A DNA stretch of 42,835 bases from Caldifarciminota bacterium. GTDB taxonomy: Bacteria; Hydrothermota; Hydrothermia; WGAB01. The notes below the pieces were generated by a model. It saw nothing but the letters and a program-made list of their open reading frames with translations. It was not told the origin of the DNA and did no database searches. Both the position numbers and the translations under genes were made by a program. The DNA lies in the NCBI GenBank assembly GCA_015490555.1, contig WFXO01000001.1, positions 1-42,835 of the forward strand, in the 5' to 3' direction. Below, in pieces: positions 1 through 42,835 of this stretch. Position 1 is the stretch's first letter. Every line of letters starts with the position of its first letter.

Positions 1-1118
1 ATTTCATTTAAAACAACACGGTTTGATCTTTCAAGTATTCTTTTAAGTAAACGATTATCTTTTGCCATATTACCAATTGACCCAACCATTACATTATCAA
101 ATTCTCTTGCCGGTAAAGGTTTTGATAAGCAAGCCGTTTTATCCCTGTGCTGTATCCTTGAGCATTTGTAATAAAAGAATTTGTCTCCATTTTTAAGAGT
201 GTAATGGGTAGTTAAATTTGATCCACAATAACCACACCTTAAAAGCCCTCTTAAAAGAAAATCATATTTGTTCTGTTTAATTGATTTACATTCCTCTTTA
301 TTTCGGTTAAGCATTCTTTGGACTTCTTCAAAAATCCTCCCGTCAATTATTGCCTCATGATTTCCTTGATAGATTTCACCACTATACTTTATTTTCCCTG
401 CATAAATGGGATTTTCTAAAATGTGCCTTGTGCTGGTATAAATAAAATCCTTTCCATTCTTTGTCTTATATCCTCTTTTGTTTAGTATCTTAACAACTTT
501 TGAAATAGAACCTTCTTTTAAGTAGGTCTCAAAAATAAATTTAATGATTTTAGCCTCTTGAGGATTGATGATAAGTTTTTTATTTTCTGGATCATAGTCA
601 TAACCCAGAGGTAAACAACCACCATTCCATAATCCCTTTTTAGCTCTTGCTTTCATTTTATCTCTTGTTCTTTCTGCTGTCATTTCCCTTTCAAACTGTG
701 CAAAGTCAAGCATTATGCTTCTTAAAAGTCTTCCCATTGCGTTGGTAGTGTCAAATTTCTGGGTTACGGCTACAAGTTCAACATTGTATTTATCAAAAAA
801 TTCAATTAAGTAATAAAAATCCTTGTGACTCCTTGTTAAGCGGTCAATCTTATAAACAAGGACAACATCAATTAAGCCCTTTCTTATATCCCTTAACATT
901 CTTTGAAGTTCTGGTCTATTTAAAGAAGCAGCGGAGAAGCCCGCATCTTCATAAATACCAAAAAGTTCCCAGCCCTCAAACTTTCGGCTTTTTAGAAAAT
1001 TCAAAATATGCTCTTTCTGGGATTCAAGAGAACTATAATCTTTTTCAGCCTGATTTTCCGTTGAAACCCTTGTATAGACCGCACACCTGACAACTTCTTT
1101 TTTCTTATTCTTTTTCAT
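1..1118 (-). CDS. Large serine recombinase, N-terminal ~372 codons (runs off left edge)
   Basis: This reading frame is absent from the ORF track because it has no stop inside the window; I translated it by hand. It opens with a serine-recombinase catalytic domain (AVYTRVSTENQ, nucleophile Ser19 from the ATG at 1118; DVVLVYKIDRLTRS; DFAQFEREMTAERTRD), then a Recombinase domain (GYDYDPENKK, LENPIYAGKIKY) and a zinc ribbon (RCGYCGSNL ... YYKCSRI ... TAC). It stops at the edge just after the ribbon, before the usual C-terminal coiled coil. The start overlaps the PIN gene end; an in-frame ATG six bases upstream is an alternative. It is the last gene of the vapB-TIR-TM-PIN operon. Such enzymes integrate, excise or invert DNA between att sites. 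The missing C-terminal part is found on the other strand at about 3.0 kb. Family assignment is firm; whether the gene is intact to the left is unknown. Confidence 0.93.
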   Translation of the reverse strand, partial: MKKNKKKEVVRCAVYTRVSTENQAEKDYSSLESQKEHILNFLKSRKFEGWELFGIYEDAGFSAASLNRPELQRMLRDIRKGLIDVVLVYKIDRLTRSHKDFYYLIEFFDKYNVELVAVTQKFDTTNAMGRLLRSIMLDFAQFEREMTAERTRDKMKARAKKGLWNGGCLPLGYDYDPENKKLIINPQEAKIIKFIFETYLKEGSISKVVKILNKRGYKTKNGKDFIYTSTRHILENPIYAGKIKYSGEIYQGNHEAIIDGRIFEEVQRMLNRNKEECKSIKQNKYDFLLRGLLRCGYCGSNLTTHYTLKNGDKFFYYKCSRIQHRDKTACLSKPLPAREFDNVMVGSIGNMAKDNRLLKRILERSNRVVLNE

Positions 1119-1491
1119 CTTCATAGACTTTTACACCTTTGCTCTTTTTAACTTCTTTATTTTTGGTCAAGATTTTTAAGTTTTTCCTTTGGCTTAAAGC
1201 ACAAAGTAAGCCTAACTCAATAGACAACCCTTTAAACTCAAAGACAATTTTACTTGCTTTTATCCAGTCTTCTTTTTCTATATCTACATAAGGTAAAGCA
1301 AGAAAACCTTTTAAAAGTTTCTCAAAGATTTCTTTGTCTTTAACATCACTGAGGACATTGGCAATAGTGTATCCCGTCACCCCTATATTGTTCTCCTTCA
1401 ATAAAGTTTCTAAGATCTCCGTTTCATTTGTATGCTTTCCCTCAAAATAATCTTTCCATGTCTTTATATCAGTTAGTATCATTTTATTCAT
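1105..1491 (-). CDS. VapC-like PIN domain protein with degenerate active site
   Basis: A 128-residue protein that follows the VapC pattern along its length: MILTDIKTWKDYFEG matches the MILVDTSVWIDFFRG-type start, then VTGYTIANVLSDV, LPYVDI, and a C-terminal KILTKNKEV. VapC toxins are Mg-dependent ribonucleases using four acidic residues. Here the first Asp (D8) is kept, but the Glu of the AEVL motif reads Asn (N45), the Asp of the helix normally reading DALIAA is Leu/Gly (ELGLLCAL), and the TRDRDF-like Asp pair is NKE. So at least two of four acids look lost. Its start overlaps the preceding membrane-protein stop (ATGA) and its end overlaps the recombinase start. Its natural partner, a VapB-like RHH protein, is three genes upstream rather than adjacent. 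It may be a non-catalytic PIN recruited to the module; ordinary toxin activity seems unlikely but is untested. Confidence 0.75.
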   Translation of the reverse strand: MNKMILTDIKTWKDYFEGKHTNETEILETLLKENNIGVTGYTIANVLSDVKDKEIFEKLLKGFLALPYVDIEKEDWIKASKIVFEFKGLSIELGLLCALSQRKNLKILTKNKEVKKSKGVKVYEDEKE

Positions 1492-2126
1492 TTCCCGATT
1501 GCTAACTCTTTTAGAATTTTTCTATATTCTATTAGTTTCCTATTTACTTCTTGCATTTCATTTATCAATTTTTCATATTCAGGGTATTTCTGTTGAATCT
1601 CTTGCGGTGGAAGTCCTTTATTTTCTTCTTTCTCGATTTCTTCTGTGTACCATTTTCTAAATTTTGCCTGCCATTTCGTTAAATGAGGGCGTAATCCTTC
1701 ATTTAGTACTTCTACAGCAATTCTTACAATAGTTCGGGTGCTCTCATTTTTTCTCACCTTTGAAATAGGTATCTCTTTTACCAACTCTCTTGTTATCCTA
1801 AAAAATTCATACCAAGAATTGTAAATTTCTACAATTACATCGTTTTTAAAATCAATTGGTAATCCTATTTTTCTAGTAGATAGTTCAACCCATAACTTGT
1901 AAGCAATCTGCATATCATCGTAATTTGGTTTTATTTTTATCTTATGATTTCCTATTCCTATTATAGCTTCGTTTATCTCGTAAGATTTTGCTCCAATTCC
2001 TCTATTTTTTAATATAACAATTAATAGCCAAATCACTAAGGCACCAGCGATTAGTAATACCAACCATTTACTTAAAACTATTTGAATATCCCAATTTTGA
2101 TTTAAGAACAGTCGTATAATTTCCAT
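1488..2126 (-). CDS. Single-pass membrane protein partnered with TIR gene
   Basis: A 212-residue protein with one hydrophobic segment near the N-terminus (about residues 18-40, SKWLVLLIAGALVIWLLIVIL) and a predicted cytosolic, charged helical remainder. Segments that look conserved-type rather than random include ITRELVKEIPISKVR, TIVRIAVEVLNEGLRPHLTKWQAKFRKWY and a C-terminal EYEKLINEMQEVNRKLIEYRKIL helix. I do not recognise a named domain, although I recall similar proteins beside DUF1863 TIR genes. The gene begins two bases after the TIR stop and overlaps the PIN start, so the products are almost certainly made together. By analogy with TIR systems in which a nucleotide signal activates a membrane effector, this could be the effector, but that is inference from position and topology only. 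Confidence 0.8.
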   Translation of the reverse strand: MEIIRLFLNQNWDIQIVLSKWLVLLIAGALVIWLLIVILKNRGIGAKSYEINEAIIGIGNHKIKIKPNYDDMQIAYKLWVELSTRKIGLPIDFKNDVIVEIYNSWYEFFRITRELVKEIPISKVRKNESTRTIVRIAVEVLNEGLRPHLTKWQAKFRKWYTEEIEKEENKGLPPQEIQQKYPEYEKLINEMQEVNRKLIEYRKILKELAIGK

Positions 2127-2128
2127 AT

Positions 2129-2683
2129 TTATTCACACCTATTATATCTAAATTGAGGAAGTGAATTATCTATTAAATCAGCCTTATCTATTCTTGCCTT
2201 AAAGGCTTCTTCTATCCACTTCTTAATTTTGCGCTCGTCTTCTGTCCAATCGTAAAATTTAGCATATCCTGATCTGATATTAGCTACTAATCTCGGAGGA
2301 ACAATGTCAGGATTAAATTTATCCTTACCATAGTCAGGATGTGTAGGTAAACATAAGCCCAATAATCCTGAATATCCACCAACTTTTTTCATCAACGCCG
2401 CAGATATTTCCCAATCTACATGTTTCCGGCAGTAAGTTTTAGGACCAACTAATACCACTAATACCGATATATCTGAGATGTAATCTTCTTGTATTAGTCT
2501 TTTTATATATTCAGTGCTAACATCAGTATCTATATCGCCAGGCTTTACTGATCTGTTTATAAAAAGATGTCCAAATAATTCTTCAAAACGATTTCTATAA
2601 TATTCATCCTCTTTATGATAATAACTGATAAAAACCTTATGGCGTGTGTCTTTTTTGGATTCGAAAAGGTAATTCCAGCTCAT
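2129..2683 (-). CDS. TIR-like protein, ThsB/DUF1863 (MTH538) family
   Basis: A 184-residue protein with a TIR-like fold of the DUF1863/ThsB type: HKVFISYYHKED at the first strand, FINRSVKPGDIDTD, STEYIKRLIQEDYISD, SVLVVLVGPKTYCRKHVDWEI (Glu92 of the WE pair is where TIR NADases carry their catalytic Glu), then GGYSGLLGLCLPTHPDYG and a C-terminal YDWTEDERKIKKWIEEAF. In Thoeris, ThsB proteins of this superfamily sense phage and make a NAD-derived signal for a separate effector. No ThsA-like SLOG or macro effector is present; instead a membrane protein follows two bases downstream. The ATG overlaps the vapB-like stop (ATGA), and GGAGGAG inside the end of that gene serves as ribosome site, so translation is coupled to the antitoxin-like gene. 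Defence function is inferred; family membership is confident. Confidence 0.9.
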   Translation of the reverse strand: MSWNYLFESKKDTRHKVFISYYHKEDEYYRNRFEELFGHLFINRSVKPGDIDTDVSTEYIKRLIQEDYISDISVLVVLVGPKTYCRKHVDWEISAALMKKVGGYSGLLGLCLPTHPDYGKDKFNPDIVPPRLVANIRSGYAKFYDWTEDERKIKKWIEEAFKARIDKADLIDNSLPQFRYNRCE

Positions 2684-2877
2684 TTTATCTCCTCCTTAAA
2701 ATTAATTTTACCTTTAAGAGATAATAAAGTTTCCTTTTGTTTCATTCTTACAAACTCCCTACAAGCAACATTAACAGCCCTGCTTTTCTTTTTCTCTCCT
2801 GTAATCCTCAATAGCTCATCAAGTAGGTCTCTATCCATTGAGACCGTGAATCTTAAAATTTCTTTTTTATCTCTCAT
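2680..2877 (-). CDS. VapB-like ribbon-helix-helix antitoxin/repressor
   Basis: A 65-residue protein (MRDKKEILRFTVSMDRDLLDELL...) with an N-terminal RHH strand, the helix pair RDLLDELLRITG / KSRAVNVACREFVRMK, and the C-terminal LSLKGKINF typical of the VapB group whose partners are PIN toxins (DUF2191-like). The ORF track begins at 2949, but that start lies at or before the likely promoter; the ATG at 2877 fits the promoter at 2921-2949 and gives the standard family length. It heads the operon and overlaps the TIR gene by four bases. RHH proteins bind short palindromes as autorepressors; TATACACTATA at 2910-2920, over the predicted transcript start, is a candidate site. Unusually, a TIR gene and a membrane gene stand between this vapB and the vapC-like gene. 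Confidence 0.82.
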   Translation of the reverse strand: MRDKKEILRFTVSMDRDLLDELLRITGEKKKSRAVNVACREFVRMKQKETLLSLKGKINFKEEIK

Positions 2878-2920
2878 GTTGTGCAACCTTCCATAATTTT
2901 GTCCTTTCATATACACTATA

Positions 2921-2949
2921 AATATACTCCTAAAAGATGCATTTGTCAA
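2921..2949 (-). promoter_or_regulatory. Sigma70-type promoter of the TIR/recombinase operon
   Basis: Read on the minus strand: TTGACA (2949-2944), a 17-base spacer, then TATATT (2926-2921). The predicted transcript begins near 2914, about 37 bases before the ATG at 2877. The near-palindrome TATACACTATA (2910-2920) covers the start and could be where the RHH protein represses. This promoter would drive all five overlapped genes. Confidence 0.7.
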
Positions 2950-2978
2950 GTAGTATTTTCACCAAATATATGGCTTAG

Positions 2979-3017
2979 TTTTGTGATTTACAAAATGACC
3001 CCATATTGTAATTACAA
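2979..3017. repeat. Paired palindromes at island junction
   Basis: Two close palindromes with related arms: TTTTGT-gattt-ACAAAA (2979-2995) and the perfect 12-mer TTGTAATTACAA (3006-3017). They sit exactly between the upstream region of the operon and the point where recombinase C-terminal coding sequence begins on the plus strand. They could be recombinase crossover sites, RHH or other operators, or chance in AT-rich DNA. Confidence 0.45.
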
Positions 3018-3379
3018 ACCCGCCGATAGAGGTAAGGGAAGAAGTCAATAAGCGGTCAAAGGAAAAGGAAGAATTAGAGAAAAAACTTGAAGAAATAAGG
3101 CTTAAAATAAGGAGAAAGGAAAGCACGGTCATTGATTTTGAAGTGATAAAGAAAGGATTTGAAGGATTTTATAAGGTGTATCCTTCTCTTGAGCCAAAGG
3201 AAAGGCAGGCACTGGCAAGGCTTTTTATAAAAGAGGCAAAAATCTTAAATGATAAGGTAGATGTTGAATTTCTTGAATTTCCAGAACTTGCCCATCAGGA
3301 GCCTGTCCAGATTTTGAAAGAGCCGTCAATTAGGGGAGCTCCTTATATGCCATCCCTGGATACTTCGTGTACATCTTAA
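2999..3379 (+). pseudogene. Detached C-terminal part of a large serine recombinase
   Basis: The open frame begins after a TGA at 2996. It encodes IEVREEVNKRSKEKEELEKKL and onward: a charged coiled coil followed by FEVIKKGFEGFYKVYPSLEPKERQALARLFIKE and a C-terminal VDVEFLEFPEL, the normal end of large serine recombinases of this class. There is no catalytic domain, no plausible start, and upstream DNA belongs to the divergent operon. It takes up the protein almost where the minus-strand recombinase meets the window edge, so the two look like halves of one gene separated by an inversion, or this is a remnant of a second copy. The last residues (from about 3335) are probably flanking DNA, since composition changes there and a GIY-YIG frame begins. 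The ORF track shows only the part after an internal ATG. Confidence 0.85.
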
Positions 3380-3558
3380 AGTCTGTTCATCACGACCAAT
3401 ACTACATCGGTTCCTCTCGCAACCCTGAAACAAGGTTGACGTTTTATAACACGGTTGAAAAAGGTTTCACCTCAAGATACAGGCCGTGGAAAATCGTCTG
3501 GGAAAAAGGAGTTCTCAAGCGAATCCATAGTGACTCAAGAATTGTGTTTGGGTTATGA
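3367..3558 (+). pseudogene. GIY-YIG nuclease-domain gene, broken
   Basis: Translation from a GTG gives VYILKSVHHDQYYIGSSRNPETRL ... GFTSRYRPWKIVWEKG, a clear GIY-YIG domain of the short UPF0213-like type. After WEKG the frame leaves the family pattern (expected is a stretch such as EFxSKxEAxxxEKxIKxWKS); the neighbouring frame reads EFSSESIVTQEL, so a one-base frameshift is likely. The N-terminus is also abnormal: PGYF precedes VYILKS in frame but the only nearby ATG (3347) is in another frame. It lies exactly where AT-rich island DNA gives way to GC-richer chromosome. A gene damaged at both ends at the island border is the best reading. Confidence 0.75.
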
Positions 3559-3578
3559 TCACCTCAAGATGCGATATC

Positions 3579-3677
3579 TCAAAATTTCAGGAGCCATCGG
3601 TTCCTGGGTTTCTCTTTGACTTCTGAGAACACCCAGTACAGGAGGTTCACTACTGCCTCTTCCCACCTAAGACTCAT
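3579..3677 (-). other. Possible 32-codon small ORF or gene fragment
   Basis: A short minus-strand frame, MSLRWEEAVVNLLYWVFSEV..., which looks amphipathic and not like random translation. No ribosome site is visible before its ATG and I do not recognise a family. It could be a decayed gene end beside the GIY-YIG relic. The rest of 3559-3757 shows no gene. Confidence 0.2.
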
Positions 3678-3757
3678 ACAGTCATTTTCCAAAAACCTTC
3701 GACCATAAACAAGTGTTAGAAGTTGTCCCTTATTCTTTTCGCAAAGGAGGAAGAAAC

Positions 3758-4582
3758 ATGTGGGTTCTCGTTTCCAGCATCCTCTTGACCGCTCAAGGGT
3801 GGAACATCTCGATAAACGCTGGATTGAACCTCAGCCAAAGTTACTATAATGCTGCGTGGTCCGGAGACGAAACGGGCTCCATTGTCTGGACCGGGACCGT
3901 TGATCTTGAGGCAAAACGGATGATCCAGACACACTTCCTGTTGACAAAGACTACACATCTGGCTTACGGACAAACCTATTCCCAGGACCCGGAAACGGGC
4001 CGATGGAACCCTCCCCAAAAATCCATGGATCGGATCGAAAATGAAACCGTGATTCGAATGACCCGGCACTGGCTTGTGGAACCGTTCTTCTCCCTGTTGG
4101 CCAGAAGTCAATTTGCCGACGAAGCCACCTCAACTCGATTCAATCCGTGGGAGATTACGACATCCCTTGGGTTGGTCAAAACCCTCTACCAATCAGAACA
4201 AGACGAGATCAACCTTCGGGAGGGCATCGCAATGAAAACAACCTTAGATCGCCGCCACCTCATGGACACAGCACAGGAAGGAGGACTTGAAACGGTCCTC
4301 CAAATCAAGAAGAGCTTTACTCAAAACATCCAATATCAGGGAAAATTCACCCTTTTTAAAGCCCTTGCCCGCTCACAAAGCACCCTTTCCACAACATGGC
4401 AGACTCCGGATGTGAACTTCCAAAACACGTTCAGGATTGCTCTCACGAAATACCTCCAGCTGACCTTCTATCTCGAACTCCTTTACGACCGGGACATCGT
4501 TGACCGCCTCCAACTCAAAGAAAACCTCTCGATCGGGTTGTTTTACCAGATCCCTCGAGGGGAAGGCTCAGAGCAACCCTGA
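3758..4582 (+). CDS. Outer-membrane beta-barrel protein, DUF3078-like
   Basis: A 274-residue protein. The ATG at 3758 is preceded at ideal distance by AAAGGAGG, so the ORF-track start at 3713 is too early. A short signal peptide (MWVLVSSILLTAQG) leads into alternating amphipathic strands: NISINAGLNLSQSYYNAAWSGDETGSI resembles the NFSQ...NWAAGGENS opening of DUF3078 proteins, with AYGQTYSQD, KSMDRIENETVIR, FSLLARSQF and the C-terminal LELLYDRDIVDRLQLKENLSIGLFYQI, where the last strand ends in the aromatic-rich pattern of barrels. DUF3078 proteins are outer-membrane proteins of Bacteroidetes/FCB bacteria with unknown cargo. Family call is moderate; barrel topology is more certain than the domain name. 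It is a single gene, convergent with the small gene at 4952. Confidence 0.7.
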   Translation: MWVLVSSILLTAQGWNISINAGLNLSQSYYNAAWSGDETGSIVWTGTVDLEAKRMIQTHFLLTKTTHLAYGQTYSQDPETGRWNPPQKSMDRIENETVIRMTRHWLVEPFFSLLARSQFADEATSTRFNPWEITTSLGLVKTLYQSEQDEINLREGIAMKTTLDRRHLMDTAQEGGLETVLQIKKSFTQNIQYQGKFTLFKALARSQSTLSTTWQTPDVNFQNTFRIALTKYLQLTFYLELLYDRDIVDRLQLKENLSIGLFYQIPRGEGSEQP

Positions 4583-4951
4583 GGCCATACCCACGATCTT
4601 TCCCAAATCTTTTCCGCAATCTCTTCTCGTCGTTCCTTTTTGTATGATGGCTTCCTCTCCTTGTCCTCCGGAATTGCCTTTTACCCCTAAACACAATGCC
4701 CGATGCACGACCAGGCAGGAGGTGTTTCCTGGTGGGGAGAGCCTTTTATCAAGATTTTCCGGACACGGCTTCCTGGACCCTTCTGCATGTGGTTCGACCA
4801 AGAAAGAAATGGGGAGATCTTTGATAAACCCGAGACTTAAACCCGGATTCTCGTTGTACAGATCTCGCTTCAAAGATTCACTAGACACCTCACGTAGGAC
4901 GTTCCCTAAGCCCATCTTCCGCAACAAAGGGATGCGCCGAGACCATCTGTT
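4583..4951. other. Intergenic stretch without a supported gene
   Basis: Several ORFs cross this stretch in both directions (for example 4568-4927 minus with a TTG start, and 4500-5042 plus), but none has a ribosome site or a recognisable protein pattern, and they shadow each other. I see only a minor direct repeat AAACCCG (twice within about 13 bases near 4830). Gene remnants cannot be excluded. Confidence 0.4.
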
Positions 4952-5170
4952 CTACAATTCCTCAAGGTCAACAGAGTCCACTGGGTCGGGGGCGTCCGGG
5001 ATCATCCCTGGTGGAGACTCAAGGAACCTCCGCAATGTCTGAAGGAGGGTGTCGGAGGAGCGGAACACCCATCGCCGGAGCCCTTTTTCACGAGGGCCAG
5101 CAATCTGCAGGGTGAACCGCTCCTCATCCCCGACCCGAACCTGCTCAATCACATAGATACGACGGAACAT
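4952..5170 (-). CDS. Small hypothetical protein, translationally coupled
   Basis: A 72-residue protein, MFRRIYVIEQVRVGDEERF..., not recognised. It has an antiparallel-strand-like first half (VIEQVRVGDEERFTLQIAG, RRWVFRSSDTLLQTLRRFLES) and an acidic proline-containing tail. The ATG at 5170 overlaps the stop of the large upstream gene (TGATG), which supports it as real and co-translated with the secreted propeller protein; the ORF-track start at 5206 lies inside that gene. No signal peptide, so it is probably cytoplasmic. Function unknown. Confidence 0.55.
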   Translation of the reverse strand: MFRRIYVIEQVRVGDEERFTLQIAGPREKGLRRWVFRSSDTLLQTLRRFLESPPGMIPDAPDPVDSVDLEEL

Positions 5171-8100
5171 CAAGCACCCCGGGATAGAAAGACCTTCCGG
5201 AACCACACCTGCCGGCCTGTTTCTATTCGAATCAAGTAGAGCCCAGCAGGCAGGTGAGGTTCGATCCGCCAGATCCGAATGCCCGGCTCCAGGTGCCGCT
5301 GCCAGGTCCGGACCCTTCTCCCGGTCACATCATAAAGATGCACACCGACGGATATGGGTTCCGGCAAAGCAAAACGGAAACTCAAAACTCCGGATGTGCT
5401 CCACAGACCCAGAAGTCGTAGAGATGTGACCGTTGGTGAATTCTCCTGTACAGAGACGATGGCAAAGGTGAGGGTATCGCTCGTCGAAGAGTTCCCAGCA
5501 ATGTCCACCGCCCGAACGAAATACCCGACCAGGGCGACCCCAGGGAGTTCGGGGATCTCACCTTCCCAAAAGCCGTCTCCCGGGAACATCATTACGGAAT
5601 CCCAGGGAAGGGTATCAGCCTGATAAAGAAGCCACACTTCGGCGATCCCACTGAGCGAATCATGAACCCATGCGTGAACCGGCCAGGGACCGAAGAACCC
5701 TGTGGTGTCGGTCCAGTGCGTGAGGGAATCGACAGACGGCGGGGTGAGGTCTAAGCCAAAGGAGTCCGGCCCGGCCCATGCCGAGGTGTGGCCTGCCATG
5801 TCAAAGGCCTGGACTCGCCACAGATATCGGCCCTCTCCCAGATCCAGAGTTGCCGTGTTCGTGTCCACCGTATCGGTGATCACCACAGTGCTCTCCTGCA
5901 AGACCTGAATCACGTAACGCACCGGAGCCGCAAGCACGGTGGGCACCCGGGAAACAAAGGAAACAGGGCTCCACAGGAAGGTCACGGGTGTCACATTCCG
6001 CCAGGTGCCGCCCACCGGTTCTTCGAGTACCGGTGTGATCGGCCCTGTGGTGTCCACCTCAAAGGTGATGGGCGTGGAGAAGTCTCCCCGGTAGCCCTCA
6101 GCGGAGACCGCCTGAATCCGTAAGTAGTACCGGCTCTCCGCAAGATTGACAAGCAGCATTGTGGTATCCGGAGTGTTCAAAGAATCTACAAGGTTCTCAA
6201 AGTCCGGATCCAGGGCCAATTCAAGGGTATAGGCGACCGCGCCGTTCGAGGCATTCCAGATCACAACGACCGAATCAGATCCAAGATAACTTCCGTCCGG
6301 TGGCCACAGGACCTGGGGCGGGTCCGGCGCTGCAGCAACCCATCCCGTATGAAAGATCAAGGGTACGGCCTCTCCCTGAAGATCCCAGGCCTCACACGGC
6401 CAGCGGGAGTAGATCGTCAAAGAGTCCCCCGGCTCGACCAGATCATAGAAGTGGAGGAAGAGGGTCCCCAACGTGTCCGTAGCCGGGGGAAGTGCGTCGG
6501 TGACACTCTGGATGGTGATTTCAATCGTACTCCCCGTGCTATTGACGGTCATCGTGAAGCCAGGGGACAGGGACCACTGGACTGAATCTAACAACATGTA
6601 GGATGCTTTGAATTGGATGTGGAGTGCGGCCACACTGTCCTGGGGATGGGCCAGCACGATGGGGAGCCGAACCTCATAATCAACCGACGCGGTATCCCCC
6701 AGAACCCAGAGGTCGGCACGAGGTCTCCGAAACCCGAAATACTCAAAATTGTACTGGGCCGTAGCCAAAACCCAAGTTTCTCCTCCTACGGCCAAATCCG
6801 CCGCTCCTGCCGGATTCCGAAATCTGTAGAACCCCGCAAGGAGAGGCTCTTGAGGGTTGGAGACATCCAGCACATAGAGGGTCATGTAGGGAGGCCCATC
6901 TGCGTGGAAGAAAAGATACGGCGCCACAAAGGTGAGTCCTCGAGCCCCATGTTCCCAGTACAGCGGGAAGGTACTGAGTTTTTGAGGGCTCAACGGGTTC
7001 CTCATATCGAGGATATACACCGAATCTTCCAGTCCGACGAAGACGAGAGAATCCCCGGTCGCCACACTGAGGGCTGGATAGGGATACGTCGTCAGCAAGA
7101 CCGGGGACGTCGTATCTGAGATATCCCACACTTCAAGCGAGATTCCGTGCGCCACAAAGAGAAGGTTGTCCTGGCAGGCGATATCTTCAGCACCCAGGCC
7201 CGAGATGCTCTGCACGATGTCTGGATTGTGAGGATCCGAGACGTCCACAATCTGCAGGCCCTGAGTACCAAAGGCGTAAAGATACCGGCCCAAGGGAAGA
7301 AGATGTGTGATATGGTCATTCAATGGGATCTGGCCGATGGGCGGGCCGAAGAGACTCTCGGGATGGAAGATGTAAAGGGTGCTATTCCATCCCCCTGAGG
7401 TGGCAAAGAGATAAGGTGGGAGGGTTCCCCAGGCCACCGCAGCCGTTGGACCCACCTGGCCGTTGGTTCCGATATTTCGAGTGGTTACCGAATCAGCAAT
7501 GCTCAAGAACCACAGGCCAGGGCCATCTGTGATGGCGACCAGGGTGTCGTGGATCGCTATCTTTTCGGACTGAGAGGTGTAGAGCCCACCGCAGATCCCC
7601 ACTGGCATCAGGATCCCTGCGGAATCCCGGATGATCCGGAGGGCATACAAACCGCCACTGGTCAGATACACCCAGGGCCCTGAAACGATCAGATCGGCCT
7701 TCTCTGGGACAGCAGAAACCCGAAGGGTCTCCTGGAGGGAGGGGTGGGCAGGATCGGAAAGACTCAGCCGGACCAAAAACTCCGGTGCATAGGGTCCTCC
7801 ACTGAGCGCGTAGAGTCCCGCAGAGGTGGCAAAGAGGCGATAGAACGAACCCAGGGGATACATGGGGGCCAGGGTGTCCACCACCGCAGGCTGGCTCGGA
7901 TCGGAGAGGTCCACGGACAAAATCACCGACGTGGTAGCATACGCATAAGACCCGTAAACGGTGACATCGTAGATCATCTGGCCCGGACGGACAACCGCTA
8001 CCTCCTGGGGTTGGGCGGGATCGCTAAGATCAATGATGTGGAGTCCCTGACGGTCCGCCACAAGGAGGTGGTCAACGTCGTAAAAGAGGGCCTCTTTGGG

Positions 8101-8610
8101 TTCATCAAAGGAGCCGCCGCTCCCCAAGGGCACGGGCTGGAAGGGGGTCGAGATATCAAACAGATAAAGTGCGTCACAGGTTACCGTCGCCAGCAGGGAA
8201 TCCGAGACGGCAACCAGCCCCTGGAAACACGCAGGGATGTTCACGGTGGTGAGAGGTACGGGGTTTTCGGGGTCTGTGAGGTCCAGCACCACCAGTCCAA
8301 GGCCGCTCACGAGCACATAGCCGTAGCCGTTATGGACTTTCACGTCTTCGACGGTGCCCAGGGTATCGAAGGTCAAGGTATTGACCCTGCGAGGGACGGC
8401 CGGGTTCGAGACATCCACCACCCAAAGTCCGTGGCGAGATGTCAATTGGAGGGCAAGATACACCGTGTTGTCTAAGGAAGCCGCCCGGATGACACTCCCT
8501 CCAGCGATCCAGGTCTCCCTGCGGGCAAGATAAACATTCATCGAATCTGCAGCCCACAGGCCCATGGCATTCCCAACGAGGAGCCACAACCCTATCCATC
8601 CCTTTCGCAT
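5170..8610 (-). CDS. Secreted LVIVD beta-propeller protein with T9SS sorting domain
   Basis: A 1146-residue exported protein. The ATG at 8610 has AAAGGAGG eight bases upstream. A signal peptide (MRKGWIGLWLLVGNAMGLWAA) is followed by many LVIVD-type blades of about 45 residues over roughly residues 30-640: GLWVVDVSNPAVPRRV, GLVVLDLTDPENPVPL, ALYLFDISTPFQPVPL, GLHIIDLSDPAQPQEV, GLQIVDVSDPHNPDIV, SLEVWDISDTTSPVLL. Then come a cohesin/dockerin-like or Ig-like strand region, FN3-like domains (AYTLELALDPDF, RYVIQVLQESTVV) and a C-terminal SVGVHLYDVTGRRVRTW ... AGLYLIRIETG, which is the type A sorting domain of the Por system. It is probably surface-exposed or released; ligand unknown. It is divergent from the BTAD regulator with an 11-bp direct repeat between them, so that regulator is the natural candidate controller. 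Confidence 0.85.
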   Translation of the reverse strand: MRKGWIGLWLLVGNAMGLWAADSMNVYLARRETWIAGGSVIRAASLDNTVYLALQLTSRHGLWVVDVSNPAVPRRVNTLTFDTLGTVEDVKVHNGYGYVLVSGLGLVVLDLTDPENPVPLTTVNIPACFQGLVAVSDSLLATVTCDALYLFDISTPFQPVPLGSGGSFDEPKEALFYDVDHLLVADRQGLHIIDLSDPAQPQEVAVVRPGQMIYDVTVYGSYAYATTSVILSVDLSDPSQPAVVDTLAPMYPLGSFYRLFATSAGLYALSGGPYAPEFLVRLSLSDPAHPSLQETLRVSAVPEKADLIVSGPWVYLTSGGLYALRIIRDSAGILMPVGICGGLYTSQSEKIAIHDTLVAITDGPGLWFLSIADSVTTRNIGTNGQVGPTAAVAWGTLPPYLFATSGGWNSTLYIFHPESLFGPPIGQIPLNDHITHLLPLGRYLYAFGTQGLQIVDVSDPHNPDIVQSISGLGAEDIACQDNLLFVAHGISLEVWDISDTTSPVLLTTYPYPALSVATGDSLVFVGLEDSVYILDMRNPLSPQKLSTFPLYWEHGARGLTFVAPYLFFHADGPPYMTLYVLDVSNPQEPLLAGFYRFRNPAGAADLAVGGETWVLATAQYNFEYFGFRRPRADLWVLGDTASVDYEVRLPIVLAHPQDSVAALHIQFKASYMLLDSVQWSLSPGFTMTVNSTGSTIEITIQSVTDALPPATDTLGTLFLHFYDLVEPGDSLTIYSRWPCEAWDLQGEAVPLIFHTGWVAAAPDPPQVLWPPDGSYLGSDSVVVIWNASNGAVAYTLELALDPDFENLVDSLNTPDTTMLLVNLAESRYYLRIQAVSAEGYRGDFSTPITFEVDTTGPITPVLEEPVGGTWRNVTPVTFLWSPVSFVSRVPTVLAAPVRYVIQVLQESTVVITDTVDTNTATLDLGEGRYLWRVQAFDMAGHTSAWAGPDSFGLDLTPPSVDSLTHWTDTTGFFGPWPVHAWVHDSLSGIAEVWLLYQADTLPWDSVMMFPGDGFWEGEIPELPGVALVGYFVRAVDIAGNSSTSDTLTFAIVSVQENSPTVTSLRLLGLWSTSGVLSFRFALPEPISVGVHLYDVTGRRVRTWQRHLEPGIRIWRIEPHLPAGLYLIRIETGRQVWFRKVFLSRGA

Positions 8611-8648
8611 GGAAAAACCTCCTTTTGGTGGACATATTTGTGGAATGC

Positions 8649-8667
8649 GGTTAACGGATGGTTAACG
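8649..8667 (+). promoter_or_regulatory. GGTTAACG direct repeat, 11-bp period, in divergent promoter
   Basis: GGTTAACG-gat-GGTTAACG gives two identical octamers exactly 11 bases apart in the 75-base gap between the propeller gene and the BTAD regulator. SARP-family regulators bind heptamer direct repeats on one helix face at 11-bp spacing, so this is a good candidate operator for the adjacent regulator. TAAAAT at 8671-8676 could be the -10 toward the regulator. Confidence 0.55.
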
Positions 8668-8685
8668 CCGTAAAATTTCACCCAG

Positions 8686-10887
8686 ATGGGCCAGGAACAG
8701 GAGATGGAAGCGCTCATCGAACGGGTCAAAGCCCTGTTTAACCGAGGGGCCTTTGCCGAGGGCGTCCGGCTCCTGGAAGGGCTCCCGAAGGAGACGGTCG
8801 AAGCCCATGAGATGGCTTCCCTTCTGTTGGCGATGGGCCGCCAGATGTTGGGGCGTCTGGCAGAAGCCGAAATCGCCTTCCGCAAACTCCAAAAATCCAG
8901 GGACCCGAAAATCGCAGCCTTTGCCACCTGGGGCCTCGGGAACCTCTTCGTCCAGCGGGGCTGCTTCCGAGACGGGCTGGCACTCCTGGAGAGTGTCCGG
9001 GATGTGATCCGTACCACGGGACAGTACCCCGCATATTTGAATACCCTGGCCCGTGTATACTTTGCCTTGGGAAAATTTGACCAGGCGGAAGCGGCCCTCC
9101 GGGAGGGGATCGAAGCAGCCAAAGAACGGGGTGACCTCCACCTCCTGGCCGCCCTGACCGGGAACTTGGCAGTTGCCGTGGACGAACTGGGACGTCCCCC
9201 AGAGGCCGCATTACTTTACCAAGACGCCCTGAATCTCACCCGCAGATTGGAGATGCACTCGACCTGGTGCTTGCACCTCCACAATCTCGCGGAACTGTAC
9301 GCAGAGATCGACAGTGGGGAAGAGGCCCTCCGATTCCTCAAAATGGGAGAAGAGAAAGGCTGTACCACTTTCCCGGAGGTCGGCCTATCCATCCGCCTGG
9401 CTCGAGCCCACGTGTATCTTCTGTTAGGCCGACTCCAGGAAGCCGAGAGGGAACTCCAGGAGGCACAAGACCAACTCCCCGACGCCGGAGAAATGGACCG
9501 GCTCCTGACCCATGCCCTTTTGACGGGCGTCCTCTCCCTTAAGGCAGGAAAGCCAGCGACGGCCCTGGAGACGGTATCTCGGACCCTGGCTGCCCTTCCA
9601 ACCTTAGAGTCTGAAAAGCGACGCGCCCTCGAAGTCCTCCATCACTACCTCCGCTACCGACTGGGGAGGGATCCGGGCCCTGTGACGTTCTCCCTGGATC
9701 ATCCCTGCTCCTCTGAGGCCCTAATTTTCCCTCTCTATCTCCGGCTCCTTGAGGCACAGGGAGAACGGCAACGTGTAAAAGACGCGCTTCAGAATTTAAC
9801 GGCTTGTGTACAAAAGGGGACGGTCCGATGGGGGTCCCTGAGCGTCTTCTGGGATGAATTGTGGACGGTCTGGAAGGCTTTGGGCTTCCAGGGATTAGAT
9901 CTGGAGATTGGCGTTACGCTGGCCCTCCGGTCGGAAAATCGACGAATCCTTCGGGACCTGGTACACACGTACCCCGTTCAGCGCCTGGTCCCATTGCTCC
10001 GGCGCCGACCTCATTTCCCTCCGGACCTCTTCCTGTTGCTCAAAAAACGCGCAAGAACTTCCACGGATCGGAAACTCCTGCAGGCCCTGCATGAGGACTA
10101 TGTTCAGGAGAATCCTCTGAAAATTCACACTCTCGGCCGATTTGAAGTGTGGTTCGGCCGTTTCCCGGTTCCCAATCCCTTATGGCGCCGTCCCTTTACC
10201 CAAGAGGTCTTGAAGTTCTTTCTGGTCCATCGAAACCGCTGGCTGGAGCGGGATTTGGTGCTGGAAGCGCTGTGGCCAGGGGTATCCCCTGAAAAAAGCG
10301 CAAACCGCTTGAAGGTCTACCTATCGTATCTCAGGGAAGTCCTGGAACCGGGGCTGGTAGAAGCCCCGCCGCAGCGGCTGATCCATCAGGAGGGCCGGTA
10401 CCGGTTAAACCTGGGGCCGGAAGAACTGGATGTGGAAGCCTTTGAGCATGCCGCCAGAGAAGGCCAACGGTTTCTGGAGAATGCACCCGATCGGGCCCTC
10501 GTCTCCCTCGAACGGGCCTTTTCCCTGTACCGAGGAGACTTTCTCCCCGAGGATCTCTATCGGGACGATGTGGTACTCGAGCGGGAACGCCTGAAAGAAC
10601 GGTATGTCCAGGTCGCCACGGCTTTAGCGGATCTTTACACCCAGAAGGGAGAACGAGGACGAGCCCGATTTGTGCTACACACCGCCTTCTTTTCGGATCC
10701 GACCCGAGAGGACGTGGTTCGCCGGTATCTGACCCTTCTTTTAGAGCAAGGGGACCGGGCCGAGGCCCACCGGATCTTTGAACTCCACCGTACGGCCCTC
10801 CGATCACGCTATGACCTCTCACCTAACCCCCAATTGGAACGGTTACTCAAAGAAAACGTCAGCAGGAAGGACCGGAATGCCCCGTAG
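8686..10887 (+). CDS. TPR-BTAD transcriptional regulator (SARP-like)
   Basis: A 733-residue cytoplasmic protein. Residues about 1-300 are tetratricopeptide repeats (LLLAMGRQMLGRLAEAEIAFRKL, YLNTLARVYFALGKFDQAEAALREGI, ALLYQDALNL). From about residue 478 comes an OmpR-like winged helix (IHTLGRFEVWFGR, RRPFTQEVLKFFLVHRNRWLERDLVLEALWPG, NRLKVYLSYLREVLEPG, GRYRLNL) and then the bacterial transcriptional activation domain (DVEAFEHAAREGQRFLE ... YRGDFLPEDLY ... RYDLSPNPQLERLL). In classical SARPs the DNA-binding domain is N-terminal; here it follows a long TPR sensor. The start is uncertain: the ATG at 8686 lacks a clear ribosome site, and the ATG at 8704 has AGGAACAGGAG before it. It faces the propeller gene divergently across the 11-bp repeat, suggesting it regulates that gene or itself. 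Confidence 0.85.
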   Translation: MGQEQEMEALIERVKALFNRGAFAEGVRLLEGLPKETVEAHEMASLLLAMGRQMLGRLAEAEIAFRKLQKSRDPKIAAFATWGLGNLFVQRGCFRDGLALLESVRDVIRTTGQYPAYLNTLARVYFALGKFDQAEAALREGIEAAKERGDLHLLAALTGNLAVAVDELGRPPEAALLYQDALNLTRRLEMHSTWCLHLHNLAELYAEIDSGEEALRFLKMGEEKGCTTFPEVGLSIRLARAHVYLLLGRLQEAERELQEAQDQLPDAGEMDRLLTHALLTGVLSLKAGKPATALETVSRTLAALPTLESEKRRALEVLHHYLRYRLGRDPGPVTFSLDHPCSSEALIFPLYLRLLEAQGERQRVKDALQNLTACVQKGTVRWGSLSVFWDELWTVWKALGFQGLDLEIGVTLALRSENRRILRDLVHTYPVQRLVPLLRRRPHFPPDLFLLLKKRARTSTDRKLLQALHEDYVQENPLKIHTLGRFEVWFGRFPVPNPLWRRPFTQEVLKFFLVHRNRWLERDLVLEALWPGVSPEKSANRLKVYLSYLREVLEPGLVEAPPQRLIHQEGRYRLNLGPEELDVEAFEHAAREGQRFLENAPDRALVSLERAFSLYRGDFLPEDLYRDDVVLERERLKERYVQVATALADLYTQKGERGRARFVLHTAFFSDPTREDVVRRYLTLLLEQGDRAEAHRIFELHRTALRSRYDLSPNPQLERLLKENVSRKDRNAP

Positions 10888-11077
10888 GGACACCCACACA
10901 AGTCCTGTTACCGCATAAAATCTACCGTGACATCCTTGAGAATCTATATCGGGCGTGGTGTCAGGTGTCCATTCGGCTGTTTACCTGAATACCCGGGAAG
11001 CGAACGGAAAGGATCCCCTTCTCCAAGGCTTGATCCATTCTTGGCATGCCTTTAAGTTAGGTAATTGGAGGAATGAA

Positions 11078-12355
11078 ATGATGTTGGGCATGAGGGGTAT
11101 TGTCATAAAAACGCGCATGTTGAAAGGGGGAGACCCTTCTTTCTCGAAATCTGCAGGACAGACCTCGAAAACGACCCATTTTTCCATCCTGACCTCCGTG
11201 CTCCTTCTGTTCCTGTTGGCATGTAAAAATGTGGGTCCGGAAGAGTTCGTATTCATCCGGGTGGTCACTCCGGCGGGAGACCCGGTCGTTGGCGCGGTGA
11301 TCGAAGGGGGGCTGGACTGGGACTACTTTTCCGTACGAACCAACACAGAGGGCTGGGCCCGACTCCACGCACGGGCCCTGAATTACGGAGCCGTCATTTT
11401 CAAAAACAATTTCTTCCCACGCATGGTTCCGAAACTTCAAGAAACCACCTACGTCCTGGAACCTACGCCCGATTCGTTGGTGCCAATCGGAAGGGTTTCG
11501 GGATCCCTGGTTCGCTTCGATGAATCTACTTTAACCACCATCACTTATGGAGGAAGTTATCTCGTGTACACCTATTCCGAGTCCTCGATCCACAAGGTTT
11601 TTTCCCAGTCTCTTCCAGCCGTTGCCATCAAACACTTTACCCTCAAGGGAGACACCCTATGGCTTGCGACCCACGATGACGGGATCTATGTGTTTTCCCT
11701 TTATCAACCTTTTGCACCCAGATTGTTGTTCCATCTGGAGATCTCCGGATACTTGAGACACTTTGAGGTCATGGATTCCCTTCTGATTCTCTCCTTTCTC
11801 GAGGGACCGACCCGGATCTACGGATACCATCCCGATGGGACCTGGCAAGAAATCGCAACGCTTTCAGAACAGGCCTTCGCGGCCCTACGGGTTCTCCAAC
11901 CCTGGTATGTGGCCGGGATCGCCGGTGGGACGGCCGTGGTCTATGATCTGCGTGACCCCCACACACCCCACATAGTCTGGATGGAAACAGATCCTTCCCT
12001 TTACAGCGGCCTCTTTGACGGCGACACTCTCCTCCTGTTGATGGCCAATCCATGGAGATCCTCCCCGCCGTATCCGTACAGGGCCATCGATCTTTCAAAC
12101 CCGGAGGCACCGGTGGAGGTTGCCACCTTTACAGCACCGAAAGAGATCATGGCCGTTTTTTCAGACACCCTCGCCGTTGCCAGTTCTCATGAGATCCTCT
12201 CGGTGGCCCTCTTACGGGGCTCCCTCAATTCAGAGTTTGAAACGACAGGGGTCATTTCGGAAGTAGGAGTCGCAGCGTTCCAGGGCGCGTTCCCCCCATT
12301 TTTCCTGATCAACGGCATCTTCTGGAAACTCAGAATTCCACGAGTCCATCCGTGA
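11078..12355 (+). CDS. Lipoprotein with LVIVD-like propeller
   Basis: About 425 residues. I place the start at the ATG at 11078, behind GGAGG with six bases spacing; the ORF-track start at 10955 has no ribosome site. The N-terminus is long for a signal (about 50 residues) but ends in a good lipobox, FLLACKN, so an internal start is possible. After the Cys comes a carboxypeptidase-regulatory-like strand block (VVTPAGDPVVGAVIEGG ... TNTEGWARL), then beta-propeller repeats such as TAVVYDLRDPHTPHIVW and YRAIDLSNPEAPVEVATF. It is probably anchored to a membrane facing the periplasm or surface. The last residues (KLRIPRVHP) overlap an unrelated methyltransferase-like frame, so the C-terminus may have been cut and fused by a deletion. 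Same repeat family as the protein at 5170-8610. Confidence 0.72.
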   Translation: MMLGMRGIVIKTRMLKGGDPSFSKSAGQTSKTTHFSILTSVLLLFLLACKNVGPEEFVFIRVVTPAGDPVVGAVIEGGLDWDYFSVRTNTEGWARLHARALNYGAVIFKNNFFPRMVPKLQETTYVLEPTPDSLVPIGRVSGSLVRFDESTLTTITYGGSYLVYTYSESSIHKVFSQSLPAVAIKHFTLKGDTLWLATHDDGIYVFSLYQPFAPRLLFHLEISGYLRHFEVMDSLLILSFLEGPTRIYGYHPDGTWQEIATLSEQAFAALRVLQPWYVAGIAGGTAVVYDLRDPHTPHIVWMETDPSLYSGLFDGDTLLLLMANPWRSSPPYPYRAIDLSNPEAPVEVATFTAPKEIMAVFSDTLAVASSHEILSVALLRGSLNSEFETTGVISEVGVAAFQGAFPPFFLINGIFWKLRIPRVHP

Positions 12356-12620
12356 AGGTCTGGGGACGCTTATTGACCCGTTTGGATTTCCGTTTGAATT
12401 GGCAAAACGTTCGGGAGTTCCCTACCCGACGGTTCTCACAGCGTTGATGCGGAATCCGTTGCAGGTCTTGATCCCCTGTCATCGTCTGGTAACTCGTAAA
12501 GGGACCTTGATGGGGTTCTATCCCCGTGGGCCGAACGGTGGGCCCTGCCCGTCCAAACCCTGGTCAGCCCTGGAGAATTTTTGTCCCAGGCCATCCCGCC
12601 GGGTGCAATCGACTGCGTGA
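12309..12620 (+). pseudogene. O6-methylguanine methyltransferase-like C-terminal remnant
   Basis: In the frame open from 12309 the translation reads FHESIREGLGTL ... PFELAKRSGVPYPTVLTALMRNPLQVLIPCHRLVTRKGTLMGFYPRG. This matches the DNA-binding half of Ogt/MGMT proteins, including the alkyl-acceptor motif IPCHR with its Cys. No ATG, GTG or ribosome site precedes the conserved part, only a TTG at 12399, and the N-terminal domain is absent because the lipoprotein gene occupies that DNA in another frame. After MGFYPRG the pattern is lost and a methyltransferase frame takes over. I read it as a relic. A short alkyltransferase-like protein made from the TTG is a remote alternative. Confidence 0.65.
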
Positions 12621-12928
12621 TTTGTCGGTCTGTGCTCGACCACATGCCTCTTGTTCATGCACGCCAAGTCATCCAGGAAATTTACAAAGTACTCCGCCCA
12701 AAAGGAATTGCCTGGCTCACCTTCGACGGGAACGAACCGGAGGATCCCCAGAACTTTGTCCGTCTCGAGGATGGGACTCGGTTTTACCAAAAAGGACCGC
12801 GGAAAGGGATGTTGTGGCGTTATTTCACCGATGAAGAGATCCTGAAACTCGTCCGAGACTTCACCGTTCTGAAATTTGAAATCCGTAAGGACGGCCAGCG
12901 GTCTTTATGGCTTCGCAAGGATTCTTGA
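12539..12928 (+). pseudogene. Class I SAM methyltransferase, C-terminal half only
   Basis: The frame reads WALPVQTLVSPGEFL ... GAIDCVICRSVLDHMPLVHARQVIQEIYKVLRPKGIAWLTFDG and ends GQRSLWLRKDS. This is the second half of a Methyltransf_11-type domain (post-motif I strand DCVICRSVLDH, helix, LRPKGIAWLT). The glycine-rich SAM-binding motif (xxxGxGxG) that should precede it is missing; that position holds the MGMT-like remnant in a different frame. The ORF-track ATG at 12581 lies inside the domain. Two unrelated relics joined head to tail suggest a deletion. It ends 20 bases before the convergent giant gene. Confidence 0.65.
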
Positions 12929-12947
12929 GAACCACGCCAGCCATTAT

Positions 12948-15900
12948 TTAAAACACGACTATCCTTCCCTTTTTCAGGATATTGAGGCTTTCCAAATGGT
13001 AAAAATAAACCCCACGTGCCGGCGGGGACCACTCCACCCTTTGATGCTGTGTTTTCTCTCCAGTAAGGAGTGTGCCGACACAACGCCCCAGAACGTCATA
13101 GACCTTCAGAGAGACGGGCGCGGGTCTTGCGAGGCGGACCTCAAAGGTTATGATCCGACGCGCAAGGGTAGAGACCTTCAAAAGCAAGGGTGGATGCCTC
13201 ATGGGCTCCCTCTCTTGCACCCCCACAATCCCGGCTACAAACATGTAGTATTGTTCGGGTGCACCCGGAGGAGCGGACGAAACATGGGGCGGAATGGCAG
13301 CATCCCAACTTCTTACATAATACCGCACGGTATCGGGCTCGATGGTTGTCTCCGGGATCAAGCCGGTGTACCAACCTGAGAACGAGCGTAAGAACGGGGA
13401 TGACAGCACCCGAAATACCTTCGAATCCTTGAATTCCTTCTCCTCTCTCGTTTTCTTCCCTTTGGAATGTGTGTGCTCCCGGAGGGGGGCCATTGGTACC
13501 GAGACCCAACTCATATCCTCGTCCCTCCGATAATACAACAGGACAGAGTCAGGAGGAACAAGCGATTCCCACACCCATACCTGAATCTCAAACGGTCCGG
13601 TCCCAGTAGTGTCTGGCCAGAGGGTTACGGAGTCGAGAAGGGGCGGGGTGGTGTCAAGGCCAAAGACTTCTGGATCTGAAATGGCCTGATACCCCATGCT
13701 GTCGTACGCAACCACTTGCCAAATGTGCCATCCCTCTTCGAGATCCATTACGACGGTAAACGTATCCGGCACCTCACCATAGAGTTCACCATCCAGATAC
13801 ACCCGATACCCTTCAACGCCGAAAAACCCGTCGGAATGTTGCCACTCCAACCCGACGTCGGAAGTGCCCACTACCACGGAGTCCACGGGCCAGAGAAGCA
13901 TGACCGGTTGCATCACGGTGTCCACTGTAAATCCGTGGAAACTGAGATATCCACCGTCCGGTGGGTATGTCGTTTCGTTGTGGGGCTCTGCTTGATCGAA
14001 TCCCACCACAAAGTATCGAATCTCTTCCCAAGGATGGCTGATTGCAGGGATTTCGCCAGTATACCAACCATCTCTACCTCCCGAAGGAGTCATTTCTACG
14101 ACATACCATTCACCTGTGCTTTCGAGCCAGTAATGTAACTCGACCGCCTCAACGCCCGACAGTTCATCCGATACCCTGGCGTCCACGTCATAAGGTCCAC
14201 TCCATACCGTATCTCCCAAGAAGGTTACGGAATCGATCCATGGGCCGGATGTGTCCAGCCCGAAGAAGCCTTGATTTTCAGAAACTGTTTGAACCCCCAA
14301 GACTTCTTCCTCGGCCTCAACCCACCAGATATGCCAACCTTCTGAGAAGTTATCCGTTGGTAACACAATGCTGGTATCGTTGTACTCCACGGTAACCAAT
14401 TGGCTATCTACGAAGACCCAAAATAACACCGTCCCCGCGTAACCAGGTGTGTGAGGATACTCCCATAGGAGTGACAGGGTTGGGGGCCCCAAAAAGGTGG
14501 AATCCAATGGGGAGAGAAGCGAAAAGGAATCAAGACCGACAAGGGCAAGGAACAGATACGATTCGGAAGGTGCCCCTTGCGGATCAACGCTGCTGTTGGG
14601 CGGCCATGATTGATCTGACGCCTGAACATAATACCGCACCGAGTCGTAATTCAGGGAAACCTCTGGGATTTCTCCGACAAATCCACCGATCCTAATGCTG
14701 GACGGTTCCAGCATTTTTACGGACTCCTCAGAATTCCAAGGAGATGGGAGGCTTCTGTAGACTGTTTCCTTTGCAAGAGTTTCTTTTCGAACCCCTGCCC
14801 GGGTCCCAAGGGGCATCATGGGAACCGAATTCCAAGTACTGTCCTCCAGTCGGCGATAAAACAATGTCATTTGCCCCATCCCTGAGAAGGCGTCCGTTGC
14901 AAAACTAAGAACCTGGAAGGGACCTTGCTCTGTAGTGGAATTCCACGTCTGGGTCCACAAGATTTGGGGGGCCGTAGTGTCCACTCCAAAAATTCCCGAT
15001 TGTTCCGAGAGCCTCCAATATCCCATCGTGTCCTGCGCAAGGACATACCACGTATGCCAACCGTCGGAGAGATCTGTAAGAGTCCACACCGTATCCGTGG
15101 TCTGACCGACCATGATACTGTCCAAATAAACCTCGTATTGACTTACACCGAAATAGCCGCCTGAGGCTTCCCAGATCAGTTGGATCTGGGAAGCAGAAAG
15201 AATCACGGAATCGGTGGGAGCAAGCAGAGAAAACGCATCCATGGTCGTATCAACGGCAAAGCCATAAAAATGATAGAAGGAATCTGGAGCGTTAAGGGGA
15301 TCAACGGATTCGTTGGAAGGAATGGCTCCATCGGATATCCAGAGGTAATAACGGACCTCTTCCCAGGGCTCTTGGACTGCGGGGATGGTTCCCGCATACC
15401 AGGCGGTATCGGCAAGAACCGAGACTTGTGACATGGGGACTGCATTCCAGTTTCCCTGGCTCTCGAGCCAGTAATAAAGGAGGACACTGTCCACAGGAGT
15501 ATATTGATCCCAGATTTTGGTCTGTATCACGAAAGGTCCTGTGAAGGAAGTGTCTGGGAGTATGGATACGGTCTCGACGACGGGGGGACTCAGATCCACA
15601 AAGAAATATCCCCACGTATTGGAAGGCGTAAAAAAGGGCCACCCGCCGGGCGTTACAGTGCATCCGTCCCAGGCCCGAACATACCACCAGTGGAATCCCT
15701 CTGAAAGAGAGTCCCCTAACGCGTAGGTATAAGTAGTTTCTTGACTTACGGAAATCAAGTCACCGTCCAATATCAATCGATAAGATATAATTCCATTGAA
15801 GTGAGGGGTCTCAGGAACGTGCCACGTAAAGGTCGGGACCGATGTGCCCAGTGCCACGGAATCCACAGGCGACAACAGGTCAAAGCCATTCAGAACCGCG

Positions 15901-17762
15901 TTCCCAACAAAGAAACTTTCTCCTTCCGCAGGAAATCGTCCCCAATTGGGTGGATGTGAGCGGTCTTGATAAGTGATGTAATACCAAACCGTGTCATACC
16001 TGAGAGGAATCTCCGGGATCAAACCCTGTAAGAGTCTGTACTCATATTGGGAAGGCTGTTCGTCCCCGGAGGGAGGGATAGGGGACCGTTGGGCAATGCC
16101 CCAAGCGATGAGAGGAATAGAATCCCACGCCGTATCGCCCGTCATTTTAAAAAAGAACCATCCTGAATCCGCAACTCCAGAAAAAGGATCCTGGAGCGTT
16201 ACGTCGATGGTTATATTCGAAGAACCCGGAATACATGGTTGTTGCCATAGGGAATATTCTCCCCACACCGCCCCGCTGACCCACTCCGGCGGTGAAAAGT
16301 CCACTCCGAGCATGTGGGAGACCAAACGGCTGTGTCCCAAGGTATCCATCGCTCGAATGGTCAGGGTGTGGGAACCCTCCGGAGGAAGCCATGAGAGTTG
16401 AAGGGTATAAAACGTGTCTGAAATTGTCGCTAAAAGGGTGGAATCAAAGAAAACCTGGTAGAAAAGGGGGCCCCAGAGTGCCTCACTCCTATGCCATTGG
16501 ATCGGGATCGTTTGCCCCTCCTCGAATTGATACCAAGAACTATCCGGAGGAACCACAAGGTCAAACGAATCCAGGGGAAACTTGAACACCACTAAGGAAA
16601 AGAATTGTCCATTGAGTGTGGAAGAAAAAGCAATGTCTCCATTGGGAAGAACCACAAGATCGGAAACTACATCGTCATAATAATTATAATCAAACATCGA
16701 TGCCTGAGTATCAACAAACATCCACTGGAAAGTCCCACCGTCATCCAAAAGGGCGATAAGTGGGTCTTCATTCCATCCATATATTTCTCCGTGGTAGAGT
16801 CGTGTGTAGCCACCGGCGATGAGGAGGCCGTTCCATAGACGCTGAACTCCAACACCATGGGTTGGATGTCCATAGTACTGGGTGGTTCGCCACCAGAGCG
16901 TATCTCCCATGGAATCTGTCCGAAACAGGAGAAAGGCGTAATTTCCGTCTCCGTTCCAAGTGCCTGCGAAAATTCCTCCTCCATCGGGCATCAACAGACC
17001 ATTTTCCACCCATCCCCCAGGATACGTTCGTTTCCATAAAGGGTTCCCCAGTGAATCCGTTTTTAGGAGGAAAGCCAAACTTTCAGAAGTGGTTGGATCT
17101 ATTGCAAGGCCGGTCAAAAGATATCCGCCATTGGAGAAGCGATCCACATCTTTCACATACAAATTCAATGACGAATCTGGGATGAGATGGATCCAAGCGG
17201 TGTCCCCGGTTGCGGTGAGTTTGGCAAGAAAAACCCCTGAAGATATGCCATCGAAATCTCCCGCAACGACCGTTCCACCATTGGGAAGAGGGATGATCGA
17301 TCGCCCATAGGACGCGACGCCATATCCGAAATCGTAGGTACGTTCAAACAGAAACCCTCCCGTTGAAGTTAGCGCGTACACAAGCAGATTCAAGCCATTA
17401 TTAGTGTGGTGGACGCCCGTCGCAACCAAGTCACCATTGACGGTAATGCATCCATCGTAGAGTGCATACAGCAGTCCCTGCAGGTCGTTCGAGTGAAACA
17501 TCTGAAGGATGTCTCCAGAGGGTGTTACGCGGACCCATGCGGGTCCACGTTCAGGGAGGCGACCTGGGTCGTCGAATTCGAAAAGAATGGTTCCAAATAG
17601 CACGAGGTTTCCGTCTGGAGTCACGGCGATGGCAGCGACGGTGTCGAATTCTACTGCATCTGATGACGGATACATTGGGTAATATGCATACACAGACAAC
17701 TCGGGAGGTGAATCCAGGGGATACCCCAATAGCATTGGGATCAGCACACTCCATATAGCCAT
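12948..17762 (-). CDS. Giant secreted modular protein with T9SS sorting domain
   Basis: About 1604 residues. The ATG at 17762 has AGAGGAGG before it and opens a standard signal peptide (MAIWSVLIPMLLG); the ORF-track start 13 codons upstream is less likely. Residues to about 420 form a repeat-type propeller (GNLVLFGTILFEF, NGGYLLTGLAIDPTT, FLLKTDSLGNPLWKRTYPGG). Then Ig/FN3-like modules recur in pairs: one type reads FSLLSPxDSVxLGTSxxxxxW ... SxGxHxWYVxAxD, the other TxFxGPFxIxxxVxDxxSxVDSVxLYYRxxxxxxWxxVPM ... GxIPExxxxxxxRYY. The C-terminus VSLKVYDVLGRCVGTLL ... ARGVYFYHLES is a Por-system type A sorting domain. Three of the modules carry long extra insertions in the same loop. It is probably a surface or released protein; ligand unknown. 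Confidence 0.82.
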   Translation of the reverse strand: MAIWSVLIPMLLGYPLDSPPELSVYAYYPMYPSSDAVEFDTVAAIAVTPDGNLVLFGTILFEFDDPGRLPERGPAWVRVTPSGDILQMFHSNDLQGLLYALYDGCITVNGDLVATGVHHTNNGLNLLVYALTSTGGFLFERTYDFGYGVASYGRSIIPLPNGGTVVAGDFDGISSGVFLAKLTATGDTAWIHLIPDSSLNLYVKDVDRFSNGGYLLTGLAIDPTTSESLAFLLKTDSLGNPLWKRTYPGGWVENGLLMPDGGGIFAGTWNGDGNYAFLLFRTDSMGDTLWWRTTQYYGHPTHGVGVQRLWNGLLIAGGYTRLYHGEIYGWNEDPLIALLDDGGTFQWMFVDTQASMFDYNYYDDVVSDLVVLPNGDIAFSSTLNGQFFSLVVFKFPLDSFDLVVPPDSSWYQFEEGQTIPIQWHRSEALWGPLFYQVFFDSTLLATISDTFYTLQLSWLPPEGSHTLTIRAMDTLGHSRLVSHMLGVDFSPPEWVSGAVWGEYSLWQQPCIPGSSNITIDVTLQDPFSGVADSGWFFFKMTGDTAWDSIPLIAWGIAQRSPIPPSGDEQPSQYEYRLLQGLIPEIPLRYDTVWYYITYQDRSHPPNWGRFPAEGESFFVGNAVLNGFDLLSPVDSVALGTSVPTFTWHVPETPHFNGIISYRLILDGDLISVSQETTYTYALGDSLSEGFHWWYVRAWDGCTVTPGGWPFFTPSNTWGYFFVDLSPPVVETVSILPDTSFTGPFVIQTKIWDQYTPVDSVLLYYWLESQGNWNAVPMSQVSVLADTAWYAGTIPAVQEPWEEVRYYLWISDGAIPSNESVDPLNAPDSFYHFYGFAVDTTMDAFSLLAPTDSVILSASQIQLIWEASGGYFGVSQYEVYLDSIMVGQTTDTVWTLTDLSDGWHTWYVLAQDTMGYWRLSEQSGIFGVDTTAPQILWTQTWNSTTEQGPFQVLSFATDAFSGMGQMTLFYRRLEDSTWNSVPMMPLGTRAGVRKETLAKETVYRSLPSPWNSEESVKMLEPSSIRIGGFVGEIPEVSLNYDSVRYYVQASDQSWPPNSSVDPQGAPSESYLFLALVGLDSFSLLSPLDSTFLGPPTLSLLWEYPHTPGYAGTVLFWVFVDSQLVTVEYNDTSIVLPTDNFSEGWHIWWVEAEEEVLGVQTVSENQGFFGLDTSGPWIDSVTFLGDTVWSGPYDVDARVSDELSGVEAVELHYWLESTGEWYVVEMTPSGGRDGWYTGEIPAISHPWEEIRYFVVGFDQAEPHNETTYPPDGGYLSFHGFTVDTVMQPVMLLWPVDSVVVGTSDVGLEWQHSDGFFGVEGYRVYLDGELYGEVPDTFTVVMDLEEGWHIWQVVAYDSMGYQAISDPEVFGLDTTPPLLDSVTLWPDTTGTGPFEIQVWVWESLVPPDSVLLYYRRDEDMSWVSVPMAPLREHTHSKGKKTREEKEFKDSKVFRVLSSPFLRSFSGWYTGLIPETTIEPDTVRYYVRSWDAAIPPHVSSAPPGAPEQYYMFVAGIVGVQEREPMRHPPLLLKVSTLARRIITFEVRLARPAPVSLKVYDVLGRCVGTLLTGEKTQHQRVEWSPPARGVYFYHLESLNILKKGRIVVF
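13378..13482 (-). repeat. In-frame, highly charged insertion inside an Ig-like module
   Basis: Between the strands VPMAPL and GWYTGLIPE, which are nearly adjacent in sister modules, lies about 35 residues of quite different character (SKGKKTREEKEFKDSKVFRV). The DNA is rich in AAGAATTC/GAATCC-like words on the coding strand. Two other modules have long inserts at the same position (about 14688-14810 and 16030-16105). This looks like a short repeat element tolerated in frame, or a hypervariable loop. Confidence 0.4.
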
Positions 17763-17970
17763 GACAAACCTCCTCTGGGCTTGCCCATGCCCACGCTTCA
17801 AACAATCTCCATTACATCACAGAGAACATCACATAAGGGGCAAAAGGAGGGTCTTCAGAGATCGAAAGGTCTGGTCATGGGAGAGGCGCTGGGAGTTTTA
17901 TTGTCGATATCGAAGCCCGACATGATGCGATTCCTCTGTGATGTTAATGAACATTTTTTTAGATGTGGAA

Positions 17971-17999
17971 AATTTAGAGGATCAAATTGATCGTGTCAA
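17971..17999 (-). promoter_or_regulatory. Promoter for the giant secreted gene, in a 302-base gap
   Basis: On the minus strand: TTGACA (17999-17994), 17-base spacer, TAAATT (17976-17971), about 200 bases before the ATG at 17762. This is the only clear signal in the gap 17763-18064; the plus-strand ORF 17781-17990 there has no support. The long leader between promoter and gene shows no structure I could name. Confidence 0.5.
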
Positions 18000-18064
18000 G
18001 GAACCTTATGAAATTGAGGAAAACCCTCGTGTTCGGTTGTTTCCTATGATACTAACCCTTCTCC

Positions 18065-18547
18065 TTAAGAAATGAATGCCTTCAAAGTTTGGAGAACTTG
18101 CTCTGCGTGCCCCTGGGCCTTGACGTTGAACCAAATTTGGGCGATCCGGCCCTCGGGATCAATGAGATAGGTAGACCGGACGGTCCCGAAATACTCTCGT
18201 CCCCCTCGCTTTTTGAGTTGCCACACCCCATACGTCTCGAGGACCTTGTGCTCTGGATCGCTGAGCAGGGTGATTTGGAGCCCATGCTTCTCACAAAACT
18301 TCTTGTGACTGGAAACGGAATCTGCACTGACGCCAAACACCACTGCCCCGTTTTTCTCAAATTCCGCTTTCAGGGCTGTAAACTCGATGGCCTCTAACGT
18401 GCATCCCGGGGTGTTGTCTTTGGGGTAGAAATAGAGAACCACCCACTTCCCCCGGTAATCCTTCAAGCAGTGAACTTGTTCTTCTTGATCTGGCAAACAG
18501 AAATCCGGCGCAGGATCACCGATCTTGAGATGTGTAGAACTGTTCAT
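18065..18547 (-). CDS. bcp: Peroxiredoxin, Bcp/PrxQ type
   Basis: A 160-residue thioredoxin-dependent peroxiredoxin that reduces hydrogen peroxide and organic peroxides in the cytoplasm. The core is intact: PAPDFCLPDQ, LYFYPKDNTPGCTLEA with peroxidatic Cys49, VFGVSADSVSSHKKFCEKHG, STYLIDPEGRI. The resolving Cys found five residues after the peroxidatic one in E. coli Bcp is Ile here (TLEAIEF), so it is either a one-Cys enzyme or uses another Cys (Cys17, Cys27 or the one in KKFCEKHG). The start has AAGGAGG at good spacing. It follows the AhpC-type gene, separated from it by a strong terminator, so it probably receives only read-through or has its own signal. Confidence 0.93.
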   Translation of the reverse strand: MNSSTHLKIGDPAPDFCLPDQEEQVHCLKDYRGKWVVLYFYPKDNTPGCTLEAIEFTALKAEFEKNGAVVFGVSADSVSSHKKFCEKHGLQITLLSDPEHKVLETYGVWQLKKRGGREYFGTVRSTYLIDPEGRIAQIWFNVKAQGHAEQVLQTLKAFIS

Positions 18548-18560
18548 TTTGAACCTCCTT

Positions 18561-18593
18561 AAAAAGAAAGGGGCGGGCCGTACGGCCCGCCCC
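18561..18593 (-). terminator. Intrinsic terminator after ahpC-like gene
   Basis: A perfect 24-base GC palindrome, GGGGCGGGCCGT/ACGGCCCGCCCC (18570-18593), followed on the minus strand by TTTCTTTTT. It ends the peroxiredoxin transcript just before bcp. The core is nearly the same as that of the terminator at 22354. Confidence 0.85.
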
Positions 18594-18604
18594 GATACCT
18601 CCGT

Positions 18605-19168
18605 TTAGATTTTCCCGACCAGTTCCAGTCCGACCTTCAGGGTCTCTTTTCCAGGCTCCCACTCGGCCGGACAGACCTCACCTGGATGCTCCCGGACATA
18701 CTTGGAAGCCTGTAACTTCCGCAAGATCTCCTTTGCACTGCGCCCGATGCTGTTATCGTGAATATCCATGGCTTTGAGAACACCGTCCGGGTCAATGATA
18801 AAAGTCGCCCGCAACGACACACCTTCATTTTCCAGGTAGGTCCCAAACATCCGGCAAATCTTTCCGGCCGGATCTGCTATCATGGGATACTGGACTTTCG
18901 CGATTGCGGGTGAGGTGTCGTGCCAGGCCTTATGCACATACGCGGTATCCGTACTCACGCTCAGAATCTCTGCCCCTAAGGCCTTGAACTCGTCGTAGTA
19001 CTCGGCCAGTTCCTCCAGTTCCGTCGGGCAAACGAACGTGAAATCGGCCGGATAGAAGGCCAGAATCACCCACTTCCCACGGTAGTCCGAGAGACGGATC
19101 TTTTTAATCTCATCCTCATGATAGGCATCTGCTTCAAAGTCCGGTACCACTGCGCCAATCTTCACCAT
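18605..19168 (-). CDS. ahpC: AhpC-type 2-Cys peroxiredoxin
   Basis: A 187-residue typical 2-Cys peroxiredoxin. The peroxidatic Cys47 is in FYPADFTFVCPTELEEL and the resolving Cys in the C-terminal GEVCPAEWEPG; ILSVSTDTAYVHKAWHDTSP and TFIIDPDGVL are standard AhpC signatures. It removes peroxides using thioredoxin-like or AhpF donors (no ahpF is next to it). AAAGGAGG precedes the ATG. It has its own excellent promoter (TTGACG-17-TATAAT) and terminator, so it is a single-gene transcript, downstream of a Fur/PerR-family gene in the same direction. Control by that regulator is likely from the arrangement and from the AT-rich sequence around the -10. Confidence 0.95.
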   Translation of the reverse strand: MVKIGAVVPDFEADAYHEDEIKKIRLSDYRGKWVILAFYPADFTFVCPTELEELAEYYDEFKALGAEILSVSTDTAYVHKAWHDTSPAIAKVQYPMIADPAGKICRMFGTYLENEGVSLRATFIIDPDGVLKAMDIHDNSIGRSAKEILRKLQASKYVREHPGEVCPAEWEPGKETLKVGLELVGKI

Positions 19169-19206
19169 GGTTTTTTCCTCCTTTTATTAAAATTGTTTTC
19201 GTTTTG

Positions 19207-19246
19207 GAATTATTTCAATTATACAACCTGGACTGCCTTACGTCAA
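19207..19246 (-). promoter_or_regulatory. ahpC promoter with possible PerR/Fur site
   Basis: Minus strand: TTGACG (19246-19241), 17-base spacer, TATAAT (19223-19218). The -10 is embedded in TATAATTGAAATAATTC, which partly resembles the PerR box TTATAATNATTATAA and contains AATT-n5-AATT. Promoter confident; operator tentative. Confidence 0.65.
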
Positions 19247-19267
19247 CTTCGTCACTGAAGGGAAAGA

Positions 19268-19702
19268 TTAAGCGGGGTGCTGTTTTGAACGACACTCCCG
19301 GCAAATTCCACGGAAGTAGATGTGGTATTCCAAAATCTGATGTCCCTCCAGCTCAGAACGCTGTGCTGGAGACAACGGAAACGGCAGATCGTAAACTTTT
19401 CCACATTCCAAACACTTAAAATGCCCGTGAGGGGATACATCGATATCATATCGAATCTCCAGGTCTTCAATGGTCAACGCCAGGACCAACCCTTTCTGGT
19501 AAAACAATTTGAGGGTGTTGTACACCGTGGTTCTCGAAAGGGTCGGGATTTCTGAGGAAAGTGCCTGATAAACCTCTTCCGCTGTGGGATGGGTCCGATG
19601 TCCAATCAAGTATTCCAGGATCTTGAGCCGATGAAAAGAAGGTTGGATCCCCTTCTCGATCAGCATCCCCTTCAATTCCTCTAAAGTCATGGATGTTTGC
19701 AT
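19268..19702 (-). CDS. Fur-family regulator, probably PerR-like
   Basis: A 144-residue Fur-family protein: winged helix (IQPSFHRLKILEYLIGHRTHPTAEEVYQAL, TLSRTTVYNTLKLFYQKGLV) and a metal-binding dimer domain with HGHFKCLECGK and a C-terminal CREC. The two CxxC pairs (C97/C100 and C134/C137) form the structural zinc site. Residues around IRYDIDVSPHGHF fit the regulatory metal site; an Asp-containing site is typical of PerR, but Fur, PerR and Zur cannot be separated by eye. Its position just upstream of a peroxiredoxin gene argues for peroxide sensing by metal-catalysed oxidation. GGAGGATAGGAACC before ATG19702 supports the start; the internal ATG at 19690 is less favoured. Confidence 0.9.
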   Translation of the reverse strand: MQTSMTLEELKGMLIEKGIQPSFHRLKILEYLIGHRTHPTAEEVYQALSSEIPTLSRTTVYNTLKLFYQKGLVLALTIEDLEIRYDIDVSPHGHFKCLECGKVYDLPFPLSPAQRSELEGHQILEYHIYFRGICRECRSKQHPA

Positions 19703-19950
19703 GGTTCCTATCCTCCGTACTGTCCTTTGTGCACAGGACTGTTTTGGCTCTTGTGGACCTCTGGGTCCTCCTCCGGCTCGAAGGGGATCCCTCCCACTTT
19801 GGCTCCCCGAGCCCGAGTGCTTTTAATTATGTGCGAAAAAGGTAAAAAATTCAAGTCTGAAACGAATTCACTGTGCAATCATTCCAAAATCAAGAAAGTT
19901 TCCCTGAAATTTCTGGCAATCCGGTTTTGGTGGGGTTTCCATCTGCCCCT

Positions 19951-19956
19951 TATAAT
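19951..19956 (+). promoter_or_regulatory. Candidate -10 element for the thiolase-like pair
   Basis: TATAAT lies 26 bases before the first gene of the pair, followed by AAAAGGAGG. No convincing -35 is visible at 16-18 bases; TTGGTG at 18 bases is weak. The preceding 19703-19950 holds no gene I can support. Confidence 0.35.
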
Positions 19957-19982
19957 TTGGCCATCAAAAGGAGGCGTCGTCT

Positions 19983-21134
19983 ATGCATCATCGAGTGGCG
20001 ATCGTCGGTGTGGGCTATACCCCACTCCATTCTGTATCTCCTGATCTCTCTTTCCGTGAGATGATCTTTGAGGCCGCCGTCCAGGCCTATGAAGACGCCG
20101 GGATCCATCCCAAGGACGTGGACACCTTTGTGTCCATCGCAGAAGACTACCTGGAAGGAACGGCCATTTTTGACGAGTACGTCCCAGATCAGTTAGGTGC
20201 GGTCTTGAAGCCCGTGCATACCATTACGGCCGACGGCATCACCGGTCTCGCGGCTGCGTATCTTCAACTCCAAACCGGACACTTCAAAATTGCTGTGATT
20301 GAAGGCCACTCCAAGGCCAGCAATCTCCTCCACCCTTCCCACATCGAAGCCCTGGCATTAGACCCGATCTTCGTGCGTCCTCTGGGGTTCAACCCGAAAT
20401 TCATTGCCGGCCTGGACATGCATGCCTATCTCAGCGACAACGATCTCGACGAAGCCCAGGTCGCCATGGTCGTAGAAAAGAACCGAAACAATGCCATCCG
20501 GAACCCCCGCGCAGCGTACCCCTCCACCTTAGATTTCTCAGAAGTCCTGGAATCCCCTTATCTTGCGGAACCCTTGAAGGAACTCGAAGTCGCCCAAACG
20601 GCGGACGGTGCCATCGTGCTGGTCCTGGCCACCGAAGACGTCGCGCGAACCCTGCGAGACGACCCGGTGTTCATCCAGGGCATCGGCTGGATTGAAGACA
20701 CCCCGAACCTCGACCGCTGGCCCTGGGGCCAGGCCCACTATGCAGAAATCGCCGCCCTGATGGCTTACGACATGGCCGGCATCAAGTCACCTCTGGATGA
20801 AATCGACGTCGCAGAAGTTGACGATACCTTCGCATACAAAGAACTTCAGCATCTGGAAGCCCTCCGGTTTGCAGAGCCCGGAGAGGCAGCCCGGCTCCTG
20901 GAAGAAGGCTTCTTTGATCTGGACGGCATTTTGCCCGTGAACCCTTCCGGTGGCAACCTGGGGTGCGGCTACACCTATGATATGTCCGGCTTGCGTGCGG
21001 TTGCAGAAATTGTGCTCCAACTCCGTGGCGAAGCAGGCGAACATCAGGTTCCGAATGCAGAAGTCGGCTTGGCACAGTCCTGGCGCGGGATCCCTACTGC
21101 CATGGGGGGCGTGGTGATTCTCTCGAACGCATAG
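19983..21134 (+). CDS. Thiolase-fold protein lacking catalytic residues (first of pair)
   Basis: A 383-residue protein of the SCP2/archaeal-type thiolase superfamily: VAIVGVGYTPL start, EAAVQAYEDAGIHPKDVD, NNAIRNPRAAYP, NPSGGNLG ... GLRAVAEIVLQLRGEAG end. By hand alignment the nucleophilic Cys of the CASG motif is Thr/Ala (ITADGITG), the His of the HDAF motif is Asp (VAEVDDTFAYKEL), and the GHP His is Tyr (GCGYTYD). So Claisen condensation by the usual mechanism is not possible. Thiolase-fold enzymes without the Cys are known as steroid side-chain aldolases (Ltp2 type) working with DUF35 partners, but no DUF35 gene is adjacent. The start has AAAAGGAGG. It is ten bases from the second member, so a heteromeric complex is plausible. 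Confidence 0.85.
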   Translation: MHHRVAIVGVGYTPLHSVSPDLSFREMIFEAAVQAYEDAGIHPKDVDTFVSIAEDYLEGTAIFDEYVPDQLGAVLKPVHTITADGITGLAAAYLQLQTGHFKIAVIEGHSKASNLLHPSHIEALALDPIFVRPLGFNPKFIAGLDMHAYLSDNDLDEAQVAMVVEKNRNNAIRNPRAAYPSTLDFSEVLESPYLAEPLKELEVAQTADGAIVLVLATEDVARTLRDDPVFIQGIGWIEDTPNLDRWPWGQAHYAEIAALMAYDMAGIKSPLDEIDVAEVDDTFAYKELQHLEALRFAEPGEAARLLEEGFFDLDGILPVNPSGGNLGCGYTYDMSGLRAVAEIVLQLRGEAGEHQVPNAEVGLAQSWRGIPTAMGGVVILSNA

Positions 21135-21144
21135 GAGGTCCATT

Positions 21145-22323
21145 ATGGGATTTCAACAAAAGGTCGCGGTCTTAGGCGCGGGCATTACGAAATTCATGCG
21201 GAGGGCCAAAGAAACCTCCAAAGAACTGGCTTTTGAAGCGGTGAAGATGGCCCTCGAAGATGCCCAGATGACCATTGACGAGATCGACTGCGTGGTCTTG
21301 GTGACCGCCCCGGACGCCTTCGATGGGGTCCATATGAACGGGGAATACCTGGCCGAAGCGGCAGGGGCCCGGCGAAAACCCTATATGCGGTCCTATGTGG
21401 GAGGTGGATCCGGAGTCTTCGGGATCATTCACGGCTGGTATCACGTCGCTTCCGGCCACTTCAATACCTGTCTGGTGGTGGCTGAAGAAAAGATGTCTGC
21501 CGCCCAGCCCCATCCCCAGGGCGTCTTCAATGCGATCTACGACCAGTTCCTGGAGCGGCCCTTAGGGGTCAACCTCCTCTGGATCTTTTCCCTTGAGATG
21601 AACCGGTACATGCAAGTCCACAAGGTCCCGTTAGAGACCATCGCCAAGGTCTCCATCAAGAACAAGCGGAATGCGTTGGACAACCCTGTGGCCCAGGATG
21701 GTATTCCCGGGGAGTATACCGTCGAAGAGATCCTCTCCTCGGAAGTGATGGTGTGGCCGGTGCACCGGCTGATGGTCTCACCGGTGACCGATGGGGCGGC
21801 TGCGCTGGTCCTGGCATCAGAACGGGAGGCAAAGCGACGGACGGATCGGCCCGTCTGGATCGAAGGGGTCGGCTGGTGCCTGGATACGTCCTATTGGACG
21901 AACCGAGATCTCTACTACCCGAAATACGTCGAATACGCTGCCCGGATGGCCTATGAGATGGCGGGCATTAAAGACCCGCGACGGGAAATCCACGTAGTCG
22001 AGCCTTATGACCCCTTTGCGTACAAAGAACTCCACCACCTCGAAGGGTTGCAACTGGCCGAGCCCGGGGAGGCCCCGAAACTGCTGGAACAGGGGTTCTG
22101 GGATCGGGATACGGAGACAGGGATTCCTGCCAGCCCTTCTGGCGGGCTCTTAGGGGTGGGGAATCCCATCGCAGCGGCGGGCCTGATGAAGGTCATCGAG
22201 ATCTACCTTCAGGTCAAGGGAGAAGCCGGACCCCGTCAAGTCAAACGCGAGGTGCGGCGAGGGGTCGCCCAGGCCTGGGGCGATTTGATGCAGGTGGGCA
22301 CCGTCGTGGTCTTGGGTCGGTAA
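21145..22323 (+). CDS. Thiolase-fold protein lacking catalytic residues (second of pair)
   Basis: A 392-residue paralogue of the gene before it: VAVLGAGITKFMRR, EAVKMALEDAQMTIDEID, NKRNALDNPVAQ, SPSGGLLGVGNPIAAAGLMKVIEIYLQVKGEAG. The Cys position is Gly (YVGGGSGVFGI), the HDAF His is Tyr (EPYDPFAYKELHHLEGL), and GHP is GNP. FAYKELxHLEGLxxAEPGEA is shared with the first protein and seems a signature of the pair. Some residues near the Cys position differ in the two, so they are not simple duplicates. It ends at a strong bidirectional terminator, so these two genes form a complete operon. The substrate is unknown; acyl-CoA or lipid chemistry is a guess from the fold. Confidence 0.85.
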   Translation: MGFQQKVAVLGAGITKFMRRAKETSKELAFEAVKMALEDAQMTIDEIDCVVLVTAPDAFDGVHMNGEYLAEAAGARRKPYMRSYVGGGSGVFGIIHGWYHVASGHFNTCLVVAEEKMSAAQPHPQGVFNAIYDQFLERPLGVNLLWIFSLEMNRYMQVHKVPLETIAKVSIKNKRNALDNPVAQDGIPGEYTVEEILSSEVMVWPVHRLMVSPVTDGAAALVLASEREAKRRTDRPVWIEGVGWCLDTSYWTNRDLYYPKYVEYAARMAYEMAGIKDPRREIHVVEPYDPFAYKELHHLEGLQLAEPGEAPKLLEQGFWDRDTETGIPASPSGGLLGVGNPIAAAGLMKVIEIYLQVKGEAGPRQVKREVRRGVAQAWGDLMQVGTVVVLGR

Positions 22324-22344
22324 CCCCCAGAATCTGAAAATCCT

Positions 22345-22379
22345 GAAAAACAGCGGCGGGCCGGTCTCCCGGCCCGCCG
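22345..22379. terminator. Bidirectional terminator between thiolase pair and citrate synthase
   Basis: CGGCGGGCCGG-tctc-CCGGCCCGCCG, an 11-bp perfect stem (22354-22379), lies between convergent genes. The minus strand has CTGTTTTTCAG after the stem; the plus side has only TTCCATTTCC, so it should work best for the citrate synthase transcript. Confidence 0.8.
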
Positions 22380-22403
22380 TTCCATTTCCTCATCCAACCG
22401 GGG

Positions 22404-23702
22404 TTACTTGATGTTCTCTTTTAGCCACTCCAGGGTCACCGACTTCGGCCGCTCGATCGGTAAGCCCAGTCCGCGATCCCAGATCAACTGGCTCAGAATC
22501 CCGATGGATCGAGACACCCCAAAGAAGACAGTGTAGTAGTCAAATTCCCGGATGCCATAGTGGTAAAGAAGTACTCCTGAATGGGCGTCCACATTCGGCC
22601 ACGGGTTCTTCGCCTTGCCGTGTTTCATGAGGACCGGAGGGATCACTTCATAGAGCATGCTGACAATCTGGAAGATCTCGTCATCGGGCAGATACTTCAA
22701 CGCAAACTCGCGGAACGCCGTATACCGCGGATCGGTTTTCCTCAGGACTGCGTGGCCGAAGCCCGGAATCACCTTCCCGGCGTTCAACGTGTCCCATGCG
22801 TACTTTTCGAGGTCCTCCTTGGTCGGCATCTTGTCGCCGAACGATGCCTTGAGTTCCAGGATCCAGCGGAGGACCTCCTGGTTTGCCAGGCCGTGGAGTG
22901 GACCGGCCAGTCCGTTCATGGCCGAGGAAATCGCCAGGTAGGGGGAAGACAAGGCCGAGCCGACCAGGTGTCCCGTGTGTGCACTCACGTTACCGCCCTC
23001 GTGATCGCTGTGGAGCACGAGGTAAAGCCGCATGAGTTCATACACTTCCGGCTGATCATATCCCAGCATATGCGCAAAATTCGCTGCCCAGTCTAAGGAA
23101 GGATCCGGATCGATCTGTTGGTCATCCTTATAGAGGTACCGGTACACAAAGGCCGCAATGATCGGCAATCGGGCCAGGAGATCCATCGCGTCCTCATAGG
23201 TGTACTCCCAATACTGCGTCTTCGGGATGCCTTCTCGATATGCCTTCGCGAACTTGGATTCGTTCTGAAGGCTGAGGATACCCAGGGAGAAGAGGGTCAT
23301 CGGATGGCTGTCCTTCGGCATCGCCCGGAGGGTGTCGAAGACATAGCCCGGGACCTCCATCCGCTTCTTGAATTCCTCCTGGATCTCCTTGACGTTCTCC
23401 TCGGTGGGAAGGTCACCGGTCACGAGCAGATAGAAGATCCCTTCGGGCAGTGGTTCTTCCCCGCCAGGTGCCTTGGGCAACATTTCCCGGACTTCAGGGA
23501 TCGTGTAGCCGCGGAACCGGATCCCCTCATAGGGATCCAGCAGGGAGCCCTCCCAGACCATGCATTTGACCCCCCGCATCCCGCGGTAAGCCTGGTTCAC
23601 CGTGACCTCGGACAAAATCTTCTCTCCATGTTCTTTGAGGAAGGCCGAGGTCTCCTCTGCACGTTTTTGGATTTTAGTCCGTAGGGTATCTTTTAAGCCC
23701 AT
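22404..23702 (-). CDS. gltA: Citrate synthase
   Basis: A 432-residue citrate synthase, condensing oxaloacetate and acetyl-CoA at TCA cycle entry. The three catalytic motifs are intact: NGLAGPLHGLANQEV (first His), GFGHAVLRKTDPR (second His, substrate Arg) and NVDAHSGVLLYHYG (Asp). RGMRGVKCMVWEGSLLDPYEGIRFRGYTIPE and LVLHSDHEGGNVSAHT are also standard. The long helical N-terminus (IQKRAEETSAFLKEHG) and PKAPGGEEPLPEGIFYLLVTG resemble the eukaryotic/mitochondrial-like type rather than the short GltA or hexameric E. coli type. The ATG has AAAGGAGG, and a promoter lies just upstream. It is a single-gene transcript with its own terminator. Confidence 0.96.
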   Translation of the reverse strand: MGLKDTLRTKIQKRAEETSAFLKEHGEKILSEVTVNQAYRGMRGVKCMVWEGSLLDPYEGIRFRGYTIPEVREMLPKAPGGEEPLPEGIFYLLVTGDLPTEENVKEIQEEFKKRMEVPGYVFDTLRAMPKDSHPMTLFSLGILSLQNESKFAKAYREGIPKTQYWEYTYEDAMDLLARLPIIAAFVYRYLYKDDQQIDPDPSLDWAANFAHMLGYDQPEVYELMRLYLVLHSDHEGGNVSAHTGHLVGSALSSPYLAISSAMNGLAGPLHGLANQEVLRWILELKASFGDKMPTKEDLEKYAWDTLNAGKVIPGFGHAVLRKTDPRYTAFREFALKYLPDDEIFQIVSMLYEVIPPVLMKHGKAKNPWPNVDAHSGVLLYHYGIREFDYYTVFFGVSRSIGILSQLIWDRGLGLPIERPKSVTLEWLKENIK

Positions 23703-23731
23703 GGTTGACCTCCTTTTGGTCGGACTCCCTC

Positions 23732-23760
23732 ATTATAAGGAATGCATGCCGGGGGTTCAA
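23732..23760 (-). promoter_or_regulatory. Citrate synthase promoter
   Basis: Minus strand: TTGAAC (23760-23755), 17-base spacer, TATAAT (23737-23732), about 30 bases before the ATG. It uses the same hexamers and spacing as the rpmF promoter at 30506. Confidence 0.75.
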
Positions 23761-23804
23761 TGAATTGCAAGAAAAATCAAGGGATTAGGGAGATCTCGGA
23801 GGGA

Positions 23805-24779
23805 CTATGCCTCGACCGAGAGGTTCCGGGCCCGGATCTCCTCGAGGAGTTCTCTGGGCAACGCAAAGGTCACCCGCTCCTCGGTGGTCACAATCTCCTG
23901 GGGCTCCTCCCCTCCCAGGCTCTTCAACCGATCCAGGACCGCTGTCACCAGCACCTCCGGTGTTGAGGCGCCCGAGGTCACGCCCACGGCGCGGACACCG
24001 TCCAGCCATTCCTCGCGGATCTCGCTTTCATCCATGATCAAATAGGCCGGGACCCCTTGACGTTCCGCTACTTCCCTTAAGCGATTGGAATTCGAACTGG
24101 TCCGCGACCCGATGACCAGGATCAAATCACATCGTTCTGCAAGCCGTTTCACCGCATCCTGGCGGTTCTGGGTTGCATAACAGATGTCATCCGCTTTGGG
24201 AGTCTTTAAGTGTGGGAATCGTTGTTTCAGAATCTCGAGAATCGCCCGGGTATCATCTACCGAAAGGGTGGTCTGGGTGATCACCGCGACTTTTTCGGGG
24301 TTTGGAACCTGGACGCGTCGTGCATCCTCCTCGTTCTCAATGAGAACAATCCGATCTGGAGCCTCTCCCATGGTCCCTTCCACCTCGACATGACCCCGGT
24401 GCCCGATGAGGAAGATCGTATAGCCGGCCTCGGCATATTTCCGGGCCTCCATGTGCACTTTAGTGACGAGGGGACAGGTCGCGTCTATGACCCGTAAGTG
24501 TCGGCGGCGAGCTTCTTCCCGAACGTCAGGGGACACCCCATGGGCCGAGAAAATCGTCACCGCACCCTCCGGAATTTCCGAGATCTCCTCTACAAACACC
24601 GCCCCTTCTTCCTCCAGATGCCGAACCACCCACTGATTGTGGACAATGGCATGGCGGACATAAATGGGGGGACCATAGAGTTTCAAAGCCAGTTTCACGA
24701 TGTCAATGGCCCGATCGACCCCGGCACAGAACCCACGAGGTCGGGCCAGGTAAATCCGAAAAGAATGATTTTTAGGCAT
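23805..24779 (-). CDS. ispH: 4-hydroxy-3-methylbut-2-enyl diphosphate reductase
   Basis: A 324-residue IspH, the last enzyme of the MEP isoprenoid pathway, reducing HMBPP to IPP and DMAPP with a 4Fe-4S cluster. All three cluster Cys are present: C18 (RGFCAGVDRA), C102 (DATCPLVTKVH), C200 (DDICYATQNRQ). HAIVHNQWVV, IGHRGHVEVEGTMGE, TQTTLS and SSNSNRL complete the active site. The ORF-track frame of 593 residues is an artefact: its first 269 codons are antisense to nuoG. The start is MPKNHSFRIYLARPRG at 24779; no clear ribosome site is visible. It diverges from nuoG. The C-terminal 25 residues or so (EEPQEIVTTEERVTFALP) are usual. Confidence 0.95.
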   Translation of the reverse strand: MPKNHSFRIYLARPRGFCAGVDRAIDIVKLALKLYGPPIYVRHAIVHNQWVVRHLEEEGAVFVEEISEIPEGAVTIFSAHGVSPDVREEARRRHLRVIDATCPLVTKVHMEARKYAEAGYTIFLIGHRGHVEVEGTMGEAPDRIVLIENEEDARRVQVPNPEKVAVITQTTLSVDDTRAILEILKQRFPHLKTPKADDICYATQNRQDAVKRLAERCDLILVIGSRTSSNSNRLREVAERQGVPAYLIMDESEIREEWLDGVRAVGVTSGASTPEVLVTAVLDRLKSLGGEEPQEIVTTEERVTFALPRELLEEIRARNLSVEA

Positions 24780-24876
24780 GCCAGAGTTATAAACTGAAAC
24801 ATTCCCATACGCAACCTCTTCGGCTGTTTCCGCTTCAAAGAGGCCTGAATTCGATGAAACCCTGGGAGGCGGGGCG

Positions 24877-24882
24877 TATAAT
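24877..24882 (+). promoter_or_regulatory. Candidate -10 for the nuo operon
   Basis: TATAAT, 26 bases before the nuoG ATG, in the 129-base divergent gap with ispH. No good -35 is visible at 16-18 bases, and no ribosome site is seen before the ATG at 24909. Confidence 0.35.
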
Positions 24883-24908
24883 TGAGTCCTTAAGCATTCC
24901 ACGACACT

Positions 24909-27461
24909 ATGGGAACTCTGATCCTCAACGGCAAAGAGGTTGAGTTCGAGCCTGGCGAGACGCTCCTTCAACTGGCATGGCGTCTCGGCATTGATATTCC
25001 CGTCTTTTGCTACCACCCCCAACTCCCGGTCATTGCGGCCTGCCGTATGTGTCTGGTGGAGGTTGAACATCGGGGGCGGACCAGCCTGATGCCCGCCTGT
25101 GGCACCGCTGCACAGGAAGGCATGAAGGTGAGCACCGATAATAAGCGGGTCCGAGAGGCCCGGAAAGACCAACTCCAGTTTCTCTTGCTCCATCATCCCC
25201 TTGAATGCCCGGTCTGCGATGCCGGTGGGGACTGCGACCTCCAAAACATCACGTTCCGACATGGCCCCACTCAGCCTGAATTTGAGTTCCCCAAACATGA
25301 AAAGGAACGCCGGTCCGCCGGCCCCTTCCTCGAACTCTACCCAAACCGCTGCATCATCTGCTACCGATGCGTCTCGTTTTACCGCCAAATTGAAGGCGGC
25401 GAAGACTGGGGCTACGAAGAACGGGGGACCGAGATTTTGGTCGGCCCTTATCGAGATACGATCCTCCAGAGTGAATTTTCTGGCAACATGATCGAGGTGT
25501 GTCCCCTCGGGGCCATCACCGGACGCGACTACCGATTCAAAATCCGGCCCTGGGAATACACGGTTCGCCCCAGCGTTTCCCCCCACGACTCTTTAGGGGC
25601 CAATCTCAAAGTCTTCCTCCGGCTTGGAACGCGCTATGGCCGCGGCCACATGGTTACCGGCGGCTATCGTGGGGAGGATCATCAAATCTTCCGTTGCAAT
25701 ATCCGGTATAACCCCGAGATCAACGATCCCTGGATCGATGACCGTTCCCGTTTTGTGCACGAATTCATCAATGCAGAGGACCGCGTGTTATATCCCCGCA
25801 TCTTCCTCGATGGGACCCTTCAGGACACGGATTGGGACACCGCTCTCCATGCGCTGAAAGAGCGCCTCCAGGCCATTGTTGAGACCTATGGACCCGAGGC
25901 GGTCGGAGGGATCGCCGGAGGGATCGGGACCAACGAAGCAGCCCTGTTGTTTGAACACTGGCTCCGACACGTCATCGGCACCCCCCACCTGGATTCCCGA
26001 CCCCCCAATGGCCAGATGGACCGGGACCCCCTGGTCCTCGGCCTGGGCTTCTCCGGCTCCACCGCTCATCAGGTCGATATTGATACTGCCGACCTGGTGT
26101 TGGCATTCAACGTCCAGATCAAAAACGCATTTCCCGTGTTAGGACCCCGCCTGCTGCGGCAGAAGCGATATGGACTCTCCTTCCACTTAACGCCCTACGC
26201 GGATCCCGAAGACCGGAAGTACTTCCGGACGCATATCCTCTACCACCCTTGCCATGAAGAGGCGGTAACCCTGGCACTGGCCCTGTTCATTGCCCAGGAA
26301 TTGGGCTATTCACTGGACGGCGCCTCCCAGATCGATCCCCATCAACTCATGGCCCAATGTCGGGTCGATACCCGACAACTTCAGACTCTGGCCAGAGAAC
26401 TCCTCTACGCCGGCCAAACCCTGATCCTCTTTGACGACTCACAGAACCCCCGCGTCATCCAGAATCTGGTGCTCATCTCTGTCCTCACCAAGGCCAAAGT
26501 CTTGGTCCTGAGGACGGCCCCGAACGGGCAGGGGTTCGTGGACCAGGGCGTGCATCCATGCCTCACACCGGGGCAAGTCCTGACTTCATTCCCCGGGATG
26601 AATACCGATGCCATGCTCGACGCAGCGGAAAAGGGCCGCCTCAAGGCCCTCATCCTCTGGAACGTGGACCCCTTAAAGGAATTCCCCGATCGAAAACGGG
26701 TGGAAGCCGCCCTTCAAAACCTTGACCTTTTGGTCGTGTTCGAAATGTTCCACACCGAGACGGCCTCCATGGCCCACTTCTTGTTCCCCGTGGCCACCCC
26801 TTTTGAAGAGGCCGGCACGTACACCACCACCGATGGCATCCTCCAGCCGGTCGAGGCCTTGCTCCACCCTCCGGGCCTGGCCAAAGACGCCCGAGAGGCC
26901 TTCCTGGCAGTGCTCAGGACGTACGGCATCGAGATCCCCGATTTCACCCAGTGGTTTCAAGCCCAAAACCCCTTGTACCGATCGGTCTATCCACCCAAGG
27001 AGACGCGGGAGGTGGACCGGTATCCCACCTACATCCCCAGTGTAGCCACCCTGGCAGACAAATACACGTACCCCCATGTCCCCTATCGTCCACAACTCAA
27101 ACTCCAAAAGCCGAGTGTACCTGCGATTTCTGAAGAGGAGCGTCACCCTGCGCAATGGGTCCTCCGTCGCCATCTCTACTGGACCCGGTACGGGCTCCGA
27201 TCCCCCATTGTCCAAGAACTCCTTCCCCAGCACACATTGGTGTTCCATCCTGAAACAGCACAGGCCGTGGGCATTCCCGAAGGGGAAGGGGTCGTCGAAG
27301 CGGAAGGCCATGAGTTTCCGTATCGGACAGATCCGGACGTTCCCAAAGGGCTCGTCCTCCTCCTCTGGCCGCCCATGAAGACCGAAGCCAACCGGCTCTA
27401 TCGGGGCGAGCCGGGAGTTGACGTTCAATGGCTCACCAAAATTTTGGAGGGCAATCCATGA
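24909..27461 (+). CDS. nuoG: NADH-quinone oxidoreductase subunit G-like (complex I 75-kDa type)
   Basis: An 850-residue iron-sulfur protein. The N-terminal 2Fe-2S domain has C34, C45, C48 and C64; next is the His/Cys site HHPLECPVCDAGGDC, then a cluster site NRCIICYRC ... GNMIEVCPLGAI, and from about residue 220 a molybdopterin-oxidoreductase-like domain (EYTVRPSVSPHDSLGANL, LYPRIFLDG, DTDWDTALHALKERLQ, ALILWNVDPLKEFPD, AGTYTTTDG). This is the NuoG layout; a soluble hydrogenase or formate dehydrogenase electron-transfer subunit has a similar front end, but the nuoI and nuoB neighbours favour complex I. It overlaps nuoI by four bases. nuoE, nuoF and the rest of the complex are not in the window, so the complex is encoded in pieces or is reduced. 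Confidence 0.9.
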   Translation: MGTLILNGKEVEFEPGETLLQLAWRLGIDIPVFCYHPQLPVIAACRMCLVEVEHRGRTSLMPACGTAAQEGMKVSTDNKRVREARKDQLQFLLLHHPLECPVCDAGGDCDLQNITFRHGPTQPEFEFPKHEKERRSAGPFLELYPNRCIICYRCVSFYRQIEGGEDWGYEERGTEILVGPYRDTILQSEFSGNMIEVCPLGAITGRDYRFKIRPWEYTVRPSVSPHDSLGANLKVFLRLGTRYGRGHMVTGGYRGEDHQIFRCNIRYNPEINDPWIDDRSRFVHEFINAEDRVLYPRIFLDGTLQDTDWDTALHALKERLQAIVETYGPEAVGGIAGGIGTNEAALLFEHWLRHVIGTPHLDSRPPNGQMDRDPLVLGLGFSGSTAHQVDIDTADLVLAFNVQIKNAFPVLGPRLLRQKRYGLSFHLTPYADPEDRKYFRTHILYHPCHEEAVTLALALFIAQELGYSLDGASQIDPHQLMAQCRVDTRQLQTLARELLYAGQTLILFDDSQNPRVIQNLVLISVLTKAKVLVLRTAPNGQGFVDQGVHPCLTPGQVLTSFPGMNTDAMLDAAEKGRLKALILWNVDPLKEFPDRKRVEAALQNLDLLVVFEMFHTETASMAHFLFPVATPFEEAGTYTTTDGILQPVEALLHPPGLAKDAREAFLAVLRTYGIEIPDFTQWFQAQNPLYRSVYPPKETREVDRYPTYIPSVATLADKYTYPHVPYRPQLKLQKPSVPAISEEERHPAQWVLRRHLYWTRYGLRSPIVQELLPQHTLVFHPETAQAVGIPEGEGVVEAEGHEFPYRTDPDVPKGLVLLLWPPMKTEANRLYRGEPGVDVQWLTKILEGNP

Positions 27462-28045
27462 TTCTTCCCCTTTTGAAAGGACTTTCCGTTACCCTTCGGC
27501 ACTTTTTGAAGCCGAAGATTACGATCCAGTATCCGGAGGAGCGGAAACCGTTGCCGCCACGGGCCCGGTGGCTCCACAAACTCCAACGTCACGAAGACGG
27601 CCTGGAGCGGTGCGTGGCGTGTATGCTCTGTGCCGCTGCCTGCCCGACCGGCGCGATCTATATCGTGGGCGACGAAAATACCGAAGACCACCGGGTCTCC
27701 CATGGCGAACGGTACGCCGCGGTCTGGGATTTAGACCTCGGACGCTGCATGTTCTGCGGTATTTGCGTGGAGGCCTGCCCTGAAGAAGTGATCATCATGA
27801 CCGATGAGTACGAACTCGCCACAGAGAGCCGCGAGGGTTTGATCCTCCATAAAGACCAATTGACCGCCAAGCCCGACGAGAAACCCATTTGGGCGTGGAT
27901 GGGCTACTACCCTCAAGAGCCGGCCCAGCCCTCTCCCCTTCACCTGCCCCTCTTCAAACACAAGCGGTATTGGGAATACCTGAAAACACGGGGGCATCTG
28001 CCGCTAGAGGCCACATCCTCGGAGCAAAAGAACGATGGAACGTAA
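27458..28045 (+). CDS. nuoI: NADH-quinone oxidoreductase subunit I (2x 4Fe-4S)
   Basis: About 195 residues. The start is the ATG at 27458, overlapping the nuoG stop (ATGA) behind GGAGG; the ORF-track ATG at 27428 is inside nuoG. Two ferredoxin motifs are intact, [16 protein letters not shown] and [16 protein letters not shown], and the amphipathic N-terminus [19 protein letters not shown] is the usual membrane-surface anchor of NuoI. It carries electrons through clusters N6a and N6b to NuoB. The C-terminus is longer than in many NuoI ([20 protein letters not shown]). It overlaps nuoB by 11 bases. Confidence 0.94.
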
Positions 28046-28595
28046 ACCAAACGTCACGGATCTTCACCGCATCTATGGAGAAAACGGGCGATTGGACAAC
28101 CGTCCGGTGCTCCCAGGCGCCGAGAGTTCCCTACTCCAGCAACTCCGGAATCGGGTCCTTCTGACGACTGTGGACCGAATGGTCCGATGGGCTCGAAAGA
28201 ACTCCCTTTGGCCCCTTCCCCTGGGTCTTGCGTGCTGTGCCATCGAAATGATGGGGACCTTCTTTGCACGGTACGACATGGCCCGGTTTGGCGCCGAAGT
28301 CTTCCGGTTCTCCCCTCGACAAGCGGACTTGATGATCGTGGCCGGAACCGTGACCCGGAAAATGGCGCCCGCCATCAAACGACTTTATGACCAGATGTCT
28401 GAGCCCAAATGGGTCATCGCCATGGGCGCCTGTGCCATGGCCGGCGGGCCCTATAACTCCTACGCGGTCCTTCAGGGTGTGGACGAAATCATCCCGGTGG
28501 ACATCTATGTGCCGGGCTGCCCGCCGAGGCCAGAAGCCCTGCTCTACGGCATCCTCAAACTCCAAGAGAAAATCCAACGGAGTCGCGCCCTATGA
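28035..28595 (+). CDS. nuoB: NADH-quinone oxidoreductase subunit B (cluster N2)
   Basis: A 186-residue NuoB. The N2 cluster ligands are present: the tandem Cys in [11 protein letters not shown], the Cys in MGACAMAGG, and the Cys in [20 protein letters not shown]2 passes electrons to quinone. The N-terminal 45 residues ([17 protein letters not shown]) are an extension with no recognisable motif. It overlaps nuoI before it and the ABC ATPase after it (ATGA), so a respiratory subunit and a transporter share one transcript. The quinone-binding partner NuoD and subunits A, C and H-N are absent here. Confidence 0.94.
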
Positions 28596-29356
28596 CCGTA
28601 CCGACCGAAGGTGTGGTGGTCCAAGACCTCAAAAAGTACTTCTTAGACCGCAAACGCGGCCTCGTGAAAGCCGTGGATGGGGTCTCCTTTGAAGCCCGCC
28701 CCGGAGAGATCTTTGCTCTTCTCGGCCCCAACGGGGCAGGGAAAACGACCTGCCTCCGCGTCATTGCGACGGTCTTAAAACCGACTGCGGGTCAGGTATT
28801 TGTCCAGGGGTGGAACGTCACCCAGCACCCGGATCAGGTTCGGCGGGTCTTGGGGTTCCATCCAGGCGATGCAGGAGTGTACCACCGGCTCACCCCGTAT
28901 GAGATGGTCACCGTGTTTGCGGAATTGGCGGGCCATGACCGTCGGGAGGCCCAAAAGAAGGCCTGGGAGATCTTTGATCAGCTCGGCCTGACCGAGGTCG
29001 CCAAGACCCCCATGGGCAAACTCTCCACCGGCCAACGCCAAAAATCGGCGATCGCACGGATCATGGTAGTGGACCCACCGGTCTGGGTACTGGATGAACC
29101 GGCCTTAGGGCTGGACGTCCCGACCACCCAGGAAGTCGAACAGGCCATCCTGGATGCCAAACAACGCGGTCGAACCGTGATCCTCTCCACTCATACCATG
29201 GAACAGGCCGAATACCTGGCCGATCGGATCGCCGTGATGGATCGGGGTACAATCCAGGCCATGGGCACCATGGAAGACCTGCGCCGGTCTACCCATAAAA
29301 CACGACTGCGGGAGATCTTCCTGTCCTTGATCAAACTGGAGGCTCCGGCCCCATGA
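28592..29356 (+). CDS. ABC transporter ATPase, ABC-2 (NatA-like) type
   Basis: A 254-residue ATPase. Walker [10 protein letters not shown], a signature that reads LSTGQRQK instead of LSGGQ, Walker [13 protein letters not shown], and the switch His in [13 protein letters not shown] are all present. [24 protein letters not shown] is typical of the NatA/drug-export branch. It drives the permease encoded by the next gene, which it overlaps by four bases. NatAB pairs export sodium and related ABC-2 systems export lipids or drugs; the substrate cannot be told here. Its four-base overlap with nuoB makes a Na+ or membrane-energy link tempting but unproved. Confidence 0.93.
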
Positions 29357-30501
29357 AGGCCCTCTTCCGTAAAGAACTCCTGGACGTGCTTCGGGATCGG
29401 CGGACCCTGTTCAGCATGATTGTGGTCCCCCTGGTCGCCTTTCCCGCCATCATCGGAGGCGCCTCGTTCTTTGCCAAACGGGGGATCACCAAGATCCAGA
29501 GTGAGACCCTCCGCATCTTCGTTCCCGCCCAGGGGATTCCCGAAGAGGTCCGCCAATTACTGGAAGAGGCAAACCTTCAATTGGTCCCCCTGAACACACT
29601 TCCGGATACCCTCACGGCCTCGGTCCCGGCCGCGTTGATCCGTGAGGGCAACCGATACCGGATCCTCTACGACGGGGCCAGCGAGAAAGGTCAGGAGGCC
29701 CGCCGTCGGATTCGGGAGGTGCTCCAAAAACACAAAGAAATTGTCATCCGCCGGCAACTGGAGGATCTTGGGGTGCCACCGGAAATCTTATCGCCCTTAC
29801 AGGTCCAAGAGGAAAACCTGGCCTCCAAAGAACGGATGGGCGGGATGGTCGTGGGGATGTTCCTGGGCTACATCCTCGTCATCTTCATGTTCACCAGCGC
29901 CATGTATGCGGCGATGGACCTCACGGTCGGCGAAAAAGAACGCCGGACCCTGGAGGTCTTGCTCTCTGCCGCCCCCTATCGCCGGAATGTGGTTATGGCG
30001 AAGATCAGCGTGGTGACCCTGGTCGCGGTCGTGACGTCTATCATCCTGGTGATCGGCTGGATCCTCTCCATGCTGTACATGGGCGCCGGACTGTTCGGCG
30101 AGGAGATCCCAGGAGGCATGACCCTGGGCTTGAGTGCCCAGCAGGGCCTGTTGAGTTTCCTGGTTCTCCTGCCGTTCGCGGTGTTCGTGGCCTCTGTGGA
30201 GGTAGCCATCGCGTCCTTTGCACGGAGTTATCGGGAAGCCCAGTCCTACTTGAGTCCCCTCATGATCCTCGTCATCCTCCCGGCCATGGTCACCCTCATG
30301 CCGGGCGGATCTGACCTGGGATGGTGGAAATCCCTGGTGCCGGTACTGAATGTCTCGGATATCTTCCGGCAGATCCTTCAAGACCGGCTCTCGATGCTCT
30401 CCTATGGCCTCACCCTGGGCAGCAGTCTATTGTATGCGGCGGTGGCCCTGGGAATCGCGGTCTTCTTGTTCCAGCGCGAAGAGATCCTGTTCCGGGAGTA
30501 A
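29353..30501 (+). CDS. ABC-2 type permease (NatB-like)
   Basis: A 382-residue membrane protein: an N-terminal cytoplasmic helix [22 protein letters not shown] runs into the first membrane segment (about 20-38), then a large extracytoplasmic domain of about 130 residues, then five or six segments from about 165 on (MVVGMFLGYILVIFMFTSAMYAA, ISVVTLVAVVTSIILVIGWIL, LLSFLVLLPFAVFVASVEVAI, SPLMILVILPAMVTLM, SLLYAAVALGIAVFLF). GEKERRTLEVLLSAAPYRR is the coupling motif usual in NatB/YhaP proteins. It is the last gene of the nuo-ABC operon. Confidence 0.92.
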   Translation: MKALFRKELLDVLRDRRTLFSMIVVPLVAFPAIIGGASFFAKRGITKIQSETLRIFVPAQGIPEEVRQLLEEANLQLVPLNTLPDTLTASVPAALIREGNRYRILYDGASEKGQEARRRIREVLQKHKEIVIRRQLEDLGVPPEILSPLQVQEENLASKERMGGMVVGMFLGYILVIFMFTSAMYAAMDLTVGEKERRTLEVLLSAAPYRRNVVMAKISVVTLVAVVTSIILVIGWILSMLYMGAGLFGEEIPGGMTLGLSAQQGLLSFLVLLPFAVFVASVEVAIASFARSYREAQSYLSPLMILVILPAMVTLMPGGSDLGWWKSLVPVLNVSDIFRQILQDRLSMLSYGLTLGSSLLYAAVALGIAVFLFQREEILFRE

Positions 30502-30505
30502 GGGT

Positions 30506-30534
30506 TTGAACCCGGCAGGCGAGGCATGTATAAT
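30506..30534 (+). promoter_or_regulatory. rpmF-plsX promoter
   Basis: TTGAAC (30506-30511), 17-base spacer, TATAAT (30529-30534), five bases after the permease stop and about 50 before rpmF. It begins a separate transcript from the nuo-ABC operon. Confidence 0.8.
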
Positions 30535-30586
30535 TACCGGGCCACAACGAACGCCGCGTGTCGGCTGAGAGGGAGGTAAAGAATCC

Positions 30587-30772
30587 ATGCCAGCACCCAA
30601 ACGAAGACACTCAAGAGCTCGTTCCCGGAAACGTCGGACCCATTACAAGGCCCAGGTCCCGTCGTTCTCGGTGTGTCCCAATTGTGGGCAACCGAAACCC
30701 CCACACCGGGTGTGCCCCCATTGCGGTTTCTATCGGGGCCAATCGGTCGTCTTTATCCGCGAAAAAGCGTAA
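30587..30772 (+). CDS. rpmF: Ribosomal protein bL32
   Basis: A 61-residue bL32: PAPKRRHSRARSRKRRTHYK at the N-terminus and a four-Cys zinc site, CPNCGQPKPPHRVCPHCG. GGGAGG is ten bases before the ATG. It is a component of the large ribosomal subunit. The rpmF-plsX order is a classical bacterial arrangement linking ribosome and lipid synthesis. The overlapping frame 30558-30788 is a shadow. Confidence 0.97.
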   Translation: MPAPKRRHSRARSRKRRTHYKAQVPSFSVCPNCGQPKPPHRVCPHCGFYRGQSVVFIREKA

Positions 30773-30778
30773 TCCCCG

Positions 30779-31771
30779 ATGGACTTAGTGGTTCTGGACG
30801 CATGGGGAAGTGACCGAGCCCCAGAGGTCGAGATTTCCGGGGCACTCCAGGCCATCCAGGAAGATCCGGACCTTCGGGTTTTGCTTGTCGGAAACGAACA
30901 GGAACTCCGTGCGCGGCTTCCAAAGCCGATCCCAGATCGCTTAGAGATCCTGCATGCGCCCGAACGGGTCACCATGCATGACAAGCCAACCCAGGCCCTC
31001 CGGACGAAAAAGGCATCTTCTATTTCCATCGGGCTCCAGGCGTTGAAAGATCAGAACGCGGCTGCCTTCATTTCCGCGGGAAACACCGGCGCCGTGATGG
31101 CCTTTAGCCTGTTCCATCTGGGCCGGATCCCCGGAATTAAACGCCCGGCCATCGGCGCACTCTTCCCCACCACCCAAGGCTTCGCCATGGTCCTGGATGT
31201 CGGCGCTAATGCACAGGTCAAACCCCAGAACCTCGTGGAATTTGCATTGATGGGCTCCGTAATGGTCGAACACATGCTCGGCATCCAGAATCCCCGCGTG
31301 GGGCTCCTCTCCATCGGCGAAGAAGAGACCAAGGGAAACGAGATCGTGTTCCAGGCGCGCGAACTGCTGGCTCAAGACCCACGAATCCACTTTGTCGGAT
31401 ATGTAGAAGGCAACGACGTTCTGTTCGGCAAGGCAGATGTGATCGTGGCCGATGGCTTCACCGGCAACGTGATGCTGAAATTTGGAGAAGGCGTGATCAG
31501 TTTCATCAGCCTCTTAATCCGACAAGCCATCAAGCGGAACCCCATCGCGCTCCTGGGGGGCCTGCTCCTCCGTGGAGCCTTGAAGTCGTTGAAGAACCAA
31601 TTGGACTTCGAAGAGTATGGCGGTGCCCCGCTGATCGGCCTTCAGGGACTGGTGATCATCGCACACGGCCGCTCCTCTCCGCGGGCCATCAAGAACGCCC
31701 TTTTGACAGGGAAACGGCTCCATCAACAGGGTGTTCTCGAACACCTCCAGAACCTTGCAACGGCCTCCTAA
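30779..31771 (+). CDS. plsX: Phosphate acyltransferase PlsX
   Basis: A 330-residue PlsX, which makes acyl-phosphate from acyl-ACP at the start of phospholipid synthesis and works at the membrane surface. Family motifs are LDAWGSDRAPEVEISGAL (usually DAMGGDxAP), ISAGNTGAVMA, PAIGALFPT, VLDVGANAQVKPQNLVEFALMGSVM, VGLLSIGEEETKGNE, FVGYVEGNDV, DVIVADGFTGNVMLKFGEG and YGGAPLIGLQG. It starts seven bases after rpmF. It overlaps the downstream radical SAM gene by about 40 bases. No fabH or fabD follows, unlike the common order. Confidence 0.96.
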   Translation: MDLVVLDAWGSDRAPEVEISGALQAIQEDPDLRVLLVGNEQELRARLPKPIPDRLEILHAPERVTMHDKPTQALRTKKASSISIGLQALKDQNAAAFISAGNTGAVMAFSLFHLGRIPGIKRPAIGALFPTTQGFAMVLDVGANAQVKPQNLVEFALMGSVMVEHMLGIQNPRVGLLSIGEEETKGNEIVFQARELLAQDPRIHFVGYVEGNDVLFGKADVIVADGFTGNVMLKFGEGVISFISLLIRQAIKRNPIALLGGLLLRGALKSLKNQLDFEEYGGAPLIGLQGLVIIAHGRSSPRAIKNALLTGKRLHQQGVLEHLQNLATAS

Positions 31772-32528
31772 GGGCCTCCAGGTCGAGAAAACCAAAACCC
31801 AGACCGCTTTGGTACGAACCCGGATCCCGGGTTTCGACTATGTCATCAACCCTTATGTCGGTTGTGCCTTTGGTTGTCGCTTTTGCTATGTCCGGAAGTT
31901 CTTGGATTTCTGGGGGATTGATCGGCCCTGGGGCTCCTTTGTCTATGCCAAAGTGAATCTGCCGGACCGGCTCCGGCGCGAGGTTCCACGTCGCCGCTGG
32001 CCGGCCCGGATCCTCATGAGTTCCGCAACAGACCCCTATCTCCCCCAGGAGCGGCACTTCCGCCTTACCCGGAGGGTCTTGGAAATCCTCCAGCAGGTGC
32101 CTGTGGATCTCCAGATCCTGACCCGATCGGACCTCGTGCTCCGGGATGTCGATCTCCTCACACGGTTTCCCCACCTCCGGGTCGGTTTCTCCTTGTCCAC
32201 CAACCGGCCAGAGATCAAGCGTCGATTGGAGCCCCGCAGTCCTGCCATCCACCGGAGGATCCGGGCTCTCCAGACTCTCAAACAACAGGGCATCCGGACG
32301 TATGTCTTCCTTGCGCCCCTGCTCCCCCTGGATATCGAGTCTTTGCTCCGAGATGTGGTCCCTTATGTGGATGAAATCCTGGTGGACTTCATGAACTATC
32401 CGGGGATGAACCGGCGGATCTTAAAACAGGCTGGTCTGGAGTTCGTCTTATCCCCGGAGTGGATTCGGAAAACCGTGGAAGAGTTAGAACAACGGGTCCG
32501 TCCTTACACACCCCTCCGCATTGTGTAA
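31731..32528 (+). CDS. Radical SAM protein, SplB/Rv2578c-like
   Basis: Up to 265 residues. A radical SAM cluster motif is seen as NPYVGCAFGCRFCYVRKF (CxxxCxxC), followed by SSATDPYLPQE, the hallmark of the group annotated as spore photolyase-like or Rv2578c/PA0069 family radical SAM proteins, then LQILTRSDLVLRD, GFSLSTNRPEIKRRLEPRSP and VFLAPLLPLD. Members are often called DNA-repair photolyase-like, but the substrate is not established for most. The start is a GTG at 31731 inside plsX with weak ribosome site, and a downstream start could not be ruled out, though no ATG precedes the conserved core. It is co-transcribed with rpmF-plsX. Confidence 0.88.
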   Translation: MFSNTSRTLQRPPKGLQVEKTKTQTALVRTRIPGFDYVINPYVGCAFGCRFCYVRKFLDFWGIDRPWGSFVYAKVNLPDRLRREVPRRRWPARILMSSATDPYLPQERHFRLTRRVLEILQQVPVDLQILTRSDLVLRDVDLLTRFPHLRVGFSLSTNRPEIKRRLEPRSPAIHRRIRALQTLKQQGIRTYVFLAPLLPLDIESLLRDVVPYVDEILVDFMNYPGMNRRILKQAGLEFVLSPEWIRKTVEELEQRVRPYTPLRIV

Positions 32529-32772
32529 AACAAAGAAAACCCAACCTATGGACAACTTTTTAAGTTCGGGTTTGATTTGGAGAAGGAATTCTTTGACTTT
32601 TCCTATTGGTAACTCCTGAAACATGTTGACACGGAAAAGAGGGGGAAGTAGGGCCCCGTCTGATGGGCTCTGTTTGTCCAAGATGGGGTTTCAAACTTCC
32701 AACCACAAACTACTCACCACCCACTACCAGCCTCATGTCTTTTCCTTAAAACTACTCTCCCCAAACCCCTCC

Positions 32773-32896
32773 CTGACCAGGGAGGGGCTGTATGTTGCGG
32801 CAGATCCTGGCCAGGGAAAGGCTGTGTGTGGTAAGTTCACCCTGACCAGGGTAGGACTGGGTGTTGCGGAAGTTCACGCTGACCAGAAAGGGGCGG
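32773..32896 (+). repeat. Imperfect tandem repeat, ~35-37 bp unit, about 3.5 copies
   Basis: Units begin at 32773, 32807, 32842 and 32879: CTGACCAGGGAGGGGCTGTA, CTGGCCAGGGAAAGGCTGTG, CTGACCAGGGTAGGACTGGG and CTGACCAGAAAGG. Copies 1 and 3 also share TGTTGCGG, and copies 2 and 3 share AAGTTCAC. The region between the radical SAM gene and fusA (32529-33163) has no supported gene; the ORFs there are shadows. Confidence 0.7.
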
Positions 32897-32998
32897 AGTC
32901 ACAGAGAGAACCTCCGTGGTTCAGGCGTGGCCATAGGACTTTGAGTTTCAGGATCGCAAGGGTCAAAAGCCCGTTGTAGGAGCGTCTTTCGCCACGAT

Positions 32999-33073
32999 CG
33001 TCCCCCTTTTCTAAAGGCCAATGTTCGTCCACCTTTCCCAAAGGGGGATTCTGTCGTCCCCCTTTTCTAAAGG
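32999..33073. repeat. CGTCCCCCTTTTCTAAAGG repeat, two copies with inverted middle copy
   Basis: The 19-mer CGTCCCCCTTTTCTAAAGG occurs at 32999-33017 and 33055-33073. Between them, CCTTTCCCAAAGGGGGA (about 33032-33048) is an inverted relative and could pair with either. This looks like the small palindromic CCCCCTTT/AAAGGGGG intergenic repeats found in many bacterial genomes. It lies just before the fusA promoter. Confidence 0.7.
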
Positions 33074-33090
33074 GAAACTCCCTCCGATAT

Positions 33091-33119
33091 TTGACAATGG
33101 TGGTCAAAACCCTTATGAT
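33091..33119 (+). promoter_or_regulatory. fusA promoter
   Basis: TTGACA (33091-33096), 17-base spacer, TATGAT (33114-33119), about 45 bases before the chosen fusA start. It is a near-consensus strong promoter, as expected for an elongation factor. Confidence 0.85.
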
Positions 33120-33163
33120 GGACGCCTTCACGGAAACTTCCCCCTGGAGGAATGAGAGAAGCC

Positions 33164-35242
33164 ATGAAACAGAGAAGTATTGAGTATATTCGCAATATTG
33201 GGATCGTCGCGCACATTGATGCGGGAAAAACGACGACCACCGAACGCATTTTGTATTTGACCGGCCGGGTTCGCCGGTTGGGCGAGGTCCATGATGGAAA
33301 CGCCACCATGGACTGGATGCCCGAAGAGAAGGAGCGTGGAATCACGATTACTGCGGCCTCTACCGCGTGTTACTGGAAGGGGCACATGATCAATATCGTG
33401 GATACGCCCGGCCACGTGGATTTCACCATCGAAGTGGAGCGTGCCTTGCGGGTCCTGGACGGCGCCGTCGTCATCTTGGACGCAGAGGCTGGGGTGGAAC
33501 CCCAAACGGAAACGGTGTGGTACCAGGCGGATAAGTACCGAGTCCCTCGGATCGTCTTCATCAATAAGATGGACAAAGTGGGGGCCAACCCCGAACGAAC
33601 CATCCATGACATCGAGCAGATGCTGGGGGCAACGCCCCTGGTCCTTCAAATCCCCATTGGACTGGAACAAGAGTTCCGAGGGGTGGTAGATGTCTTGACC
33701 GGCAAGGCGTATACCTTTGACGAGGTGGGCCACGCCCACGAACTGCCCGAGGTCCCCCACGACCTTGTGGATGATCTGCGGTACTATCAGGAACTTATGT
33801 TGGACCTCCTCACGGAGTTTGATGAAACGCTCATGGAGTTCTTTGTGGAACACGGGGTCATGGATCAGGCGCTTGCGCGCAAGGCCATCCGTCGAGGGAC
33901 CCTCACTGGCCGCATTGTGCCCGTGCTCCTGGGGAGTGCATACAAAAACAAAGGCATCCCATTTTTATTGGATGCGATCACGCATTATTTGCCCTCTCCA
34001 GCGGATCTGCCACCGATTTCCGGGACCCATCCGGTTACGGGCCAAGAGGAGATCCGCGAACCCAATGAGAATGGTCCCTTAACGGCCTTTGCCTTTAAGG
34101 TCATGACCGACCCCTATGTCGGCAAACTCGTTTATGTTCGGGTGTATTCCGGCACGCTCACGGCCGGCTCTTATGTGTACAACGCCACGACCGGCAAAAA
34201 GGAACGGATCTCGCGAATCCTGAGAATGCATGCCAATCAGCGGGAGGATATCGAGGAACTCCGGGCAGGGGATATTGGGGCGATCCTTGGCCTCAAACAC
34301 ACAGTGACAGGCCATACCTTGACAGAGCCCGAGTTTCCATTGGTCCTGGAATCGATCATGTATCCGGAACCCGTGTTGGCAGTCTCGATTCAGCCTGTCT
34401 CGAAGCACGATCACGATAAGTTTCAATCCGCACTGAGGAAGATTTTGGACGAAGACCCCTCCCTTCGGCTCATCTACAACGAAGAAACCGGAGAAACCCT
34501 GCTCTCGGGGATGGGAGAACTTCATCTGGAGATCGTGGCCAGCCGCCTCAAACGAGAGTTTCATACACCGGTCAAGATGGGAATGCCGCAGGTAGCGTAC
34601 CGCGAGACCATCACCCGGCCCGTGACCGTGGAAGGGAAGTTCATCAAACAGACCGGAGGTCGTGGGCAATACGGCCATGTGGTCCTGATGGTAGAACCGC
34701 TGGAACGTGGAAGTGGAGTAATCTTCGAAGAACGCCTTCGAGGGTCAAATGTCCCTCGGGAGTATGTCCCGGCCGTGGAAAAGGGCGTTCGGAAGGCCCT
34801 GGAAAAGGGGGTCATCGCTGAATACCCGGTGATTGACGTTCGGGTGGTCCTGCTGGATGGCTCCCATCACGAGGTCGACTCCTCGGACATCGCATTCCAG
34901 GAGGCGGCACGACGGGCGATCCTGAAGGCCTTGGCCGAAGCCCATCCAATCCTGCTGGAGCCCATCATGAAGGTCGAGGTCCGGATCCCCGAAGCCATGG
35001 TCGGGGATGTAATCGGAGACCTTGGGGCACGACGCGGACAGGTCACCGAGATCCTGGATCGAGGCCAGAATAAGGTGATCCGTGCCCGGATCCCTCTGGC
35101 GGAACTCCTGCAGTATGCCACAGACCTTCGCTCTCTGACCCGGGGGCGAGGGAGTTTCAGCATGGAATTCGAGTCCTATCAACCGGTCTCCGAAGAAGTT
35201 ACCGCCAAGGTCCTCCGGACCTTGCGCCGGGATGATCGCTGA
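33164..35242 (+). CDS. fusA: Elongation factor G
   Basis: About 692 residues. The GTPase motifs are complete: G1 AHIDAGKTTT, switch ERGITI, G3 DTPGHVDF, G4 NKMD, and GSAYKNKG. Domains II-V follow (FAFKVMTDPYVGKLVYVRVYSG; GMGELHLEI; YRETITRPVTVEGKFIKQTGGRGQYGHVVL; EVRIPEAMVGDVIGDLGARRGQV). It catalyses ribosomal translocation. I chose ATG33164 (MKQRSIEYIRNIGI) because that gives the family N-terminus; the ATG at 33152 would leave almost no gap after GGAGGA. It stands alone, not in the usual rpsL-rpsG-fusA-tuf string, so it could be one of two EF-G copies. Confidence 0.96.
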   Translation: MKQRSIEYIRNIGIVAHIDAGKTTTTERILYLTGRVRRLGEVHDGNATMDWMPEEKERGITITAASTACYWKGHMINIVDTPGHVDFTIEVERALRVLDGAVVILDAEAGVEPQTETVWYQADKYRVPRIVFINKMDKVGANPERTIHDIEQMLGATPLVLQIPIGLEQEFRGVVDVLTGKAYTFDEVGHAHELPEVPHDLVDDLRYYQELMLDLLTEFDETLMEFFVEHGVMDQALARKAIRRGTLTGRIVPVLLGSAYKNKGIPFLLDAITHYLPSPADLPPISGTHPVTGQEEIREPNENGPLTAFAFKVMTDPYVGKLVYVRVYSGTLTAGSYVYNATTGKKERISRILRMHANQREDIEELRAGDIGAILGLKHTVTGHTLTEPEFPLVLESIMYPEPVLAVSIQPVSKHDHDKFQSALRKILDEDPSLRLIYNEETGETLLSGMGELHLEIVASRLKREFHTPVKMGMPQVAYRETITRPVTVEGKFIKQTGGRGQYGHVVLMVEPLERGSGVIFEERLRGSNVPREYVPAVEKGVRKALEKGVIAEYPVIDVRVVLLDGSHHEVDSSDIAFQEAARRAILKALAEAHPILLEPIMKVEVRIPEAMVGDVIGDLGARRGQVTEILDRGQNKVIRARIPLAELLQYATDLRSLTRGRGSFSMEFESYQPVSEEVTAKVLRTLRRDDR

Positions 35243-35302
35243 ACTGGAATTCGGCCCTCCGTCTTTACTGTCTTAGCCGAACCCTTTACCATTTCCGCTG
35301 TG

Positions 35303-36625
35303 ATGCGGAAGCCTTGGGTCCTCGCACTGTTTTTCTTCCTCTCAGGGTGCGCGTACTTTAACACCTTTTACAATGCGGAACAGTCGTTCCGCAAAGCGGA
35401 GCGCATCTACGCACAACAAGGGACCTTGACGCCCCAAGCGCGTCAGGAGTATGACCGTGTGATCGAGAAATGCTCCAAAATCCTTCAATTCCATCCACGT
35501 TCCAAGTATGTGGACGATGCCCTTTTCATGATGGCGGTTGCGTATTCCCGTAAAAAAGAACGTGAAAAGGCCAAAAAGAAGTTTGAGGAACTGCTCTTTT
35601 ACTTCCCCGATGCTGCCAAAACGTTTCCGGTGTACCTGGAGTTGGGCCGGCTCTACCTGGAGGAAGGCTCCTATGACCAGGCACTGGATGCCTTGGAAAA
35701 GGCCTTACAGGGACGCCACCGACGGGAAGCACAATTTCTCCTGGCCAAGGCGTACCTGGAGGCGGGCCGGAATGAGGAAGGCCTGGCCTTAGTTCAAGAG
35801 ATCCTGAAACGCGATCCCAAAAGCCCTTATCTGAAGGAAGTCCTCTGGCTCGGGGCCCAGGCCGCCCATCAGGTCAAACAACCGGACCAAGCACTCAATT
35901 TCCTGAAGCGATACCTTTCTCTGTACCTTACAGACGACGAGGAAAAGGAAGCCAAGTTGCTCTTGAGTGAGGTCCTTACGGATATGGGGGAATACCAGAA
36001 GGCGCTGGAGACCTTGAACTCGATGGACCTGCCGCCGGCAGATCTCGCGAGTTTACGGCGGGACCTCTTGAAGGCCAAGGCCCAACTGGCTCTGGGGGAT
36101 ACCTCCAGCGCGAAGGCCATCTTGCGCTCAGTGGTCCGAGCCAATGCCAATTCTGACCCGGGCCTCGAGGCCCAATATCAACTTGCCTTTCTCCTGGAGA
36201 TGCAGGACAGCATTGACGCCGCTCTGGACTACTACAAACGGGTGGCGTCCACGTATAAAAACACACCCTTTAAAGACCGTGCGGCCCGGCGGGTCGAAGC
36301 CCTGACCCAACTCAAAGAGATCCAAGATGAGGAATCTGTAGAGGCGTTGTATCGCCTGGCAGAACTCAATCTCTTTGAACTCAACCGCCCGCGAGATGCC
36401 GCGGACCTCTTGAAAACCATTGTCAAGCAGTATCCGGAGTCTGAGTATGCCCCCAAGGCCCTCTACTCGTTGATCTACCTGTATCTTAACCGATTCGATC
36501 TCCCGGATTCTGCCCAACGGTATTTTGACCTACTGGGGGAGAAGTACTCCCAGTCTCTTTACTTTGAAGAGGCCCAAAAGAACTTTGATCTTCCCACGAT
36601 GACACCGGAGGGAGGCGGAGGATGA
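35303..36625 (+). CDS. TPR lipoprotein (CAYFNTFYNA type)
   Basis: About 440 residues. The lipoprotein signal is MRKPWVLALFFFLSGC with CAYFNTFYNAEQSFRKAERI after it, a sequence opening I associate with TPR lipoproteins of FCB and candidate-phylum bacteria. TPR/BamD-like repeats fill the rest: ILQFHPRSKYVDDALFMMAVAYSRKKEREKAKKKFEELL, YLELGRLYLEEGSYDQALDALEKAL, LKTIVKQYPESEYAPKALYSLIYLYL. It is probably in the periplasm or on the outer membrane, possibly an assembly factor for barrels or for secretion, but no partner is proven. A GTG just upstream (35300) is the ORF-track start. It is overlapped by the PorV-like gene (ATGA), suggesting joint function. Confidence 0.85.
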   Translation: MRKPWVLALFFFLSGCAYFNTFYNAEQSFRKAERIYAQQGTLTPQARQEYDRVIEKCSKILQFHPRSKYVDDALFMMAVAYSRKKEREKAKKKFEELLFYFPDAAKTFPVYLELGRLYLEEGSYDQALDALEKALQGRHRREAQFLLAKAYLEAGRNEEGLALVQEILKRDPKSPYLKEVLWLGAQAAHQVKQPDQALNFLKRYLSLYLTDDEEKEAKLLLSEVLTDMGEYQKALETLNSMDLPPADLASLRRDLLKAKAQLALGDTSSAKAILRSVVRANANSDPGLEAQYQLAFLLEMQDSIDAALDYYKRVASTYKNTPFKDRAARRVEALTQLKEIQDEESVEALYRLAELNLFELNRPRDAADLLKTIVKQYPESEYAPKALYSLIYLYLNRFDLPDSAQRYFDLLGEKYSQSLYFEEAQKNFDLPTMTPEGGGG

Positions 36626-37422
36626 CCCCCTGGATCACCCTCATCGTTTGGATTTTTCCCAACCTCGGGCAATGGGGAAGGACCGCTCACATGGAAGGAG
36701 CAGGGAATGCGGCTGCACTGTTGGCCTCGGGGGCGGAGGCCTTGTATGGGAACCCGGCCCAACTGTTATCAGGCACGGGGCTTTCTTGGATTCAGGGGTA
36801 CCGGATGCCTTATGCGCTGCCGGAATTCTACCAGGTGTATTCCGGGATCAGTTGGGCCACGGTCCGCCACGGGATCGGGGTCGGGATCTGGACGCAAGGA
36901 CTGCCGTCCTTGTATCGGGAAACCCACCTCTTGGTAGACCTTGCGCATCGGTTTCAATCTTGGGTCCTGGCATTTCGACCTCGGCTCTTCTGGCTCCAGG
37001 TATCGGATCCGAACGTCGCCACGGTTTCTGCCACGGCATGGCTGGTGGATTGGGGGGTGACCTGGACTTCAGGCGCCTTCCAGATCGGGTTCCACCAGGA
37101 GAACGCAGCCCACGGGCAACTCCGGGTCATAGAGGTCACAGAGGACCTTCCCTCGACCTGGGAAATTGCCGTCCGTTATGAGCGACCGATCGGGGTTTCT
37201 TGGATGGCCGCGATCGGGCCCGGAGGCAAAGGCCGGATCGGCGTCGAAAGTTGGTTTACCTCGGGCTTTGCCGTCCGATTAGGGGTCGATGAACGCAATT
37301 TGACCATCGGGATGGGCCTACGGTCCGGCCGGTGGGAATGGGACTTCTCTGGGGAAAACCATCGGGATCTCGGCACGACCTACGGCGTCGCCCTCCAATA
37401 CCGACCTGCCCGTTTTCCATGA
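36622..37422 (+). CDS. PorV-like outer-membrane barrel protein
   Basis: A 266-residue protein with a short signal (MTPWITLIVWIFPNLGQWG), then GAGNAAALLASGAEALYGNPAQLL, which is the NP-containing opening of the PorV/PorQ/UPF0164 barrels (A...A.YWNPA.L), and then alternating strands with glycine and aromatic turns (SGISWATVRHGIGVGIWTQGL, FAVRLGVDERNLTIGMGLRSGRWEWDF) ending in YGVALQYRPARF. PorV shuttles T9SS cargo to the attachment complex; the two T9SS-tagged proteins in this window make that role attractive, but the protein is shorter than PorV (about 390). It overlaps both neighbours by four bases. Confidence 0.72.
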   Translation: MTPWITLIVWIFPNLGQWGRTAHMEGAGNAAALLASGAEALYGNPAQLLSGTGLSWIQGYRMPYALPEFYQVYSGISWATVRHGIGVGIWTQGLPSLYRETHLLVDLAHRFQSWVLAFRPRLFWLQVSDPNVATVSATAWLVDWGVTWTSGAFQIGFHQENAAHGQLRVIEVTEDLPSTWEIAVRYERPIGVSWMAAIGPGGKGRIGVESWFTSGFAVRLGVDERNLTIGMGLRSGRWEWDFSGENHRDLGTTYGVALQYRPARFP

Positions 37423-38612
37423 ACCCACGGGATCTCAAACGCCTGCGAGCACGCCTCGAACGGATTCAACCAGAGCCGTCGCCTCTCCGGCATCGTCTCC
37501 AGGATCTTGAGCACCGTCAACAGCGTCGGGCGCTCTTTCAGTTGCCCCTGTCATTCGGGGGACAATGGCTCCGTCGAGGCATCCTCCTGTACCTCCGGCA
37601 TGAGGAGCCCTATCCCGTGCCCCGGGTGGAGGCCCTCCCTGTTCTAACCCAAGGGGAAGTAGTGCGCCCCCTCATCCCCCAAGAAACCGTCTTTTTAGAC
37701 ATCGAAACCACTGGGAACGGGGGTGCCGGAGTTCTACCTTTCTTGATTGGATTGGGGTTCTGGGACCGCGGGACCTGGGTCACGGAACAGTTCCTGCTTG
37801 TGGACCCCGGCCAGGAACCCCTCCTTTTGGACTGGGTATCTCGACGATTGCGTGGGTACACCACGGTGGTCACCTATAACGGGAAAGCCTTTGATCTCCC
37901 GATCCTTTTGGACCGTTTCCGGTTCCACCGTCTTCCGCCTCCAGATCTGCCCACCCACATCGACCTCCTCCACATGGTCCGTCGGGTCATGGCGTCCCCT
38001 TCGGGGTACCGGTTGACGGAAATTGAACGATGGTTCTTGGGCTGGATCCGCGAGGCAGATCTCCCCTCCCAATGGGTTCCCCGGGCGTATTTCCAGTTCC
38101 TGCGGGGACAAGGGACCACCCTCCTCCGCCTTGCCGTGCTGCACCATCGAGAAGACATCCGGGTCTTGCCAAGGCTGTTGGTCCAATTAGACCGGTGGGT
38201 CCGGAAACCGTTGGATCGCCATTCTGCTGCCGACACATACAAAATCGCCAGACTCTACTTCCGGATGCGAGACCTGGACCGTGCCAGGGAATTCCTCGAG
38301 GCCGGGTTGTTGAGAGCGCAGGGGGTGACTCGACACCGCCTCCTCAAACTCAAGGCGATGCTTCACAAACGGCAAAAGGAATGGGACCACGCCTTACACT
38401 GCTGGCACGAACTCCTGAGGGAGGCTCCGGAGGATCCAGAGCCCGCGGTGGAACTCAGCAAGTATTACGAGCATCGGATCCGCGATCCATACCGGGCCCT
38501 TCTCTATGCCTGGAAACTGCCTCAGGATCGGGAGGAGACCCGACGTCGGATTCAACGGCTTTATCGAAAAATCCAAAAAGAATCCCCCTCCGGTTTTCCC
38601 GGTCTTAAATAA
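37419..38612 (+). CDS. YprB-like RNase H-fold exonuclease with TPR tail
   Basis: About 397 residues. The start ATG37419 overlaps the stop of the PorV-like gene (ATGA); the ORF-track ATG lies inside that gene. Domain 1 (about 85-260) is RNase_H_2/YprB: VFLDIETTGNGGAGVLPFLIGLGF (DxE), VVTYNGKAFDLPILLDRFRF (Asp), HIDLLHMVRRVM, YRLTEIERWFLGW, and the last acid in VLHHREDIRVLPRLL. These are DEDD-type 3-prime exonuclease residues. Domain 2 is a TPR-like repeat region (YKIARLYFRMRDLDRAREFLEAGLL, LKAMLHKRQKEWDHALHCWHELL). Many YprB homologues have this layout. Its substrate is not established. The reason for its linkage to surface genes is unclear. Confidence 0.85.
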   Translation: MNPRDLKRLRARLERIQPEPSPLRHRLQDLEHRQQRRALFQLPLSFGGQWLRRGILLYLRHEEPYPVPRVEALPVLTQGEVVRPLIPQETVFLDIETTGNGGAGVLPFLIGLGFWDRGTWVTEQFLLVDPGQEPLLLDWVSRRLRGYTTVVTYNGKAFDLPILLDRFRFHRLPPPDLPTHIDLLHMVRRVMASPSGYRLTEIERWFLGWIREADLPSQWVPRAYFQFLRGQGTTLLRLAVLHHREDIRVLPRLLVQLDRWVRKPLDRHSAADTYKIARLYFRMRDLDRAREFLEAGLLRAQGVTRHRLLKLKAMLHKRQKEWDHALHCWHELLREAPEDPEPAVELSKYYEHRIRDPYRALLYAWKLPQDREETRRRIQRLYRKIQKESPSGFPGLK

Positions 38613-38667
38613 AACTTTCAGAGTGAAGGGCTGGTGCGCTGTGGGCAGGGGCTTCTTGAGACCGCTC

Positions 38668-39102
38668 CTAAGAGAGGGCTCCCGCTTCCTGTCCCATCAA
38701 GATCAGATCTTCTAAGGACGTCTCTTTAAGCAAGGTATCCAACTGATCTTGCATCTTCTGGAACAAGAGCCGGGCCGTGCAATTCGATTCGCGTTCGCAG
38801 CGTTCTAACGAGAGTGGATCTAAACAACGGATCAAAGCCGTAGACCCTTCTAAGACATCAAAGATCTCCTTCAGGGTCAATTGAGAAGCCGGTTTTGAGA
38901 GGGTGTAGCCCCCGCCAGGGCCACGAACGCTGCGGATTAAGCCAGAACGACGCAAGGTAACGAGGATCTGTTCCAGGAATTGGATCGGGATCCCCTCTTT
39001 TTGCGAGATTTCAGCAGCGGTTAAGACGTTGCCCTGCCCAATCTCGCCGAGGCGCACCAATGCCCTCACTCCATAATCGATCCTTGTGGTAAGTCGTAAC
39101 AT
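38668..39102 (-). CDS. Rrf2-family regulator, probable Fe-S sensor
   Basis: A 144-residue Rrf2/IscR-like protein: MLRLTTRIDYGVRALVRLGE, SQKEGIPIQFLEQILVTLRRSGLIRSVRGPGGGYTLSK and a Cys cluster C93/C102/C108 (CLDPLSLERCERESNC). The three Cys suggest a 2Fe-2S or 4Fe-4S cluster as in IscR and NsrR, with a wider first gap (C-x8-C-x5-C, against C-x5-C-x5-C in IscR). Target genes are unknown; no isc or suf genes are close. It has no evident ribosome site before the ATG at 39102, and AT-rich palindrome-like DNA (AATTTTTATACCAATT) lies just upstream, perhaps its own operator. It diverges from the TetR gene. Confidence 0.9.
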   Translation of the reverse strand: MLRLTTRIDYGVRALVRLGEIGQGNVLTAAEISQKEGIPIQFLEQILVTLRRSGLIRSVRGPGGGYTLSKPASQLTLKEIFDVLEGSTALIRCLDPLSLERCERESNCTARLLFQKMQDQLDTLLKETSLEDLILMGQEAGALS

Positions 39103-39348
39103 GCCTAATTTTTATACCAATTTGACTGAAAATGCAACTCTGGTCAAGCACAACTTATAACTCTTTGGGAATCAAGAAGTTTTGCATCCTATTCGGGGAG
39201 GGCTGGCACGGGGTTAGGACCCTGAAAACCTCAATTTGTGGTCCCGCAACCCTCTCAACCATAGCACTGCTTTGCAAATCCGGGAAGGCCAAATGTCACG
39301 CCTTCATCATTTCCCACCCGGAGATTTGCATGATCCATGCGGACCCCA

Positions 39349-39369
39349 TATACTTACTGACCAGTCAGT
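39349..39369 (+). promoter_or_regulatory. TetR operator ACTGACCAGTCAGT abutting start, with TATACT -10
   Basis: ACTGAC-CA-GTCAGT (39356-39369) is a perfect-arm palindrome one base before the tetR ATG. TATACT (39349-39354) is a likely -10 with TTGCAT about 17 bases upstream. The transcript would begin inside the palindrome with a leader of about ten bases and no ribosome site. The upstream 39103-39348 contains no gene I can support. Confidence 0.72.
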
Positions 39370-39370
39370 C

Positions 39371-39958
39371 ATGAATGCAGAAGATCGCAAAAAGCAAATC
39401 TTAGACGCTGCCTATAAGGCCTTCGCGCGCGAAGGCTATCACGGGACGACTATGGACAAAATCGCCGCGCGAATTGGTGTAACCAAAGGGACACTTTACC
39501 TCTACTTCAAAGACAAAGCCGATCTTTTTACTTCTGTCCTGGAAGATCGCATCCTGAAATTAGAGTCTTCCATTACCGAGGCGCTCCGCAAAACCCAAGA
39601 CCCCGAGGAAAAACTCATCGCCGTCTTACGGGAATTTGGCCGATATGGCCGCCGTGAACGGCATTTCTTTTCCATGCTATATCGGTCGGCTCCCCTCCCT
39701 GCCAAAGTTCGCAAACTGATTGAAGACCGAGTTTCTCCGATCCGAGACCGCATCGAATTGGAAGTCAGTAGCATCATGGAAGAAGGAATCCGGCTCGGCA
39801 AGTTTAAACCCCTTCAACCCCGAATGATGGCCGTTGCCTTTTTAGGGATGACCCACGGATTCCTCCGCAACCCCCCTCGTGTTTCGGTTCTTGTTCAGAC
39901 CATTTCAGAGATCTTTTTCGATGGGGTGAAGATCCATAAAGAGAGGGAAGGAACATGA
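39371..39958 (+). CDS. TetR/AcrR-family repressor of the RND operon
   Basis: A 195-residue protein. The start ATG39371 gives MNAEDRKKQILDAAYKAFAREGYHGTTMDKIAARIGVTKGTLYLYFKDKADLF, the whole TetR helix-turn-helix; the ORF-track start at 39236 is 45 codons too early. The C-terminal ligand domain resembles TetR_C members with FSMLYRSAPLPAKVRKLI and FLGMTHGFLRNP. Its stop overlaps the next gene (ATGA), so repressor, channel, adaptor and pump are one operon, and the palindrome over its own start implies autoregulation of all four. The inducer is unknown; drugs, lipids or bile-like compounds are usual for this class. Confidence 0.93.
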   Translation: MNAEDRKKQILDAAYKAFAREGYHGTTMDKIAARIGVTKGTLYLYFKDKADLFTSVLEDRILKLESSITEALRKTQDPEEKLIAVLREFGRYGRRERHFFSMLYRSAPLPAKVRKLIEDRVSPIRDRIELEVSSIMEEGIRLGKFKPLQPRMMAVAFLGMTHGFLRNPPRVSVLVQTISEIFFDGVKIHKEREGT

Positions 39959-41403
39959 ACGTTTTCAAGATCGGGATCACACTCTGGATCCTGATTCCCG
40001 GGATTGTTCGGGGTGTGGATACACTCTCCCTGTCTTTTGAAGACATCCCTCAATGGGCTACGCGATCTCTTTGGACCCAGATCATGCAAGCCCAAACACA
40101 AGCGCAACGCGGGCTTGCACAGCAGGCCCAGAGTGCTCTGTGGCCTCAGGTCTTCTTTTCCGGCAATTACCAATATTCGTCTTATGTCCAAAAATTCACC
40201 CAGCGGGTCATTGTCGGCTTCGATCCGGCGACGGGCAGGCCCATTTTCCAGGAAATCCCCATCGAGTTCGGGAAGCACCACACGTACACGCTTTCTGTAG
40301 GCCTTCAATATCCCCTGTGGGACTGGGGACGTTTTCGCTATCTGGCGAAGGCCCAAAAAGAACAGGTCAGCGCCTCGGAAATTCGCCAGGACCAGACCGT
40401 CCAAAACCTCATTTACTCTGCTCAGCAGATTTACTACAGCCTCTTAGCCCTTCAGGAGTCTCAGAACCTGCTGGACGAGATGGAGCAAACGCTCAAACAG
40501 CACTACGAATCGACCAGAGAGCGGTACAATCAGGGGCTTGCCTCCGAATTGGATCTCCTCCAGGCGGAAGTGAACTGGCGAACCCTTGCCCCGCAAAAGG
40601 AACAGGTCCACGCACAATTTGAATCGCTCCTCAACACCTTACGGAACCTCCTCGATCTGCCGGACCAGCCGATTCGACTCCTGGACTCTCTGAATACGGA
40701 TGTGCCCTCACTTCCTGACACTCTGGCACTTTTCCAGCGTCTTGAGGACCGTCCGGACATTGTGGCTCTGGATCACCAAATCCGAGCCACGGAGCAATTA
40801 CTGGCAGCGGCGAAGACAGAAGACAAACCCACGGTCACGCTTCAAACTGCGTATACCCTCCGCAATCCTATCGGCTTTGAGCAAAAATGGGGAACCATGG
40901 GAACTGTCTCGGTGGGCTTGACCCTACCCATCTTTGATGGGTTCCGAACCAAGGGGAAAGTCCTCCAGATGGCCGCAACCCTCCGCTCCTTACGACTGTT
41001 GCGGCAGAAAACCCTTCAGGAGGCCAAACGTACGATACGCTCCCTACTTCAAGAACTGGCTTCTTTGCGATCCCAGATCGAAGCCCGGAAGGACAACCTG
41101 CGTCTGGCCGAGAAAATGCAAAAGGCCGCAGAACAGCAGTTTGACCTCGGACTCCTCTCCCAACTGGAATACCTCAACGCCGCCAACGCTTATCTCCAGG
41201 CAAAAGTCCAGTACTTCCAGGCGATTGCGGAATATCACGTCAAACTCCTTGAACTCAAGAAAACAGTGGATGTGGGGACCATCTCTACATCCTCTGGCAA
41301 TTCCGGCACTTCATCTTCTTTGGGGGCCACGGGAGGAGGGATGAGGAGTCCTTCTCCTTCTTCTGTGTCCCCACAGAATTCCGGGGGGATGAGCCCTCGC
41401 TAA
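39955..41403 (+). CDS. TolC-family outer-membrane channel
   Basis: A 482-residue protein: signal peptide (MNVFKIGITLWILIPGIVRG), then the two OEP repeats with long coiled helices: IMQAQTQAQRGLAQQAQSALWPQVFFSGNYQYSS, LLDEMEQTLKQHYESTRERYNQGLASELDLLQAEVNW, and the second copy APQKEQ..., LRLAEKMQKAAEQQFDLGLLSQLEYLNAANAYLQAKVQYFQAIAEYHVKLLELKK. The trimeric protein forms the outer channel for the pump encoded downstream. The C-terminal about 45 residues are Ser/Gly/Pro-rich and look disordered (SGNSGTSSSLGATGGG). There is a four-base overlap with tetR. Confidence 0.93.
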   Translation: MNVFKIGITLWILIPGIVRGVDTLSLSFEDIPQWATRSLWTQIMQAQTQAQRGLAQQAQSALWPQVFFSGNYQYSSYVQKFTQRVIVGFDPATGRPIFQEIPIEFGKHHTYTLSVGLQYPLWDWGRFRYLAKAQKEQVSASEIRQDQTVQNLIYSAQQIYYSLLALQESQNLLDEMEQTLKQHYESTRERYNQGLASELDLLQAEVNWRTLAPQKEQVHAQFESLLNTLRNLLDLPDQPIRLLDSLNTDVPSLPDTLALFQRLEDRPDIVALDHQIRATEQLLAAAKTEDKPTVTLQTAYTLRNPIGFEQKWGTMGTVSVGLTLPIFDGFRTKGKVLQMAATLRSLRLLRQKTLQEAKRTIRSLLQELASLRSQIEARKDNLRLAEKMQKAAEQQFDLGLLSQLEYLNAANAYLQAKVQYFQAIAEYHVKLLELKKTVDVGTISTSSGNSGTSSSLGATGGGMRSPSPSSVSPQNSGGMSPR

Positions 41404-41419
41404 GGAAGGAGGAACCACA

Positions 41420-42301
41420 ATGAAAACTCGTTTATTTGGTCTCACGCTTTTTCTGAGTCTCTGGCTCCTGAATGCCTGCAAGGGGCAGGCGGGATCCCGT
41501 GAGGCCGCACAAGCCAAGGAATCGGAAGTCCCGCGGGTCACGGTCACTGTGATCACGCCGAAGCGGCAGACACTGACCCAAATCCTTCCTCTCAACACCG
41601 TTCTAAAGAGTCGTGTGCGCGCTCGTGTTTTCCCGGATGCCCCCGCTAAGTTCTTAAGGTTCACCGTCTCTGAGGGCGACACGGTCACGAAATATCAAGT
41701 GGTTGCGGAATTGGAGCGGGACATCCCAGGCCTTCAATTTCAGACCCTGAAAGTACGGGCGCCGGTGAATGGGATTGTCCACTTATACGACATCGGCGAG
41801 GGAACCCTTGTAGCACCTCAAGTTCCGCTCCTCGAGATCCTCCAAATGGACACGCTGGAATTCGTTCTCCATGTGCCAGAGACCTATCGGAATGTGCTGA
41901 AGGTCCGGGAATCCGTTCGTCTGGTTGCGGAGAAGGACACCGTGGTAGCACGGGTCAGCCTGGTTGCCCCGGTCATCGATCCACGGACCGGGACTCAAGA
42001 GGTCCGTGGGGTGGTCCCCGCACATCCGGGGTTGATCCCGGGCCTCACCGTCCGCGTCCTGATCCCGGTAGTGGAGAAGGAACACGCCTTGACCCTGCCC
42101 CGGGATGCGGTGCTTGGCGAAGTCAGCAAGTATGTCTTTGTGGTCCGGAACGGAAAAGCCTGGAAAGTGCCTGTGAAGACTGGGATCGAAACCTACCGAG
42201 ACATTGAGATCCTCTCCGGCATTCAGGAGACAGACACCGTTGTCCGCCTGGGGGCTTCGAGCCTGAAGGACGGCCAACCGGTGAAAATCACGAAACTTTA
42301 A
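41420..42301 (+). CDS. RND efflux adaptor lipoprotein without helical hairpin
   Basis: A 293-residue periplasmic adaptor (HlyD/AcrA family). The signal ends in a lipobox, LLNACKG, so it is anchored to the inner membrane. The two halves of the lipoyl domain (FLRFTVSEGDTVTKYQVVAELE and LKVRAPVNGIVHLYDIGEGTLVAPQVPLLEI) are separated by only about ten residues, so the alpha-helical hairpin that usually docks with TolC is missing. Beta-barrel and membrane-proximal parts follow (LEFVLHVPETYRNVLKV, RVSLVAPVIDPRTGTQEVRGVVPAHPGLIPGLTVRVLIPV, VVRNGKAWKVPVKTG). A ribosome site (AAGGAGGAACC) is at good spacing. Hairpin-less adaptors are known, for example BesA of Borrelia. Confidence 0.9.
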   Translation: MKTRLFGLTLFLSLWLLNACKGQAGSREAAQAKESEVPRVTVTVITPKRQTLTQILPLNTVLKSRVRARVFPDAPAKFLRFTVSEGDTVTKYQVVAELERDIPGLQFQTLKVRAPVNGIVHLYDIGEGTLVAPQVPLLEILQMDTLEFVLHVPETYRNVLKVRESVRLVAEKDTVVARVSLVAPVIDPRTGTQEVRGVVPAHPGLIPGLTVRVLIPVVEKEHALTLPRDAVLGEVSKYVFVVRNGKAWKVPVKTGIETYRDIEILSGIQETDTVVRLGASSLKDGQPVKITKL

Positions 42302-42316
42302 AGGACCTACACTGCC

Positions 42317-42835
42317 ATGCAAAGGATTGCCGTTCGTCGCCCGGTTCTCACCTTTGTGGTTTTCCTTGTAGTGGTCATCATGGGGGTCTTAAGCCTCGTC
42401 AACCTCCCGATCGACCTGATGCCCAACGTCACGTTGCCGACGGCTTCGATCATCACCATGTACCCTGGCGCCGCTCCGGAGGATGTAGAAAAGACGGTCA
42501 CCGAGGTCTTAGAAGAAGCCATCTCAACGGTCCCGAATGTTGAAGACATCGTCTCGACATCCGGCGAAGGTCTCTCGGCGATCACCATCTCCTTTTCCTG
42601 GGGGACGGACTTAGACGCCGCGGTCAACGACATCCGAGACAAGATCGATTTGGTCCGCCGTTTCCTCCCTCCGGACGCCGAAGAGCCCACGATTTTCAAG
42701 TTCGACATCTCCCAATGGCCTGTGCTCATCGTTGCAGCAACTTCGGATGACTCGACATTAGACGTCCGGAAAATTGTCCAAAACGAACTTGTCGAAGCCC
42801 TCCAGCGCGGCAAAGGCGTGGGGGCGGTCCAGGTC
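42317..42835 (+). CDS. RND efflux pump (AcrB/HAE1 family), N-terminal part
   Basis: The frame opens MQRIAVRRPVLTFVVFLVVVIMGVLSLVNLPIDLMPNV and continues YPGAAPEDVEKTVTEVLEEAISTVPNVEDIVSTSGEGLSAITISFSWGTDLDAAVNDIRDKIDLVRRFLPPDAEEPTIF. This is the first membrane helix and porter domain of an AcrB-type transporter. It has no stop in the window, so it is missing from the ORF track. About 173 of an expected 1,000 or more residues are visible. It lies 15 bases after the adaptor in the TetR-controlled operon. The sequence SISTxGEGLSAITISFSWGTD-like stretch is typical of the heavy-metal-independent HAE branch; substrate unknown. Confidence 0.95.
   Translation, partial: MQRIAVRRPVLTFVVFLVVVIMGVLSLVNLPIDLMPNVTLPTASIITMYPGAAPEDVEKTVTEVLEEAISTVPNVEDIVSTSGEGLSAITISFSWGTDLDAAVNDIRDKIDLVRRFLPPDAEEPTIFKFDISQWPVLIVAATSDDSTLDVRKIVQNELVEALQRGKGVGAVQV

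Follow-up and report, generated by a model that had tools for sequence, protein, structure and literature searches.

The 42,835-nucleotide stretch of DNA of a Caldifarciminota bacterium analysed here (the window) raises the question of why genes for a TIR protein and a membrane protein lie between those of a VapB-like and a VapC-like protein, and whether the four genes constitute a single system.

The cassette and its Leptospiraceae copy

Five genes on the reverse strand are located at the positions, and in the order, given in the original prediction. They encode an RHH (VapB-like) protein of 65 residues (2680..2877, with a possible in-frame start further upstream), a 184-residue ThsB-type TIR protein with a catalytic-type Glu92 in the motif VDWE (2129..2683), a 212-residue one-pass membrane protein from an unnamed family of TIR partners (1488..2126), a 128-residue, catalytically degenerate VapC-like PIN protein (1105..1491), and the N-terminal 372 residues of a large serine recombinase (1..1118), the gene of which is truncated at base 1, where the contig ends. 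The open reading frames of the first four are intact. The recombinase contains the domains Resolvase (PF00239), Recombinase (PF07508), and Zn-ribbon (PF13408), which supports the identity proposed for it. The stop codon of the RHH gene and the start codon of the TIR gene share the ATGA at 2680–2683, a 4-nucleotide overlap, and a second overlap of 4 nucleotides (1488–1491) joins the membrane-protein stop to the PIN start, so that both of the predicted couplings are present. The PIN and recombinase genes overlap by 14 nucleotides, or by 20 if the recombinase ATG at 1124 is used. The claim that all five genes overlap holds for these three junctions but not for the fourth, where the TIR and membrane-protein genes are 2 nucleotides apart.

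A predicted sigma-70-like promoter on the same strand (TTGACA-17-TATATT, 2921..2949), which matches the consensus at 11 of 12 positions, is located upstream of the RHH gene. It is preceded by inverted repeats (2968..3011, no strand assigned), possibly an operator or a remnant recombination site, and by a C-terminal fragment of a serine recombinase on the forward strand (3026..3345), which reads away from the cassette. The G+C content of the cassette, which spans the first 3.4 kb, is 32.7%, as opposed to 55.6% in the remaining window. Therefore, the cassette is either foreign to this organism or joined to the remaining sequence in a chimeric contig. No further copies of the cassette were found in the same genome.

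The RHH, PIN, and recombinase genes accompany the TIR–membrane pair in one other locus only, L024 from Leptospiraceae bacterium KatS3mg129 (a MAG), which matches positions 919–3339 of the window at 93% identity. The C-terminal recombinase fragment forms the right edge of the shared segment, and L024 contains the sole other copy of this fragment that was found. The promoter (2949–2921) is conserved in L024 and the inverted repeats are mostly the same; the TIR gene is broken by a 5-nucleotide deletion, and the recombinase is truncated. The TIR and membrane-protein genes of the two copies differ at 26 of 388 third positions (6.7%), whereas the differences amount to 23 of 60 in the RHH gene (38%, Fisher p 6e-10 against the pair) and 24 of 128 in the PIN gene (19%, Fisher p 2e-4 against the pair), approximately 3 to 6 times the divergence of the pair. 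The two copies of the TIR–membrane pair therefore share a later common origin than the genes on either side, and the histories of the pair and its flanks differ.

The N-terminal part of the recombinase (1–1118) and the C-terminal fragment (3026–3345) look complementary and read outward, as if the segment had been inverted, and L024 has the same junction. An inversion by the recombinase was considered, and no full-length relative joining the N-terminal part to the C-terminal fragment was found. In L024, AAGGGGAG is found at each edge of the shared segment, and the copy (4792–7208) sits among restriction-modification-type methyltransferase genes. In the window, the edge of the cassette meets the gene of a GIY-YIG protein (3345–3558) at the very start of the gene; the insertion may have deprived this gene of its own start codon. 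On contig C72 of the same genome (L087), a 16S rRNA match ends at model position 873, with weak fragments beyond it; the break is a contig end, an intron, or an assembly fault.

The TIR protein and its membrane partner

The TIR protein matches the ThsB_TIR family (Pfam PF08937) with 64.5 bits against a cut-off of 21.2. Its AlphaFold2 model, which rests on an alignment of 21 partner TIRs, has a pLDDT of 86.8. The best matches of the model in the PDB are the ThsB structures 8wcf and 9b7d, closely followed by 6lhy, and the fold is best matched by EcThsB, the ThsB–Tad3 complex, and further structures of ThsB or TIR proteins. The protein is thus of the ThsB type, as had been proposed, and Glu92, the importance of which had been guessed, is unchanged in all 21 aligned partner TIRs. 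A comparison of sequences with the PDB returned no convincing relative. The genome (2.16 Mb) contains only one ThsB_TIR gene; therefore, chance adjacency to the partner is negligible.

The membrane protein contains a single hydrophobic segment, and its model (pLDDT 89.5) has a transmembrane helix at residues 20–41, in agreement with the predicted one-pass topology. An outer β-hairpin precedes the helix, which leads through a flexible linker to a second hairpin and a cytosolic helical bundle. Conservation within the family lies in the cytosolic domain and not in the transmembrane helix. Residues Thr84, Arg85, Ser104, Phe109, and Arg113, the motif LNxGLRPxL, and Trp159 are among those invariant in the A3 alignment of 40 relatives. 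Neither the single protein nor the 40-member family has a convincing match in Pfam or PADLOC, and no convincing sequence relative was found in the PDB. Foldseek searches of the PDB and the viral library gave no match to the model at E ≤ 0.001, and in these searches the helical domain does not match the fold of any known nucleotide-binding domain. The membrane protein therefore founds an unnamed family that has no match by Pfam, PADLOC, PDB, or Foldseek.

A single scan of GTDB genomes identified 63 loci of the partner family in more than ten phyla, one of them archaeal. The loci belong to Bacillota, Bacteroidota, alpha- and gammaproteobacteria, Spirochaetota, Leptospiraceae, Acidobacteriota, Opitutia, Chlorobiaceae, Izimaplasma, many cyanobacteria, and one Methanosarcinaceae archaeon. 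A TIR domain is encoded within 1 kb on the same strand in approximately 59 of the 63 loci by our own count, which includes L056 solely on account of a degenerate TIR fragment; the others are L019, in which the TIR gene is divergent, L037, L051, and L066. The iterated TIR HMM drifted, and some of its 99 matches were false; therefore, the identity of selected key neighbours was confirmed with Pfam. The neighbours of the TIR and membrane-protein genes are thus not random. Their adjacency is conserved across dozens of genomes, and the membrane protein is a true partner of the TIR protein, as the original prediction had assumed. The distances among TIR proteins and among partners are correlated (Mantel r 0.57, p 0.0002, 23 loci), with shared ancestry not fully removed from this value.

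A reverse search with the TIR alignment alone found eight viral contigs, six of which encode the partner within approximately 120 bp. Scans of viral contigs with the single protein and with A2 did not find the partner that the TIR alignment did, nor was it found by tblastn in phage records. Among 198 other genomes related to that of the window, the only relative of the membrane protein is one weak match of 60 residues. On plasmids of Enterobacteriaceae, a partner with two transmembrane segments was found by profile beside a TIR protein, and this pair is present in 19 of 5,426 complete E. coli genomes, in every case on a plasmid. Plasmid loci also occur in Aureispira, Niallia, Photobacterium, and Streptomyces. 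In the Enterobacteriaceae plasmid locus L012 (4007–5369), the convergent genes of the TIR protein and the two-segment partner adjoin Tn3 transposition genes; the E. coli plasmid NZ_CP026403 is an example of this convergent pair.

The partner family occurs in three recurring settings. The first, as in the window, consists of a ThsB-type TIR protein and a membrane protein. In the second, members of the same membrane-partner family accompany a shorter TIR protein and Nmad2 together with MazG_C or HMUDK_hel genes; these unnamed clusters differ from the window by the length of the TIR protein and by their nucleotide-modification-type genes, which the window lacks. Short TIR/Nmad2/MazG_C and/or HMUDK_hel clusters are found in L015, L016, L018, L020, L022, L023, L026, L028, L030, L033, L041, and L043, and it is possible that they constitute a TIR system sensing modified nucleotides. 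The third setting is found in cyanobacteria (L058–L077), where a soluble partner is encoded directly upstream of a TIR_2 domain fused to a GUN4, dynamin, HD-CE/HATPase, or methyltransferase domain.

In Thoeris, ThsB acts through a separate effector, and in type II the signal His-ADPR causes TM-macro ThsA to oligomerise, which perturbs membranes (PMC12847820, PMC11204291). Type IV, as cited in PMC12847820 and PMC13373217, combines a TIR protein with a caspase-like protease. As in type II, the ThsB-type TIR protein of the window is accompanied by a protein that has a membrane anchor and a cytosolic domain. The window shares with type I (ThsB and SIR2-SLOG ThsA) and with type IV a TIR gene beside a separate gene for a putative effector. 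The catalytic Glu and the placement of both genes in one operon are also as expected for Thoeris. However, the partner in the window is composed of one transmembrane helix and a helical bundle and contains no macro domain according to Pfam and fold searches, and its family has no SIR2, SLOG, or caspase-like domain. No ThsA of a described type (SIR2-SLOG, TM-macro, or caspase-like) adjoins the TIR gene, which agrees with the predicted absence of a ThsA-like effector; genome-wide searches with STALD and ThsA_Macro gave no matches, and the control searches were likewise silent. The partner differs from the effectors of Thoeris types I, II, and IV as described in PMC11204291, PMC12847820, and PMC13373217. 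No description of type III was found in a literature search that covered mostly papers available without subscription, and the TIR–membrane pair may be identical with that type or may already be named in the literature. The TIR protein matches the model of the PADLOC candidate PDC-M50B with 35 bits, but its membrane partner matches no PADLOC model.

The TIR protein, which is of an NAD-cleaving type, and the membrane protein together resemble an alarm-and-effector unit against viruses that is as yet uncharacterised. Upon phage infection, the TIR protein would use NAD+ to produce an ADP-ribose-type signal. The cytosolic domain of the partner, with Thr84-Arg85, Arg113, LNxGLRPxL, and Trp159, would receive the signal and cluster, and the transmembrane helices of the clustered partners would damage the inner membrane, so that the infected cell is stopped. 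The strongest doubt about this signal-to-membrane mechanism comes from the soluble partners. An N-terminal hydrophobic segment is present in nearly all full-length members outside the cyanobacteria, but soluble homologues occur in cyanobacteria, Photobacterium, and one viral contig. Because of them, not all members of the family can act by membrane damage, and the partner may control the TIR protein instead. The TIR protein would then be the effector, acting as an NADase, and the partner would regulate or sense, and hold, activate, or anchor it, at the membrane if transmembrane segments are present, so that no diffusible signal would be needed. We regard this alternative as tenable, with a minority share of our confidence. 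It is consistent with the cyanobacterial TIR_2 fusions, in which the TIR protein seems to be the main actor, and with the tether of the partner, which varies across the family from none to one to two transmembrane segments. However, the standalone ThsB-type TIR proteins resemble the signal-making ThsB, which in Thoeris relies on a separate effector.

The RHH and PIN genes

The RHH reading frame scores 22.9 bits against PF09957 (VapB_antitoxin), borderline under the cut-off of 23.4, and is 35–40% identical to antitoxins of adjacent vapB-vapC pairs. The PIN protein has a weak match to the Pfam PIN family (E 0.017) and scores 37.4 bits against the NCBIfam VapC model, the cut-off of which is 80. 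Judged against intact relatives, it retains the first catalytic Asp and has lost the Glu, the central Asp, and the last Asp in both the window and L024; the predicted degeneracy is thus real, with three of the four catalytic acids missing. No convincing sequence relatives of the PIN protein were found in the PDB, and those in the same phylum and around G199 are distant, with the exception of L024. The dN/dS between the window and L024 is approximately 0.10 for the PIN protein, 0.11 for the RHH protein, and 0.12 for the membrane protein. Because the PIN protein has lost its catalytic acids and yet has such a low dN/dS, it is probably kept for something other than RNA cleavage. VapBC pairs autoregulate, and by analogy the simplest role for the PIN protein would be that of a co-repressor with the RHH protein.

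Adjacent pairs homologous to the RHH and PIN genes, with intact PIN motifs, are present in the same phylum (L079, L081). Unlike in these pairs, the RHH and PIN genes of the window are 1.2 kb apart, with the TIR and membrane-protein genes between them, and the PIN active site is lost. Therefore, it is fair to describe the arrangement as a vapBC pair opened by the module. The further proposal that the RHH and PIN proteins are parts of the system was not upheld. They co-occur with the TIR–membrane pair in one of the 63 loci according to tblastn, namely in L024, which is a near-copy of the cassette. The 74 genes that surround the pair in 25 other loci belong most often to further TIR and resolvase families, and neither VapB nor PIN is among the 25 most frequent families listed. 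The RHH and PIN genes are a local addition around the pair. A single obligatory four-gene system, with the RHH protein as antitoxin or repressor and the PIN protein as accessory or sensor, would fit the coupled gene starts, the purifying selection on both proteins (omega approximately 0.1), and the dead active site common to both copies, but the rarity of this association and the greater third-position divergence of the RHH and PIN genes make it improbable. It is very improbable that the cassette genes are functionless passengers on a decaying serine-recombinase element in these hosts, as might be read from the damaged TIR and recombinase genes of L024, the recombinase fragment at the right edge, and the location of the cassette at the end of a contig, accompanied by a jump in G+C content, since the four open reading frames in the window are intact, those compared are under purifying selection, and the pair is conserved across great distances.

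A proposed TIR module under a repurposed regulator

The best explanation, which we give an even prospect of being correct, is that the TIR and membrane proteins form a two-gene Thoeris-like TIR immune module with an unclassified membrane partner, placed locally under a repurposed vapB/vapC regulator. In the lineage of the window, the pair would sit within a former vapB-vapC operon, and expression of the pair would probably be kept low by the RHH protein, with the catalytically inactive PIN protein as its co-repressor. More tentatively, we speculate that the helical domain of the partner is an undescribed universal TIR-partner domain, which may be tethered or not, and which serves ThsB-type TIR proteins, those of the Nmad2/MazG_C clusters, and those fused to GUN4, dynamin, or HD-CE domains. 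It would either receive a signal made by the TIR protein or directly switch TIR enzymes, and the dead VapBC pair would be its dedicated repressor in the lineage of the window.

TIR-based alarms are a link between the immunity of bacteria, plants, and animals, and the described types of Thoeris are each defined by the target that their signal switches on. The partner family, which has neither a name nor a fold match, accompanies TIR genes in more than ten phyla and also on plasmids of E. coli, which makes the pair directly testable. As a receiver of the product of the TIR protein, the partner would represent an additional class of effectors, perhaps with an additional signal; as a switch of the TIR protein itself, it would represent an additional mechanism of control. 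The wrapping of the pair by the RHH and dead PIN genes would, if true, represent a toxin–antitoxin pair turned into the regulator of an immune operon.
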